Shown here: piece after piece, positions 1 through 64,000 of the stretch
Position numbering within the stretch: the first letter of the stretch is position 1
Layout of the letters: each line of letters opens with the position of its first letter
Assembly: GCF_007992095.1 (NCBI RefSeq)
Contig: NZ_BJZP01000003.1
Span: 1 to 64,000 of the forward strand
Reading direction: 5' to 3'
Origin: Paenirhizobium naphthalenivorans
GTDB taxonomy: Bacteria > Pseudomonadota > Alphaproteobacteria > Rhizobiales > Rhizobiaceae
DNA length: 64,000 bases
Position numbers and translations under genes: made by a program
The notes under the pieces: model-generated
Seen by the model: only the letters and a program-made list of their open reading frames with translations
What the model was told of the DNA's origin: nothing
The model's database searches: none

Positions 1-30
1 GCTGAATCTGAGCCACGCCCGATCCAATAG

Positions 31-65
31 AAAAGACCCGCGCAACGCCCATGCGCGGGTCTTTT
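31..65. terminator. Intrinsic terminator hairpin
   Basis: A 13-base perfect inverted repeat (31-43 with 53-65) encloses a 9-base loop. It is A-rich on one side and T-rich on the other, so it could stop transcription from either direction. On the minus strand it lies downstream of the ligA/SWIM-BRCT genes and probably ends that transcript. The bases between it and the gene at 195 show no convincing gene. Confidence 0.75.
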
Positions 66-194
66 CTATTTCGCCCCTGCCACTTCTCACTCCGGCAGCG
101 GAACCTCCGGAATTTCCCATAGAGACCACCGGTATGGAGCGCCGGAGGCGCTACCGTCTCGCCATCGACATTGAAAGCCGCGCCAACGCGATCG

Positions 195-3293
<3,099 letters not shown>

Positions 3294-3353
3294 TTAGCCG
3301 AATTTTGCCAAATGAAAAGCGTTCCGTCGGCGGCAACTGCCAACGGCCAACGG

Positions 3354-4163
3354 TCAACCCAGACTGCCGGCGCCGAGATCGATCTTGGCCAGAAGCGGCA
3401 GGTGATCGGAGGCCTTGCGGGCAAGCGGCGTATCGTGCACCGCCATTTCGGCGATCAGGTCGGCGCGGTTGGCCATGATCCGGTCGAGCGATAAGACGGG
3501 CATGCCGGCCGGATAGCTGGGGATCGGCGCCGGCAACGGACCGAACACCGATTCAAGTCGGGTGAGTGCGGAACCGGGACCGAGCCGCCATTCGTTGAAA
3601 TCGCCCATCAATAGTGTGGGTCGCTCCTCGCGACGGCCGATGATATCCAGGATCGTATCGGCCTGCTGGCGGCGCGCCCAGCGCAAGAGCCCCAGATGGG
3701 CGGCGATGATTCGCAGCCCCTCACGCGCCTCGAGGTCGATTTCGGCAACCAGCGCGCCGCGCGGCTCGAGCCCCGGCAACGCGATCTGGTGGACGTCGCG
3801 CACAACGCCCTCCTTGAACAGCAGCACATTGCCGCGCCAGCCATGCGATTTCGGCTTGTGCAGCACCGGCACTGGCATCAACCCAGTCTCAAGCCTGAGC
3901 CGTGGCAGGTCCAGCAGTCCCGAGCGCTCGCCGAAACGTTGGTCGGCCTCCTGCAAGGCGATCACATCGGGATCGATCTCGCGGATGACCTCGATGATCC
4001 GTTCTGGATCGAAGCGGCCATCGGTACCGACGCATTTATGCACATTGTAGGAGGCGACCAACATGGAGCCGTCCCGCTCTTCCCGCATCAGCGGGTTATG
4101 AATGCGGTTGGACCGGTTTTTGATCGCGGCGATCGCCGCCGAAGCGAGATTATTCCTGGTCAT
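3354..4163 (-). CDS. Endonuclease/exonuclease/phosphatase family protein
   Basis: A 269-residue member of the metal-dependent EEP phosphodiesterase superfamily. Visible family motifs are SYNVHKC near the start, LQEAD (metal-binding Glu), GDFNEW (Asp/Asn of the active site) and the C-terminal SDHLPL His-Asp pair. These families cleave phosphodiester bonds in nucleic acids, phosphoinositides or other phosphoesters; the substrate cannot be told from sequence. It lies 115 bases downstream of a cardiolipin synthase gene on the same strand, so a link to phospholipid head-group chemistry is possible. Internal starts (MREERDG, MLVASYNV) are credible alternatives to the one used here, because the first ~30 residues do not resemble the domain. 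Confidence 0.8.
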   Translation of the reverse strand: MTRNNLASAAIAAIKNRSNRIHNPLMREERDGSMLVASYNVHKCVGTDGRFDPERIIEVIREIDPDVIALQEADQRFGERSGLLDLPRLRLETGLMPVPVLHKPKSHGWRGNVLLFKEGVVRDVHQIALPGLEPRGALVAEIDLEAREGLRIIAAHLGLLRWARRQQADTILDIIGRREERPTLLMGDFNEWRLGPGSALTRLESVFGPLPAPIPSYPAGMPVLSLDRIMANRADLIAEMAVHDTPLARKASDHLPLLAKIDLGAGSLG

Positions 4164-4278
4164 GTCACATCCGTGCGCCCCGCCCCATCGCCGCTTTGCG
4201 CTGAAGCACAGGAGATGAACAGGCGAATCTTACGCCTGTTCGGCGATGGTGACAGGAGTTCAATAGCACAGGTCTCCG

Positions 4279-5727
4279 TCACAGATAGGGCGAACCGAGC
4301 CAAAGGATACGGTTGAACAGACGAAAAACGAACGGACGCTGCGACAGCTCCTTGAGCGAGACCGCTTCGGCACCTTCGAGGGCGCCATCGATGCGTCGAT
4401 CAATCATCGCGGCGAAGTCGGTGTCGAAGACTTCCATGTCGATCTCAAAATTAAGCCTGAGCGAACGCGAATCGAGATTGGAAGAGCCAACGAAGGCCCA
4501 CCGGCCATCGACGGTGATGAGTTTGGAATGATCGAACCGCCCCTGCGCCCTGAAGATCCGACTGCCATCCCTGACGACTTGGTCGAATTGGGCCGCCATG
4601 GCGTGGCCGACAATCGCGAGATTGTTGCGGGCCGGCACGACAACATCGACAGTCACACCCCGTCGCGCGGCCGTGGCCAGCGCGCCAAGCAAGATATTGT
4701 CCGGCAGGAAATAGGGCGACATGATACGGATCGACCTTTCCGCCACCGAAAACGCCCCCATCAGTATCTTGTGGTTTGTTTCGAGATTGCTGTCCGGACC
4801 CGAAACCACGGTTCGCACAAAGCTCGGCGTGCCGGATTCGGCAGAGAACGGGGCTATATTCCAGACCTCCCCGTTGAGGATCTCGCCCATCTCGAAATGC
4901 CAATCCTCGGCGGCCACGGCAAAGATGTCGGCTACAGCCGGGCCGCTCAGACGGAAATGCGTATCGCGCGCCGCCGCATCGCCTTCGAACGCGGCACGAA
5001 TGTTCATACCGCCGAGAAAGGCCATGGTACCATCGACCACCAGGATCTTGCGGTGGGTTCGCAGGTTGGCATACGGCAACCTCAGCCCCGCAACGACCTT
5101 GCCGTTGAAGGCAGCGACTGTGACGCCACCGTTGGCGAGGTAACCGAGGATGCTCGGTACGCTATAGCGAGCGCCGACGGCGTCGACCAGAACCCGCACG
5201 GTCACGCCGCGTTTCCTGGCTGCGATCAGGCAGTCGGCCACCCGCTCGCCCGCCGCATCCCGATCGAAAATATAGGTTTCAAGAATGATACTGCGCTCAG
5301 CTGCGTCGATCGCCGCGCAGAAGGCCGCATAGGCTTCCGTTCCCGAGCCAAGCAGGTCGATCCGATTGCCGGAAGACAGCGCGTGCTTGGCGACCCGGTC
5401 GCCGAGGATCTTCAAGCCGGCCATACGGTTGCCAAATTGTGCCTCAACTTCATCGCGCGACACTTCATAATGAGACAGTGTCCGCCAAAGCTCGTCGAGA
5501 TGCAGCGACCGCCGGGAGATCAATGACTTGCGGCGGATGCGATTGACGCCGGCAATCGCGTAGATCAGCGCGCCGAGCAGTGGCGACAGCACGATAACGC
5601 CGACCCAGCCCAGAGCGGAGCGGACCTCGCGCTTTGTCATGGCGGCATGGATCGCCGCCACAGTCCCCATCGTCACCGACAGGATAGCGAGAATATGGGG
5701 CCAATAGGAGGACAGGATTTCAAACAT
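4279..5727 (-). CDS. cls: Cardiolipin synthase (phospholipase D family)
   Basis: Makes cardiolipin in the inner membrane by phosphatidyl transfer between phosphatidylglycerol molecules. The 482-residue protein begins with two hydrophobic segments (about residues 5-25 and 35-55). Two HKD motifs follow: HRKILVVD with GGMN after it, and HSKLITVD with GSSN after it. Both are intact, as needed for catalysis. The reading frame stays open another 134 codons upstream, across the end of recN, but the family begins at MFEILSSYWP, so the start is placed at 5727. That gives the usual length for bacterial cardiolipin synthases. It follows recN by about 60 bases on the same strand. Confidence 0.93.
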   Translation of the reverse strand: MFEILSSYWPHILAILSVTMGTVAAIHAAMTKREVRSALGWVGVIVLSPLLGALIYAIAGVNRIRRKSLISRRSLHLDELWRTLSHYEVSRDEVEAQFGNRMAGLKILGDRVAKHALSSGNRIDLLGSGTEAYAAFCAAIDAAERSIILETYIFDRDAAGERVADCLIAARKRGVTVRVLVDAVGARYSVPSILGYLANGGVTVAAFNGKVVAGLRLPYANLRTHRKILVVDGTMAFLGGMNIRAAFEGDAAARDTHFRLSGPAVADIFAVAAEDWHFEMGEILNGEVWNIAPFSAESGTPSFVRTVVSGPDSNLETNHKILMGAFSVAERSIRIMSPYFLPDNILLGALATAARRGVTVDVVVPARNNLAIVGHAMAAQFDQVVRDGSRIFRAQGRFDHSKLITVDGRWAFVGSSNLDSRSLRLNFEIDMEVFDTDFAAMIDRRIDGALEGAEAVSLKELSQRPFVFRLFNRILWLGSPYL

Positions 5728-5791
5728 CGTGCACCGAGGGAAACAGGTTTCGGCCCTGAATGCAATCGTGCGGTGAAAGGTTCGCCGAGCC

Positions 5792-7471
5792 TCAGTTTTC
5801 TCCGGACAGCAGGCGGGCCGCAGCAGCCCGCGCCTCATCCGTGACCGAGGCGCCGGCAAGCATGCGGGCGATTTCCTCGCGCCGGTGTTCCGGTTCCATC
5901 GTCGCCACGCGGGTGGCGATCTTCTCGCCGCCCTCACCGGTTGGCCCCTTGGAGATGAGGAAATGCGTCGCGGCGCGCGCGGCAACCTGCGGCGCATGGG
6001 TGACGGAGAGCACCTGCACCTTGGCGGAGAGCCGCTTGAGACGCTGGCCGATCGCATCGGCCACGGCACCACCAACACCGGTGTCGATTTCATCGAAGAC
6101 CAGCGTCGGTGCCGAGCCGCGGTCGGCAAGCGCCACCTTGAGCGCCAGAAGGAAGCGCGACAGCTCGCCGCCCGATGCGACCTTCATGATCGGACCCGGC
6201 CGCGTGCCGGGGTTCGTCTGGACATGGAACTCGACGGTATCGATCCCTTCAGCGGTCGCGGCAGTCGGATCGCTGGTTACCTCGACCATAAACCGTGCCC
6301 GCTCCAGCTTCAGCGCCGGGAGTTCGGCCATGACCGCGTCCGAGAGCACAGAAGCCGCGTTCTGCCGCTTCGCCGACAACGCACGGGCGAGCTGATCGAA
6401 ATGAGCCCTGGCCTCGACGACCGCCGCCTCCAGCACACCGAGCTTCTCCTCACCGGCGTCGAGATCGGCCAGATCAGCAATCATCTTCTCGGCCAGCGCC
6501 GGCAGTTCGGCGACGGGAACAGAATACTTACGGCCGGCGGCCCGCAGGCCGAACAGCCGCTCCTCGACCCGCTCCAGTTCGTTCGGATCGAACTCTGTGC
6601 GCCTGAGCGCCGCCTCGACTTCCATCTGCGCGTTGGACAGGTTGTCGAGCGCGCTATCGAGCAGCTGCACGGTATCCTCGAGTAGCCCAGGCGCCTCGTG
6701 GCTCTTGCGCTCCAGCCGGCGCACCAGCGAAGCTATCAGCGGCACCGGCGAGGCATGGCCGTTGAGAAATTCGGAGGCCTCGGCGATGTCGCCGGCGATC
6801 CGCTCCGATTTCTGCATGACCGCGCGGCGCTCAGCGAGATCGTCCTCCTCGCCGTCACGGGGCGAGAGTTTTTCCAGCTCCTCGACCGAGGCTCGCAGAT
6901 AGTCCGCTTCGCGCGCCGCCGCCTCGACCCGCGCGCGGTGGGCCTTGAGAACGCGGTCCGCCTCGCGCCAGCGCCGATAGCTCTCGCCAAGGCCGACCGC
7001 CTCATCGGACAGGCCGGCGAAGGCATCAAGCAACATGCGATGCGCGTCGGTGTCGACCAGAGCCCGGTCGTCGTGCTGGCCATGTATCTCGACGAGCAAT
7101 TGGCCGGCCTGACGCATCAGTTGCACCGAGACCGGCTGGTCGTTGATATAGGCACGCGTGCGGCCATCGGCGGACTGAAGGCGGCGAAAAATCAGGTCGC
7201 CATCATCATCGACACCATTGCCACGAAGAAGGGTCCGGGCCGGATGGCTCATGGCCACGTCGAACACGGCCGTCACCTGACCCTTGTCCTCGCCATGGCG
7301 CACGAGCGAACCATCGCCGCGACCGCCGAGCGCCAGTGAAAGGCTGTCGAGCAGGATCGACTTGCCCGCGCCGGTCTCGCCCGTCAGCACGGAAAGCCCG
7401 GCCTCAAAAGCAAGATCCAGCCGCTCGATCAGAACAATATCGCGGATCGACAGCTGGACCAGCATAGGCAA
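5792..7471 (-). CDS. recN: DNA repair protein RecN
   Basis: An SMC-like ATPase that acts early in recombinational repair of double-strand breaks. The 559-residue protein has the Walker A motif GETGAGKS at residues 31-38, a central coiled-coil region rich in Ala, Glu and Arg, and a C-terminal head with the ABC-type signature SGGELSRF and the Walker B LVFDEIDTGVGG. Length matches the family (about 555). An alternative start two codons in (MLVQLS) is equally likely. It follows bamD by 26 bases, as in other rhizobial chromosomes, so it is probably transcribed from the lpxC/bamD side. Confidence 0.96.
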   Translation of the reverse strand: MPMLVQLSIRDIVLIERLDLAFEAGLSVLTGETGAGKSILLDSLSLALGGRGDGSLVRHGEDKGQVTAVFDVAMSHPARTLLRGNGVDDDGDLIFRRLQSADGRTRAYINDQPVSVQLMRQAGQLLVEIHGQHDDRALVDTDAHRMLLDAFAGLSDEAVGLGESYRRWREADRVLKAHRARVEAAAREADYLRASVEELEKLSPRDGEEDDLAERRAVMQKSERIAGDIAEASEFLNGHASPVPLIASLVRRLERKSHEAPGLLEDTVQLLDSALDNLSNAQMEVEAALRRTEFDPNELERVEERLFGLRAAGRKYSVPVAELPALAEKMIADLADLDAGEEKLGVLEAAVVEARAHFDQLARALSAKRQNAASVLSDAVMAELPALKLERARFMVEVTSDPTAATAEGIDTVEFHVQTNPGTRPGPIMKVASGGELSRFLLALKVALADRGSAPTLVFDEIDTGVGGAVADAIGQRLKRLSAKVQVLSVTHAPQVAARAATHFLISKGPTGEGGEKIATRVATMEPEHRREEIARMLAGASVTDEARAAAARLLSGEN

Positions 7472-7497
7472 CTCATCTCGCGTCTAAGAAAGAAGGC

Positions 7498-8367
7498 TCA
7501 GCTCCCGACAAGAAGCTTCTTGCCGGCCCTTGCGATCCACGAACCGGAATTCTCGCGCGGCTCGAGACCGCCCGACTTCAGGAGCTTGTAGGAATCAGCA
7601 TACCACTGGCTGTCGGGGTAGTTGTGACCCAATACGGCCGCGGCGGTCTGGGCTTCCTGCACCACGCCCATAGCGAAGTAGGCCTCGACGAGTCGCGCCA
7701 GCGCTTCTTCGATCTGGTTGGTGTTCGGGTATTTCTCGACCACCGCGCGGAAGCGGGTAATGGCGGCGAGATATTCCTTGCGTTCCAGATAATAGCGGCC
7801 GACCTGCATTTCCTTGCCAGCCAGCTGGTCGCGGGCGAAGCGGATCTTGGCCTGCGCGTCGTCGACATATTCCGAGTCCGGGAAGTCGTTGACCACCTTT
7901 TGCATGGCTTCGATCGTCTGCATCGACGCTTTCTGGTCCTGCGTCACATTGGCGATCTGCTTCCAGTACGAAAGGCCGACGAGATACTGCACATAAGCCG
8001 AATCCTCGGCACGCGGGTAAAGATTGAGATAGCGTTTGCCCGCTGTCACGGCGTCCGTATAACGCGCCAGACGGTACTTGGTGAAGGTGCTCATCACCAA
8101 GGCCTTTTGCGACCAGTCCGAGAAAGGATGCTGCGCATCGATCGCATCGAATTTGCGCGCAGCCTCAGCCATGTTACCGGCCTTGATATTGGCCAGGCCC
8201 TGATTGTAGAGCGTTTCCGGCGGATCAGTCTCGATGCCGAGCTTGGTGATATCGATGTCCGGATCGGATTGGCACGCCGTCAGCAACGCCCCGGATACAG
8301 TCATCATCACACATATACTGGCAATACGCGCGGCTTTATTCACAACGACCGACCCTAGATGACTCAT
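7498..8367 (-). CDS. bamD: Outer membrane assembly lipoprotein BamD
   Basis: Essential lipoprotein partner of BamA in the machine that inserts beta-barrel proteins into the outer membrane. The 289-residue protein starts with a signal peptide ending in the lipobox LTAC (Cys32 would be lipidated). Five TPR-like helical repeats follow, recognisable from phrases such as LYNQGLANIKAGN and YVQYLVGLSYW. Position between lpxC and recN is conserved in rhizobia. A terminator-like hairpin lies between it and lpxC, so it may have its own promoter in the 240-base gap. Confidence 0.94.
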   Translation of the reverse strand: MSHLGSVVVNKAARIASICVMMTVSGALLTACQSDPDIDITKLGIETDPPETLYNQGLANIKAGNMAEAARKFDAIDAQHPFSDWSQKALVMSTFTKYRLARYTDAVTAGKRYLNLYPRAEDSAYVQYLVGLSYWKQIANVTQDQKASMQTIEAMQKVVNDFPDSEYVDDAQAKIRFARDQLAGKEMQVGRYYLERKEYLAAITRFRAVVEKYPNTNQIEEALARLVEAYFAMGVVQEAQTAAAVLGHNYPDSQWYADSYKLLKSGGLEPRENSGSWIARAGKKLLVGS

Positions 8368-8553
8368 TCGACAGTTCCCGATTGCAGCGGCGCTAGAAAA
8401 CCGGCGCTTTCAACACGCGTTTCTAGCCATAAAAGCAGTACGAGAGCAACGCAATGATGGCGATTTAACGCATTTTTGTGGCGGCCGTCAGACTTTGCGA
8501 GAAATAGCCACAAAGCCCGAGCGCCGGCAAACACCGCGAAGACCACACGGCAC

Positions 8554-8584
8554 AAAAAAAGGCCGAGGTTTCGACGCCCCGGCC
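8554..8584 (-). terminator. Terminator after lpxC
   Basis: Read on the minus strand, an 8-base stem with one G-T pair and a loop of about 8 bases is followed by seven Ts. It sits 24 bases past the lpxC stop codon and should end the ftsZ/lpxC-side transcript before bamD. Confidence 0.75.
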
Positions 8585-8607
8585 CTAGCTTGGAGGTAAT
8601 TCGACGA

Positions 8608-9564
8608 TCACGCCGACCAGGGCGCGAATTCCGGCACATTGACCGCCACGAATTCGCGCGGGCGCACCTTGAGGCTGCGCGCCGGTGCTTCAACGACCTC
8701 ATAGGCGGTCGGGTCGCTGAGCAGAGCCTTAAGCGCGTTGGCGTTCATCTTGTGGCCGCCGCGATAGGAGCGATAGCAACCGATGAACTGTGCCCCGGCA
8801 AGAGCAAGATCACCCACCGCGTCGAGCGTCTTGTGGCGAACGAACTCGTCCTTCTCGTAACGCAAACCTTCGACATTGATGACCGTGTTGTCGTCCGAGA
8901 TGACGACCGAATTCTCCAACGACGAACCAAGAGCGAAGCCGGCCGCCCATAGACGCTCCACATCACGCATGAAGCCGAAGGTGCGTGCGCGCGAAAGCTC
9001 TGCCTTGAAGGTCGAAGCCGTGAGGTCGCCTTCCCACTTCTGGCGGCCGATCAGCGGCGTATCGAAGTCGATCTCGACCTCGAAGCGCGTACCGTCATAG
9101 GGACGGAACTCCGACCAGGAAGCCCCAGCTTCGATCCGGACCGGCTTGATCACACGAATATAGCGACGCTTGACGCCGAGATTGACGATGCCGACCTGCT
9201 CGATCGCTTCGATGAAGGCTTCTGAACTGCCGTCCATGATCGGCATTTCGGCCCCATCGACCTCAATCACCAGATTGTCGAGGCCGAGCGCATAAAGAGC
9301 CGCCATGACATGCTCCACGGTGGCGACAGAGCGGGCCGGCGAAAAGCCGAGGACCGTGCACAGATCCGTATTGCCGACCTGCGAGGATACCGCCTTGAAC
9401 TCGCTCGTACTGCCATCGTCGTGCTGGCGCACGAAGACGATCCCGGTTCCAGCATCGGCCGGCAGCATGTTGATGGTGACGGAGCGTCCGGAATGAACGC
9501 CGATACCCGTCAGGCTGAGGGGAGCTGCGATGGTGGTCTGGAAACCCAGCAATGCGATTGCCAT
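8608..9564 (-). CDS. lpxC: UDP-3-O-acyl-N-acetylglucosamine deacetylase
   Basis: Catalyses the committed step of lipid A synthesis, removing acetate from UDP-3-O-acyl-GlcNAc in the cytoplasm with zinc. The 318-residue protein starts GFQTTIAAPLSLTGIGVHSG and has the zinc ligands in HVMAALYALG and in HKTLDAVGD (HxxxD), plus a C-terminal His in GGHKMNAN as general acid. Length is normal. The gene is separated from ftsZ by a strong hairpin at 9801-9830, so it probably has a promoter in the 285-base gap upstream. Confidence 0.96.
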   Translation of the reverse strand: MAIALLGFQTTIAAPLSLTGIGVHSGRSVTINMLPADAGTGIVFVRQHDDGSTSEFKAVSSQVGNTDLCTVLGFSPARSVATVEHVMAALYALGLDNLVIEVDGAEMPIMDGSSEAFIEAIEQVGIVNLGVKRRYIRVIKPVRIEAGASWSEFRPYDGTRFEVEIDFDTPLIGRQKWEGDLTASTFKAELSRARTFGFMRDVERLWAAGFALGSSLENSVVISDDNTVINVEGLRYEKDEFVRHKTLDAVGDLALAGAQFIGCYRSYRGGHKMNANALKALLSDPTAYEVVEAPARSLKVRPREFVAVNVPEFAPWSA

Positions 9565-9800
9565 AAAAACTGCCTTTATCGGTGCAGCGCGCCACGGCCT
9601 ATACGCCGAATTATGATGCCACTGCTCTTGTCATATGCGCGGCGGAGAATCATGCGGCCCTGACCGCCTTTCCCGCTTTCGAGCCCATACATACGGACCG
9701 GTCGCCGTCCTGCCAAATCACTGTTCGTTTCGCAATGTAACGAAAAAACCCCGTTGAAAACGCACACGAAACCGTCGGCTGCGCAGCTCTTTGAAACACA

Positions 9801-9830
9801 AAGGGCCCGGGTCGCAAGACCCGGGCCCTT
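9801..9830 (-). terminator. Terminator after ftsZ
   Basis: A perfect 13-base stem, very rich in G and C, with a 4-base loop, 20 bases beyond the ftsZ stop codon. On the minus strand it runs into TTTGTGTTTC. It separates ftsZ from lpxC. Confidence 0.8.
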
Positions 9831-9849
9831 GATCACTGAAAGCGCTCGA

Positions 9850-11610
9850 TCAGTTGGATTGGCGGCGAAGGAAGGCCGGGATTTCCAGCTGGTCGTCCTC
9901 GTTGCTCGAACGCGACGGGGGCGTGGCGCGACCCTGGTCGTCGAGCTGGCCGCGACGCGGCGCATAGAGGCTGGCTTCCGGCGAAAGAGCGCGTCGCTGC
10001 GGTGCGGCCGCAGCCGGTGCAGAAGCGGTCATGTCGGCGGCAGGTTCTTCGTCCTGATGGCGGCCAAGCGAGTTGGTGATCCGCTTCAGGAGGCCCATCG
10101 GACCACGCTCGTCCTGGGCAGCTGGAGCCGCAGGATGAGTACGATGATCGATTTCGGCACGCAGTACCGGGGGGAAGTCTTCCACCTTCGGCATGCGCAC
10201 CGGCTCGGCCGCCTGACGGACAACGGGAGCAACGGCTTCATGACGAACCGGGGCCGGAGCGACCGGAGCGTGCATTGCCGCAGGTGCTGCCTGCATGGTT
10301 GGAGCGGGACGGGTCATCGCCGGAGCGGGAGCCGGCTCGACCGGAGTACGGACGGCAGGCTGCGCTTCGGCAACAGCCGGCGTTGCAAACAGCCGGCTCT
10401 GCGGACGGAATTCCGGCTCAGCAGCAGGCTGCTGTGCGACGGCCGGCTGGCGAGCGATGGCGATTTCGAGTTCACGTTCCATTTCAGCTTCGGCCGAACG
10501 GATGGTTTCTGCCACCGGGTCGATGGTCTTGGGTGCCTGCGTCATTGCAGGCTGCACTGCGGCCGGAGCAGAAGCCACGGCCGCGGAGGAACGGACAATC
10601 GGCTTTGCCGACGAAACGGAGTCACGCGCAGCCATGGCACCGGCGGCGCGATCGATACCGGTGGCGACAACCGACACGCGGATGAGGCCTTCGAGCGCTT
10701 CGTCGAAGGTGGCGCCAAGGATGATGTTGGCGTCCGGATCGACTTCCTCGCGGATACGGGTCGCGGCTTCGTCGACTTCGAAGAGCGTCATGTCGCGACC
10801 GCCGGTGATCGAGATCAGCAGGCCCTGCGCACCCTTCATCGAGGTTTCATCGAGCAGCGGGTTGGCGATAGCCGCTTCCGCAGCCTGCATCGCGCGACCT
10901 TCGCCAGAAGCCTCGCCAGTGCCCATCATCGCACGGCCCATCTCGCGCATGACGGAACGGACGTCGGCGAAGTCGAGGTTGATCAGGCCTTCCTTGACCA
11001 TCAGGTCAGTGATGCAGGCGACACCCGAGTAGAGAACCTGGTCGGCCATAGCGAAGGCGTCAGCGAACGTCGTCTTGTCATTGGCGATACGGAAGAGGTT
11101 CTGGTTCGGAATAACGATCAGCGTGTCGACGGACTTCTGCAGTTCCTCGATGCCGGCCTCGGCGAGACGCATGCGGCGCGCGCCTTCGAAGTGGAACGGC
11201 TTGGTGACCACGCCGACAGTCAGGATGCCCTTGTTGCGTGCAGCCTGGGCGACGACCGGAGCCGCACCCGTACCGGTGCCACCGCCCATGCCGGCGGTGA
11301 CGAAGCACATGTGAGTACCGTTCAGGTGATCGATGATCTCGTCGATGCACTCTTCAGCGGCGGCGCGGCCGACCTCCGGCTGCGAGCCGGCGCCAAGGCC
11401 TTCGGTGACGCTGACGCCGAGCTGGATGATGCGCTCGGCCTTGGTCATGGTCAGGGCCTGCGCGTCGGTGTTGGCGACGACGAAATCGACCCCCTCCAGA
11501 CCGGCGGTGATCATGTTGTTGACAGCGTTGCCGCCGCCGCCGCCGACGCCGAATACGGTAATCCGAGGCTTCAGCTCGGTGATGTCTGGCTTTTGCAGCT
11601 TGATGGTCAT
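9850..11610 (-). CDS. ftsZ: Cell division protein FtsZ
   Basis: Tubulin-like GTPase that forms the Z ring at mid-cell. The 586-residue protein starts [10 protein letters not shown]; the frame is open nine codons further up, but an AAGGAAG ribosome-binding site sits just before the chosen ATG at 11610. The glycine-rich nucleotide motif [10 protein letters not shown] and the tubulin signature [10 protein letters not shown] are intact. Residues from about 320 to 570 form a long Pro/Ala-rich linker typical of rhizobial FtsZ1, and the C-terminal peptide [12 protein letters not shown] is the conserved FtsA-binding tail. It follows ftsA by about 100 bases and ends at a strong terminator. Confidence 0.97.
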
Positions 11611-11711
11611 TTCAGACTTCCTTCTTTCTCCGGCCACAGCGCCACGCCGGCCATTGTCATTTCAACTGTCGCGCCCCAGGCTCAACCGAAAGCGGCAGGC
11701 CTGGACGCAAT

Positions 11712-13043
11712 TCAAAAACTTTCCTTCAGCCATTGACCCATGCGGGCTATCCGGCTGTTTCCGTTGCCGAAAGGCGAGAACAAACCGCCCTGCCCAGCAT
11801 GCGTTTCCTGATCGGCGACCTGCGGATAAATCATCAATCCGACTGCGGTCGAAAAAGCGGGACCCTTGGCCGCGGCCGGGAGGCCGGCGACACCCATTGG
11901 GCGCCCGATTCGCACGTTGCGTGCCAGAATACGGCGAGCCGCTTCAGACATGCCGGTCAGCTGGCTGGCGCCGCCCGTAAGGACGACTCGCTTGCCGACA
12001 ACGGGCGAGAAGCCGGACTTCTGAATCCGATCGCGCAACAGTTCAAGAGTCTCTTCGATGCGAGCGCGAATAATTCGCGTCAGCAGCGCCTTTGATACCT
12101 GCAGCGGCTGATCCTGTTCGTCCTCACCGATCGGCGGAACCGAAACCACGTCGCGTTCATCGGCACCATTGGCGAGCGCCGAACCGTGCACGACCTTCAG
12201 CCGCTCGGCATCCTCGATGCGGGTCGAAAGACCACGTGCCAGATCGGTCGTCACGTGATGGCCGCCGATGCTGATCGCATCCGTATGGATGAGCTTGCCT
12301 TCGGCAAAGACCGAGATCGTCGTCATGCCGCCGCCCATGTCGATGGCGGCACAGCCAAGTTCGACCTCATCATCGACCAAGGCGGCAAGTCCACTGGCGT
12401 AAGGCGTGGCAACCACACCTTCGACGCTCAGATGAGCCCGATTGATGCAAAGCTCCAGATTGCGCAGAGCTGCCCGCTCGGCGGTCACCACATGCATGTC
12501 GACGCCGAGGACATCCCCGAACATGCCCAGTGGATCGCGAATTCCGCGCTCGCCGTCGAGTGAAAAGCCTGTCGGCAGCGAGTGCAGCACAGCGCGATCA
12601 TTGCCCTGGGACTGCTGGCCGGCGGCGACGAGGACCTTCTTCAGGTCGCCAGCTTCGACTTCCTGCCCACCCAGGTCGATGGAGGCAGTATAAACGTCGG
12701 AAGCGATACGTCCGGCTGACACGTTGACGATCAGGCTCTCGACGGTAAGGCCAGCCATCCGCTCCGCTGCATCCACTGCAAGCCGCACGACGCTTTCGAC
12801 CGCATCGAGATCGGAAATCACGCCCGACTTGATACCGCGCGAGCGCTGATGACCAATACCGATAACCTCGACATTGTGGGTTCGCCCCGGCAAAACCGAG
12901 CTTTCCCTGCACGGGGTCAAACGGCCAATCATGCAAACGACCTTGGTCGAGCCGATGTCGAGCACGGAAACCACGTGCGTGCGCTTCGACGAAAGCGGCT
13001 TCATGCGCGGCAGGCCGAAATGGGAGCTTCCGAACAGGCTCAT
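11712..13043 (-). CDS. ftsA: Cell division protein FtsA
   Basis: Actin-like ATPase that ties FtsZ filaments to the inner membrane and recruits later division proteins. The 443-residue protein has VLDIGSTKVVCMIG (phosphate 1), the SHS2-type 1C domain near residues 100-180, AIDMGGGMTTISVF (phosphate 2) and LTGGASQLTGM (adenosine motif). It ends in an amphipathic helix (RIARMGQWLKESF), the usual membrane-targeting sequence. The start codon overlaps the ftsQ stop in an ATGA, pointing to translational coupling. Confidence 0.96.
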   Translation of the reverse strand: MSLFGSSHFGLPRMKPLSSKRTHVVSVLDIGSTKVVCMIGRLTPCRESSVLPGRTHNVEVIGIGHQRSRGIKSGVISDLDAVESVVRLAVDAAERMAGLTVESLIVNVSAGRIASDVYTASIDLGGQEVEAGDLKKVLVAAGQQSQGNDRAVLHSLPTGFSLDGERGIRDPLGMFGDVLGVDMHVVTAERAALRNLELCINRAHLSVEGVVATPYASGLAALVDDEVELGCAAIDMGGGMTTISVFAEGKLIHTDAISIGGHHVTTDLARGLSTRIEDAERLKVVHGSALANGADERDVVSVPPIGEDEQDQPLQVSKALLTRIIRARIEETLELLRDRIQKSGFSPVVGKRVVLTGGASQLTGMSEAARRILARNVRIGRPMGVAGLPAAAKGPAFSTAVGLMIYPQVADQETHAGQGGLFSPFGNGNSRIARMGQWLKESF

Positions 13044-13972
13044 ATGTTCACCCCGGCCTTTTTCAGCATCTTCCGACGCTCTTCGAGCTTCACCAGACGG
13101 CGCGCCTGCGCTTCCGGCGTCAGCTGGATGGCGGTGCGGTCGGGCAGACGAAGATCGACGGCGGTAATGTCACGCGACAGAAGTTGCTCCTCCGCATCGA
13201 GACGCGAGAGCTTTTCGAGCGCGACCGCGATACCTTCTTCAGGCAGCTTTACGACAACGCCGTTGTCGAGATGGATATCCCACCGACGTCCGGCGATCCG
13301 CACGAAGGCCTTCACCCGCGAAGCGATCTGCGGAAACTTCGAAAAGTCGGCCTCGACGGCGGCCGCAGCGGTCTCGGCGTCGCGGCCAACAAAAAGCGGC
13401 AGCGATGAATATTTATTGTCGCGCAGCGGCGCGATGACACTGCCGGACTTTTCGATCAGAGAGAGCTCGGTGCCATGCTGCCAGATGCCGTAGGCCTGCC
13501 GCTCACGCAGCACCACCTCGACTGCACGTGGATAAACCTTGCGAACTTCGGCCGATTCAACCCAAGGAAGACCCGCGAGCGCCGCACGGGCCGAGGCAAT
13601 ATCAAGACCGAGCAGACTGGTCGAACCATCGAGACCGAGAAGCTGAAGAATATCGATCTCCGAGGTATGCTCATTGCCGGAGACATGAATATCTTCGACC
13701 GCGAAACCCGCACCGGTCGTCACCGCCTGGACGACAGCCGGACCATGACCGCCAACAACGATGCCGCAGAGCGCGACAGCCGAGTAGAATCCAGCCAACG
13801 AGAGCTTTCCAGCATGCGCCGGAATGGCGACCCGGCCGGAACACAGACTAACCACGAAACGCACGACGCGACGCATCGGCCGAGGCAGAACACGCCCCTC
13901 ACCGGCAGAAGCGGAGACAGCACCGAAGCGCGCCCCCATATCCGCAGATCTATCGCCGTTCACCGCAAACAA
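13040..13972 (-). CDS. ftsQ: Cell division protein FtsQ (probable TTG start)
   Basis: Inner-membrane division protein that links early and late divisome parts. It has a cytoplasmic Arg-rich tail, one membrane segment (near [19 protein letters not shown]), a POTRA domain beginning [16 protein letters not shown], and a beta-rich C-terminal domain. The frame is open to an ATG at 13993, but I prefer TTG at 13972. A GGAGG lies 7 bases before it, and the resulting start, read as MFAVNGDRS, gives 310 residues. Both choices overlap the end of ddl (13 or 34 bases). Neighbours and order are the standard ddl-ftsQ-ftsA-ftsZ. Confidence 0.9.
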
Positions 13973-14889
13973 GACGCGTCCTCCACCATCCACCGAAGAA
14001 ACTCACCAAAAGCAAAGCCGGCATGAGCGGCCATTTCAGGCACCAGAGAGGTCGGAGTCATGCCCGGCTGGGTGTTGATCTCCAACCAGACAAGTTCACC
14101 ATCCTCGGAGAAACGATCGTCGTAACGGAAGTCCGAACGACTCACTCCGCGACACCCGATCGCCTCATGGGCCTTAAGGGCCAATGATTGTATTTTTTGG
14201 TAAATTTTCGGTGAAATTTCCGCCGGAAGCACATGCGAAGAGCCACCCGCGACATATTTGGAATCATAATCATAGAAGCTGTGCCCCTGAGGCACGATCT
14301 CGGTCACACCGAGCGCCTTGTCGCCCATGACGCCACAGGTCAGCTCGCGACCTGCCACATAGTGCTCGACCATGACGCGATCACCATAGCGCCAGTCGTT
14401 CGAGGCCAGAGACTGCGGTGGGTGAGCCATATCCTCACGCACAATCACAACACCGAAGCTCGAACCCTCGCGGACCGGTTTCACAACATACGGGGGCGAG
14501 ATCGGGTGCTCATTGCCGATGTCAAAACGCGACATGACCTTGGCCTCAGCGACCGGCACACCAGCATTGGCGGCAACGATCTTCGCCTGCCCCTTATCCA
14601 TGGCAAGAGCCGAAGCAAGCACACCGGAATGCGTGTAGGGGATCTGGAGATACTCCAGCACACCCTGAATGGTGCCATCCTCACCGAACGGCCCATGGAG
14701 AGCATTGAAAGCGACATCGGGACGAAGCTCAGCAAGCACCCGGCCGACATTGCGATCGACGTCGATACGCGTGACGCGATACCCAATCGCCTCAAGGGCC
14801 TCCGCACACGCCCCCCCGGAGGAAAGCGACACCGGCCGCTCAGACGAAAGCCCACCCATCAGGACAGCTACATGCTTGCCACTCATCAA
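13960..14889 (-). CDS. ddl: D-alanine--D-alanine ligase
   Basis: Joins two D-alanines with ATP to give the dipeptide that MurF adds to the peptidoglycan precursor. The 309-residue ATP-grasp enzyme shows [17 protein letters not shown] at the start, [15 protein letters not shown], the ATP-binding [13 protein letters not shown] and the metal/product site [16 protein letters not shown]. Starting at the first or second Met is equally plausible. The 222 bases upstream separate it from a diguanylate cyclase gene and hold a CtrA-like motif, so it may begin a ddl-ftsQ-ftsA unit. Confidence 0.96.
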
Positions 14890-14976
14890 CGCCCCCGCAC
14901 ATCGCGAACCGACTACCGGACACTGGCGCCGACGAACTCATCCAGAGAGGCGCTGTCCTTTGCATCAGTTAGACGA

Positions 14977-15000
14977 CATTAAGGTTAATGAAGTGTTTAC
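14977..15000 (-). promoter_or_regulatory. CtrA-like motif and short inverted repeat upstream of ddl
   Basis: TTAA-N7-TTTAC at 14985-15000 (plus-strand reading) differs at one base from the CtrA consensus TTAA-N7-TTAAC. It overlaps the inverted repeat CATTAA-GG-TTAATG (14977-14990). The pair lies 90-110 bases before the ddl start. CtrA controls division genes in alphaproteobacteria, so a cell-cycle input here is reasonable, but this rests on motif resemblance only. Confidence 0.4.
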
Positions 15001-15111
15001 TTTTATTAACCGGGCGCGTCAGCCGACGGATTTTTTGACGGAAACGGCGAGAAACTCTCCGCGTAAAGCCCTGAGACGAATAGACTTTATGGCTTTTCTG
15101 CGGCAAGAGCC

Positions 15112-15966
15112 TTAGCCGGCAAGCCGAGCGCCTGCAGAGAGGACGAGAGCCTTCGGCATGACGATCTCACCATTCGCCAGCGAGTCGATGTCGCGGTGGC
15201 GCACAATCCTGTCGCGCCCGCTCGCCTTGGCGACATAGAGTGCGCGATCGGCTTCGGAGAAGATCTCATTGAAGCTGCGGCCGTGGGGCAAATCAGCGAT
15301 CCCACCCGAGATGGTCACACTCACACGCTTCGCCCCACACGGGATTTCAAGTGCTGCGACCCGTTCACGCACTTGCTCGACACGTTCGGCGATGCTTTCC
15401 ACCCTTGCGCTCGACCACAGTACGGCGAACTCCTCCCCGCCAATGCGGGCGCAGACCTCATCTTGCGTAAAGCCCGCCCGGATGACGTCGGCCACCGCGG
15501 CAATGACGTCATCCCCAACCGAATGGCCAAAGGTGTCGTTGATCGCCTTGAAACGGTCTATGTCGAAAAGAACGAGCGAAGCATCGCCGCCTGCATCGTT
15601 GAACGCCCGCTGGAATGCCCGGCGGTTGAGCAAGCCGGACAACATGTCGATCCGGCTGATCCGTTCGAACTCGGCGCGAGAGACTGCAAGATCATAGACC
15701 GCGAAACCGACTACGGAATAGGCTACAACTGCAACCATGAATGAAACCGGCGGAGTCAGCACTGTGGCGATGACCAGAGCGGGCCAAAGATCGTAGGGGA
15801 GCAGACCGAGGGAAACCAGACCAAGGTGGGCACAGATGTTCATGCCATAGGCCAGCATGGCGATCTTCGCCGCCATCCAAACGGCGCGAGAAACCACCGC
15901 GCGGCGGCTGGAGAACTCGCCGAGCGTCAACTGGCGGACAATCCAGTTCTTCGTTGCATCTCTCAT
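15112..15966 (-). CDS. Membrane-bound GGDEF diguanylate cyclase
   Basis: Likely makes the second messenger cyclic di-GMP from GTP. The 284-residue protein has two or three hydrophobic segments (about residues 28-56 and 62-92) with no recognisable sensor domain. A GGDEF domain (about 103-265) follows, with RIDMLSGLLNRRAF, FDIDRFKAINDTFGH and an intact GGEEF active site at 176-180. The residues where an RxxD inhibitory site would sit read TQDE, so feedback inhibition by product is probably absent. It lies between murB and ddl in the wall/division cluster with gaps of 156 and 222 bases, so it may be a separate unit. A terminator-like hairpin after murB supports that. Confidence 0.9.
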   Translation of the reverse strand: MRDATKNWIVRQLTLGEFSSRRAVVSRAVWMAAKIAMLAYGMNICAHLGLVSLGLLPYDLWPALVIATVLTPPVSFMVAVVAYSVVGFAVYDLAVSRAEFERISRIDMLSGLLNRRAFQRAFNDAGGDASLVLFDIDRFKAINDTFGHSVGDDVIAAVADVIRAGFTQDEVCARIGGEEFAVLWSSARVESIAERVEQVRERVAALEIPCGAKRVSVTISGGIADLPHGRSFNEIFSEADRALYVAKASGRDRIVRHRDIDSLANGEIVMPKALVLSAGARLAG

Positions 15967-16088
15967 AAGCGTCTCCGGAAACCCGCAAAATCATAGGCGG
16001 AGTCGCTTAACAATTTGACATGCGTTCAAGTCGCGAGCGGTTTGCACCGCGACGGTCATCCAAACGCAAGGACTACTGTATGGAAACG

Positions 16089-16113
16089 AAAAGAAGCGGG
16101 TCTTGCCCGCTTC
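16089..16113 (-). terminator. Terminator after murB
   Basis: On the minus strand an 8-base stem (GAAGCGGG with CCCGCTTC) and a 5-base loop are followed by TTTTCGTTT, 10 bases beyond the murB stop. It would end the mur block before the diguanylate cyclase gene. Confidence 0.65.
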
Positions 16114-16122
16114 CTCTCAACC

Positions 16123-17097
16123 CTATTCGGTCGTCACTCCGAGGAACGGCTTGACCTCGCGACCGGGCATGAAGATACCGAGACGCTTGATTTCCCAATC
16201 GAGCTTGATCCCGGAATGTTCAAATACGCGCTGGCGTACGGTTTCGCCAAGATATTCGAGATCATAGGCTGTGGCATGGCCAATATTGATCATGAAATTG
16301 CAGTGCAAGGACGACATCTGCGCGCCCCCGATCATCAGACCACGGCAGCCGGCCTGGTCAATCAGTTCCCAGGCCGAATGGCCCGCCGGGTTCTTGAATG
16401 TCGAGCCGCCAGTCTTTTCCTTGACCGGCTGTACAGTCTCGCGATGGTGCCGCACGGCGTCCATATCAGTGCGAATCTGAGCCTTGTCGCCAGCATAGCC
16501 CTCAAACAGAGCACTGGTGAAAATCAGTCCTTCCGGCGCGGACGAATGGCGGTAGCTGTAACCCATATCCGCCTTGGTCAATACATGGATATTGCCCTTG
16601 CGGTCGACGGCCTCGACCTCCACCAGCCGTTCGGCGGTTTCGCCGCCATTGGCGCCGGCATTCATGCGCACCGCGCCACCGATCGAACCGGGAATGCCGT
16701 AGTAGAAGTGGAAGCCACCGATATTATGATCCATCGCCATGGCGGCGATATGCTTGTCCGGGCAAATCGCGCCGGCGCGGATCCGGTTTTCGCCGGCAAG
16801 CTCGACCTGACCAAACCCCTTGGCAGAAAGGCGCACGACAACGCCCGGAATACCACCATCGCGGACGAGTAGATTGGAGCCGACGCCGACCACGGTCAAC
16901 GGCACCTCCTCGGGCAGAAGCTTCAGAAAAGTGACGAGATCGTCCGTGTCATGCGGCTGGAACATCAGCTCTGCAAGACCGCCCGCCTGGAACCATGTCA
17001 CCCGGTCCATCGGCGCATTGGGCGTCAGACGTCCGCGCAACTGATCTACACCCGGCCCCAGCGAGGCCAGTAGCTTTTCCCCATCCACTTGCTTCAT
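16123..17097 (-). CDS. murB: UDP-N-acetylmuramate dehydrogenase MurB
   Basis: FAD enzyme that reduces UDP-GlcNAc-enolpyruvate with NADPH to UDP-N-acetylmuramate. The start at 17097 ([10 protein letters not shown]) overlaps the murC stop as TAATG; the frame is open 17 codons further, inside murC, which is less likely. The 324-residue protein has the FAD-binding [17 protein letters not shown], then [22 protein letters not shown] and the C-terminal GGSTFKNP and [13 protein letters not shown]. It is a type I MurB of normal length. Coupled translation with murC is probable. Confidence 0.95.
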
Positions 17098-18509
17098 TAC
17101 GACTTTCCCGACAATGCTTCCAATTCCCGCGGCAAGGCTGCCGCCCATTGGGTAATGTTACCCGCACCCAACAGAATCACAAAATCGCCCGGTTGGGCAA
17201 TGCCCGCAACGATCGGTGCAAGCTGATCGGGCGATGCCAGATAACGCGCATCGCGGTGTCCGCCGGAGCGAATCCGCTCGACCAGGGCCTCGGCGTTGGC
17301 GCCCTCGATCGGATCCTCGCCCGCCGCATAGACCGGCGCGAGCATCAGCGTGTCGGCATCATTGAAGCAGTTGGCGAAATCCTCAAACAGGCTCGAAAGT
17401 CGAGAATAGCGGTGCGGCTGGTGGACAGCGATAATCCGCCCCTTGCATGCCTCGCGCGCCGCCTTCAACACCGCCTTGATCTCAACCGGATGATGACCGT
17501 AATCGTCAAATATCTGCACGCCATTCCACTCACCAGTAAGGGTGAAACGACGCTTGACGCCACCAAAGGACGAAAGTCCCTTGCGGATCGCCTCCTCGGC
17601 AATATCGAGGCGGTTGGCGACTGCGATCGCGGCGCAGGCGTTGGCGATATTGTGACGACCAGGCATGGGCAGCCTCAGGTCCTTGAAATTGAACACCCGA
17701 CCGGTGCGGCGGCGGCGGATCTCCACGTCGAAGATCGAATGCGTGCCCTCGAGGCGGACATTCGAATAGCGTACGTCCGCCTGGGGGTTCTCGCCATAGG
17801 TGATGACCTTACGGTCCTCGATCCGACCGACCAGCGCCTGCACTTCGGGATGGTCGAGGCACATCACGCCGAATCCGTAGAACGGCACGTTCTCGACGAA
17901 TTGGCGGAAAGCGGCGCGGACCGCGTCGAAATTACCGTAATGGTCGAGATGTTCGGGGTCGATATTGGTGACAATCGCCACTTCGGCCGGAAGTTTGAGG
18001 AAGGTGCCGTCCGACTCATCAGCCTCGACCACCATCCACTCGCCCTCACCCATGCGCGCATTGGTGCCGTAGGCGTTGATGATGCCGCCATTGATGACGG
18101 TCGGGTCGAGACCGCCGGCGTCCAGTAGCGCCGCGACCATCGAGGTGGTCGTCGTCTTGCCGTGCGTGCCGCCAATGGCGATCGCGTTGCGGAAGCGCAT
18201 CAGCTCGGCGAGCATTTCGGCCCGGCGCACGATCGGCAACAGCTTCTCGCGGGCAGCGACCAGCTCCGGATTGCCCTTCTTGATCGCGGTGGAAACCACG
18301 ACGACCTCGGCTTCGCCAAGGTTCTCGGCCTTGTGGCCAACGAAAACCTCAATGCCCTTGGCACGCAAGCGCTGAACATTGGCGCCATCGGCCTGGTCCG
18401 AACCCTGGACCCGATGGCCGAGATTGTGCAGCACTTCGGCAATGCCACTCATCCCGATCCCACCGATACCGATGAAATGGACGAGCCCGATGGACGTCGG
18501 CATTTTCAT
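17097..18509 (-). CDS. murC: UDP-N-acetylmuramate--L-alanine ligase MurC
   Basis: Adds L-alanine to UDP-MurNAc using ATP, the first peptide step of the precursor. The 470-residue Mur ligase has the N-terminal Rossmann-like [15 protein letters not shown], the P-loop GTHGKTT at residues 113-119, the central EADESDGTF and the C-terminal [10 protein letters not shown] and HQPHRYSR. It overlaps murG by four bases (ATGA) and murB by one, inside a tightly packed mur block. Confidence 0.97.
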
Positions 18510-19627
18510 GAATTGGTTCCCTTCGCGTGAGCAATATCCTTGCCTGCGGCAATAGCCTCAACGAGATCGGCGAGCAAGCGTGTTGCATCCGGCCTTCCGG
18601 CTGTTTTGGCCGCCGATGCAATCGTGGCAAGCCTATCCGGCTCCTGCATGGCGCTGCTCAACAGCTGCGCCAATCGTTCGGGCGAAAGCTCCGACTGGGC
18701 AATGACGCTCGCGCCACCCGCCGCCGCAAGGGCCGCCGCATTGGCCGCCTGATCGTGGTCGAGGGCGTAGGGATAAGGCACGAGGATCGAAGGCCGACCG
18801 ATCACGGACAGTTCGGACACAGTCGAGGCGCCGGAGCGGCAAATCACCAGATGAGCGGCCGCGATGCGCGCCGCCATATCGTTGAAGAAGGGGGAGACTT
18901 CGGCCGGAACCCCTAGCTTCTCGTAAAGGTCCTTGACCTTCCGCTCGTCCTCCGGCCGCGCCTGCTGTGTAACCGACAGGCGGCGCCTCAGTGCCTTGTC
19001 CATCAGCGCGATGGCATCAGGCAGCGCGGAGGAGAAGAACTGCGCACCCTGGCTGCCGCCGAACACGACAAGTCGGAACGGATGACCCGGCTGCGAAGGC
19101 GCATAGGGCACGGATGAGGCCGCAATCACGGCGGGGCGTACGGGATTGCCGGTCACCACCGTCTTGTCGGCAAAGGTCCCGCCTTCGGGCAGGAAGCCGC
19201 CGACGATCGCCTTGACCCGCGAGGCCAGCGCCTTGTTGGCACGGCCCATCACCGCATTCTGTTCGTGCACCAGCGTCGGCACACCAAGCCCGGCGGCGGC
19301 CCACAATGGCGGCAGCGTGGGATAGCCGCCGAAACCGACCACCGCCATCGGCTTCAACTGGCGGATCAACTGCTTTGCCTGACGATAGCCTTTCCACAGC
19401 GCAAGCAGCGCCTTGGAGACAGCGATCGGGCTCTTCGAGCCGATGGTCGCGGAAGCGACCGTGTGGATCGCATCGGCCGGGAACATGCCGGCATAACGCT
19501 CGGCGCGGCTGTCTGTCACCAGATGCACGGCATAGCCGCGCTCGGCGAGCAGGTGACCCAGCGCCTCGGCCGGAAAGAGATGGCCGCCGGTACCACCGGC
19601 AGCCAGCAGGATAACGCCTTTGGCCAT
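18506..19627 (-). CDS. murG: Lipid II synthase MurG (GlcNAc transferase)
   Basis: Transfers GlcNAc from UDP-GlcNAc to lipid I on the inner face of the membrane to make lipid II. The 373-residue GT28 enzyme shows the N-terminal [10 protein letters not shown] loop, [10 protein letters not shown], the linker [12 protein letters not shown], and the UDP-sugar site around [10 protein letters not shown] and [10 protein letters not shown]. Its end overlaps the murC start by four bases, and it follows ftsW by 6 bases. Confidence 0.96.
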
Positions 19628-19633
19628 GATCTC

Positions 19634-20788
19634 TTACTCCGCCGGAACGCTGTGGGCGGCACGAAACAAACTGCGTTCCTGGGCTCGTTTTTCAGGCCGC
19701 CGACGCGTCAGGGCCAGGATGAAACCAGCGGTCACACAGATCGCGATCATTGATGAGCCGCCGTAGGAGATCAGCGGCAGCGTCATGCCTTTGGCCGGCA
19801 GCAACTCAAGATTGACGCCGATATTGATCATCGACTGGATGCCGATCAGCAGCACCAGACCAGCCACAGCAAAACGGTTGAAGTCGTTGCGCTCCTTGTA
19901 GGCGTGGCTCAGGCCGCGGATGACCAGGAAAGCGAAGATCGACACCAGAACCATGCAGAAGAAGATGCCGAATTCCTCCGCAGCGACGGAGAAGATGAAG
20001 TCAGTATGACTATCGGGAATGATCCGTTTGACGATCCCCTCGCCCGGCCCCTGGCCGAACCAGTCGCCGCGGATGATCGCCTGACGGGCGGTATCGACCT
20101 GGAAGGTGTCCCCCTCCCCGGTCAGGAAGCGGTCGATACGGCCGGCGACGTGCGGCAAGGTCAGATATGCACCGAACACGCCTGCGACACCGATGCCACC
20201 GAGCAGGGTGATCCACAGCCAAGGCATGCCCGCCATGAAGAACATCCCACCCCAGACGGCGGAGGTCAGAATGGTCTGCCCCAAGTCAGGCTGCGAGACG
20301 AGCAGAGCCGCGACGATCCCAAACAGGATGATGGCGAAGAGATTACCGGGAATTTCCGGCTGGCGCGCATGTTCGGCGAACAACCAGGCGCAGATCACGA
20401 CGAAGGCCGGCTTCATGAATTCCGACGGCTGGATCGAAAGTCCGGCGATGGTGATCCAGCGCCGGGCGCCCTTGACCTCCACACCAAAAAACAGTGCGGC
20501 CACCATCATTAGCAGCGAAACCGCCAGGATGACCATGGCCGTACGGCGCACCTGACGCGGTGTCAGAAAGGAAAGCCCGATCATCACGCCAAGCGCCGGC
20601 AGCATGAAAGCCGCGTGGCGCTTGACGAAATGGAAACTGTCGAGATTGAGGCGCTCAGCAACGGCGGGCGAGGCCGCGAAGGAGAGCATGAAGCCGATCC
20701 CCATCAGAAGGATGAAGGTGATCATGAATACGCGGTCGATCGTCCAGAACCAGTCGGCGACCGGGCCTCTCTCCACACGGCTTACCAT
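19634..20788 (-). CDS. ftsW: SEDS peptidoglycan polymerase FtsW
   Basis: Multi-span membrane glycosyltransferase that polymerises lipid II at the division septum with FtsI. The 384-residue protein has about ten hydrophobic segments. SEDS family phrases include FHFVKRHAAFML, QPSEFMKPA, QPDLGQT, AEEFGIFFCM and LPLISYGGSSMIA. The last 25 residues are a basic, cytoplasmic tail. murD ends one base upstream, so the two are co-transcribed. Confidence 0.95.
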   Translation of the reverse strand: MVSRVERGPVADWFWTIDRVFMITFILLMGIGFMLSFAASPAVAERLNLDSFHFVKRHAAFMLPALGVMIGLSFLTPRQVRRTAMVILAVSLLMMVAALFFGVEVKGARRWITIAGLSIQPSEFMKPAFVVICAWLFAEHARQPEIPGNLFAIILFGIVAALLVSQPDLGQTILTSAVWGGMFFMAGMPWLWITLLGGIGVAGVFGAYLTLPHVAGRIDRFLTGEGDTFQVDTARQAIIRGDWFGQGPGEGIVKRIIPDSHTDFIFSVAAEEFGIFFCMVLVSIFAFLVIRGLSHAYKERNDFNRFAVAGLVLLIGIQSMINIGVNLELLPAKGMTLPLISYGGSSMIAICVTAGFILALTRRRPEKRAQERSLFRAAHSVPAE

Positions 20789-20789
20789 G

Positions 20790-22199
20790 TCAGTTGCCTC
20801 CTGTTGGCACGTCGACCAGCATCGTTACACCGTCGAGGGCCGCGACGTGACCAACGAAGGCATCACCTCTGACTTCAAAGTTCTTGTACTGGTCGAAGCT
20901 TGCGCAAGCCGGGGATAGCATCACGGCAACCGGATTTTCTTCCGCTGCCGTATCGGCTGCTGCGTGAGCCACGGCCTGGGCGAGCGTACCCGAGATCTCG
21001 TAAGGCACGGCAGTGCCCAGCGTCGCGGCGAAGGCGGACGCCGCCTCACCGATCAGATAGGCCTTGACGATCCGCGGGAAAAGAGGCGCAAGGCTTGCGA
21101 TCCCGCCTTCCTTCGGAAGGCCGCCGGCAATCCAGTAAATCCGCTCGTAGCTCGACAGCGCAGGCGCCGCCGCCTCGGCATTGGTCGCCTTCGAATCGTT
21201 GACGAACACGACGTTGCCACGCCTGCCGACCGGCTGCATCCGGTGCTTGAGGCCGGCGAAGGATTTCAACCCGGCCCTCACCTCATCCGGCGAAACGCCA
21301 ACGGTGAGGCACGCGGCAATCGCCGCCGCCGCGTTCTGCGCATTGTGCGCGCCGCGCAAGGTCTGGATACCGTTGAGATCGGCAATGACCGATGCCCCTC
21401 CGCCATGGGCCTCGATGATCCGATGTCCGTCGTTATAAAAACCGTCAGCGAGCGGCTGGCGCTTGGAGATGCGCGTAACCGTACCGCCGGCCCGCTCCAC
21501 GCGGTCGGCAATCAGTTCCGAGTAGCTGTCGTCCACGCCGATGACGGCCGTGCCGCTGCCGGCGACCAGCCGCTCCTTGACGTCGGCATAGTGCTGGATG
21601 GTGCCGTGGCGATCGAGATGGTCGGGCGTCACGTTGAGCAGGATGCCAGCGGTCGGATCAAGCGTCGGCGACAGGTCGATCTGGTAGGACGAGCACTCGA
21701 CGACGAAGAAACGGCCGGCCTTCGGCGGATCCAGCGTCAGCACGGCCCGGCCTATATTGCCGCCAAGCTGCGTGTCACGGCCGGACGACTGAAGAATGTG
21801 GGCGATCAATGCCGTCGTGGTCGACTTGCCGTTGGTGCCGGTAATGGCAATGAACGGGCAATCAGGCGCATGCGCCCGACGTTCGCGCGCGAAGATCTCG
21901 ACATCACCGATAACCTCTATGCCTTCGGCCTTCGCCAGATCGACAGACCAGTGCGGTTTCGGGTGAGTGAGCGGCACGCCCGGCGAAAGCACCAGCGTCG
22001 AGACAGACTTCCAGTCGATGCCACGCAGGTCTTGGGTCGAAATGCCCTCAGCCCTGGCCTTGGCGACGCTGTCGGGATTATCGTCCCAGCAGACCACGTC
22101 GGCACCGCCGGCCACCAGCGATTTCGCGGTGGCGAGGCCCGAGCCGCCGAGACCGAATAACGCGACCTGTTTGCCTTTGAAGGTGGTTGCCGGAATCAT
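20790..22199 (-). CDS. murD: UDP-N-acetylmuramoylalanine--D-glutamate ligase MurD
   Basis: Adds D-glutamate to UDP-MurNAc-L-Ala with ATP. The 469-residue Mur ligase has [13 protein letters not shown] at the N terminus, SPGVPLTHP, the P-loop [24 protein letters not shown] in the central domain and NDSKATN in the C-terminal domain. It is slightly longer than the E. coli enzyme, as usual in rhizobia. It lies 7 bases after mraY and 1 base before ftsW. Confidence 0.96.
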
Positions 22200-22206
22200 C
22201 TCCCCC

Positions 22207-23307
22207 TCACCTCAACTTGAGTGTCGAAAGGCCGAGCATGGCGAGGCCAACCGCGATGATCCAGAAACGGATCACCACCTGGCTTTCGGTCCAGCCGAGC
22301 TTTTCGAAATGGTGATGGATCGGCGCCATCAGGAAAACGCGCTTGCCGGTCAGCTTGAAATAGCCGACCTGGATGATGACCGACAGCGTCTCGGCGACAA
22401 ACAGGCCGCCGATGATCGCCATGACGATCTCATGCTTGGTGGCGACGGCAACGGAACCGATAAGCCCACCGAGCGCCAGCGACCCGGTGTCGCCCATGAA
22501 GATGGCGGCCGGCGGGGCGTTGAACCACAGGAATCCAAGGCCGGCCCCGATCACCGCCCCTAGCACCACTGCCAGTTCGCCTGTGCCGGGAACGAAATTG
22601 ATCTGCAGGTAGTTGGAGAAGACCGCGTTACCGGTGAGGTAGGCGATGATGCCGAAAGAAGCGGCCGCGATCATCACCGGCACGATGGCAAGCCCGTCGA
22701 GACCGTCCGTCAGATTGACCGCATTGCCGGCAGCAACGATGACGAAACCGCCGAAGACGATGAAGAACAATCCGAGGTCGATCGAGAAGTCCTTCAAGAA
22801 GGGAAAGGCAATCGACGAGCCGAACGTCGAACCCTGTGGTCCCGAGTTGAGCGCCGTCGTCATCATGAAATAGACGGCAATACCGGCGATGACGAACTCG
22901 AGGCCGAGGCGCGCCTTGCCCGAGAAACCCTTATCCGTCTGTTTGGTGACCTTGAGGTAGTCGTCATAGAAGCCAATCGCACCGAAACCGAGGGTAACGA
23001 GCAAGGTCGAGACAACATAGATGCTGGAGAGATCGGCCCATAAGAGCGACGACACGACGATACCGGCGAGGATCATCAACCCGCCCATCGTCGGCGTTCC
23101 CGCTTTCTTGAAATGGGTCTGAGGCCCATCGGCACGGATCGGTTGTCCCTTGCCCTGACGGACGCGGAGCGAAGCGATCATCGCCGGGCCGAAGAGGAAA
23201 ACGACCAGAGCGGAGGTAAGGAGCGCAGCTCCCGTGCGGAACGTGATGTAACGGAACAAATTGAAGAACTGAAATTTGTCCGCAAGTTCCACAAGCCAGA
23301 TCAGCAT
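22207..23307 (-). CDS. mraY: Phospho-N-acetylmuramoyl-pentapeptide transferase MraY
   Basis: Integral membrane enzyme that makes lipid I from UDP-MurNAc-pentapeptide and undecaprenyl phosphate. The start at 23307 ([10 protein letters not shown]) gives the standard 366 residues; a Met five codons upstream is also in frame. About ten membrane segments are visible, with the catalytic [32 protein letters not shown] and the His-rich loop HHHFEKLGW. Neighbours are murF and murD in the standard order. Confidence 0.96.
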
Positions 23308-23331
23308 TGGAGCCCTTTCCAAAAGCCCGGA

Positions 23332-24765
23332 TTAAATTTGGCGCCCCGTGTCGGGGAATGCCGGATACTTGTCAAGAAGAGCCGAAACGATCTTGCCGAA
23401 GCCCAGGCCCAGTGAAGACTTGACCATGACCACATCTCCAGCCTTGACCGCACCGGTAACGAACTCAACAAGCTCATCGGTCGTCGCGCGATACTCGACG
23501 TGCACGCTATCGGGCAAAGCATCGCGCAGCGCCGACATTTCCGAACCGGCGAGCCAGACATGCTCGATACCGGCTGCCAGCAGCGGACTTGCCAGATCAG
23601 CGTGGACCTCGGCCGCGAACGTCCCCATTTCCAGCATATCGCCGAGCACGGCGATCCGACGGCCCTCGCCGTCCGGCTGGGCGGCGGCGAGCACTGCAAT
23701 CGCCGCCCGCATTGAAGCCGGATTGGCATTGTAGCTCTCGTCGATCAGCGTGAAGCTTCCGCCGCCGATCGCAAGGCGGTGACGCGCGCCGCGGCCCTTG
23801 ACGGCGGATAGGCCGGCAAGGGCCTCGATTGCCGCGTCAAGATCCGCGCCAACCAGCGACACAGTGCCAAGTACCGCCATCGCGTTTTCCGCGATGTGCC
23901 GGCCCGGCGCACCGATGACCACTTCACGGGTGTCATCGCCGTGGGAGAACCAGACCGTCGACCGTTCGGCCGCTCCGTCGAATTCATCAAGCCGGAACTC
24001 CGCCTTGGCGTGCTGACCAAAACTGTGGATATGTTCGATCCCGACAGCCAGTGCGGCCCGCTCGAGGAAATCAAACTGGCTGTTGTCGCGATTGAGGATG
24101 ACGTCCCCACCGGGTGCGACGCCCTCGAAGATCTCCGCCTTGGCTGCGGCGATCTCCTCGATATTATTGAAATTACCGAGATGAGCCCCCGCGATCGTCG
24201 TGATGATCGCCACGTCCGGGCGGACCATCCGTGACAGCGGCGCAATTTCGCCGGGATGGTTCATGCCGATCTCGAACACGCCATAGCGCGTGTCGACCGG
24301 CATCCGGGCGAGCGTCAACGGCACGCCCCAGTGATTGTTGAACGAGGCGACGGCAGCATGCACCTTGCCGGACGGCGCAAGCGCCAGCCGCAGCATTTCC
24401 TTAGTCGTCGTCTTGCCCACCGAACCGGTGACCGCAATGATCGTCGCGGAACAGCGGTCACGGGCCGCGAGCGCCAGCTTCTGCAACGCGCCGAGCACAT
24501 CATCGACGACGATCATCGGCACGGTCAGCCTACCAAGCGCCGGAAGTTTTGATTCCGACACGATCAACAGCGAGGCGCCGTTGGCGATCGCGAGACTGGC
24601 AAAGTCATGACCATCCACCCGATCACCCTTGATGGCAAAGAAAGCCTCGCCCGGTGCGATCGTCCGGCTGTCGATCGATATGCCGGTGATCCCGGCGGGC
24701 AGTGTGCCGAAAGGCCGCCCCGCCATGGCCTCGATCATCTCCGACGCCGTCCAAAGAAAGGTCAA
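23332..24765 (-). CDS. murF: UDP-MurNAc-tripeptide--D-Ala-D-Ala ligase MurF
   Basis: Adds the D-Ala-D-Ala dipeptide made by Ddl to complete the pentapeptide precursor. The 477-residue Mur ligase has the P-loop [12 protein letters not shown], the central [10 protein letters not shown] and the C-terminal [11 protein letters not shown] and LGDMLEMG. Its start overlaps the murE stop by four bases (ATGA), so translation is probably coupled. Confidence 0.96.
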
Positions 24766-26222
24766 TGTTCGAACTCCTCCAAAGCCTTGCGCAATTCGGT
24801 ATGATCCGAGAACGGAAGCGTAACGCTCCCAACCGTCTGGCCCTCCTCATGCCCCTTGCCGGCCACGATCAGCGTGTCTCCCGATGACAGCATGGCCACA
24901 GCGGCGCGGATTGCCTGCGCCCGGTCGCCGATCTCGATGCCTTTGGGTGCCGCTGCCATGATCTCCGAACGGATAACCGCCGGAACCTCCGAGCGCGGGT
25001 TGTCGTCGGTGACGATGACGATGTCAGCGAGCCGGCAGGCGATCTCGCCCATGATCGGACGTTTGCCCTTGTCACGATCACCACCGCAACCGAAGACAAC
25101 GATAACGCGGCCGGTGGTGAAGGGCCGGACCGAGGTCAGGACGTTTTCCAACGCATCCGGTTTATGGGCATAGTCGACATAGGCAAGCGCCCCGGCCTTC
25201 GATTGACCCACCAGTTCGAGACGGCCGGACGCCCCCTGAAGCGTCTCCAACGCCTTCATCGCCGCTGCAGCCGGCACACCGGTGGCGATGGTGAGGCCTG
25301 CGGCGACCAGCGCGTTAGCGACCTGGAAATCGCCGGCGAGCGGAATATGCACCTCAAAGATCTCGTCGCCAAAGTGCACTTCGGCGACCTGCTTGTGACG
25401 GAAATGCTCGACCCGTTTCAATGTGAGGAAGGCGCCGTTACGGCCGACAGTCAGCACCTTGTGTCCGGCCTCGGTTGCGACGCGGACCGCCTCGGCCGAC
25501 CAGGGATCGTCAGCGAAGATCACCGCCGGCGCCCCCTTGGGCAGCAGTGTGTCGAACAGCCGCATCTTGGCGGCCATGTAGGCTTCGACCGTCGGATGGT
25601 AGTCCATGTGGTCACGGCCGAGATTGGTGAATGCGGCGGCAGCGAGCTTCACGCCGTCAAGCCGGCTTTGGTCGAGGCCGTGGCTGGAGGCTTCCATGGC
25701 CGCATGGGTCACGCCTTCGTCGGCAAGCTCAGCAAGCAGGCGGTGCAGACCGACTGGATCGGGTGTGGTGAGTGAACCGTAATCGTTGCGCGTCGGCGAA
25801 ATGACGCCGGTCGTGCCGATCTGGGCTGCGGCATAGCCCGCCCCCGCCCAGATCTGCCGCGTGAACGAGGCGACGGACGTCTTGCCGGCCGTTCCGGTCA
25901 CAGCGACCATTGTCTCCGGCTGGCGGCCGAAGAAATTCGCCGCAGCAAGGGCAAGAAAGCGACGCGGATTGCCGACCACGATCACTGGTGCAGAAACTTC
26001 AACCGCATGACTGGCAACGACGGCGGCAGCACCACGTGCGACAGCATCGGCGACATAGGCGGCTCCATCGGCCTTGGTGCCGGCCAGCGCGACGAACAAC
26101 ATGCCCTTTTCGATCTTGCGGCTATCGGCAGAAAGGCCAGAAATGTCGATGGCGCCGACCTCGGCTCCGAGCTTGTCTATCTGATCCTGAAACTCCGCGC
26201 CGGCCAGTTCCCGCAACAACAT
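24762..26222 (-). CDS. murE: UDP-MurNAc-L-Ala-D-Glu--meso-diaminopimelate ligase MurE
   Basis: Adds the third residue of the wall peptide. The 486-residue protein carries the P-loop [11 protein letters not shown] (the Ala at the third position is, as I recall, usual in rhizobial MurE), [11 protein letters not shown] and [10 protein letters not shown]. The amino-acid selectivity motif DDNPRSE contains DNPR, which marks meso-diaminopimelate rather than lysine. It follows ftsI by about 60 bases and overlaps murF. Confidence 0.96.
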
Positions 26223-26283
26223 CGGTCATTCATCCACTGCTGGGTGGCGGTTCTCACGAATCGCCGCCTGAATTGAAATTCGT

Positions 26284-28035
26284 TCAATAAGAAACGAGCA
26301 AGGCTGAACCGTCTTCCCCGTATTTTGGTTCTACACCGAGAATTGCGGCGCTTCTGCGGATAATGTCACCCGCCATGGGCGCGGCCGAGGTGCCGGCCAG
26401 TGCGGCGCCGTTACCTTTTTCGGTCTTGGGCTCATCGATGAAGGTGAGCACCACATATTTCGGATCATCAATCGGGAAAGCGGCGAGGAAGGCGTTGAAG
26501 TTCTTATCGCGGACGTAGCGACCGTTGACCACCTTGTCGGCGGTGCCGGTCTTGCCGCCGACGTTGAAGCCTTCGACGCGCGCATTACGGCCGGAGCCTT
26601 TGACGCCGTTAACCTCAAACAGATAGCGCATGTTCTTGCTCGTGGCGGGCTGGATGACCTGCTTGGCGACCAGATCGGCTTGTTCGCGGGTGCGCGGCAG
26701 AAAGGTCGGCTCGATGAGCTTGCCGCCGTTGACCATGGCACTCCCCGCAACCGCGGTTTGGAACGGCGTGGTCGACACGCCGTGTCCGAAGGAAATGGTG
26801 ATCGAGTTGATCTTCTTCCATTCGCGTGGCTGCGACGGCATTGCCACTTCCGGCAGTTCAGTCTGCACCTTGGTGAGGAGGCCGAGCCGAGTGAGAAATT
26901 CCTTGTGGTTTTCGGTTCCGACGAGATCCGCGACCTTGGCGGTGCCGATGTTCGAAGAATACTGGAAGATCTCAGGAATCGTCAGAAACCGGTTCTTGCC
27001 GTGGAAATCCTTGATGGTGAAGCCACCGATGCGGATTGGATAGCGGGCGTCGATGCTGTCGTTGATCGACACCTTGCCCTCGTCCAGGCCCATCGCAAGA
27101 GTAAAGGTCTTGAAGGTTGACCCCATTTCGAACGTGCCGTTCGTCATGCGGTTGAGCCAGCCTTCCTGCGCGCTCGCAGCCGGATTGTTGGGGTCGAAGT
27201 CCGGCAACGACCCCAAGGCCAGCACTTCACCGGTGTGGACATCGAGCACCACAGCCCCGGCACCGAGCGCCTTGAACTTGTCAAGCGCCTGCACCAGAAC
27301 GTCACGGACGATGTTCTGAACACGCAGATCGATCGACAGCCTGACTGGTTCGAGCGGCGTGTCGCTCGTCATGCCGAGGGCGCGCAGGTCCGCAAGGCCC
27401 TGGTTATCGATATATTTCTCCATCCCGGTCATGCCGCGATTGTCGATGTTCACATAGCCGACGATGTGCGAAGCGGTCGTGCCGCCGGGATAGAAGCGAC
27501 GCTTCTCCGGCCTGAAGCCGATCCCCGGAATGCCAAGCGCCAGCACCTGACTCTGCTGCTTGGGGGTAAGCTGGCGGCGCAGCCACTGGAAATGCGAATT
27601 GGGGTTGGAGAGCTTCTTGTATGTACCCTTGATGTCGAGATCGGTGAGCACGGTCGCCAGTTTCTCGACCGCCTCGTCCGGATCGACGATCTTGTGCGGT
27701 TCGGCAAACAGCGAGACGGTGCGGATGTCGGTCGCAAGAACCTCGCCGTTACGATCCAGGATGTCTGGACGCGACGCCATCAGTCGATCGGCCGGCAGAA
27801 TGCTCGATGTCACTTCCGGCTGGGCATAACCGTATTGCACGAGACGACCGCCAATGACGGCATAGGCCACGACGAAACCGGCGATCATCATGCCGACACG
27901 CTTGCGGGCGAGTTCCGCCTTGCGCTTGCCGGTCCCCGTGAAGGCGGCACCGTTGATCGTCGCCCCGCCGCGCTGCACATCGGTCGAGAAATGCGCCCGG
28001 CTCTTCAACACCATGATTCGTGACAGGAAAGTCAT
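26284..28035 (-). CDS. ftsI: Septal peptidoglycan transpeptidase FtsI (PBP3)
   Basis: Class B penicillin-binding protein that crosslinks septal peptidoglycan in the periplasm. The 583-residue protein has a cytoplasmic basic tail, one membrane segment near residues 47-68, a PBP dimer domain (RPDILDRNG, GTTASHIVGYVN) and the transpeptidase domain. That domain holds all three active-site motifs: STFK, SSN (YSSNIG) and KTGT. Its start overlaps the ftsL stop by one base. It should work with FtsW encoded downstream. Confidence 0.96.
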   Translation of the reverse strand: MTFLSRIMVLKSRAHFSTDVQRGGATINGAAFTGTGKRKAELARKRVGMMIAGFVVAYAVIGGRLVQYGYAQPEVTSSILPADRLMASRPDILDRNGEVLATDIRTVSLFAEPHKIVDPDEAVEKLATVLTDLDIKGTYKKLSNPNSHFQWLRRQLTPKQQSQVLALGIPGIGFRPEKRRFYPGGTTASHIVGYVNIDNRGMTGMEKYIDNQGLADLRALGMTSDTPLEPVRLSIDLRVQNIVRDVLVQALDKFKALGAGAVVLDVHTGEVLALGSLPDFDPNNPAASAQEGWLNRMTNGTFEMGSTFKTFTLAMGLDEGKVSINDSIDARYPIRIGGFTIKDFHGKNRFLTIPEIFQYSSNIGTAKVADLVGTENHKEFLTRLGLLTKVQTELPEVAMPSQPREWKKINSITISFGHGVSTTPFQTAVAGSAMVNGGKLIEPTFLPRTREQADLVAKQVIQPATSKNMRYLFEVNGVKGSGRNARVEGFNVGGKTGTADKVVNGRYVRDKNFNAFLAAFPIDDPKYVVLTFIDEPKTEKGNGAALAGTSAAPMAGDIIRRSAAILGVEPKYGEDGSALLVSY

Positions 28036-28409
28036 CAGCGCCTCACCGATCCGGTTGTGATGAGATCCTTGACGGGATCCTTGCCCTGCCCACCCTCAGC
28101 CACTTCCGGCTTCGGCAGCTGATCCTTCCGCATCGGCAATTCGACCGGACGCACCAACTGTTCGGGAGCGGTGGGCTGGAGCTGCAATTCTTCGCCATAG
28201 ACATTGATCAGGCGCTGCAACCGGTTAGGCTGGGTCAACAGCGCCCAGTCAGCCTTGAGCAGGTCGATCGTATCCTTCTCGAGCTTGATCTCGGCTTCGA
28301 GGCGCCGGACCTCCTCGAGTCTGTTATCGGTGTGATGTTTGATCTGGTAGGTAACGGCCGCAGCTGCGGCCATGGAACCAATCAGCAAAAAATCGAAGGG
28401 CCTAATCAT
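28035..28409 (-). CDS. ftsL: Cell division protein FtsL-like
   Basis: A short bitopic membrane protein of 124 residues: one hydrophobic segment near residues 5-22, then a predicted coiled coil (about 24-60, LEEVRRLEAEIKLEKDTI). A Pro-rich tail with no obvious fold follows. This matches FtsL in form, and FtsL normally pairs with FtsQ and FtsB through the coiled coil. Sequence conservation of FtsL is low, so the call rests mainly on shape and its place between rsmH and ftsI. It starts 3 bases after rsmH and overlaps ftsI by one base. Confidence 0.88.
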   Translation of the reverse strand: MIRPFDFLLIGSMAAAAAVTYQIKHHTDNRLEEVRRLEAEIKLEKDTIDLLKADWALLTQPNRLQRLINVYGEELQLQPTAPEQLVRPVELPMRKDQLPKPEVAEGGQGKDPVKDLITTGSVRR

Positions 28410-28412
28410 CGG

Positions 28413-29438
28413 TCAAACTCCGATCTTTTCGAGGCTTGCGAGATCCGGCAGATCGAAGATCGACATGTCGGGGCGCTCGGCCGGCGCGATGGTTCGCAAT
28501 CCCGCCCGCAATTTGGCCGAGCGCGCCCGCGGATTGATCTCCGCTTCTGCCTCGCTCGCAACGACCATCGGCTTGCCAATCGGCTCGAAGGTTGCCGCCC
28601 GCTCGTGTACCATCGGCAGATGCCTGGAGCCGGCGGCCTTGCCGGAACGCTCGGAGAAGAATTTCTTGACAATCCTGTCCTCCAGCGAATGGAAGGTGAC
28701 AACCACCAGCCGCCCGCCGGGCTTCAACGACTGTTCGGCAGCGAAAAGCGCCTGCGCAAGCTCGCCGAGTTCGTCATTGACAAAGACCCGCAGCGCCTGA
28801 AAGACGCGGGTCGCCGGATGAATCTTGTCCTTGGCCTTACGCGGAGTGACGATTTCGATCAGCCCGGCGAGATCGCGCGTGGTCTGGAAAGGCTCCTTGG
28901 CCCGCCGCTTCTCAATGGCGCGAGCGATACGCCCGGCCTGCTTCTCTTCGCCAAGAAAGCCGAAAATGCGGATGAGATCGCCGACCTTGGCGCGATTGAC
29001 CACATCGGCGGCGGAAACACCGGTACCTGACATGCGCATGTCGAGCGGCCCGTTCTTCTGAAAGGAAAAGCCGCGTTCGGCCTCATCGATTTGCATGGAG
29101 GACACACCGATATCGAGCACGACACCATCAAGCCCGCCTTCCGGGGCGTAGTCCGCCAGATGAGAAAACTGCGTGTGATGGAGCGTCAGATGGCCACCAT
29201 GCGCCGCGACAAGCGCCTGCCCAGCGGCAATAGCGGTCGGATCGCGGTCAAGCGCGACGACATCAGCACCCGCCCTCAGGATCGCCGTCGTGTAACCGCC
29301 GGCACCAAAAGTACCATCGAGAATAACCTTGCCCGCACCCGGTTCGAGCGCCGCCAGAACCTCGGCAAGGAGGACCGGAATGTGGCGAACCGGTCCGCCA
29401 CCGGCATCAGAAGAACCTCCGCCTGGATTCGCCACCAT
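28413..29438 (-). CDS. rsmH: 16S rRNA (cytosine-1402-N4)-methyltransferase RsmH
   Basis: Methylates N4 of C1402 in the 16S rRNA decoding centre using S-adenosylmethionine. The start at 29438 ([10 protein letters not shown]) gives 341 residues; the same frame stays open through mraZ, but that extension is a frame artefact. Visible motifs are HIPVLLAEV, the SAM site [29 protein letters not shown] and the C-terminal [13 protein letters not shown]. Also known as mraW. It follows mraZ by 14 bases and begins the dcw block proper. Confidence 0.96.
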
Positions 29439-29452
29439 TCCGTTTCCCCGTA

Positions 29453-29893
29453 TTATGAAGTTTGCAGGCCCCGTAGCCTGCGCCCTTCCCTTGCCGCCGC
29501 CTGCGCCTCGTGAAACGCCTGCGGCTGCCAAAGCTGAAAATGATCCGATCGCCCGACGAAGCAGACCTCCGTCGTGATACCGGTGAAGCCCCGAACAAAA
29601 TCCGTAACCATAAGACGCCCCTCGGCGTCGAGCTTCATGAAGACGCCGCCACCATGAACCAGCAGCGACATCTCGTTGCCCTCGCGCGCAAACGGATCTT
29701 CCACCGAAATCTGCCGCTCGTAGCGCTCCAGCAACTCCGGCCCACCGATACTGATGGCCGGAAAGACGAAATCCTGGATGCAGTAGAGCTCCTGAATATC
29801 GCGCTGAGCAAGAACAGCACGGAACGCCGCAGGTACGGAAACCCGCCCCTTCGCATCGATCCTGTTTATCGCATTGGACAGGAAGCGGCTCAT
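29453..29893 (-). CDS. mraZ: Transcriptional regulator MraZ
   Basis: DNA-binding protein with two AbrB-like half domains that forms rings and represses the dcw promoter in the species studied. The start at 29893 ([10 protein letters not shown]) is the family start and gives 146 residues; the frame is open five codons further up. Both repeats carry the basic motif: [15 protein letters not shown] near residues 10-25 and LDAEGRLMV near 90-100. It is the first gene of the division cluster, and repeats that look like its own binding boxes lie about 180 bases upstream. Confidence 0.95.
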
Positions 29894-30069
29894 GACAATC
29901 GACCGCACTCCCTTCTGCCAGAAGGCGTCCCGACCGCCTCCGCGAACTCAACGCCACTCGTACTGCCGAACCGACACCGAGAACCGAAAGCCACACCTGA
30001 GCCCCGGCGACCGATCCGCTTTCGACTGCGATTTCCGGAGCCTTGATCGACCCCTCAACGGTACGATTA

Positions 30070-30104
30070 TGGGATAACATGGGAATATATGGGCGTCAAT
30101 GGGA
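30070..30104. promoter_or_regulatory. Four TGGG repeats at 10-bp spacing (candidate MraZ boxes)
   Basis: TGGG occurs at 30070, 30080, 30090 and 30100 on the plus strand, each followed by one variable base and a 5-base spacer. In E. coli MraZ binds three TGGGN direct repeats with 5-base spacers, so spacing and core match. On the minus strand, in the direction of mraZ, a TTGACG sequence overlaps the block and could be a -35 element, which would let MraZ block the promoter. The repeats lie on the strand opposite to mraZ. The rest of the 29894-30313 gap shows no gene. Confidence 0.6.
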
Positions 30105-30313
30105 CAGAGGCTTCACAACCCCGCAAGGGATTCGAATATTGATAAGCGGTTAGGCTTAACGAATGGTTAGAAACGCCTGTCGCATCAACGCCTTCTCACG
30201 CTCGAACCGAAGCGAATCCGAACGCCGGCGATCCGCGATTGCGGCGCCTTTTCAAAGGATTGCGCTTTTCGCTGAACAAGGCGGCGCACAGCACCGAGCC
30301 TCGAAGAAAAAAC

Positions 30314-30710
30314 GCCAGTTGGCCTGTAAGCCGGGTTCTGTATGGCCCCGGTTTCCCGGAACGTGGCAGCCATTCATCTGGGACAGCGTTTGCACGCTGC
30401 CTCACGCAACCCACCCGGATGACTGGCCCGGAAACAGGCTGTGGCCGCGCTTGCGCGCGACCCGCGTCATCCCTATTCGGTCTTGCTCCCGGTGGGGTTT
30501 ACCGTGCCGTCCCTGTCGCCAGCGACGCGGTGGGCTCTTACCCCACCCTTTCACCCTTACCTCGCAAGCGAGGCGGTTTGCTTTCTGTGGCACTTTCCCT
30601 GAGGTCACCCCCGCCGGACGTTATCCGGCACCGTGTTTCCGTGGAGCCCGGACTTTCCTCACCCTACCGCCTTTCGGCATTGGTAAAGCGCGGCTGCCCG
30701 GCCAACTGGC
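30314..30710 (-). ncRNA. rnpB: RNase P RNA, type A
   Basis: Catalytic RNA that trims the 5' leader of tRNA precursors together with RnpA. Read on the minus strand, the two ends pair perfectly as helix P1 (GCCAGTTGGC with GCCAACTGGC). The universal core GAGGAAAGTCCGGGCT maps to 30645-30660. GGTAAACCCCACC, GAATAGGGATGAC and the tail AGAACCCGGCTTACAGGCC are also present. Length, about 400 bases, fits alphaproteobacteria. A run of Ts follows the 3' end. Ends are set by the P1 pairing and may extend a few bases. Confidence 0.95.
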
Positions 30711-30718
30711 ACCGCGTG

Positions 30719-30748
30719 CATAAACGAGACACCCGGCGATTGCCACAA
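30719..30748 (-). promoter_or_regulatory. Possible rnpB promoter
   Basis: On the minus strand TTGTGG (-35-like) and TTTATG (-10-like) are separated by 18 bases and end 9 bases before the mapped 5' end of rnpB. The match to consensus is moderate, and position is the main support. Confidence 0.35.
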
Positions 30749-30791
30749 AAAACGGGTGCGCCACGAAAGGCCATTCGCGGATGGTGAACGA

Positions 30792-31979
30792 TCAGCGGAA
30801 GGCGGGCTCGAACACCGCACCGTAGACATCGCTTTCAAGGTCTCCTCCGAGCAGCAGTTCGGCGCCCAATCGGCCGATCTCGTCGGAACTCTTGGCCGCA
30901 GCGCCGCAGCCGCCCGTTAGCACCGCGACGCGGTCACTGGCAAAGCCGATGGCAGGATAACCGGTCGGCGTAAACGTTGTGACGCAAGCCGCCATGCTGA
31001 GCGGAGCGGCGGCAAGGGCGGGAATAAGTCCCCCAATGATTCGCTTGAGGTGATCTCGCGTACCCTGCCGCCCCCCGCTTCTGAACCAGGCGCGGATCTC
31101 GGGCTCGCTGGCCAGCCGATAGTCGTCCGGATCGCCACCGATCTTGAGATAGATCTTGCCGTCCGGATAGCGGACCGGCGGCAGCAGGTAGATATGGTCA
31201 AGCGGTTCGTCGGGTTGGTGAATCAGCGAGGGCATCCCGGCATAGCGAACGAGTTCATCGTCCGCGATCTCGAAGAAGGCGACGGTGCGTGCAAAGACCG
31301 ACAGATCGACAGGTTTCGGCAAGAGATTCTCCGCAATGGAAAATCCACCCGCCGCCACCAGAACCTTATCGGCGATGACCTCCCGCCCCTCGGAGGTCGC
31401 CACCAGCACGCCATCGGCCATCTCACGCATACTGACGACAGTCTCGGAAATCACCTTCGCGCCAGCCTTGCGCGCCAGCACCGATTGCGCCTCGACCAGA
31501 CGACGCGGATTGACATAGCCGGCGCCGGCCGCCTCGTAGACGCCCTCGCAGCCGGTACCCAGGGAGAAATAAGGGAAACGGTCGGCCAGCTCGGCTGCAC
31601 CGAGCAGTGCGACATCGGCCCCCACCCGCTCGGCCGCATCGCAGATGTCAGCGACATAGGGATCACCCCCTCCACGCTTCGGTCCGACCATCAGGCAACC
31701 GGTCTCGTCAAAGAAGTCTATGCCGCTGTCCTTGGCGATCGCGCCGTAACGGGCGATCGAGCGCTTGGCGAGCAGCGCCCAGACTGGATCACTATCAATC
31801 GTGCGGGTAATTCTGGCCTCGTCGTAATGACTGGCGAACACGCCTGTATGCCGGGCGAGATCCTTCGGTTCGTCAGGACCGATCAGTGCCACACCGTCCG
31901 ATTTCCCGGCAAGGTGGCGGGTCGCCGCCGCTCCCATCATGCCTCGGCCGATAATGATGTACCTGTACCTCTCAGCCAT
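30792..31979 (-). CDS. FAD-dependent oxidoreductase (DAO family)
   Basis: A 395-residue flavoprotein of the D-amino-acid/sarcosine oxidase type, which oxidises secondary or primary amines. The N terminus has the dinucleotide-binding GRGMMG at residues 11-16 in a beta-alpha-beta fold. The middle holds VLVAAGGFS, and the C terminus has FTPTGYPAIGF and LTGGCGAAAKSSDEIG, which fit the FAD-contact region of N-methyl-amino-acid oxidases. I see no signal peptide. The substrate cannot be assigned. It stands alone, downstream of a lytic transglycosylase gene on the same strand with 268 bases between. Confidence 0.85.
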   Translation of the reverse strand: MAERYRYIIIGRGMMGAAATRHLAGKSDGVALIGPDEPKDLARHTGVFASHYDEARITRTIDSDPVWALLAKRSIARYGAIAKDSGIDFFDETGCLMVGPKRGGGDPYVADICDAAERVGADVALLGAAELADRFPYFSLGTGCEGVYEAAGAGYVNPRRLVEAQSVLARKAGAKVISETVVSMREMADGVLVATSEGREVIADKVLVAAGGFSIAENLLPKPVDLSVFARTVAFFEIADDELVRYAGMPSLIHQPDEPLDHIYLLPPVRYPDGKIYLKIGGDPDDYRLASEPEIRAWFRSGGRQGTRDHLKRIIGGLIPALAAAPLSMAACVTTFTPTGYPAIGFASDRVAVLTGGCGAAAKSSDEIGRLGAELLLGGDLESDVYGAVFEPAFR

Positions 31980-32247
31980 ACCTGTCCCCTGTCGCAGCGC
32001 CGACGATAGGTTTTCCAGATCAAGGCCTTGTCGACAAGTACGGAATCACTCTCTGAAGGGCGCCCGACGTGAATTCCATCGCAAGATCGGCACCAGGCCG
32101 TTCACCTTCGACAAACCCGCACTCACGGAGGTCATCGGATTCACTTGAACATCCTGAAGCGTCCCAGCTGCCTTGTCCGCGCCGCAACGTACCGCCGGCC
32201 TGTGAAAGGGCGGCCGGAAAACACAACACTCCCGGCCCGCCTTGAGA

Positions 32248-32772
32248 CTACGAGGCGATCAGCGCCAGCACCTTGCCGCAATAGCGCTTGGAGACCGGGT
32301 TCATACGCTTGGCCGCATGACCAGCATTGTACTTGAGGATGGTGGTGCAGGTTTTTCCGTTACCCAGCTCATGCGCCATCGACAGGTACTTCATGCCGTA
32401 GCGAATATTGGTCTCCGGATCGTAGAGTCCTTTGGCCGAACCGGAATAGCCCATCATCCGTGCCGTTGACGGCTTGATCTGCATCAGACCGATCTCGCCG
32501 GCACTGCCATGGGCCTTGGGATTGAAATTGCTCTCGACCCGCACGACTGCATGGGCAAGCGCCACCGGCACACCGTAGGACTTCGCGTATTTGGAGATGA
32601 TCTGTGTATAGGGGCTTTTCGAGAAGGAGGGAGCCACGGGATATCCCGCCTCGCGCTCCACAGTCTTCAGCTTGGCCCTGAAAGTGGTCGCCTCCCCGCC
32701 GGCAGACACGCCGATCGTCGAGGACAAAAGAATACCTAGGCATGCCGCAGCAGCAACAATTCGCTTCATCAT
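32248..32772 (-). CDS. Secreted lytic transglycosylase (SLT domain)
   Basis: A small (174-residue) enzyme that cleaves the glycan backbone of peptidoglycan to form 1,6-anhydroMurNAc. A signal peptide (residues 1-25, cleaved near VSAGG) directs it to the periplasm. The SLT domain spans about 55-165, with the catalytic Glu in VVRVESNFNP, then AGEIGLMQIKPSTARMMG and YNAGHA. Two Cys residues near the end (KTCTT and RYCGK) may form a disulfide. The protein has no other domain. The 267 bases upstream probably hold its promoter. Confidence 0.9.
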   Translation of the reverse strand: MMKRIVAAAACLGILLSSTIGVSAGGEATTFRAKLKTVEREAGYPVAPSFSKSPYTQIISKYAKSYGVPVALAHAVVRVESNFNPKAHGSAGEIGLMQIKPSTARMMGYSGSAKGLYDPETNIRYGMKYLSMAHELGNGKTCTTILKYNAGHAAKRMNPVSKRYCGKVLALIAS

Positions 32773-33039
32773 AAAAAAGTCAGTCTCCGAACCAGTAGGG
32801 CATGGCGGACGTCCTTGAAGGACGCAAATCTTCTCCGTTCGCCCACCGCTTACCGGTCAGGCGCCGCACCTGCGCTCATCGTTGATATTTGCGATCACCG
32901 CCCGCAAAACAGGCTGTTGTGCCGCCGTTCAGTGGGTTCTTTAGAGCCGTGAAATTGGGAATTGATGTGGCAATGCAACAAATTGCGGTTTCGCGCGTTA
33001 TAGCGGCCGCCCAAAAGGCGATCGCTTTGCCCCCTGATT

Positions 33040-33801
33040 TCAGGCGTATCGCGGCAGCGTTGATAGCAGGCGATGCAGGGTCTCGATGGTCGACATGTCG
33101 GCGATCCCATCGACCCGCTCAGGGCGAAAATGACGCTGGAAAGCCGCCACGGCTCCCTCGGTTTTTTCGGAATATTCTCCGGTAATATCAACATCGTAGC
33201 CGTAGAGCGACAACATCGACTGCAGGGCTTCTACCGGCTGACCATGGTCGCCCTTGTGAAAGAACCGCCCTCCCTGCACCGGCACTGGCTCGACCCAATG
33301 GCCGACGCCCGCCGAATGGAGCCGTCCCCAAGGGAAATTTTCACCCGGATCGACCTTGCGGATCGGAGCCACATCGGAGTGCGCCAACACCCGTTCCGGA
33401 GCGATTTCGAGCCTGCGGCCGCAATCGCGACACAATTCGATGACCGCTTCGATCTGCCGATCAGGAAAAACCGGCAATCCGGCCGGATGGCCCGCATTAG
33501 CGATCTCGATACCGATTGAACGGGAATTGATGTCGTTCTCGCCCGCCCAGAAGCTCTTTCCCGCATGCCAGGCGCGCCGCTCCTCCGGCACCATCTGAAC
33601 GACGCGACCATCCTCGTGAACGAAATAGTGACTTGAGACCTGACTCTCCGGATTGCAAAGCCAGGCGAGCGCGCCGTCATGCTCGGCCATTCCGGTATAG
33701 TGCAGAATTATCATGTCGGGCCGACATCCGCCGACGCGCTCGCCATGATTGGGCGATGGCCGGACGTCGGCGCCGGCGAAATCGGCGATGAATGGCTTCA
33801 T
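33040..33801 (-). CDS. N-acetylmuramoyl-L-alanine amidase (Amidase_2 with PG-binding domain)
   Basis: Cuts the amide bond between MurNAc and the stem peptide, probably in cell wall recycling like AmiD/AmpD. The 253-residue protein has a zinc-amidase domain (about 10-165) with ligand His in ILHYTG and in LAHSDVAPIRKVDPG; the latter also holds the catalytic Lys/Asp region. RRAWHAGKS lies between them. A C-terminal peptidoglycan-binding domain follows (about 185-250, from the repeat-like VEALQSMLSLYGY). I see no signal peptide. Its start overlaps the stop of the upstream J-domain gene as ATGA, so the two are coupled. Confidence 0.92.
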   Translation of the reverse strand: MKPFIADFAGADVRPSPNHGERVGGCRPDMIILHYTGMAEHDGALAWLCNPESQVSSHYFVHEDGRVVQMVPEERRAWHAGKSFWAGENDINSRSIGIEIANAGHPAGLPVFPDRQIEAVIELCRDCGRRLEIAPERVLAHSDVAPIRKVDPGENFPWGRLHSAGVGHWVEPVPVQGGRFFHKGDHGQPVEALQSMLSLYGYDVDITGEYSEKTEGAVAAFQRHFRPERVDGIADMSTIETLHRLLSTLPRYA

Positions 33802-34535
33802 GCGGCGCGGCGCTCTTTCTCGATCGCCGAATAAGCGGCATTAAGCTTGGCCATACGGTGATGAGCGACCGCATGGAATTCCGACGGCACGCCACGGGCG
33901 TGCAGCCGGTCTGGATGATGCTCTGCCGCAAGCGCGCGATAGCGCTTGCGGATCGTGGCGAAATCATCGGAGCGCTGAACGCCCAGTACCCCGTAGGGAT
34001 CGCCGTCCAGATGGACGTGCCGCTCGATGATCGCCTGGAAACGCTCCTCGGATATGCCGAAGATCTCCGCGATACGCGACAGGAAGTCCATTTCCTTCTC
34101 ATGCACCAGACCGTCGGCCTTGGCGATGTGGAACAGCGCATCAATGATGTCTTCCAGCACCGGACAGTAACTGTCGCAAGTGCGGCATAGCCTGGCAAGC
34201 TTCTCGGCATAGGCTTCGAAACCGGCGACATCCTGGCGCGCGAGGTTATAGAGGCGAGCAACGTTTTTCGCCTCGGCTTCAGGAAAATCGAAAATGCTGC
34301 GGAAGGCATCGACCTCAGCCGTGGTCACCACACCGTCCGCCTTCGCCATCTTGGCGGAGAGAGCGATGATTGCCACGGAAAAAGAAACACGACGCCGCGT
34401 TTCCGGGTCACCTTCGAAGACGGTGCGCACCGCCTCGACCATACCCGACAGGACACTGCCCGCCGCATCGCCGATAGCGCCCAGCAGACGATCCCACAAC
34501 GACGAAATCTGTTCGCAGGCGAAATCGAAAATCAT
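33798..34535 (-). CDS. DjlA-like protein: TerB-like domain plus C-terminal J domain
   Basis: A 245-residue protein. Residues about 45-155 form an all-helical TerB-like domain with KMAKADGVVTTAEVDAF and HIAKADGLVHEKEMDFL. Residues about 178-243 form a DnaJ-type J domain beginning DPYGVLGV, with the HPD tripeptide in EHHPDRL that would stimulate DnaK. DjlA proper has an N-terminal membrane anchor; here the N terminus is an amphipathic or weakly hydrophobic helix, so a soluble location is possible. The downstream amidase gene overlaps by four bases, a pairing that suggests a role in envelope maintenance (inference). Confidence 0.85.
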   Translation of the reverse strand: MIFDFACEQISSLWDRLLGAIGDAAGSVLSGMVEAVRTVFEGDPETRRRVSFSVAIIALSAKMAKADGVVTTAEVDAFRSIFDFPEAEAKNVARLYNLARQDVAGFEAYAEKLARLCRTCDSYCPVLEDIIDALFHIAKADGLVHEKEMDFLSRIAEIFGISEERFQAIIERHVHLDGDPYGVLGVQRSDDFATIRKRYRALAAEHHPDRLHARGVPSEFHAVAHHRMAKLNAAYSAIEKERRAA

Positions 34536-34747
34536 GAAAGAGCTTGACCAAATATCGCTGCGAAAAGCAAGCCGAGCCGGCCTCCTGCGACATTAAACTT
34601 TCTTCACCTTCGGTTGCGAAATGCTGAATCCGCAAGGGGAATGACCATACCGGCGGCATCGGCGCCCATCGGCCATCTCTCGGATTGATTTGGACTATTC
34701 CTGTCGCTCATGCGACCACCGGCGCCCTTACTCCCAGCGGAGCCCGC

Positions 34748-35623
34748 ATGAAACCGGCAATCTCCTCACCCGCGCTCGGGCTCATTCTCGGCGCTATCGG
34801 CGTCACCATCTTCGGGCTCACCCTGCCGATGACGCGGATCGCGCTCACCGGATTCTCCCCGCTGTTCATCACCTTCGGGCGCGCGGTCATCGCCTCGGCC
34901 GTAGCCGGAATGACTCTGTTCGCGCTCGGCAAGCGCTGGCCCAAAGGCGCCTTTCCGGCTCTTTTCCTGGCTGGCCTCTGTCTTGTCTTCGGCTTTCCGA
35001 TCTTCTCCTCCATCGCCATGCAGAGCCTGCCGGCCGCCCATGGCGGGGTTGTGCTCGGCCTGCTGCCCCTCTTGACCTCCATCTTCGCCATCATCGTCGA
35101 CGGCGAACGGCCGAGCCCGTTATTCTGGTTCTGCGGCATCGCCGGAGCGGCGCTGGTGGTCGCCTTCTCCGCCCGCCAGAGCGGCTTTCAGATCGGGAGC
35201 GGCGATCTGTGGCTTGTCGCCTCCGTCATCTCCGCTTCGCTCGGCTACGTGCTCTCCGCCCGGCTCACACGCCGGCTGTCGGGCCGGGAGGTCATTTCCT
35301 GGGCCCTGGTCATCATGATGCCCCTGTCACTCACCGGCGCGGCACTGACCTTCTCAATCGGGGTGACATCCCCGAGCCATGCGGCGATCGGCGCCCTCGC
35401 CTATCACGGCCTGCTGTCGATGTTCGGCGGCTTCGTCTTCTGGAATGCCGGGCTGGCGATCGGCGGGATTTCACGCGTCGCGCAAATCCAGTTGATGCAG
35501 ACTTTCGTCACGCTTCTCTTTTCCACAATCCTGCTCGGCGAACATATCGGCATTGAAACGATTATATTCGCCGTTGCCGTGGCATTCGTTGTGTGGCTGG
35601 GGCGAAAGGCCCGTATTTCCTGA
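34748..35623 (+). CDS. EamA/DMT family transporter
   Basis: A 291-residue membrane protein with ten predicted helices made of two EamA repeats (about 10-140 and 150-285). These are drug/metabolite transporters that usually export small metabolites; the substrate is unknown. The chosen ATG (MKPAISSPAL) is 63 bases inside the open frame and is where homology-like sequence begins. The gene is divergent from the DjlA-like gene, with about 210 bases shared as promoter region, and ends 94 bases before pfp. Confidence 0.85.
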   Translation: MKPAISSPALGLILGAIGVTIFGLTLPMTRIALTGFSPLFITFGRAVIASAVAGMTLFALGKRWPKGAFPALFLAGLCLVFGFPIFSSIAMQSLPAAHGGVVLGLLPLLTSIFAIIVDGERPSPLFWFCGIAGAALVVAFSARQSGFQIGSGDLWLVASVISASLGYVLSARLTRRLSGREVISWALVIMMPLSLTGAALTFSIGVTSPSHAAIGALAYHGLLSMFGGFVFWNAGLAIGGISRVAQIQLMQTFVTLLFSTILLGEHIGIETIIFAVAVAFVVWLGRKARIS

Positions 35624-35717
35624 ACTTTTCGCTTTACACCCTCCTCCGACTGTCGCATCCATTCGCCCGGAAAAGCTGAATGACAACGGTGCCCGAGGCG
35701 GTGCCGAAGGAGGATCG

Positions 35718-36932
35718 ATGGCCAAACAGAAAGTTGCAATGTTGACCGCCGGAGGCCTGGCGCCCTGCCTTTCGTCCGCTGTTGGCGGACTGATCGAGCG
35801 CTATACCGACATCGCGCCCGAGATCGAAATGATAGCCTATCGCTCCGGCTATCAGGGCGTGCTGCTCGGCGATAGCATCGAGATCACCAAGGAGATGCGC
35901 GAGAAGGCCCACCTCCTGCACCGCTACGGCGGCTCCCCGATTGGCAACAGCCGTGTCAAGCTGACCAATGCCGCCGACTGCGCCAAGCGCGGTCTGACGA
36001 AGGAAGGCGACAATCCGCTGCGGATTGCAGCCGAGCGCCTGGCCGAGGACGGGGTCACCATCCTCCATACTATTGGTGGCGACGATACCAACACGACAGC
36101 GGCTGACCTTGCAGCCTACCTTGGCGCCAACGGTTACAACCTGACCGTCGTCGGCCTGCCGAAAACCGTCGACAATGACGTTGTGCCGATCAAGCAGACC
36201 CTCGGTGCCTGGACGGCCGCCGAAGTCGGCGCCCGCTTCTTCGACCACGTCTCCAACGAGCAGAGCGCCGCACCGCGCACGCTGGTCATCCATGAAGTCA
36301 TGGGCCGCCATTGCGGCTGGCTGACCGCCGCAACCGCTCGCGCCTACATCAACCGCACTCGCAACAATGAATATGTCGAGGGCTTGATGATGAACACCGA
36401 ACTCAAGAACATCGACGGCCTCTACCTGCCGGAAACCCATTTCGACCTCGAAGCCGAGGCCGATCGACTGAAGGAAATCATGGACAAGAGCGGCTACGTG
36501 ACGCTTTTCGTCTCGGAAGGCGCCTGCCTCCAGGAAATCGTCGCCGACCGGGAAGCCGCCGGCGAGGAAGTCAAGCGCGACGCCTTCGGCCATGTGAAAA
36601 TCGACACGATCAATGTCGGCAGCTGGTTCCAGAAGCACTTTGCCAAGCTTTTGAAGGCTGACCGTTCGATGGTGCAGAAGTCGGGCTATTATGCCCGCTC
36701 CGCCCCGGCCAACTACGAGGATCTGCGCCTGATCCAGAGCATGGTCGATCTGGCCGTCGAAAGCGGCCTCAACAAGGTGTCCGGCGTCACTGGGCATGAC
36801 GAGGACCAGGGCGGCAGGCTGCGCACGATCGAGTTCCCGCGCATCAAGGGCGGAAAGGCCTTCGATCTCAACACCCCGTGGTTCCATGAGGTCATGGACT
36901 ACATGGGCCAGAAATTCCACCCGGCCAATTGA
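35718..36932 (+). CDS. pfp: Pyrophosphate-dependent 6-phosphofructokinase
   Basis: Interconverts fructose 6-phosphate and fructose 1,6-bisphosphate with pyrophosphate as phosphoryl donor. The 404-residue protein has GGLAPCLSSAVGG, the signature GGDDTNTTA (Asp where ATP enzymes have Gly), PKTVDND (the Lys typical of the PPi type) and VMGRHCGWLTA. A good ribosome-binding site (GGAGG) precedes the ATG at 35718; the open frame extends upstream into the transporter gene but is not used. As the reaction is reversible it could serve either glycolysis or gluconeogenesis. Confidence 0.94.
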   Translation: MAKQKVAMLTAGGLAPCLSSAVGGLIERYTDIAPEIEMIAYRSGYQGVLLGDSIEITKEMREKAHLLHRYGGSPIGNSRVKLTNAADCAKRGLTKEGDNPLRIAAERLAEDGVTILHTIGGDDTNTTAADLAAYLGANGYNLTVVGLPKTVDNDVVPIKQTLGAWTAAEVGARFFDHVSNEQSAAPRTLVIHEVMGRHCGWLTAATARAYINRTRNNEYVEGLMMNTELKNIDGLYLPETHFDLEAEADRLKEIMDKSGYVTLFVSEGACLQEIVADREAAGEEVKRDAFGHVKIDTINVGSWFQKHFAKLLKADRSMVQKSGYYARSAPANYEDLRLIQSMVDLAVESGLNKVSGVTGHDEDQGGRLRTIEFPRIKGGKAFDLNTPWFHEVMDYMGQKFHPAN

Positions 36933-36981
36933 CGCCACGGGCGAAAGCTGGCTTGCTACTTCAGGTGGAGGAGTAGGACCG

Positions 36982-37617
36982 ATGTCAATTGAGACCTGGC
37001 TGGCTTTCGCCGCTGTTTCGGTGGTATTTCTGGCGTCGCCGAACCGCCTGACAATGCTTGTCGTGCGTTACGCACGGGGACAGGGCCGAAAATCGGTGCT
37101 GGCCACGCTACCCGCGTTGATCTTCGGTGTACTTGTCGTCATGGGCGCGGCGCTGCTGGCGCTGACCGTCTTGGACGACATTGTCCCGGAGATTCTCGAT
37201 CCGGTGCGCTGGGTCGGCCCCGCCTACCTCCTCTTTGTGCTGATCCGCCTCTGGCGTAGCCCTGGCAGCCGTGCGCCCGTGGCGGACAACGACAACCTGC
37301 CGGAGGACAAGCCGCTGCGAATCATGCGCCATGCCTTCGCGGCAAGCGCGCTCGATCGGTGGAATTATGTTCTCGCCGTCGCCGTGTTGACACAATTCAT
37401 GCCCTTGCCCGCCCCTGCGCTTGACCATGCGCTGTGGCTTGTCGGGGTGTTCCTTGCTCTCGCTGTTTCCATCTGGATCCTCGCGGCACTTGCCGCTCCG
37501 CGCATCCACAGCCATATGCGCCGGCGCATTCCAAAGGGCGTAACCAGCCCGCGTCACCATCCAGTGCTGATCGCGTCGGGCTCGGTGACTGCGGGCTATC
37601 GCAAGATTGCCGCCTGA
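36982..37617 (+). CDS. LysE-like membrane transporter
   Basis: A 211-residue protein with about six hydrophobic segments. The N terminus (WLAFAAVSVVFLASPN) resembles the LysE/RhtB exporter family, whose members move amino acids out of the cell, but the usual SPGPN motif reads SPNRL here. Homology is therefore moderate and the substrate is unknown. An AGGTGGAGGAGT ribosome-binding stretch precedes the ATG at 36982. It follows pfp by 49 bases and may be co-transcribed. Confidence 0.7.
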   Translation: MSIETWLAFAAVSVVFLASPNRLTMLVVRYARGQGRKSVLATLPALIFGVLVVMGAALLALTVLDDIVPEILDPVRWVGPAYLLFVLIRLWRSPGSRAPVADNDNLPEDKPLRIMRHAFAASALDRWNYVLAVAVLTQFMPLPAPALDHALWLVGVFLALAVSIWILAALAAPRIHSHMRRRIPKGVTSPRHHPVLIASGSVTAGYRKIAA

Positions 37618-37723
37618 CACCCTGGTCAGCTTGCCGCAATTTAGCCCATCCATTATGACAGTTGAATGTTCATGGAGGGCGCCCGCTTCGCTTGTCGCCT
37701 TGGGATAAATCGGAAGAATCGGC

Positions 37724-38683
37724 ATGATCGCGAAAAGAGACCACGGATTGCACCTCGGCCTCGCAGCCGTCCTCCTTGCCACCCTGGCCGGCTGCACCAG
37801 CGGCATGGAAGATGCAGCGAAGCAGGAGCTGAAGGCCAATCCGGTCGCTGGCACTGCCGTCCAGACGCAGCAACAGCAACAGGCAGCGATTGCGGCAAGC
37901 ACACTTCCGGCCCCTGTTGACCCTAATGCTCCTGTCGTTCCTGCGCCAATCATTCCTGGAACAACCACCGTCGCCCCGATTCCAACCTTCAAGGCAGTCG
38001 CGCTTGCAGCATCCGGGGCGACGCCTGCCGCGATGGCGATGGCCGCTGGCCAGGAGAACGTCGCCATCCAGACCGCGGCCATGCCTGCATCCGGGAATGC
38101 CGTGACGACGCTGCCAATGTCGACGGATACGGCCGACCCCGCAGTCCTGCCAGCCGAGGTGACCGCACAACAGGCGATTGTTCCGCTGGCCAAACCGGGC
38201 ACCGATGCGCTGGCCTATGCCGCCCCTTCCGCCGCCACATCGCTGTCCGCCCTCGACAGCCAGTTCGACGTCACCTCGCCCCGCCCGGTCCCGGGAATCA
38301 ACCCGATCCAGCCTGCGACCTCAGGTCCGACCGTCATCAACGCGCTCATCAAGAAATACGCCGCGATCTATCAGGTGCCGGAAGCCCTGATCCACCGCGT
38401 CGTCAATCGCGAAAGCACCTACAAGCCGACAGCCTATAACAACGGCCATTACGGGCTGATGCAGATCAAGTACGCGACAGCCAAATCGATGGGTTACGAA
38501 GGCCCGGCGTCTGGTTTGTTCGATGCCGAAACCAATCTGAAATATGCGATCAAATACCTGAAGGGCGCCTGGCTCGTCGCCGACAAGGACCATGACGGCG
38601 CGGTGCGCCATTATGCCCGCGGTTTCTATTACGACGCAAAGCGCAAAGGCATGCTGCACGTACTCCAGCCCGGCTTCATGTAA
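37724..38683 (+). CDS. Lipoprotein lytic transglycosylase (SLT domain)
   Basis: A 319-residue outer or inner membrane lipoprotein. Its signal peptide ends in the lipobox LAGC (Cys24). A long low-complexity stretch rich in Ala, Pro and Thr (about residues 40-190) may span the periplasm. The SLT domain (about 200-310) has the catalytic Glu in VVNRESTYKP, then YGLMQIKYATAKSMG and AIKYLKGAW. The C-terminal YARGFYYDAKRKG replaces the usual YNxG motif. It should cleave peptidoglycan glycan strands. It ends 47 bases before a convergent gene. Confidence 0.9.
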   Translation: MIAKRDHGLHLGLAAVLLATLAGCTSGMEDAAKQELKANPVAGTAVQTQQQQQAAIAASTLPAPVDPNAPVVPAPIIPGTTTVAPIPTFKAVALAASGATPAAMAMAAGQENVAIQTAAMPASGNAVTTLPMSTDTADPAVLPAEVTAQQAIVPLAKPGTDALAYAAPSAATSLSALDSQFDVTSPRPVPGINPIQPATSGPTVINALIKKYAAIYQVPEALIHRVVNRESTYKPTAYNNGHYGLMQIKYATAKSMGYEGPASGLFDAETNLKYAIKYLKGAWLVADKDHDGAVRHYARGFYYDAKRKGMLHVLQPGFM

Positions 38684-38730
38684 GCCCCTCTGCCGATGAT
38701 CGTGACGCAAAGCTTCGCCATACGGGTCGC

Positions 38731-40104
38731 TCAGCGCAGCGCGTCAGCAAGCGCCTTCACCAGTTTTTGCGGCCGATAGCCGAGCTTTGAAGGCGTGAGG
38801 CCCATGCGCACCACGACCAGCCGCTCGGATGGCATGACCGCGACGACCTGTCCGTCGTGCCCCTGAAGCCAGAAAGTATCGGGATTCAGGCCAAACCGCT
38901 CGTCCGGCTCGTCGCCCGGCCCGACATCCCAAGCCTGGATCTCCGTATAGCGTCCACCGGAAGCGACGGTCGGCCGTCGTATCGCCGCGACAAAGCCTTC
39001 CGGCAGCAGCCGTTTTCCGTTCCACACACCGTCTTCGACCAGAAATTGCCCGAACCGCGCCCAGTCCCGCGCGGTCGCGTAGAGGTAGGAACTGCCAACG
39101 AAAGTACCAACGGAATCGGCCTCGAGCACGGCGCTTCTCATGCCGAGCGGGTCAAACAGCGCCGCGCGGGGATAGGCCAGCGCGGCGGCCTTGTCAGGGA
39201 GCCTGCTCATCCATATCCGCGACAAGAGAACGCTTGAGCCGGAGGAATAGTTGAAAGTCTCGCCCGGCTTAGCCACGATCGGCTTGTCCATACTGAAAGC
39301 CGCCATGTCCGGCTCGAGATAGAGCATACGGGTCACGTCGGTGACATCACCATAGTCCTCGTTGAACTCAAGGCCGCTCTCCATCGCCAGCAGATCGCGC
39401 AAACGGATTGCCGCATGCGGCCCCTCACTCCATTGCGGCAGAAGCCGATCATCGTCGAGGCCGAGCCGGCCATCCACCACGAGATGACCGATGATCGCGC
39501 CCGTGACCGTCTTGGCCATCGACCAGCCGAGCAGCGGCGTCGAGGCGGAGAACCCCTCCCCATAGACCTCACCAACGATCCGCCCATCCTTAACAGCGAC
39601 AACAGCACGCATGCCAGGACCGACGAGGGCCGGATCGGCCAGCAGCGCGGCAATTCGTCTGTCAGCCGCATCAACCGCCTCCCCTTGTGGCCAGGGGCTG
39701 GCGGGATCGACCTGGGATGAAGTCGGGACTGTCGGCACACCGACCGCCATCGCCGCCCTTACGTCTCCATCCGGCACGCTGGCGCAACCGAGACCTTCGC
39801 GATAGACAGCGATGCTTGGGGCGAAGACGCCGAGCATCCGCGCAGTCACCGTATGGTCGGCCGTATCGACCACAACACCAACCAGCCGGAGCAACGGATG
39901 GCCGGGCGCCTGAACGTCGAGCGCCAGCACCTCCTGCGGATCACGCCCGGCGAGAAAGGCATTGGAACAGACCATTTTCGCAGCGTAGCCTGTGCCAACG
40001 CGCAGCAGGTCCGGGGGAGCAATCAGGAGCCAGCCGCTGGCTCCCGCCAGCACCACGACGACGGCTAGCGCCAGCCCCTTCAGTATCTTCCTCAGCAATC
40101 GCAT
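38731..40104 (-). CDS. Serine hydrolase, beta-lactamase/class C fold
   Basis: A 457-residue protein with one N-terminal membrane segment (about residues 8-28), so probably anchored with its catalytic part in the periplasm. The SxxK motif is SMAK (S195, K198) in LLGWSMAKTVTG, followed by YSSGSS as the likely YxN-type loop and HDGQVVAV near the end as the KTG-like element. Families with this fold include esterases, D-aminopeptidases and 6-aminohexanoate hydrolases; no substrate is assignable. The frame is open 17 codons further, but MRLLRKILKG begins the membrane anchor and is preferred. Confidence 0.85.
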   Translation of the reverse strand: MRLLRKILKGLALAVVVVLAGASGWLLIAPPDLLRVGTGYAAKMVCSNAFLAGRDPQEVLALDVQAPGHPLLRLVGVVVDTADHTVTARMLGVFAPSIAVYREGLGCASVPDGDVRAAMAVGVPTVPTSSQVDPASPWPQGEAVDAADRRIAALLADPALVGPGMRAVVAVKDGRIVGEVYGEGFSASTPLLGWSMAKTVTGAIIGHLVVDGRLGLDDDRLLPQWSEGPHAAIRLRDLLAMESGLEFNEDYGDVTDVTRMLYLEPDMAAFSMDKPIVAKPGETFNYSSGSSVLLSRIWMSRLPDKAAALAYPRAALFDPLGMRSAVLEADSVGTFVGSSYLYATARDWARFGQFLVEDGVWNGKRLLPEGFVAAIRRPTVASGGRYTEIQAWDVGPGDEPDERFGLNPDTFWLQGHDGQVVAVMPSERLVVVRMGLTPSKLGYRPQKLVKALADALR

Positions 40105-40271
40105 TTGGCTCCCCTCCATCGAACTGCCGGCCATGCAAGCAAAAATTGTCGGCAAGCGAAAGCCAGAAAGCCTCGGGCCTTAGCGCCTGCACACCGCTTT
40201 ATCCACCGCACGCTGGAGGCTGAGCGCCGTTCGCCGGGTTCTACCAACGCCCGCGCGCGTACGAACAGGCC

Positions 40272-40289
40272 GCGTCATCAAACTGTAGC
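40272..40289 (+). promoter_or_regulatory. Possible Pho box upstream of btaA
   Basis: GCGTCAT-N4-CTGTAGC matches 9 of the 14 fixed positions of the rhizobial Pho box (CTGTCAT-N4-CTGTCAT) with the correct 11-base repeat spacing. It lies 46 bases before the btaA start. PhoB induces btaAB under phosphate starvation in Sinorhizobium meliloti, which makes this the expected place for such a site. Confidence 0.45.
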
Positions 40290-40335
40290 AGTGCCCGGCT
40301 ACACGCCATCAACGTTCAATGGATGGCTGACAAAG

Positions 40336-41583
40336 ATGACCGATGTTGCCCCTGATGCCGGCTTTCGCAAGAACCACAAGCTGAAGAATGCCCTGTTGCA
40401 GCACAAGCCGTTGAGCCGCGACGGCCTGTCGGAAAGGTTGTTTGAACTGCTGTTTTCCGGACTTGTCTATGCGCAGATCTGGGAGGACCCGGAAGTCGAC
40501 ATGGAAGCCATGGAGCTGGCCGAGGGCCATTCGATCGTGACGATCGGCTCCGGCGGCTGCAACATGCTCGCCTACCTCACCCGCCATCCGTCACACATCG
40601 ACGTGGTCGACCTCAATCCCAATCATGTTGCCCTGAATCGGCTCAAACTCGCCGCCTTCCGCCATCTGCCGGATCACGAAACGGTCGTGCGTAAGTTCGC
40701 CGGCGAAAGGAACCGCACCAACAGCCGCAACTTCGACCGCTATATCGCCCCCAATCTGGACGCCTCCACGCGCGCCTATTGGAACCGACGCCGCATCGAC
40801 GGCAAACGCCGGATCGCCGCCTTCGACGGCAATTTCTGCCGCACCGGCCTGCTAGGCCGCTTCATCGGCGCGGGTCATCTGATGGCGCGCCTGCATGGCG
40901 TCGATCTGACCGAGATCGTCGAGACGAAATCCCTGCGCGATCAGCGCCACTTCTTCGATACGCGCATTGCGCCGCTGTTTGAAAAGCCGCTGGTCCGCTG
41001 GATGACCAGTCGCAAAAGTTCGCTCTTCGGCCTGGGCATTCCACCACAGCAATATGACGAACTGGCCAGCCTTTCGGGAGGCGGCACGATCGCCCCGGTG
41101 CTTCGTCATCGGCTGGAAAAGCTGACCTGCCACTTTCCGCTGAAGGAAAACTATTTCGCCTGGCAGGCCTTTGTCCGACGCTATCCGCAGCCGCACGAGG
41201 GTTTGCTGCCGACCTATCTGCAGGAGAAAAACTATCCGGCGATCCGCGCCAACGCCGACCGCGTGACCGTCCACCACGCAAACTTCACCGAGCTTCTGAA
41301 GGTGAAGCCCGCCGAAAGCGTCGATCGCTACATCCTGCTGGACGCGCAGGACTGGATGAATGACGCGCAACTCAACGACCTATGGGGCGAAATCACCCGG
41401 ACAGCGGCCCCTGACGCACGCGTCATCTTCCGCACCGCCGCTGAAAAGAGCGTGCTCGACGGCCGTCTCTCCGACGCGCTGCTTGACCAGTGGACCTACC
41501 ATGCCGGGCGCTCCGAGGAACTGAACAAGCGTGACCGCTCGGCGATCTACGGCGGCTTCCACATATACGAAAGGAAGGCCTGA
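40336..41583 (+). CDS. btaA: BtaA: SAM:diacylglycerol 3-amino-3-carboxypropyltransferase
   Basis: First enzyme of betaine lipid (DGTS) synthesis: it moves the aminocarboxypropyl group of S-adenosylmethionine onto diacylglycerol. The 415-residue protein belongs to the DUF3419 family. It shows SGLVYAQIWEDPEVDMEAM near the N terminus, the SAM-site phrases IVTIGSGGCNMLAYL and VDLNPNHVALNRLKL, and a C-terminal region with LLDAQDWM and IFRTAAEKS. The start at 40336 (MTDVAPDAGF) is chosen because sequence upstream is unlike the family. The stop overlaps the btaB start as TGATG, so the two enzymes are made together. Phosphate starvation control is likely. Confidence 0.94.
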   Translation: MTDVAPDAGFRKNHKLKNALLQHKPLSRDGLSERLFELLFSGLVYAQIWEDPEVDMEAMELAEGHSIVTIGSGGCNMLAYLTRHPSHIDVVDLNPNHVALNRLKLAAFRHLPDHETVVRKFAGERNRTNSRNFDRYIAPNLDASTRAYWNRRRIDGKRRIAAFDGNFCRTGLLGRFIGAGHLMARLHGVDLTEIVETKSLRDQRHFFDTRIAPLFEKPLVRWMTSRKSSLFGLGIPPQQYDELASLSGGGTIAPVLRHRLEKLTCHFPLKENYFAWQAFVRRYPQPHEGLLPTYLQEKNYPAIRANADRVTVHHANFTELLKVKPAESVDRYILLDAQDWMNDAQLNDLWGEITRTAAPDARVIFRTAAEKSVLDGRLSDALLDQWTYHAGRSEELNKRDRSAIYGGFHIYERKA

Positions 41584-42245
41584 TGGCCCTCGGTTCGACC
41601 GAGCCGCAGCTCGACCGCGACCATGCCGCGCGCATGGACGGCATGTATCGCTACCAGCGCCACATCTACGACCTGACGCGGAAATACTATCTGTTCGGCC
41701 GCGACCGGATGATTGCGCGCCTTGATGTGCCGCGCGACGGCTCCCTGTTGGAAGTCGGCTGCGGCACTGGCCGCAATCTGTTGCTGGCCCACCGGATCTA
41801 TCCAACGGCCCGGCTTCACGGCCTCGACATATCCGCGGAGATGCTAGTCTCGGCCAGGGCCAATTTTCGTGGCATGCCGGTCATGCCGAAGCTGGAGGTG
41901 GCCGACGCCACGGCCTTTACCCCGACCGTGTTCGGCGTCGAGGGTTTTGACCGCGTCATGATCTCCTATGCGCTCTCGATGATCCCCGATTGGGAGAAAG
42001 CGATCGACGCATCGCTTGCGGCCCTGAGACCCGGTGGATCGCTGCACATCGTCGATTTTGGCCAGCAGGAAGGCCTTCCAGGCTGGTCACGCCGCATGCT
42101 GCAAGGTTGGCTCGCCCGATTCCACGTGACCCCGCGCGCGACGCTTCAGGCGGTACTCGGGGCCAAGGCCGAGATGGTCAAGGGGAGTCTGGAGTTCGAG
42201 CCGATCGGGCGTGGCTACGCCTGGCATGCGGTGATTCGCATCTGA
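41583..42245 (+). CDS. btaB: BtaB: diacylglyceryl-homoserine N-methyltransferase
   Basis: Adds three methyl groups to diacylglyceryl-homoserine to give the phosphorus-free betaine lipid DGTS. The 220-residue class I SAM methyltransferase has motif I as LLEVGCGTGRNLL, the acidic loop LHGLDISAEML, then VMISYALSMIPDWEKA and LRPGGSLHIVDFGQ. It overlaps btaA by one base. Together the two genes let the cell replace phospholipids when phosphate is scarce. Confidence 0.93.
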   Translation: MALGSTEPQLDRDHAARMDGMYRYQRHIYDLTRKYYLFGRDRMIARLDVPRDGSLLEVGCGTGRNLLLAHRIYPTARLHGLDISAEMLVSARANFRGMPVMPKLEVADATAFTPTVFGVEGFDRVMISYALSMIPDWEKAIDASLAALRPGGSLHIVDFGQQEGLPGWSRRMLQGWLARFHVTPRATLQAVLGAKAEMVKGSLEFEPIGRGYAWHAVIRI

Positions 42246-42291
42246 ATTGCATAAGGCCAGTTGAAAATAACCGATAATTAAGGATGATGGA

Positions 42292-42329
42292 CGCACAAAG
42301 AGGTTTGCGCCTCTCTTGTAACTTGTGCG
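42292..42329 (+). other. Nested hairpin between btaB and the lysozyme gene
   Basis: An outer stem CGCACAA/TTGTGCG (42292-42298 with 42323-42329) encloses an inner stem AGAGG/CCTCT (42299-42303 with 42310-42314). There is no T tract. It could be a factor-assisted end of the btaAB message or a leader structure of the next gene, 50 bases downstream. Confidence 0.35.
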
Positions 42330-42378
42330 CGCGCCGCATCAGGGGCTTAAACCCAGAATTCGTTTTTATGGATATTCC

Positions 42379-43164
42379 ATGCGGTGGCTTATTCTCTCGC
42401 TCCTGCCGATCACGCTCACCTTCAGCGGCTGCACCTCTGCCAGCTATGACCTGATGGAAACGGCGTCGATCCAGACGCCGCGCTTCCAGGACACGGATCC
42501 GCAGGATTTCGACGGCAAGACCCCACAAAAGCACAAGATACATGGCATCGACGTATCGAAATGGAACGGCGATGTCGACTGGGTAAAGGTGAGCAAGTCC
42601 GGCGTCGCTTTCGCTTTCATCAAGGCGACCGAGGGTAAAGACAGGGTCGACCCGCGCTTCGACGAATACTGGCGCAAGGCCGCAGCCGCCGGCATCCCGC
42701 AAGCGCCCTACCATTTCTACTATTTCTGCTCTACCGCGGACGAACAGGCCGACTGGTTCATCAGCAACGTGCCGAAAGCCTCCATGCATCTGCCGCCGGT
42801 GCTCGATGTCGAATGGAACCATTCGTCCAAGACCTGCAACTATCGCCCGAGCGCTATGACGGTCCGAGCAGAGATGAAGCGCTTCATGGACAGGATCGAG
42901 GCCTATTACGGCAAACGGCCGATCATCTATACCTCGGTCGATTTCCATCGCGACAATCTGCAGGGCAGCTTCCAAAACTATCATTTCTGGGTCCGTGCCG
43001 TCGCCCAGCATCCGGAGGAAATCTATCCGGAGCGCCGCTGGGCCTTCTGGCAATATACGTCGACCGGCGTTGTCCCGGGCATCAAGGGCGAGACGGACAT
43101 CAACGTCTTTGCCGGCACCGAGAAGAACTGGAAGAACTGGGTCGCGGCCGTTTCGAAGCGCTGA
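42379..43164 (+). CDS. GH25-family lysozyme lipoprotein
   Basis: A glycoside hydrolase of family 25 that cuts the MurNAc-GlcNAc bond in peptidoglycan. The 261-residue protein begins with a lipoprotein signal ending FSGC (Cys18). The GH25 barrel starts at HGIDVSKWNGDVDW. Typical motifs are AFIKATEG, APYHFYYF, PVLDVEWN (the catalytic Asp/Glu pair) and the C-terminal WAFWQYTSTG. The frame is open from 42325, but MRWLILSLLP at 42379 begins the signal peptide. It probably remodels the cell's own wall; no immunity or secretion gene adjoins it. Confidence 0.92.
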   Translation: MRWLILSLLPITLTFSGCTSASYDLMETASIQTPRFQDTDPQDFDGKTPQKHKIHGIDVSKWNGDVDWVKVSKSGVAFAFIKATEGKDRVDPRFDEYWRKAAAAGIPQAPYHFYYFCSTADEQADWFISNVPKASMHLPPVLDVEWNHSSKTCNYRPSAMTVRAEMKRFMDRIEAYYGKRPIIYTSVDFHRDNLQGSFQNYHFWVRAVAQHPEEIYPERRWAFWQYTSTGVVPGIKGETDINVFAGTEKNWKNWVAAVSKR

Positions 43165-43379
43165 CGGAAGGTGTCACACCCGCACACACCGGATTGGCGT
43201 GTTTTCCGAGGTCCACCTCGCTTTCGTCAAAAAGTCAGCCAATATCGCTTCGATACGGTTCGGCCCGGCCGCCTCAGGCGACCGGGCGAATTTCATCTAG
43301 CCTTTCACGGCGCCGTCACGTTCGGGGTATCTCCTCGCGTGGCACGCCGGAACATCACCGAAACTTGCAAGGATGACTC

Positions 43380-44564
43380 ATGAAGACCGCCACCCGCATC
43401 GCTCTTGCCCTCACCGCCCTTCTCGCCACCTCCTCGCTGGCCTCCGCGCAGCAGTGTGGAGGCGATCTCGGAGCCTTTCTCGATGGCGTGAAGGCTGAGG
43501 CGATCTCCGCCGGCGCCTCCGCTGCGGCTGCCAATGCCGCACTCGCCGGCGCGCAGATCGACCAGAAGGTTCTCTCCCGCGACCGTTCGCAGGGCGTATT
43601 CAAGCAGACCTTCCTTGAATTCTCCCAGCGCACCGTCAGCCAGTCACGGCTCGACATCGGCCGTCAGAAGATGAAGCAGTTTTCCGACGCCTTTGCCCGT
43701 GCGGAGCGCGAATACGGTGTACCGGCCGGCGTCATTACCGCCTTCTGGGCGATGGAGACCGACTTTGGCGCGGTACAGGGCGACTTCAACACACGCAATG
43801 CGCTCGTCACGCTGGCCCATGACTGCCGCCGTCCGGAACTCTTCCGTCCGCAGCTCCTCAACCTGATCACCATGGTCCAGCACGGCGACCTCGATCCGGC
43901 GACCAATACGGGCGCCTGGGCCGGCGAAATCGGCCAGGTCCAGATGCTTCCCAAGGACATCGTCGCCTTCGGTGTCGATGGTGACGGCGACGGGCACATC
44001 AATGTCAAGAAGAGCTCGCCCGACGCCATTCTGACCGCGGCGAAGTTCATCGAGCATCTCGGCTTCCGCCGCGGCGAACCCTGGATCCAGGAGGTCGTCC
44101 TGCCGGAAAATCTGCCTTGGGAAAAGACCGGCCTCGGCAGTACCATGACGGCATCGGACTGGTTCGCCCTGGGCGTCAAGCCACGCGACGGTGACACCCG
44201 ATTCGGCGCTCTGCCCGCATCCGTCGTGCTGCCGCAGGGGCGCAAGGGGCCAGCCTTCATCACCTATCCGAATTTCAACATCTATCTCGAGTGGAACCAG
44301 TCGTTCATCTACACGACGTCGGCCGCCTATTTCGCCACCCGCCTGATGGGCGCGGCACCCTACCAGAAGGGCAATCCGGAGCCGGGTCTCGCCGACGCGG
44401 AGATGAAGGCACTGCAGACCAAACTGAATACCATCGGCCACGACGTCGGCAAGATCGATGGCATCCTCGGCTCCGGCACGCGAATCGCGATCCAGAAGGA
44501 ACAGCAGCGCCTCGGCATGCCGGCCGACGGATGGGCCACTCCAGCGCTTCTCAACGCGCTCTGA
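43380..44564 (+). CDS. Lytic murein transglycosylase, MltB type
   Basis: A 394-residue periplasmic enzyme. A signal peptide is cleaved near ASA-QQ (about residue 23). The MltB-type catalytic domain covers about 25-320, with the catalytic Glu in AFWAMETDFG and GEIGQVQMLPKDI and GVDGDGDGHIN as family signatures. A peptidoglycan-binding domain of the PG_binding_1 type ends the protein (about 335-394, with LQTKLNTIGHDVGKIDG). It lacks a lipobox, unlike MltB of E. coli, so it is probably soluble in the periplasm. The gene follows the GH25 lysozyme by 215 bases. Confidence 0.92.
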   Translation: MKTATRIALALTALLATSSLASAQQCGGDLGAFLDGVKAEAISAGASAAAANAALAGAQIDQKVLSRDRSQGVFKQTFLEFSQRTVSQSRLDIGRQKMKQFSDAFARAEREYGVPAGVITAFWAMETDFGAVQGDFNTRNALVTLAHDCRRPELFRPQLLNLITMVQHGDLDPATNTGAWAGEIGQVQMLPKDIVAFGVDGDGDGHINVKKSSPDAILTAAKFIEHLGFRRGEPWIQEVVLPENLPWEKTGLGSTMTASDWFALGVKPRDGDTRFGALPASVVLPQGRKGPAFITYPNFNIYLEWNQSFIYTTSAAYFATRLMGAAPYQKGNPEPGLADAEMKALQTKLNTIGHDVGKIDGILGSGTRIAIQKEQQRLGMPADGWATPALLNAL

Positions 44565-44744
44565 CGCCCCTTCGCCACTTGTCTGCGGGCGGCGCTTTCT
44601 GCCGCCGCCCGCAGGCAGATCAAGGGAATCCACAAGCACCGTCGCTGCGAAAGAGTCGGAATTGTCCGGGTGGCGTTTTTCGGGTGGTCAGCCGAACACG
44701 CCGCGCTTATGTCTCGCTGCACGTCTTCGAGCTGGAGCCCACGA

Positions 44745-45662
44745 ATGCCAACCACCACACAGCAACGCCTGAACGTCACGACCTGGTCGCTGCTTGCCCT
44801 TCTCGGACTAATCTGGGGTGGATCGTTTTTCTTCGGCCGGGTCGCCGTGCCCTATGTGCCGCCACTGACGCTTGCCTTTCTGCGCCTGTCAATCGCAGCC
44901 CTGGCGCTACACCTCTATCTGCACGGCCGGATGGACCTTTATCGCTCGTTGCGGCAGCGCTGGGCACCCTTCCTGCTGCTCGGGCTGATCAATAATGCCA
45001 TTCCGCACACGCTGATCCTCTTTGGCCAGACTCAGATCGGCGCCGGTCTCGCCGCCATCCTCAATGCCACGACGCCGATCTGGACGATGCTGATCGCCAA
45101 CCGTCTCACGGCGGACGAGAAGCTCTCGCCGGCCAAACTCGGCGGCACTTTGCTCGGGCTTGCCGGAACCGCGGTTTTGGTCGGGCCAAGCGCTTTTCAG
45201 GCAAGTGACATACCGCTTTGGGCGATGATCCTGCCGGTCATGGCCGCAATATCCTACGGCTTCGCCGCGACTTACGGCAAACGGTTCCGCGACCTGCCGG
45301 CACCGGTCACCGCCACCGGCCAGTTGACGGCATCCGCGCTGATCATGCTGCCGACCGCACTCATCGTCGATCAGTCCTGGCAGATCCCCTTCCCACCCCT
45401 GAATGCCGTCGCCGCCATATTGGCGCTCGCCCTCCTTTCCACTGCCTTCGGCTATATTCTATTTTTTCGTATCATGGCCCTTGCCGGCGCGACCAACACT
45501 TCCCTCGTCACTCTCCTGGTTCCACCAAGCGCCATCCTGCTTGGCGCACTGTTCCTCGGTGAGACTCTGACCCTGACGGATCTGGCCGGCATGCTTTTGA
45601 TCGCCGTCGCGCTGCTCGTCCTCGATGGGAGGGTTCGCTGGCCACAACGCAGCGCGGTATGA
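44745..45662 (+). CDS. EamA/DMT family transporter
   Basis: A 305-residue inner membrane protein with ten predicted helices in two EamA repeats. Typical phrases are LIWGGSFFFGRVAV, ILNATTPIWTMLIANR and ATNTSLVTLLVPPSAILLGA. It is a probable metabolite exporter of unknown substrate. The start at 44745 (MPTTTQQRLN) follows a GAGCCC stretch; the frame is open 25 codons further up but without family sequence. Confidence 0.86.
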   Translation: MPTTTQQRLNVTTWSLLALLGLIWGGSFFFGRVAVPYVPPLTLAFLRLSIAALALHLYLHGRMDLYRSLRQRWAPFLLLGLINNAIPHTLILFGQTQIGAGLAAILNATTPIWTMLIANRLTADEKLSPAKLGGTLLGLAGTAVLVGPSAFQASDIPLWAMILPVMAAISYGFAATYGKRFRDLPAPVTATGQLTASALIMLPTALIVDQSWQIPFPPLNAVAAILALALLSTAFGYILFFRIMALAGATNTSLVTLLVPPSAILLGALFLGETLTLTDLAGMLLIAVALLVLDGRVRWPQRSAV

Positions 45663-45740
45663 ACCACCTCTCGAGGCCGGCATGTATTGATCAGGACCGG
45701 CCAAGCCTCCACTTGATCACGCTTGTTAAACAACATTAAC

Positions 45741-45771
45741 AACCGCTGATTTTCAGCAAGCGGTTGATTTT
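45741..45771 (+). terminator. Weak terminator-like hairpin
   Basis: AACCGCT (45741-45747) pairs with AGCGGTT (45759-45765) over an 11-base loop and is followed by GATTTTT. It lies 79 bases after the transporter stop. The stem is short and the loop long, so the call is tentative. Confidence 0.4.
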
Positions 45772-45894
45772 TCTACAAATCAACGGGGGTGCGACAAGTT
45801 TTCCACCATCTTCAACGGCGGTGCAGCACATTAATCGCTTTCCTTGCGACACAAATCCGACATATTATCTAACAGTCAACACAAGGAGGCAGAT

Positions 45895-45972
45895 ATGGGA
45901 CTTACAAACTCTCTCAATGTCCTGATCGTCGGTGCGGCGTTTGTGTTTATCGCAACGATGCTGTTCATCTAA
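45895..45972 (+). CDS. 25-residue single-span membrane peptide
   Basis: An open frame of 26 codons with a strong ribosome-binding site (AAGGAGG, 7 bases before the ATG). The peptide begins MGLTNSLN. The rest is a hydrophobic helix (about residues 8-25, LIVGAAFVFIATMLFI) that would just cross the inner membrane. A bidirectional terminator lies about 80 bases downstream and about 230 non-coding bases upstream, so it is an independent transcript. I do not recognise a family. Short membrane peptides of this sort often bind and tune larger membrane proteins, but nothing here shows a partner. Confidence 0.65.
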   Translation: MGLTNSLNVLIVGAAFVFIATMLFI

Positions 45973-46054
45973 CCGAAATGAGTTGAACAAGAGGCCTTGA
46001 AGGATCCGCAAGCGATCAGGCCCGAATAAGCCATCAGAGCTTTCCAGTTTGAAG

Positions 46055-46092
46055 AAAAAAGGCGCATCGTCCGATTGGAGATGCGCCTTTTT
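46055..46092. terminator. Bidirectional terminator
   Basis: A stem of about 13 bases (46055-46068 with 46080-46092) has an A tract on one side and a T tract on the other, with a loop of about 11 bases. It separates the small peptide gene (plus) from metF (minus) and can end both transcripts. Confidence 0.85.
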
Positions 46093-46114
46093 CATTGCAT
46101 GGATGGTCGCTGTA

Positions 46115-47029
46115 TCAGGCCGCTGCGCCGGCTCCATCATCCGCCAAAGCCCTAGGGCGCAGACCCAGATTGCCAAGCGTTGCTGTCACGAGTGCAGAAC
46201 GATTCATCGTGTAGAGATGGAAATCGCTGATACCACGTCGCGCAAGATCCTCGATCTGTTCGGCAGCGACCGCCGCAGCAACCTCGGCGCGGGCCTTCGG
46301 CTGGTCGTCCAGACCGGCAAAACGGTCATCGAGGAAACCCGGTATGGTCGCGCCGCACATCGAAGCGAAACGCTTGAGCTGGGTGAGGTTCTGGATCGGC
46401 ATGATGCCGGGAACGATCGGGACGGAAATCCCGGCGGCCCTGACCCGCTCGAGGTAGCGCTCGAAAACATCATTGTCGAAGAAGAACTGGGTGAGCGCCC
46501 GGCAGGCGCCATTGTCGACCTTGCGCTTCAGCATATCGATGTCAGCCGCGACGTCGGGGCTTTCGGGGTGTTTTTCCGGATAGGCCGAAACGGAAATCTC
46601 GAAACCACCCATCTCCCGCAGACCAGCGACCAGTTCTGCCGCATTGGAATAGCCGCCCGGATAGGGTTGATAAGCACTCCCCATGCCCCCTTGCGGATCG
46701 CCGCGCAATGCGACGAAATGCTTGACGCCCACAGAGCGGAACTGCTCGACCACTTGCCGCACCTCATCCTTCGTCGCCCCGACACAGGTCAGGTGCGACG
46801 CGGTCGGCAGCGCCGTCTCGCTAATGAGCCTCTTCACGGTCGAGAGAGTCGGCTCGCGGGTCGTACCGCCCGCGCCATAGGTGACGGACACGAAATCCGG
46901 GGTCCACAGCGACAACGCCTCGACCGTCTTCCATAGCTGGTCGGCCATATCTTCCGACTTCGGCGGAAAGAACTCGAAGGAAAAGCGCAGGCGCCTGGTA
47001 GTCACGCTCTCTTGCTCCTCAGTCGCCAT
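46115..47029 (-). CDS. metF: 5,10-methylenetetrahydrofolate reductase
   Basis: Reduces methylenetetrahydrofolate to 5-methyltetrahydrofolate, the methyl donor for methionine synthesis. The 304-residue FAD enzyme has FSFEFFPPKS (catalytic Glu), VTYGAGGTTR, HLTCVGATKDEV, ALRGDPQGG and FFDNDVFERY. Length is typical. Its start overlaps the end of the upstream ArsR-methyltransferase gene by 11 bases, so the regulator and the enzyme form one operon under the palindrome at 48069-48084. Confidence 0.96.
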   Translation of the reverse strand: MATEEQESVTTRRLRFSFEFFPPKSEDMADQLWKTVEALSLWTPDFVSVTYGAGGTTREPTLSTVKRLISETALPTASHLTCVGATKDEVRQVVEQFRSVGVKHFVALRGDPQGGMGSAYQPYPGGYSNAAELVAGLREMGGFEISVSAYPEKHPESPDVAADIDMLKRKVDNGACRALTQFFFDNDVFERYLERVRAAGISVPIVPGIMPIQNLTQLKRFASMCGATIPGFLDDRFAGLDDQPKARAEVAAAVAAEQIEDLARRGISDFHLYTMNRSALVTATLGNLGLRPRALADDGAGAAA

Positions 47030-48050
47030 TTTCCTGCTCCCCCTTCACTACACTCGTATCGCTGATCTGCTCCGCGGTAATCTCGCCGCCCTGGCGGGCC
47101 AACCAGATGGTCACCGTCAATCCTTTGCTCGCCGCATCGTCCGGCGGCAGGTCGACAGTCTGCTCGACTGTCAGACCGTATTTGGCCAGCCACTCGGCCA
47201 TGGTCTGGCGCGAAAAGCCCAGCCGCACATGAGCGTGCTCGTCGCGCAGATATTCGAGGGCGTGCGGGGCGAGATCGATGATCACCAGCCGACCGCCCGG
47301 CTTCAGCATGCGGCTCGCCTCGGCCAGAGCCAGTTCAGGCTGGACGAGGAAGTGCAGCACCTGATGGATAATGACGACGTCGTACTCGTTGGCATCGAGC
47401 GGCAGATTAAGAATGTCGCCGTGGCGGACCGAGGCTTTGAGCACGCCCGCCTTGTCCAGATTGGCGCGCGCCACGGCCAGCATGTCGCGGCTGGCGTCGA
47501 TGCCGGTGGCACGGCGATAGCTGTTCTGCAAAAGCTGGAGAATACGGCCGGTGCCGGTGCCGAGATCGAGCAAAGCATCGACCACCTTCGGACCAACCAG
47601 TTCAAGCAGCTTGGTCTCGACGGCGGTGTCATCGACATGCAGGCGGCGCAGTTCGTCCCATTCAGACGCATTGCGCTTGAAATACTCCTGCGCGCGTTCG
47701 GCACGAGCACGCTTCACCGCAGCCAGACGCTCGCTGTCGCGCAGGAGCACGGCATCGTTCTCGTTCGTGGCAGCCAGCAGAGTATTGACGAGCCCCGCAG
47801 CGTCACCGTCCCGCTTCAGACGAAAATAGGCCCATGCCCCCTCTTGATAGCGGTCGATCAGACCGGCCTCGGTGAGTAGCTTCAAGTGGCGGGAAATACG
47901 TGGCTGCGACTGTCCAAGGATGTCGGTGAGGTCCGTCACAGTCAGATCGCCGGCAGCAAGCAGCGCCAGGAGTCGAAGGCGCGTCGGTTCACCCGCCGCC
48001 TTGAGCAGCTCCACCAGTGCATCGACTCCAAATTTCATGCCGTCAGCCAT
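47019..48050 (-). CDS. ArsR-type regulator fused to a SAM methyltransferase domain (SahR-like)
   Basis: A 343-residue fusion. Residues about 5-95 form a winged helix of the ArsR family (LLKAAGEPTRLRLLALL, then DILGQSQPRISRHLKLL as recognition helix). Residues about 140-320 form a class I methyltransferase-like domain with LLDLGTGTGRIL, ATGIDASRDML, DVVIIHQVLHFL and [15 protein letters not shown]. This architecture next to metF matches SahR, the regulator of methionine-cycle genes in Proteobacteria that responds to S-adenosylhomocysteine. The start at 48050 (MADGMKFG) is preferred to the Met five codons upstream; MKFG is a third option. No arsenic-type Cys pair is visible in the DNA-binding part. 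Confidence 0.85.
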   Translation of the reverse strand: MADGMKFGVDALVELLKAAGEPTRLRLLALLAAGDLTVTDLTDILGQSQPRISRHLKLLTEAGLIDRYQEGAWAYFRLKRDGDAAGLVNTLLAATNENDAVLLRDSERLAAVKRARAERAQEYFKRNASEWDELRRLHVDDTAVETKLLELVGPKVVDALLDLGTGTGRILQLLQNSYRRATGIDASRDMLAVARANLDKAGVLKASVRHGDILNLPLDANEYDVVIIHQVLHFLVQPELALAEASRMLKPGGRLVIIDLAPHALEYLRDEHAHVRLGFSRQTMAEWLAKYGLTVEQTVDLPPDDAASKGLTVTIWLARQGGEITAEQISDTSVVKGEQENGD

Positions 48051-48068
48051 AGCAAACCCAATCAAGAT

Positions 48069-48084
48069 ATAAAGATGTCTTTAT
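48069..48084. promoter_or_regulatory. 16-bp perfect palindrome, candidate operator
   Basis: ATAAAGA-TG-TCTTTAT is a perfect 7+2+7 inverted repeat 19 bases before the regulator start. Its size and A/T-rich arms fit an ArsR/SahR dimer site. Its position suggests autoregulation together with metF. Confidence 0.65.
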
Positions 48085-48176
48085 GTCAATTGAGCCATCT
48101 ATGCAAGAGCAAATCATTCGCCGCTGGCAATGGTAAATGCAGCAGAAGATCTGCACCTAGGTTTCCGGCCACAAAA

Positions 48177-48205
48177 AAAGGCGGCCGCGCATGACGGCCG
48201 CCTTT
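48177..48205 (-). terminator. Terminator after the chemoreceptor gene
   Basis: On the minus strand an 11-base stem, mostly G and C, with a 7-base loop is followed by a run of Ts, 27 bases past the stop of the gene at 48232. Confidence 0.85.
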
Positions 48206-48231
48206 CAGAAATGATCAGTGAGGATGGATTG

Positions 48232-50526
48232 TCAGAACTCCTGCCAATCCTCGCCCTGCTGGGCCAGCGCCGCATTACCCTGGCTGGCGAACACGGGGCG
48301 GGCTCGGCTCGGCACCGGTCGCGCAGCTTCGGGGGCCGCCCGCGAGGTGGGGCGAGCGGCAGCGGCACCAGCAACCTGAACGGTTCGCTGCAGGACATGA
48401 CCGGTACGAAAGCGCGACAGAAGCTCGACCAACCTCCCGCTTTCCTGGGCAAGGCTTGCACCAGCCGCATTCATCTCCTCAACCATCGCCGCATTCTGTT
48501 GCGTCGCCTGGTCCATGTGATTGACGGCGGTGTTGACTTCGCCGAGACCGACGGACTGTTCCTGCGCTGCCGTCGAGATCGCTCCCATGTGACTGTTGAT
48601 CGACAGGACGAGTTCGGCAATGGATGAAAGTCCCTCACCCGTATCGTTGACCAGGCGAACGCCTTCACTGACAGCGGCTTCGGAACTGCTGATCAGCGCC
48701 TTGATCTCCTTAGCCGCATTGGCCGAGCGTTGCGCCAGTTCGCGCACTTCCTGGGCGACAACAGCAAAGCCCTTGCCCGCGTCACCGGCACGCGCCGCCT
48801 CGACACCAGCGTTCAGCGCCAGAAGGTTCGTCTGGAAGGCGATCTCGTCGATCACACCGATGATCTGCCCGATCTGGCGGGACGAATGCTCGATGCGCCC
48901 CATGGCCGAGACGGCATTGTTGACAACCTCGCCGGACTTTTCCGCTCTCTGGCGGGTGGTTTCGACCAGATCACGGGCCTCCGCCGTACGTTTCGACGTG
49001 GACACGACATTGGCGGTGATCTCTTCCAGAGCAGCGGCAGTCTGCTCAAGCGAGGCAGCCTGCTGCTCGGTGCGCTTGGCGAGGCTGTCCGACGCCTGCG
49101 AGACTTCGCCTGATCCGCTGGTCACGGTGCCAGCAACCTGGCCGACACTCTGCATGACCTCGCGCAACTGGCGTAGCGATGTGTTGAAATCATGGCGCAA
49201 GGCCTCGAACTGAGGCGCAAACTCCTCCTCAATCTCGGTCAAGAGATCACCAGCGGCGAGCCGCTGCAAACCAGCAGCCAACGAGCCAGTCGCACGGCTC
49301 AGACGCTCCTCGGCCTCCGCCTCTGCCCGGGCCTGCATCTCTGCACGCTCGCGCTCGGCGACCATGCGATTCTGCTCGGCGCTTGCTTCCAGCTCGGCGT
49401 TGCGAATCGCAGCCTGGCGGAACACTTCGACCGAGCGTGCCATGCCACCAATTTCGTCGCGGCGGTCGGCATAGGGGATCGCGCTCTGTGTATCGCCTTC
49501 GGCCAGCGACTTCATTCGTTCACCGATACGGTTGATCGAACCGGACAGAACCCGGGCAATGACCACGGCAAGGCCGATGACGACCAGCACCGCAGCAGCC
49601 ACTCCGGCCAGCAGAATCATCAAGCGCGTCTGGGCTGCGGCCGATTTCTCATCGATCAACTGCGTCATCCGTTCGCCAGTCTTGGCAATCAAATCGGAGA
49701 CGAAGGCACGCCTGTCGTCATGTGCGGCAATCCAGGCTTCTAGTTCGCCCTCCGATGCCGTGTAGGGCTCATTCTTCAGCATCGCTTGGCGCAGCGTTTC
49801 GATCCGCTTGCCAGTCGGCTGTTCGAAGTAAGCCCGGTGGCTCGAAACAAGATCGGCCGGCACGGCTTCATCAACCACCTTGCCAAAAGTCTTGAGCAGC
49901 ATGTCGCTGCGCTGGACCATGGCAAAAGCCGGCGGCTCCAGTGTGCCCGCCTTGAGATAGGCCTGACCGAGACGATTGAGCACCTGGTAGGCATCGCTCA
50001 CCTGCATAAAGGCGAAATAGCCGGAGATCGCAGCCGAAAGTTCATGATCCTCGGAAAGGGTGGCGGCGCGACGGGTCAGTTCAGAGCTTGACGCAACGAT
50101 CGGCTGCACGATCTCAAGAGCGAGCAGCGGCGGCGCAGTGCCGTCATCCGTCTTGGCGCGAAACTCCGCCAGCCGCGACAGCTTTTCGTCGTACAGCCGC
50201 TTGAGCGACTGCAGGCCCGGATCGTCGTAGCCCTGGGCCAGAACCTCGCGATAACTGGCCTCGATCGCGGCCGCCACCGCGTCTGTCCGGGCACGGTACT
50301 CCGCCCGCTGGGCCACAGCGGCACCGGTCTCGGCCGGCCCGGCCAGCCCCATAGCAATGCCACTCTCGGCAAGGTCGGCAAGCCGCGTAGCCCGATGCAG
50401 TTCATCGCTTTCGCGATAGGAAATCAGGCTCAACCAACCACCGAGTACGAGTACGGCCAGCAAGGGCACTGCCGCAAGGCTGGTCAGAAGAGCGCGGAAA
50501 GACAGGGTTCCAAGTAAAGTGCGCAT
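48232..50526 (-). CDS. Methyl-accepting chemotaxis protein with C-terminal xWxxF tether
   Basis: A 764-residue transmembrane chemoreceptor. A first membrane helix (about 10-35) is followed by a large, mostly helical periplasmic domain (about 40-300) that resembles nitrate-sensing (NIT-like) modules. A second helix (about 304-328), HAMP-type linkers and the MCP signalling domain come next. The signalling hairpin tip reads [20 protein letters not shown]. The protein ends in DWQEF, which fits the xWxxF pentapeptide that tethers the adaptation enzymes CheR and CheB in E. coli-type receptors. It signals to CheA/CheW; the ligand is unknown. No other chemotaxis gene lies nearby. Confidence 0.93.
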
Positions 50527-50698
50527 CCAAATCCTCTTGATAATATTTCCAGGTCGTCATGACGGTGGCGAGTGACCGGAAAAGGGACATGGCACTCCGA
50601 TCGGAAGCATGCTGCGCAAACCTTGAAATAGTCTTTATGCGACAGTGCAATCCGCAGATGAAACAACCAGCCGGATACCCTTGGCGACGCAAGGCAAC

Positions 50699-50725
50699 AA
50701 AAAACCCCGGTAAACCGGGGTTTTT
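50699..50725 (-). terminator. Terminator after ettA
   Basis: A stem of 11 or more bases (AAAAACCCCGG with its complement) and a 4- to 5-base loop, with T runs on both strands. It lies 16 bases past the ettA stop and isolates ettA from the chemoreceptor gene. Confidence 0.85.
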
Positions 50726-50740
50726 CTGTCTTTGTTATAT

Positions 50741-52390
50741 TCAACGCGTCAGGCGTTTGTAACTCATCCGAGTCGGGTTAAGCGCGTCCGCGCCCAGGCG
50801 ACGAACCTTGTCCTTCTCGTAATCCTCGAAGTTGCCCTCGAACCATTCGACGTGACCATCCCCTTCAAAGGCGAGCATGTGCGTCGCCAGACGGTCGAGG
50901 AACATGCGGTCATGCGAGATAATGATCGCACAACCGGCGAAGTTCTCGAGTGCGCTTTCCAGTGCGCCGAGCGTTTCGGTGTCAAGGTCGTTGGTCGGTT
51001 CGTCGAGCAGCAGCACGTTGCCGCCAGCCTTCAACATCTTGGCCAGATGGACGCGGTTGCGCTGGCCACCGGACAGGTTGCCAACCTTCTGCTGCTGGTC
51101 GCCACCCTTGAAGTTGAAGGCGCCGCAATAAGCACGCGAGTTCATGTCGAACTTACCGAGCTTGATGATTTCGGCACCGCCGGAGATTTCCTCCCAGACC
51201 GTCTTGTTGCCATCCAGAGCGTCGCGGCTCTGGTCGACATAACCAAGGTGGACGCTGTCGCCGATGCGTATGGTGCCGGAATCGGGTTTTTCCTGGCCGG
51301 TAATCATGCGGAACAGCGTCGTCTTGCCGGCACCATTCGGACCGATAACGCCAACGATGCCACCCGGCGGCAGCTTCAGCGTCAGATCGTCGATGAGGAC
51401 GCGGTCACCATAGCCCTTGGTGATTCCCTCCATCTCGATGACCACCTGGCCGAGACGCTCACTGACCGGAATGATGATCTGCGCATCGCCGGGACGGACA
51501 TTCTCGGCGGCTTCGACCAACTGTTCGTAGGATTTGATACGGGCCTTGGACTTGGCCTGGCGTGCCTTGGGGCTGGATGCGATCCATTCCTGCTCGCGGG
51601 AAATCGCCTTCTGGCGCGAAGCGTCTTCGCGGGCTTCCTGCTGCATACGCTTGGCCTTGGCCTGCAGGTAAGCGGAGTAATTGCCTTCATAGGGAATGCC
51701 GCGGCCACGGTCGAGCTCAAGGATCCAGCCCGTGACGTTGTCGAGGAAGTAGCGGTCGTGGGTGATCATCAGCACGGCGCCGGGATATTCGCGCAGGTGC
51801 TTTTCCAGCCATCCGATCGTCTCGGCGTCGAGATGGTTGGTCGGTTCGTCGAGAAGCAACAGGTCGGGCTGCGAGAGCAACAGCTTGCAGAGCGCCACGC
51901 GGCGGCGCTCACCGCCGGACAGGCTCGTGACATCGGCATCGCCGGGCGGGCAGCGCAAGGCGTCCATCGCCATTTCGACCTGGTTTTCCAGGTCCCACAG
52001 GTTCTGGCTGTCGATGACGTCCTGGAGCTTGGCGCCCTCATCGGCCGTCTCGTCGGAATAGTTCATCATCAGTTCGTTGTAGCGCTCGAGGATCGCCGTC
52101 TTCTTGGCTACGCCTTCCATCACGTTTTCGAACACAGTCTTGGTCGGGTCGAGATGCGGCTCCTGCTCGAGATAGCCGAGCGTCGCGCCTTCGGCGAGCC
52201 ATGCTTCGCCGGTGTATTCCTTGTCGAGACCGGCGATGATCTTGAGAACCGTCGACTTACCGGCACCGTTCGGTCCAAGGATACCGATCTTGGCATCCGG
52301 ATAGAAGGACAGGTTGACGTTTTCGAGGATCTTCTTGGCGCCGAAGGCCTTGTTGAGGCCGGCCATGTGATAGATGAACTGACGTGCCAT
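50741..52390 (-). CDS. ettA: Energy-dependent translational throttle protein EttA (ABC-F)
   Basis: Soluble ABC-F ATPase that binds the ribosomal E site and gates the first elongation step according to ADP/ATP ratio. The 549-residue protein begins MARQFIYHMAGLNKAFG. It has two ATPase cassettes, each with Walker A (GPNGAGKST and GPNGAGKTT), a signature (SGGERRRVAL and SGGQRNRVHL) and Walker B with DEPTNHLD and DEPTNDLD. The inter-domain linker (about 240-320) is basic. No membrane segment is present. Length and start match the family. Confidence 0.95.
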   Translation of the reverse strand: MARQFIYHMAGLNKAFGAKKILENVNLSFYPDAKIGILGPNGAGKSTVLKIIAGLDKEYTGEAWLAEGATLGYLEQEPHLDPTKTVFENVMEGVAKKTAILERYNELMMNYSDETADEGAKLQDVIDSQNLWDLENQVEMAMDALRCPPGDADVTSLSGGERRRVALCKLLLSQPDLLLLDEPTNHLDAETIGWLEKHLREYPGAVLMITHDRYFLDNVTGWILELDRGRGIPYEGNYSAYLQAKAKRMQQEAREDASRQKAISREQEWIASSPKARQAKSKARIKSYEQLVEAAENVRPGDAQIIIPVSERLGQVVIEMEGITKGYGDRVLIDDLTLKLPPGGIVGVIGPNGAGKTTLFRMITGQEKPDSGTIRIGDSVHLGYVDQSRDALDGNKTVWEEISGGAEIIKLGKFDMNSRAYCGAFNFKGGDQQQKVGNLSGGQRNRVHLAKMLKAGGNVLLLDEPTNDLDTETLGALESALENFAGCAIIISHDRMFLDRLATHMLAFEGDGHVEWFEGNFEDYEKDKVRRLGADALNPTRMSYKRLTR

Positions 52391-52513
52391 CGTGTTGCAT
52401 TGCTCCGCGGGCGTGAAGGGAATTTGCCGCTATGTAGGCGAAAGCGCCGGCCGGGGCAATGCAGCAGGCTGTGAAACAAGGCTCTTTTCTGGTTTGCGCG
52501 AGCTTCGCCCGGC

Positions 52514-52768
52514 CTATTTCAGCGCCGCGTGATCGATCCGGTAGAGTTGCAATCGCGTCGCGGTGGAAACCGGTATCGGCACAAGCCCCGGCCAAGGCTG
52601 TCCGGTGGCCAGTGCGGCAAAGAGCGAGACATCGTTACTGGCTGGATCGAGCGGGAATCGGCATACCGCGACATAGTCGAAAGGCGCAAGCACCTGGCGA
52701 CGCACGGCGGGGTCGCGCGTCGTGAAGGCGAGCAGGCTTTTCGTCACGTCTGCATTCGTGCCGCTCAT
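52514..52768 (-). CDS. Small hypothetical protein (possible C-terminal fragment)
   Basis: An 84-residue frame starting MSGTNADVTK after a GGGACGGA ribosome-binding stretch. The body (APFDYVAVCRF, LFAALATGQPWPGLVPIPV, LQLYRID) reads like the last 60 residues of a larger membrane glycosyltransferase-like protein, from my memory of such tails. It may be a decayed remnant or a small independent gene. The frame is open to 53002, but that part overlaps the hydrolase gene on the other strand and looks non-coding. It lies 123 bases upstream of ettA on the same strand. Confidence 0.5.
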   Translation of the reverse strand: MSGTNADVTKSLLAFTTRDPAVRRQVLAPFDYVAVCRFPLDPASNDVSLFAALATGQPWPGLVPIPVSTATRLQLYRIDHAALK

Positions 52769-52879
52769 GAAATCCGTCCCTTTTGGTATCGGGCGCATTC
52801 TGAATGATCGGTCTAAATATTTCCTTTGCGGCCAGCGCTGAAGCCATCTAACCCTTGAAGCGGGCTCGGGAGGACGGAT

Positions 52880-53857
52880 ATGGCATTCGAAACCAGCAGG
52901 CGGCTCGTCGCAGTGACGGGCGCTGAACTCAGCTACCACCATGAGGTGGCATCCGGCCGGGCAAGAGGCATTGTCGTCGTCTGTCATGGGCTTGCCGAGC
53001 ATTCGCGCCGCTACCGTCGTTTTGCCGAGGCTCTTTCAAGCCCGGGCTATCACGTCTTCGCCCATGACCATCGTGGCCATGGAGAAACGACAGCTGTCGA
53101 TGCCCCGATCGGCCGCTTCGCCAGACGCGAGGGTTGGAAGGTGGTAATTGCCGATACCTTGGCCATGCGCGACTTCGCGGCCGAGCAGTATCCAGGACTG
53201 CCGGTGATCCTTTTTGGCCATTCCATGGGTGGTCTCATCGCGCTCAATACTGCGACCGACCATCCGCGTGCCTTCGACGGCCTAGCCGTCTGGAACTCCA
53301 ATTTCCACCCCGGACCAGCCGGACGCTTTGCCCAAGGGGTGCTGGCGCTCGAGCGTATGCTCAAGGGCTCCGACGTGCCGAGCCTCATCCTGCCTCGCGC
53401 GACCTTCCTTGCCTGGGGCAGGCAGATCCCAAATCGCCGGACCGATGCCGACTGGCTCTCCCATGATCCGGCAGAAGTCGATGCCTATGTAAACGACCCG
53501 CTGTGCGGCTTCGATGCCAGCGTCTCGCTATGGAGCGACGTCTTCACGCTGACATTCCGCGGCGCCACTCCCGAGCAACTGGACCGGCTGCCGAGGAACA
53601 TGCCGATCCATCTCGTCGGCGGCGCCGAAGACCCTGCGACCGAAAAGGCCAGGGCGATGCAATGGCTGGGCAGGCGGTTGGCTAAGGCAGGTTTCGCCGC
53701 TGTCACGACGCGGATCTACCCCGGCATGCGGCACGAAACGCTGAACGAGACAGGCAGAAATGAAGCCACGCAAGACTTCATCCACTGGTGCGATGCGGTA
53801 TCAGCACGCCCCACCGCCACTGGCTCGCAAGCGGTTGGCGATGCCGAAACGGAATGA
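52880..53857 (+). CDS. Alpha/beta hydrolase, lysophospholipase/monoacylglycerol lipase type
   Basis: A 325-residue serine hydrolase of the hydrolase_4 (PldB-like) group. It has VVCHGLAEHSRRYRRFAEAL near the N terminus, HDHRGHGET, the nucleophile elbow LFGHSMGG, LVGGAEDPAT (Asp) and MRHETLNET (His), which complete the catalytic triad. Such enzymes hydrolyse lysophospholipids or monoglycerides in the cytoplasm. A GGGAGGA ribosome-binding site lies before the ATG. It is divergent from the small gene at 52514 and 128 bases from the next transporter. Confidence 0.9.
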   Translation: MAFETSRRLVAVTGAELSYHHEVASGRARGIVVVCHGLAEHSRRYRRFAEALSSPGYHVFAHDHRGHGETTAVDAPIGRFARREGWKVVIADTLAMRDFAAEQYPGLPVILFGHSMGGLIALNTATDHPRAFDGLAVWNSNFHPGPAGRFAQGVLALERMLKGSDVPSLILPRATFLAWGRQIPNRRTDADWLSHDPAEVDAYVNDPLCGFDASVSLWSDVFTLTFRGATPEQLDRLPRNMPIHLVGGAEDPATEKARAMQWLGRRLAKAGFAAVTTRIYPGMRHETLNETGRNEATQDFIHWCDAVSARPTATGSQAVGDAETE

Positions 53858-53985
53858 TCCCATGAGAGAAATTCAAGTGCGTGCGGCAGGGGCCGAAGCT
53901 ATAGATAGAACAACAGAATCCTGTTCGTAAGAAACGCGAGCGCACGGCCGTCGGCGTTCCGCACCGCAGAAGAGCGAAGCCCGCG

Positions 53986-54948
53986 ATGACCACCCCACAA
54001 GGACGCCCCGCGCCGGCCCTGCCCGCCCCGTCCGCGGATGTAACGGTCGGCCTGTTGCTGATGGTGACAGCGGTGCTGATCGCGCCGTTCATCGACATCT
54101 TCTCCAAGCTCGCCACCGAGACCACGTCACCGATGCAGATCACCGCGGTGCGGTTCTTCTTCCAGATGGTCTTCATGTTGCCGATTTTCGTCTGGCGGCG
54201 AACAGTTCCGCGTTTTTCGCGAACCAATACTCATTTTCACGTCGCGCGCGGCGGACTCATTGCCCTCTCCGTGGTCTGCTATGTCACGGCACTTTCGGTC
54301 ATGTCGGTTGCCGACGCGGTGGCGATCTTCTTCATCGAACCGATAATCCTGACCGTGCTTTCCAGCATTTTTCTCAAGGAGACCATCGGTTGGCGCCGCT
54401 ATACCGCCTGCGCCGTGGGTTTTGGCGGGTCCCTTCTGATCATCCAGCCGAGCTTCGAGCAGGTCGGCTTCATCGCGCTCCTTCCGGCCGTCTCGGCCCT
54501 GTGTGTCGCCGTCTTCGCCATACTCACCCGCAAGCTCGCCCATCGCGAGGATCCCTGGTCAATGCAGATCGAGACCGGCTTCTGGGGTATGCTTATCTCG
54601 CTGGCAGCGATCGGGCTGTTCGGCTGGAGCGCACCGGCGATATTCGCGGCGAGCCTGCCGGATGTGACGAGCATGGCATGGATGACCTGCGTTGGCCTTG
54701 CGGCGGCGATTTCCGGCATTTTCAGCGTCTACGCCTATCGCACCGCCCCCGCATCGACGCTCGCGCCACTGCAGTATCTTGAGATCGTCACCACGACGAT
54801 CTTTGGATGGCTGGTCTTCCGCGACTTCCCCGATCCGATCAAATGGCTCGGCATCGCCATCATCATCGGTTCCGGCCTCTTCATCATCTGGCGGGAACGC
54901 CGCTTCACCTCGAAGCCAGTCTCCGACAACGCCACGCTTGCGCCATGA
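53986..54948 (+). CDS. EamA/DMT family transporter
   Basis: A 320-residue membrane protein with about ten helices in two EamA repeats, preceded by a Pro/Ala-rich cytoplasmic start. Phrases such as VADAVAIFFIEPIILTVLS and YRTAPASTLAPLQYLEIV are typical of this export family. Its stop codon overlaps a possible ATG of the CoA-transferase gene, so the transporter and the two enzymes downstream probably form one operon. It may move the substrate or product of that pathway. Confidence 0.87.
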   Translation: MTTPQGRPAPALPAPSADVTVGLLLMVTAVLIAPFIDIFSKLATETTSPMQITAVRFFFQMVFMLPIFVWRRTVPRFSRTNTHFHVARGGLIALSVVCYVTALSVMSVADAVAIFFIEPIILTVLSSIFLKETIGWRRYTACAVGFGGSLLIIQPSFEQVGFIALLPAVSALCVAVFAILTRKLAHREDPWSMQIETGFWGMLISLAAIGLFGWSAPAIFAASLPDVTSMAWMTCVGLAAAISGIFSVYAYRTAPASTLAPLQYLEIVTTTIFGWLVFRDFPDPIKWLGIAIIIGSGLFIIWRERRFTSKPVSDNATLAP

Positions 54949-54959
54949 CAGGACATTCA

Positions 54960-56162
54960 ATGACCGATACGCAGTCGAAAAAACCGCCGCTTGCCGGCAT
55001 CCGCGTTCTCGAACTGGCCCGGGTGCTTGCAGGCCCGTGGGCCGGACAGATGCTCGCCGACATGGGCGCCGACGTAATCAAGGTGGAGAACCCCGAGGGC
55101 GGCGACGACACGCGCGCCTGGGGCCCCCCCTTCGTCGAGGGCAAGGACGGTGAAAACCTCTCGGCAGCCTATTACCACTCGACCAACCGCAACAAGCGCT
55201 CGATCGCCGTAGACCTGAAGACCGAGGAAGGCCAGGACATCGTCCGTCGGCTCGCGGCGACCTCCGACGTGGTGATCGAGAACTTCAAGCTCGGCGGCCT
55301 GAAGAAATACGGCCTCGACTACGAGAGCCTGAGGAAGATCAATCCAAAGCTGATCTACTGCTCGATCACCGGCTTTGGCCAGAACGGGCCCTACGCCGAA
55401 TTTGCCGGCTACGACTACATCGTCCAGGGCATGTCAGGTTTCATGTCGATCACCGGCGAGCCGGACGGCCAGCCGATGAAGGCGGGTGTGGCGATTGCCG
55501 ACATCTTCACCGGCATTTATGCCGTGACCGCCATCCAAGCGGCACTGATCCATGCGATGAGAACCGGCGAAGGCCAATTCGTCGACATGGCGCTGCTCGA
55601 CGTGATGTCGGGCGTACTCGCAAACCAGAATCTCAACTACCTGATCTCCGGCAAGGCGCCGGTCCGGCTCGGCAACGCCCATCCGAACATCAGCCCCTAC
55701 GAGGTGGTCCCGACCGCCGACGGCCACCTGATCCTCGCGGTCGGCAATGATGGCCAGTTCAAGCGGCTTTGCGCAATTCTCGGAATCGAGCCTGTGGCCG
55801 AAGACCAGCGCTTCGCCACCAACAAGGCCCGCGTCGCCAACAAGGTCGAGGTCCGCCGCATCGTTACGACCGAGACGGTGAAGTGGGCCAAGCGCGACCT
55901 GCTGACCGCCTGCGAAAGCAATGCCGTGCCGGCCGGCCCGATCAACTCGATCGCCGAAATGTTCGACGACCCGCAGGTCAAGGCGCGAGGCCTGCGGATC
56001 GAACTGGATGATGCCGACGGCAACGTCATTCCGGGCGTACGCACGCCCATCGTCCTTTCCGAGACACCGCTGCGCTACGAGCGCCCGAGCCCGCGAGTCG
56101 GGGAGCACCAGCAAGAAATTCTCGCCGAACTGGCAGAGATCGAAAGGGAGAGAGACACATGA
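54960..56162 (+). CDS. CaiB/BaiF family CoA-transferase
   Basis: A class III CoA-transferase of 400 residues that moves CoA between carboxylic acids through an aspartyl intermediate. It starts PLAGIRVLELARVLAGPWAGQ, with ADMGADVIKVE, HSTNRNKRSIAVDLK, the region FGQNGPYAEFAGYDY (family catalytic Asp in the context after it) and MALLDVMSG. Relatives include formyl-CoA:oxalate transferase and succinyl-CoA transferases; the acids used here are unknown. The ATG at 54960 has an AGGA nearby. An ATG at 54945, overlapping the previous stop as ATGA, is the alternative. It overlaps the next gene by four bases. Confidence 0.9.
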   Translation: MTDTQSKKPPLAGIRVLELARVLAGPWAGQMLADMGADVIKVENPEGGDDTRAWGPPFVEGKDGENLSAAYYHSTNRNKRSIAVDLKTEEGQDIVRRLAATSDVVIENFKLGGLKKYGLDYESLRKINPKLIYCSITGFGQNGPYAEFAGYDYIVQGMSGFMSITGEPDGQPMKAGVAIADIFTGIYAVTAIQAALIHAMRTGEGQFVDMALLDVMSGVLANQNLNYLISGKAPVRLGNAHPNISPYEVVPTADGHLILAVGNDGQFKRLCAILGIEPVAEDQRFATNKARVANKVEVRRIVTTETVKWAKRDLLTACESNAVPAGPINSIAEMFDDPQVKARGLRIELDDADGNVIPGVRTPIVLSETPLRYERPSPRVGEHQQEILAELAEIERERDT

Positions 56163-57811
56163 AAAAGACCGGCGGACAACTGATCGTCGACGCCCTGAAG
56201 GCCAATGGAGTCGAACGGGTTTCCTGCGTGCCCGGCGAAAGCTATCTGGCGGTACTCGACGCGCTGCGCGACAGCGGCATCGAGACCATGGTCTGCCGCC
56301 AGGAAGGTGGCGCAGCGATGATGGCCGACACCTGGGGACGGCTGACAGGCCAGCCAGGCATCTGCATGGTCACGCGCGGTCCGGGGGCCACGAACGCCAG
56401 CGCCGGCCTGCACATCGCCAAGCAGGATTCGATCCCGATGATCCTCTTCATCGGCCAGGTCGGGCGCGACATGCGCGAGCGCGAGGCCTTCCAGGAAGTC
56501 GAATACCGCCGCGCCTTCACCGAATTCGCCAAATGGGTCGGCGAGATCGACGACGCGCGACGCATTCCGGAATTTGTCACCCGCGCCTTTGCCGTCGCCA
56601 CCTCCGGCCGCCCCGGCCCCGTCGTGCTGTCTTTGCCGGAGGACATGCTGTTGGATGAGGTGGAGGCACCGGCAGCAAAACCCGCCTCACCCGTGGAAGC
56701 GCATCCCGGCCCATCGCAGATCGCCAGACTCGACGAAATGCTATCCTCCGCCAAGCGGCCGATCGCCATTCTTGGCGGCACGCGCTGGACCAAGCAGGCC
56801 GTCACCGAATTCGAGGATTTCGCCAACCGATGGAAGCTGCCGGTCGGTTGCTCTTTCCGCCGCCAGATGCTGTTCGACCACCTGAACGCCTCCTATGCCG
56901 GCGATGTCGGCATCGGCATCAATCCGGCACTTGCCAAGGAAATCAAGGCGGCCGACCTCGTGCTGTTGATCGGCGGCCGTTTCTCCGAAATGCCGTCATC
57001 GAGCTACACGCTGCTTGATGTCCCCTATCCGTCGCAGACACTCGTCCATGTCTTTCCGGACCCGTCCGAACTCGGCCGTGTCTATCGCCCGGATCTCGCC
57101 ATCTGCGCCGCTCCGGTTGAATTCACCACGGCGCTGGAGTCGCTGAAGGCCCCGGAAAATCCTGTCTGGGCCACGCGCACGGAGGCCATGCACGCCGCCT
57201 ATCTCTCATGGTCCACCCCGCCGACGCAGGGCCCCGGCCCGGTCCGCATGGGGCCGATCATGGACTGGATTGAGGCCAACACGGCCGAGGACACGATCTT
57301 CACCAATGGCGCCGGCAATTACGCCACCTGGGTTCACCGCTTCCATCGTTTTCGCGACTTCGCTACGCAGGCCGCCCCGACGTCGGGCTCGATGGGCTAT
57401 GGCCTGCCGGCCGCGGTTGCCGCCAAGGCGCTGCATCCGGACCGCGAAGTCATCTGCTTTGCCGGTGACGGCTGCTTCATGATGCACGGCCAGGAATTCG
57501 CCACCGCGATTCGCTACAACCTGCCGATCATCGTCTGCCTAGTGAACAACGGCATCTACGGCACGATCCGCATGCATCAGGAGCGCGAATACCCCGGCCG
57601 CGTCAGCGCCACCGACCTGACCAACCCCGATTTCGCCGCCTTCGCCCGCGCCTATGGCGGGCATGGCGAGACGGTCGAGGAGACCTCACAGTTCGCCGCG
57701 GCCTTTGAGCGCGCCCGCGCCTCCGGCAAGCCATCGATCATCGAAATCAAGCTCGATCCGGAAGCCATCACGCCAATGAAGACTCTGACTCAAATTCGCG
57801 AAAAATCCTGA
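56159..57811 (+). CDS. Thiamine diphosphate-dependent enzyme (acetolactate synthase/oxalyl-CoA decarboxylase superfamily)
   Basis: A 550-residue enzyme with the three domains of this superfamily: pyrimidine-binding (about 1-170, catalytic Glu49 in CRQEGGAAMMA), a central Rossmann-like domain (about 190-330), and the diphosphate-binding domain with SGSMGYGLPAA and the metal motif GDG...NN (GDGCFMMHG to LVNNG). It decarboxylates or joins 2-oxo acids or acyl-CoA compounds. Its start overlaps the CoA-transferase stop as ATGA. That pairing is known from oxalate breakdown (frc/oxc), but I cannot confirm oxalyl-CoA as substrate. Confidence 0.9.
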   Translation: MKKTGGQLIVDALKANGVERVSCVPGESYLAVLDALRDSGIETMVCRQEGGAAMMADTWGRLTGQPGICMVTRGPGATNASAGLHIAKQDSIPMILFIGQVGRDMREREAFQEVEYRRAFTEFAKWVGEIDDARRIPEFVTRAFAVATSGRPGPVVLSLPEDMLLDEVEAPAAKPASPVEAHPGPSQIARLDEMLSSAKRPIAILGGTRWTKQAVTEFEDFANRWKLPVGCSFRRQMLFDHLNASYAGDVGIGINPALAKEIKAADLVLLIGGRFSEMPSSSYTLLDVPYPSQTLVHVFPDPSELGRVYRPDLAICAAPVEFTTALESLKAPENPVWATRTEAMHAAYLSWSTPPTQGPGPVRMGPIMDWIEANTAEDTIFTNGAGNYATWVHRFHRFRDFATQAAPTSGSMGYGLPAAVAAKALHPDREVICFAGDGCFMMHGQEFATAIRYNLPIIVCLVNNGIYGTIRMHQEREYPGRVSATDLTNPDFAAFARAYGGHGETVEETSQFAAAFERARASGKPSIIEIKLDPEAITPMKTLTQIREKS

Positions 57812-57832
57812 TAGAGCCTTCAAACAAAAAGA

Positions 57833-57862
57833 GAAAAGGCCAGGAGCAATCCCGGCCTTTTC
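57833..57862. terminator. Bidirectional terminator
   Basis: A 9-base stem (GAAAAGGCC with GGCCTTTTC) and a 12-base loop between the convergent thiamine-diphosphate enzyme gene and the RidA gene. A/T tracts on both sides let it serve both. Confidence 0.75.
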
Positions 57863-57886
57863 TTGATTCAGAACATGAAGTGCCGC

Positions 57887-58228
57887 TTACAGAGCGGCGG
57901 TGACGACGAACTCGACCTTGTAGTCCGGGGTCGCGAGCGCGGCCTGGCTGGTGGCGCGGGCCGGCGGGTTCTTCGGGTCGATCCACGCTTCCCAGACGGC
58001 ATTCATTTCGCCGAAGGTCGACATGTCGGAAATGTAGATGATCGTCTGCAGGATCTTCGACTTGTCGGTGCCGGCGGCGGCCAGCAGACGGTCGACTTCA
58101 GCGAGCGCCGACTTCGACTGCTCGGTGACGGAAACGCCTTCACCAACCTGGCCGGCGAGATAGACGGTGTTGCCGTGGACGACGGCGCCGCTCATGCGGG
58201 CGCCCGGCTCGATACGCTTGATGGTCAT
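57887..58228 (-). CDS. RidA family protein
   Basis: A 113-residue protein of the YjgF/YER057c/UK114 family, which hydrolyses reactive enamine/imine intermediates or acts on related compounds. The start MTIKRIEPGARMSGAVV has an AGGAG ribosome-binding site; the frame is open well upstream without family sequence. GNTVYLAGQVG, LLAAAGTDKSKILQTIIYISD and the C-terminal PPARATSQAALATPDYKVE are typical. The PPARAT stretch holds the Arg that binds the carboxylate in active RidA. Upstream on the same strand lies the DUF442 gene. Confidence 0.9.
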   Translation of the reverse strand: MTIKRIEPGARMSGAVVHGNTVYLAGQVGEGVSVTEQSKSALAEVDRLLAAAGTDKSKILQTIIYISDMSTFGEMNAVWEAWIDPKNPPARATSQAALATPDYKVEFVVTAAL

Positions 58229-58296
58229 GGAAAATACTCCTGTTACAAGGGATGGGATGGAAAAAGGGACTGGCGAGCGACAGTCGCGACGGCTTG

Positions 58297-58635
58297 TCAG
58301 CCGCGCAGGTGCTGGCTCTTCTGGTAGGTCGCGGTCGAACGCGCGCCTGACCGGCAATAGCCGAGCATCGGCCGATCGAAATCGTCAAGCGCATCGACCA
58401 TGCCGGAAATGGCGTCGGGAGTGACACCCATCGGACCAACCGGTACATGGGCTATCTGAATGCCGAGTTCTTGCGCGCGGGCGGCAACCTCAGCAAAGGT
58501 CGGCTGGCCGGCCTCTTCCCCGTCGGGGCGATGGCAGACAATGGATTTGAAGCCGAGTGCCTTGATCGTGTCGAGATCTGCGACCGAGATCTGGCCGGTC
58601 ACGGAATATTCGTCGTTGATCTGCGAAATGTTCAT
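58297..58635 (-). CDS. DUF442/TIGR01244 family protein (phosphatase- or rhodanese-like)
   Basis: A 112-residue protein starting MNISQINDEYSVTGQIS. It has FKSIVCHRPDGEE, where the DUF442 family has a similar stretch, and the active-site loop GYCRSGARS. That loop resembles both the Cys-Arg phosphate loop of dual-specificity phosphatases and the CRSGxRS loop of rhodaneses. In other bacteria this domain is fused to a metallo-beta-lactamase fold persulfide dioxygenase (Blh) and linked to sulfide handling. Here it stands alone, 68 bases upstream of the RidA gene. Confidence 0.85.
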   Translation of the reverse strand: MNISQINDEYSVTGQISVADLDTIKALGFKSIVCHRPDGEEAGQPTFAEVAARAQELGIQIAHVPVGPMGVTPDAISGMVDALDDFDRPMLGYCRSGARSTATYQKSQHLRG

Positions 58636-58726
58636 GGCGCGCTCCCTGCTTGCGAGGGGCAAACATCTACGATGGGCTTGCGCGGGCGTCAATCGCCAAG
58701 CCCCCGTTCCAACCGCCGTTTTCGGA

Positions 58727-59557
58727 TCAGACGAAGGCGAAGCTCAGACCGTACGCGCGGCTCTCGCCGGGCGCGAGTACGACCATCTCACCACGTTCCA
58801 CCAGCTTGGCTCGCGGTTCCCAGCGGTGCGAGACGGGCTCGATCCCGAACACATGCGCGGGAGCGGCCTGATTGCGCCACACCTGGAGGAAGGGCAACGT
58901 GTCAGTACGGAAACGCACCTTGAGCGTCTTGCCGCCGGCAGCAGCGATCGGCCCGAGCCGAACTTCCGCCCAGCCGCCCTTGCCGGCCGGCACGCAGAAC
59001 ACGCCGCCGTCGCCCTCGCCAAAGGCCCAGTGAAAACCGCCGCCGTCCAGCATGGCGCCTTCGAGCCGAACGTCGTCATCGAAATGCTTGGCGCCGAGGT
59101 TCATATGATACATCAGAAAAGTCTGGCAGGACTTATCGCCGGTATTAATGACGGTATCGGCAAGGCTCACCTCGCCGGTCTCGCCGCTGATCCGCCAGCG
59201 GCGCTCCAACCGCGCGCTTCCGCCATCGGCCAGCCGAAGGTCGACGACGGCTTGGCATTCGACATCACCCCCCTCCTCCGAAAACACGACGTCACGCGCC
59301 GCATGGGATGAAAAGGAACCGTGCAGCGGAAATCTGCCGGCTTTGCCGTCGCCGAGCGGTTCTGGATGGCGAATATGGTCCGGGCCGCAGGTGAAGAGGA
59401 AGCCCTCGAGCGAATGATCGATGCGCGGATCCCCGTCATCCGGGATCGCCCTGCCGGGCGCCAGGTCGACGCCACCGACGATGCAGCCACCAATATCCAG
59501 AACGGAGCCCTCATCCAGCATGAGAGCCGGACCACTCCGCCCCTTGAATTCCATCAT
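58727..59557 (-). CDS. DUF4432 / aldose 1-epimerase-like protein
   Basis: A 276-residue protein with the galactose mutarotase-type beta-sandwich. Clues are LDIGGCIVGG, the His in LHGSFSSHAAR, VSLADTVINTGDKS, the His in LMYHMNLGAK, and FGIEPVSHRWEPR near the C terminus. Members bind or interconvert sugars; the real substrate is unknown. The start overlaps the MarR gene stop as ATGA with a GAGGAG site before it, so the regulator and the enzyme form one unit. Confidence 0.85.
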   Translation of the reverse strand: MMEFKGRSGPALMLDEGSVLDIGGCIVGGVDLAPGRAIPDDGDPRIDHSLEGFLFTCGPDHIRHPEPLGDGKAGRFPLHGSFSSHAARDVVFSEEGGDVECQAVVDLRLADGGSARLERRWRISGETGEVSLADTVINTGDKSCQTFLMYHMNLGAKHFDDDVRLEGAMLDGGGFHWAFGEGDGGVFCVPAGKGGWAEVRLGPIAAAGGKTLKVRFRTDTLPFLQVWRNQAAPAHVFGIEPVSHRWEPRAKLVERGEMVVLAPGESRAYGLSFAFV

Positions 59558-60027
59558 TCCACAGGCTCCTCGCTCAGCGATCGCAACTGCCCGCTGGCGA
59601 TCATCATCTCCACGCCCGACAGTCCCTCGACCATGGCCTTGAGATATGGCGTATCGATAGCCCCTTCAAGCCAGACCTGATAATCCAGCGCGCGCCTCTT
59701 GAGCTGGGCGTAAGCCTCCACGCCTGCGGCCGTGGGCGCCAGAAGCTCGAACCGGCGATCATCCCGATCGCGATGGCGCTCCAGCCAGCGGCGGTCCTCA
59801 AGCGCCTTGACGGCACGGCTGATCTTCGTTTTGCTCAAACCCGAATGACCGCAAATGGCCTTGGCGGTCGTATGGACCCGCTCCCCCAGCGACCAGAGCA
59901 CTTGCCATTCGGCCCAGCTGATCTCCACGCCCTCGCCACAGAAGCGCATGAAATGCGCGCTCAACCGTTCGGCCACCCGGTCGAGCCGAAATGGCAAGAA
60001 GCCGTCAATATCGAATCTGTCCTGCAT
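59554..60027 (-). CDS. MarR family transcriptional regulator
   Basis: A 157-residue winged-helix regulator. It starts MQDRFDIDGFLPFRL after a GGGGGAACG site; the longer frame to 60093 lacks family sequence. ISWAEWQVLWSLGE, the recognition region GLSKTKISRAVKALEDRRWLER and the wing HRDRDDRRFELLAPTAAG are characteristic. It is translationally coupled to the DUF4432 gene and likely controls it in response to a small ligand, with the operator probably in the 164 bases shared with the divergent L,D-transpeptidase gene. Confidence 0.92.
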   Translation of the reverse strand: MQDRFDIDGFLPFRLDRVAERLSAHFMRFCGEGVEISWAEWQVLWSLGERVHTTAKAICGHSGLSKTKISRAVKALEDRRWLERHRDRDDRRFELLAPTAAGVEAYAQLKRRALDYQVWLEGAIDTPYLKAMVEGLSGVEMMIASGQLRSLSEEPVE

Positions 60028-60191
60028 CGTTCCCCCTACGATATTCAGGCAAGCCACCCCATCAGGACGGCTCCCTACTCCGCCTCTCCCCAAGAGACGG
60101 ATTTAAAACAATTTTCACCATGAATTCACCTTTTCCACACTAGTGTCAAATTTGCCGCGTTGTAGGAGCAGGCAACAAGAAGGAGTGAATC

Positions 60192-61532
60192 GTGGTCGAT
60201 ATGCTGAAAGCGGGAATGATTGTGGCCTCCGTCGCGGCCCTAATGACCGGCGTGGCCACCCCTGTATTCGCAAACGACCCCTACGGTTATCGCGACAGCC
60301 CTGTTCTGCTGGTTTCGCCGGAAGGCGACCTGCTCGACTATACGCCAGAGCGGGGTGAGGTGGTGATCAGCCGCGACCGCCTGGGCCGGCGCATCCTGCT
60401 CGACCGGGGCGGCAACCTCATTGCAACCGAAGTCCCAGCCGAGAGCTATTTCCCGCGCCAGCGCGAAGCCCGTGCTCCGGTTCCCTACGACGATTACGGC
60501 GCGCCCCGGCCCGGCTGGCAGGACGATGGCATCGTGACGGGCACGATCCCCGGCCCCGGTGTGATTGATCGTCAGCCACTCAACGAGCCACTCCCCGACA
60601 TGCCTTCCGGCGGGCCGGACATGGCGCCCCCTGTCGATCAGGCTCCGACCCGCACCGTCACCCCCAAGATACCTGTGAAGAGTAACCTCTCCCAGCTGGA
60701 AATCACGGCACTTCAGGCCTTTCTCGACCGCGAGGGCGCCTCGCCCGGCGTCATCGACGGCAAGATGGGCCAAAACGTCAACAAGGCCCTGGTCGCCTGG
60801 CAGCAGATGACCGGCGAAACCATAGACCCGAACAACGCCGAGGATATTCTGGAGCGCCTGCGGCTCTCCGGTGGTCTGGCGATCACCGCGTATACCATCA
60901 CACCCGGCGACGCCGCCGGCCCCTATGTCGCGGCGATCCCCGAGGACTATGCCCACAAGGCGCAACTCCCGGCACTGTCCTACACCTCGACCGCAGAAAT
61001 GCTGGCCGAGAAATTCCATATGGACGAGGCCTATCTGCGCGCGCTCAACCCGGGTGTCGACTTCACCATCCCCGGCACGATCATCAAGGTCGTTGCCCCC
61101 GGACAGCCGAAGAAGGGCGAGGTCGCGAGGATCGTCGCCAACAAGGGGCTGAAGCAGGTCTTTGCCTATGCGGCCGACGGCGCCCTGATCGCGGCCTATC
61201 CGGCCAGCATCGGCTCGTCCGACACGCCCTCCCCGTCCGGCACAGTAACCGTCGAGCGTATCGCCCTGAATCCGGGCTATACCTACAACCCCAAGATCAA
61301 CTTCCAGCAGGGTACAAACGACAAGATCCTGGCGATTCCGCCGGGACCGAATGGCCCGGTCGGTACAGTGTGGATGGCGCTATCCAAGCCAACGTACGGC
61401 ATACACGGAACCCCGGAACCGTCCAAGATCGGCCGAACCCAGAGCCATGGCTGCATCCGCCTGACCAACTGGGATGCGACGGAACTCGCGAAAATGACAA
61501 AACCAGGCGTCACCGTCGAATTCGTCGACTGA
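60192..61532 (+). CDS. L,D-transpeptidase (YkuD) with peptidoglycan-binding domain
   Basis: Crosslinks peptidoglycan through 3-3 bonds, which are abundant in polar-growing rhizobia, or attaches proteins to it. The start is a GTG at 60192, 5 bases after the AGGAGTGAA site; ATG at 60201 is the alternative. The 446-residue protein has a signal peptide (about 1-25, cut near VFA-ND), a Pro-rich region, a PG_binding_1 domain (about 165-230), a LysM-like stretch (about 260-305) and the YkuD domain (about 315-446). The catalytic motif SHGCIRL has Cys421, with a partner His in YGIHGTPEP. Confidence 0.93.
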   Translation: MVDMLKAGMIVASVAALMTGVATPVFANDPYGYRDSPVLLVSPEGDLLDYTPERGEVVISRDRLGRRILLDRGGNLIATEVPAESYFPRQREARAPVPYDDYGAPRPGWQDDGIVTGTIPGPGVIDRQPLNEPLPDMPSGGPDMAPPVDQAPTRTVTPKIPVKSNLSQLEITALQAFLDREGASPGVIDGKMGQNVNKALVAWQQMTGETIDPNNAEDILERLRLSGGLAITAYTITPGDAAGPYVAAIPEDYAHKAQLPALSYTSTAEMLAEKFHMDEAYLRALNPGVDFTIPGTIIKVVAPGQPKKGEVARIVANKGLKQVFAYAADGALIAAYPASIGSSDTPSPSGTVTVERIALNPGYTYNPKINFQQGTNDKILAIPPGPNGPVGTVWMALSKPTYGIHGTPEPSKIGRTQSHGCIRLTNWDATELAKMTKPGVTVEFVD

Positions 61533-61565
61533 CCAGGGGCAACCGAAACTATGGTTTCATCCAAC

Positions 61566-61601
61566 GAGAAAGCCGCCAGAAGTGATTCTGGCGGCTTTCT
61601 C
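61566..61601. terminator. Strong bidirectional terminator
   Basis: A perfect 16-base stem (61566-61581 with 61586-61601) with a GTGA tetraloop lies between the convergent L,D-transpeptidase and ParA genes. Confidence 0.9.
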
Positions 61602-61629
61602 ATTGCTAGGCTCGGGAGGCTTGGGAGAA

Positions 61630-62349
61630 TCAAGCCGCGTCGCGGACGACGCGGAACAGACGGCGCGGCTCCTGGCTGCGAATGACCTTGGTCGGCAACA
61701 GGCGGCGAACCTCGCCGGCAAATGCCTGGGCATTCTCGCAAGCCTTGTCGAGATTGCTGATCTTCGCCGGATCCATCTTGTAGAGCGTGCCGCCACAGTC
61801 GAAGATCTCGCGGAAGGCGGTCCGCTCGACGATCGGTGTATCGATGACATTGACACCACGAGCGGAGAGAAGCCCCTTGATGGCCAGAAGCGCCCGGGTC
61901 GTCACCATGGAAGTCACCCGCGTCAGAACCACCGAATGAGCGATCTTCAGGCGTCCTGTGTCCTCCATCAGCTTGATCAGATCAAGAATTTGCGCCGCGC
62001 CTTTGGCATCCATGGCACAACCCTGGACCGGGATCATCACATGATCGGAAAGCCCGATCGCGGTGGTCACTATGGCGTCACGGGCGCCGGCAAGATCGAT
62101 GATGGTGTAGTCCGACGTACGCGACAGTTCACGCAAATGCCCTTGGATCGAGGCGACGGAAACTTCCGAGATCACCTCAATGTTGCGCTGAGGTCCGGAG
62201 ATTTCGTACCACTGGGTAATCCAGCGCTGCGGATCGGCATCGAGGATGGCGACACGATAACCTTGGTGAGCGAGTTCGGTCGCAAGCAGCAGGGCGGCAG
62301 TGGTCTTGCCGGCGCCGCCCTTGGCATTGGCAAACGAGATAACTGGCAT
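61630..62349 (-). CDS. ParA/MinD-family ATPase (orphan)
   Basis: A 239-residue ATPase starting [12 protein letters not shown] after a GAGGAA site; the frame is open further but without family sequence. The deviant Walker A is KGGAGKT (with the signature first Lys). Walker A' is LDADPQR and the switch region is IIDLAGA. ParA ATPases position DNA or protein cargo by dimerising on the nucleoid or membrane. No parB, parS-like repeats or replication gene lies next to it, so it is not obviously the chromosome or plasmid partition ParA. Confidence 0.9.
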
Positions 62350-62523
62350 GCTTATTCCTCGAAGGGTATGGACCGAGCGCTTCATCGCTCTCGTAGGCAC
62401 CCTTGGCTCATGGGTGCCGGTAAATCCATCATTGCTAAACATGGTTAATGAAGTCATAAAGACGCGACGCAAGCGCCTCCCCAAAAATGGCTAGTCTCCC
62501 CCGCATCTCGCTGATCCGCATAA

Positions 62524-62554
62524 CAAAAAAGCCCGCGGGAGTATCCCCGCGGGC
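62524..62554 (-). terminator. Terminator after the alcohol dehydrogenase gene
   Basis: On the minus strand a 9-base stem (GCCCGCGGG with CCCGCGGGC) and a 6-base loop are followed by TTTTTTGTTA, 27 bases past the stop codon at 62581. Confidence 0.85.
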
Positions 62555-62580
62555 GTTAATGCTTGCAGCTTCGCCAAATC

Positions 62581-63726
62581 TCAGAAGCAGTCGAGGAACA
62601 ATTGCTTGGTATTGTCCAGCGTCATCTCGACCGGGTTCCCGCCGCAGCTCGGATCTTCGATGGCCATGGCGGCCAACTCGTCGATGCGGTCGCTCTTGAT
62701 CCCCATGGCGGTCAGGTTCTCCGGAACACCGAGCTCGGCGCGAAGCGACAGCACATAGTCATAGAACCCGTCGAAGCCTCCGGAAATGCCGAGATAGGCT
62801 GCAGCGCGGGCGATCTTCTCTTCGATCGCTACCCGGTTGAAACGCAACACCGGCGGCATAACCACGGCATTGGTCATGCCGTGATGGGTATTGTAGACGG
62901 CTCCAATCGGATGCGACAACGCGTGGATCGCACCAAGGCCCTTCTGGAAGGCGACGGCGCCCATGGCGGCGGCCGACATCATGTTGGTACGGGCTTCGAT
63001 ATCCGTACCATCCTTGTAGGCGCGCGGCAGGAACTCCTTGACGAGACGCATGCCTTCAAGCGCGATGCCCTGCGACATCGGGTGGTAGAAGGGCGAGGAA
63101 TAGGCCTCGAGGCAATGGGCGAATGCGTCCATGCCGGTGCCCGCCGTTATCATCTTCGGCATGCCGACGGTCAATTCCGGGTCGGCGATGACGACACCGG
63201 GCAAGAATTTCGGATGGAAGATGATTTTCTTCACATGGGTCTGCGAGTTGGTGATGACCGAGGCGCGGCCGACTTCGGAACCGGTGCCTGCGGTGGTGGG
63301 AACAGCGACGATCGGCGCGATGCCATCCGAATTGGCCCTAGTCCACCAGTCACCGATGTCCTCGAAGTCCCAAACCGGGCGCGTCTGTCCGACCATGAAG
63401 GCGACGCACTTGCCAAGGTCGAGGCCCGATCCGCCGCCGAAGGCGACGACACCGTCATGACCGCCGTCCTTGTAGGCTTTGATGCCGGCCTCGAGATTGA
63501 TCTCATTCGGATTCGGATCGACGTCGGCGAAGATCGCCCGGCCGAGGCCGGCCTCTTCCAGGACGTCGAGTGCGCCCTGGGTGATGGCCATGCTGGCAAG
63601 CCCCCGGTCCGTGACCAGCAGCGGCTTTTTCATACCGAGCGACTTGCAGGCGTCCGCCAGTTCCTTGATGCGGCCGCGTCCCATCTTGATGACGGTGGGA
63701 TAGCTCCAGTTTGCGACGATATTCAT
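62581..63726 (-). CDS. Iron-containing alcohol dehydrogenase
   Basis: A 381-residue type III alcohol dehydrogenase that oxidises an alcohol or reduces an aldehyde with NAD(P). It starts MNIVANWSYPTVIKMG; the frame is open further inside the upstream gene but this start overlaps its stop as ATGA. GGGSGLDLGK binds the cofactor. The metal ligands lie in TAGTGMDAFAHCLEAYSS and in HALSHPIGAVYNTHHG. It is coupled to an aldehyde dehydrogenase gene, so an alcohol-to-acid or reverse pathway is likely; the substrate is not assignable. Confidence 0.93.
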   Translation of the reverse strand: MNIVANWSYPTVIKMGRGRIKELADACKSLGMKKPLLVTDRGLASMAITQGALDVLEEAGLGRAIFADVDPNPNEINLEAGIKAYKDGGHDGVVAFGGGSGLDLGKCVAFMVGQTRPVWDFEDIGDWWTRANSDGIAPIVAVPTTAGTGSEVGRASVITNSQTHVKKIIFHPKFLPGVVIADPELTVGMPKMITAGTGMDAFAHCLEAYSSPFYHPMSQGIALEGMRLVKEFLPRAYKDGTDIEARTNMMSAAAMGAVAFQKGLGAIHALSHPIGAVYNTHHGMTNAVVMPPVLRFNRVAIEEKIARAAAYLGISGGFDGFYDYVLSLRAELGVPENLTAMGIKSDRIDELAAMAIEDPSCGGNPVEMTLDNTKQLFLDCF

Positions 63727-64000
63727 TTCGTGACTTTCTTGAGGTGGTAGGATTTCGGGCGGGTGAGGTTCTGGAAGCCAAGGACCGAGAGCGAGCCGCC
63801 CTTGCCGGTCTCCTTGCAGCCGGTCCAGCAGAGCGCCGGGTCGAGATAGTCGGCACGGTTCATGAACACGGTTCCGGTCTCGATGTCGCGGCCGATGCGC
63901 GCGGCCCGCTCGGCATCCTGCGTCCACAGCGATGCGGTCAGGCCATAGGGGCTGTCGTTCATCAGCGCGAGCGCTTCCTCATCGTTCTTGACCTTCATGA
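63723..64000 (-). CDS. Aldehyde dehydrogenase, C-terminal part (cut by window end)
   Basis: The last ~92 residues of an NAD(P)-dependent aldehyde dehydrogenase whose beginning lies beyond position 64000. The visible part has MNDSPYGLTASLWTQD, ETGTVFMNRADY, and GCKETGKGGSLSVLGF, a variant of the usual C-terminal GxKxSGxGRE region. It ends in LKKVTK and its stop overlaps the alcohol dehydrogenase start by four bases. The catalytic Cys and Glu lie outside the window. Confidence 0.88.
   Translation of the reverse strand, partial: MKVKNDEEALALMNDSPYGLTASLWTQDAERAARIGRDIETGTVFMNRADYLDPALCWTGCKETGKGGSLSVLGFQNLTRPKSYHLKKVTK

Follow-up and report, generated by a model that had tools for sequence, protein, structure and literature searches.

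The window analysed here is a stretch of 64,000 nucleotides in which two overlapping genes of the minus strand, sahR and metF, are preceded by a short near-palindrome. The regulator gene sahR (47019-48050, minus) encodes 343 amino acids when read from the ATG at 48050, with an ArsR winged helix at residues ~9-80 and a class I SAM-methyltransferase fold at residues ~141-320. Translation from an alternative TTG at 48065 would give a longer ORF; alignment with relatives favours the ATG, without proving it, as the start. Downstream lies metF (46115-47029, minus), whose product was identified as methylenetetrahydrofolate reductase by the MTHFR family (3.4e-87) and by TIGR00676 (336.5 bits for a cut-off of 293.7). 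Both ORFs can be read at 47019-47029, which bears out the 11-base overlap of the regulator with metF noted in the first-pass annotation. The overlap varies locally. Among the 80 named relatives that we compared, which are the best 80 of 452 related stretches, the nearest metF ATG mostly stands at the sahR stop or a few bases past it, and a possible overlap was seen elsewhere among them in L028 (14 bases) and in L078 and L090 (4 bases).

The sahR product unites in one protein an ArsR-type helix-turn-helix and a SAM-dependent methyltransferase fold, which is the architecture of SahR. A domain search placed HTH_5 at residues 22-66 (1.5e-14) and Methyltransf_11 at residues 161-257 (2.1e-25). The helix-turn-helix scores 81 bits with the ArsR-repressor model NF033788, whose cut-off is 55; ArsM models also match the protein, but below their cut-off. 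Across 40 aligned sequences, the SAM-binding motif DxGTGT and the recognition-helix motifs QSQP and SRHLK are invariant. The window protein contains no cysteine. The same holds for 71 of the best 80 named relatives, the other 9 having a single one, and the count is 1-6 in 29 relatives from the class. No alignment column is a cysteine in at least 90% of the 40 sequences; one column is a cysteine in at least 50% of them, and it is occupied by alanine in the window protein.

Just upstream of sahR, a perfect 16-base palindrome had been announced. We located the element at 48069-48084 (ATAAAGATGTCTTTAT), 18 bases before the ATG and only 3 before the TTG. Its position was thus correctly described, but it is not perfect, since two 7-base arms enclose 2 unpaired central bases and 14 of the 16 positions are self-complementary. 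From its sequence and from the genome search described below, we take it as a predicted SahR operator core of the form ATAAAGA-NN-TCTTTAT, the window copy being ATAAAGA-TG-TCTTTAT. Two more positions pair past one mismatched position, extending the core to a 22-base imperfect dyad (48066-48087). A palindrome of about 20 bases in front of its own gene, a known feature of SahR, is therefore present, in imperfect form, in the window copy. A consensus scan of 45800-48250 detected no sigma-70 promoter overlapping the operator. The sahR and metH sites do contain the hexamer TTGACA, but without a matching -10 element, and no promoter is claimed.

The source genome (4.95 Mb in 139 contigs) was searched with the query ATAAAGANNTCTTTAT. 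Five sites were found with at most one mismatch, every one upstream of methyl-cycle genes: 18 bases upstream of sahR-metF (C3:48069), 344 bases upstream of metE (C1:326140), 136 bases upstream of ahcY (C21:27353), 73 bases upstream of metK (C2:192839) and 40 bases upstream of metH (C3:82562). The target genes were named by NCBIfam, metE and metH from N-terminal fragments whose scores are below the whole-protein cut-offs. The consensus of the five sites is GACATAAAGANNTCTTTATGTC, and the positions identical in all five, aligned in gene orientation, are GACATAAA. A control pattern read backwards gave no site with at most one mismatch in the same genome. At exactly two mismatches, 3 sites were found for the real pattern and 5 for the control, both of which represent background, and inspection by eye recognised no methyl-cycle gene at the three real ones. 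The operator thus stands at the core SAM-cycle genes ahcY, metH, metF and metK, metF having no site other than the one in front of sahR. The first-pass annotation had presented the pair and its palindrome as a self-contained switch and had named a palindrome restricted to this locus, together with a lack of any effect of SAH on binding, as what would speak against it. Neither a self-contained switch nor a restricted palindrome describes what we found, the window site being one of five in the genome. Of the additional locations that it had suggested searching, metH, metK and ahcY do carry a site with at most one mismatch, and bmt carries none.

The same search was extended to other genomes. In 18 genomes of the same genus, including the source genome, the pattern gave 83 sites and the control 4, with the proviso that these genomes are related and not independent. 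Searching 12 further genomes from the order gave 29 and 15; the control exceeded the pattern in three of them (G208, G209 and G213) and a fourth, G215, had no site. Because of these totals and of the three genomes in which the control is ahead, a bare site count means little outside the genus.

The locus itself is widely kept. Among the best 80 of the 452 related stretches, an operator with at most one mismatch lies just upstream of sahR in all 80, the reversed control reaching 3-7 mismatches at best, and metF lies just downstream in all 80 by tblastn (in 71 by motif search). The nearest of these relatives is Ciceribacter selenitireducens, 88% identical. By title, the 80 are rhizobial (Rhizobiaceae genera or 'Rhizobiales bacterium') save one metagenome bin titled Ferrovibrio (L020); its sahR-metF is 84% identical and resembles the Ciceribacter loci, and the bin is possibly mislabelled or contaminated. 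A locus from Sinorhizobium glycinis (L094), 69% identical, has the same layout as the window, which makes orthology with a named alphaproteobacterial SahR very likely. When 190 genomes were drawn from the class, the source genome among them, a match at E ≤ 1e-40 was obtained in 94. Among the 29 best class loci that were fetched, metF lies downstream on the same strand in 28. Their operators, counted without a control, show 0-1 mismatches in 14, 2 in 8, 3 in 5, 4 in 1 and 6 in 1. For one class locus, L131, both metF and the operator are missing from the 3.9 kb available.

The identity of the genes behind the operators was determined in several relatives. G199, G190 and G206 have five sites each, and these 15 are without exception located before ahcY, bmt, sahR, metH and metK; the five of G197 precede ahcY, metE, sahR, metH and metK. 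When a single site per genome was fetched from the 17 same-genus genomes besides the source genome, it was in all 17 located before ahcY, sahR, metH or bmt, this set overlapping those from the four genomes just named. At the level of the order, 7 of 11 fetched sites belong to sahR or ahcY, and the remaining 4 could be assigned to no queried gene. In the source genome, bmt (C1:338560-339573) has no operator with up to 3 mismatches nearby, and the closest match within 300 bases upstream still shows 7. An operator precedes bmt in 9 of 13 same-genus bmt genes (loci L191-L195 and L197-L200) and is absent from 4, those of the source genome, G202, G197 and G203 (loci L188, L189, L190 and L196). The same ABC-transporter ATPase gene adjoins bmt upstream in 13 of 13 same-genus genomes, whether the operator is there or not.

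The distribution of metE is narrow. At E ≤ 1e-60 it was detected in 2 of the 18 same-genus genomes (the source genome and G197) and in 1 of the 12 others (G211). In all three metE-bearing genomes among the 30 searched, the operator is followed by a cobalamin riboswitch and then by metE (L001:1156-1516, L180:1292-1649, L187:2571-3043). We somewhat favour the view that the SahR regulon of the source genome departs from that of most same-genus relatives, with bmt out and metE in, and that metE would be a two-input gate needing both high SAH and low B12 to be turned on. As far as the regulator is concerned, nothing else was less expected than these two details, the missing operator at bmt and the riboswitch at metE. 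With its operator followed by a B12 riboswitch, the metE leader would be a compact model of one promoter region combining two metabolic signals.

The first description of SahR is reportedly due to Novichkov and colleagues. For Alphaproteobacteria, SahR was described in 2014 by Leyn and colleagues, who found it in 11 of 15 Rhizobiales genomes with a 20-base palindrome and a core regulon of sahR, ahcY, metH, metH2, metF and metK, to which metE and bhmT are added in part of the genomes (PMC4239095). As far as that description goes, nothing essential differs here: the regulator type, the palindrome of about 20 bases (compared by description) and the targets sahR, ahcY, metH, metF and metK, with metE as an occasional member, are alike, and the genome-specific bhmT, our bmt, is not a target in the source genome. 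In another rhizobial system, Ensifer aridi LMR001, Belfquih and colleagues deleted sahR in 2022 and predicted SahR sites at sahR, ahcY, metH, bhmT and metK; the sahR promoter was most active in the deletion, which they read as autoregulation (PMC8877191). The E. aridi site at bhmT has no counterpart at bmt here, whereas the metE site found here is not among the E. aridi sites just listed. The same paper cites SAH-dependent DNA binding by SahR of Desulfovibrio, and a Brucella transcriptome paper mentions ahcY, metH, metF and sahR side by side and refers to the SahR regulon (PMC8710502).

On this basis we are confident that the window regulator is the SahR of a Ciceribacter-like member of the Rhizobiaceae, a predicted repressor at five operators that SAH would release. 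This was the reading put forward in the first-pass annotation, and it is supported by the domain architecture, the lack of cysteine, the operators at methyl-cycle genes and the close rhizobial loci of the same layout. The finding is real, well supported and ordinary; the idea of SahR is very probably correct and has already been published. A known regulator is thus confirmed for a further rhizobial genome, and what is of use is the contrast with relatives, metE being among the targets here and bmt not.

We infer that the window protein acts as a dimer, that sahR and metF are transcribed as an operon, and that repression is relieved by SAH. The ArsR-type winged helices of the SahR dimer would bind the palindrome of about 20-22 bases before its own operon sahR-metF and before ahcY, metK, metH and metE, and would thereby repress these genes. 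When SAH accumulates, it would occupy the pocket of the methyltransferase fold and SahR would leave the DNA. The enzymes would then be produced jointly: AhcY would remove SAH, MetF together with MetH or MetE would remethylate homocysteine, and MetK would remake SAM.

Methyltransferase pockets usually bind both SAM and SAH. A regulator of the SamR kind, answering SAM rather than SAH, is nevertheless unlikely here. SamR is a distant homologue of SahR that also controls methionine genes and whose effector is not established in the work that describes it (PMC4239095). In that account, however, it is reported only from another order, the Xanthomonadales, where its motif has 24 bases and its different gene set contains no SAM-cycle gene except metK, whereas ahcY is a target here and the relatives are Rhizobiaceae. 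SamR itself is ruled out by taxon and gene set. Furthermore, SAM is already watched in the source genome through SAM_alpha riboswitches located at metA and at metZ, the gene for O-succinylhomoserine sulfhydrylase. From these sequence assignments it appears that SAM is read by RNA and SAH by SahR, a division that fits the two Rhizobiales regulons described by Leyn and colleagues (PMC4239095).

In the AlphaFold model of SahR (pLDDT 87.6, pTM 0.79), a long helix connects the winged helix to the methyltransferase fold. Its top Foldseek matches are methyltransferases, several of them with SAM or SAH bound, and the best ones of similar length are Rv2258c, MfnG, RdmB and DnrK. The model and these matches fit a SAM/SAH-binding domain, and the predicted pocket looks like those of active methyltransferases. 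That the domain of SahR still transfers methyl groups and so resets its own switch is, in our opinion, very improbable. Some small-molecule O-methyltransferases carry a winged-helix N-terminus, and the matches of similar length together with the complete SAM motif would also agree with an active methyltransferase whose helix-turn-helix merely serves dimerisation. We give hardly any credence to such an enzyme: the full-length proteins superpose poorly (rmsd ~16-20 Å in the long alignments listed, and 2.8-6.4 Å in shorter, single-domain ones), the helix-turn-helix strongly matches ArsR repressors and the core of its recognition helix is invariant, and relatives keep the operator together with the gene. 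Among solved structures, 84 distinct sequences match SahR, and in the 60 listed no best-matching stretch spans both domains. We infer that the methyltransferase fold of SahR is a sensor rather than an enzyme.

ArsR proteins need cysteines for sensing, and ArsM needs them for catalysis. An ArsRM-type bifunctional protein, with an ArsR part sensing As(III) and another part methylating arsenite, can practically be dismissed: the order of its domains is the same, a fusion of ArsR and methyltransferase functions in one protein is reported for arsenic resistance in Brevundimonas sp. M20 (PMC10190100), and the sub-threshold ArsM matches and the single half-conserved cysteine column point the same way, but the lack of cysteine in the window protein and in most named relatives, the absence of any cysteine conserved at 90% and the location of all five sites at methyl-cycle genes speak against an arsenic regulator or methyltransferase.

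On the opposite strand and adjoining metF, the window carries Atu_C9 (45874-46089, plus), filed in Rfam as an sRNA (RF02503). It contains a 25-codon ORF preceded by AAGGAGG (45895-45972 with its stop, plus), which encodes the conserved hydrophobic peptide MGLTNSLNVLIVGAAFVFIATMLFI. A like peptide was found in the Atu_C9 match of all 13 relatives scanned, these being 13 of the 80 loci, and a strict pattern retrieved it from 45 of the 80 loci as 38 distinct sequences. Codons unlike those of the window comprise 293 synonymous and 128 non-synonymous ones in a count made without a control, whose ratio is biased since the strict pattern selects for likeness. The differences at codon positions 1, 2 and 3 number 108, 67 and 341, and despite this bias the third-position excess is what coding sequence shows. 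Among Pfam and NCBIfam families, none matched the peptide at E ≤ 1. Although filed as an sRNA, Atu_C9 probably represents a small mRNA or a dual-function RNA, and the peptide may be newer than the SahR finding. In Sinorhizobium, ribosome profiling located 33% of 54 non-annotated small ORFs on annotated sRNAs (PMC10117765).

Other neighbours of the methyl-cycle genes were also observed. The interval that separates metH from a divergent gene holds the metH operator (L005:1460-1652), an arrangement kept in L145, L152, L154, L168, L170, L176 and L182. The divergent gene, which we take to encode an AGE-like sugar epimerase, may be co-regulated. Within the window, a gene for a DUF3419 protein is followed by one for a small methyltransferase (40330-42245, plus) a few kb from sahR-metF; we presume that this pair resembles the betaine-lipid genes btaA-btaB, itself a user of SAM. 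A class A RNase P RNA is encoded at 30311-30709 on the minus strand.
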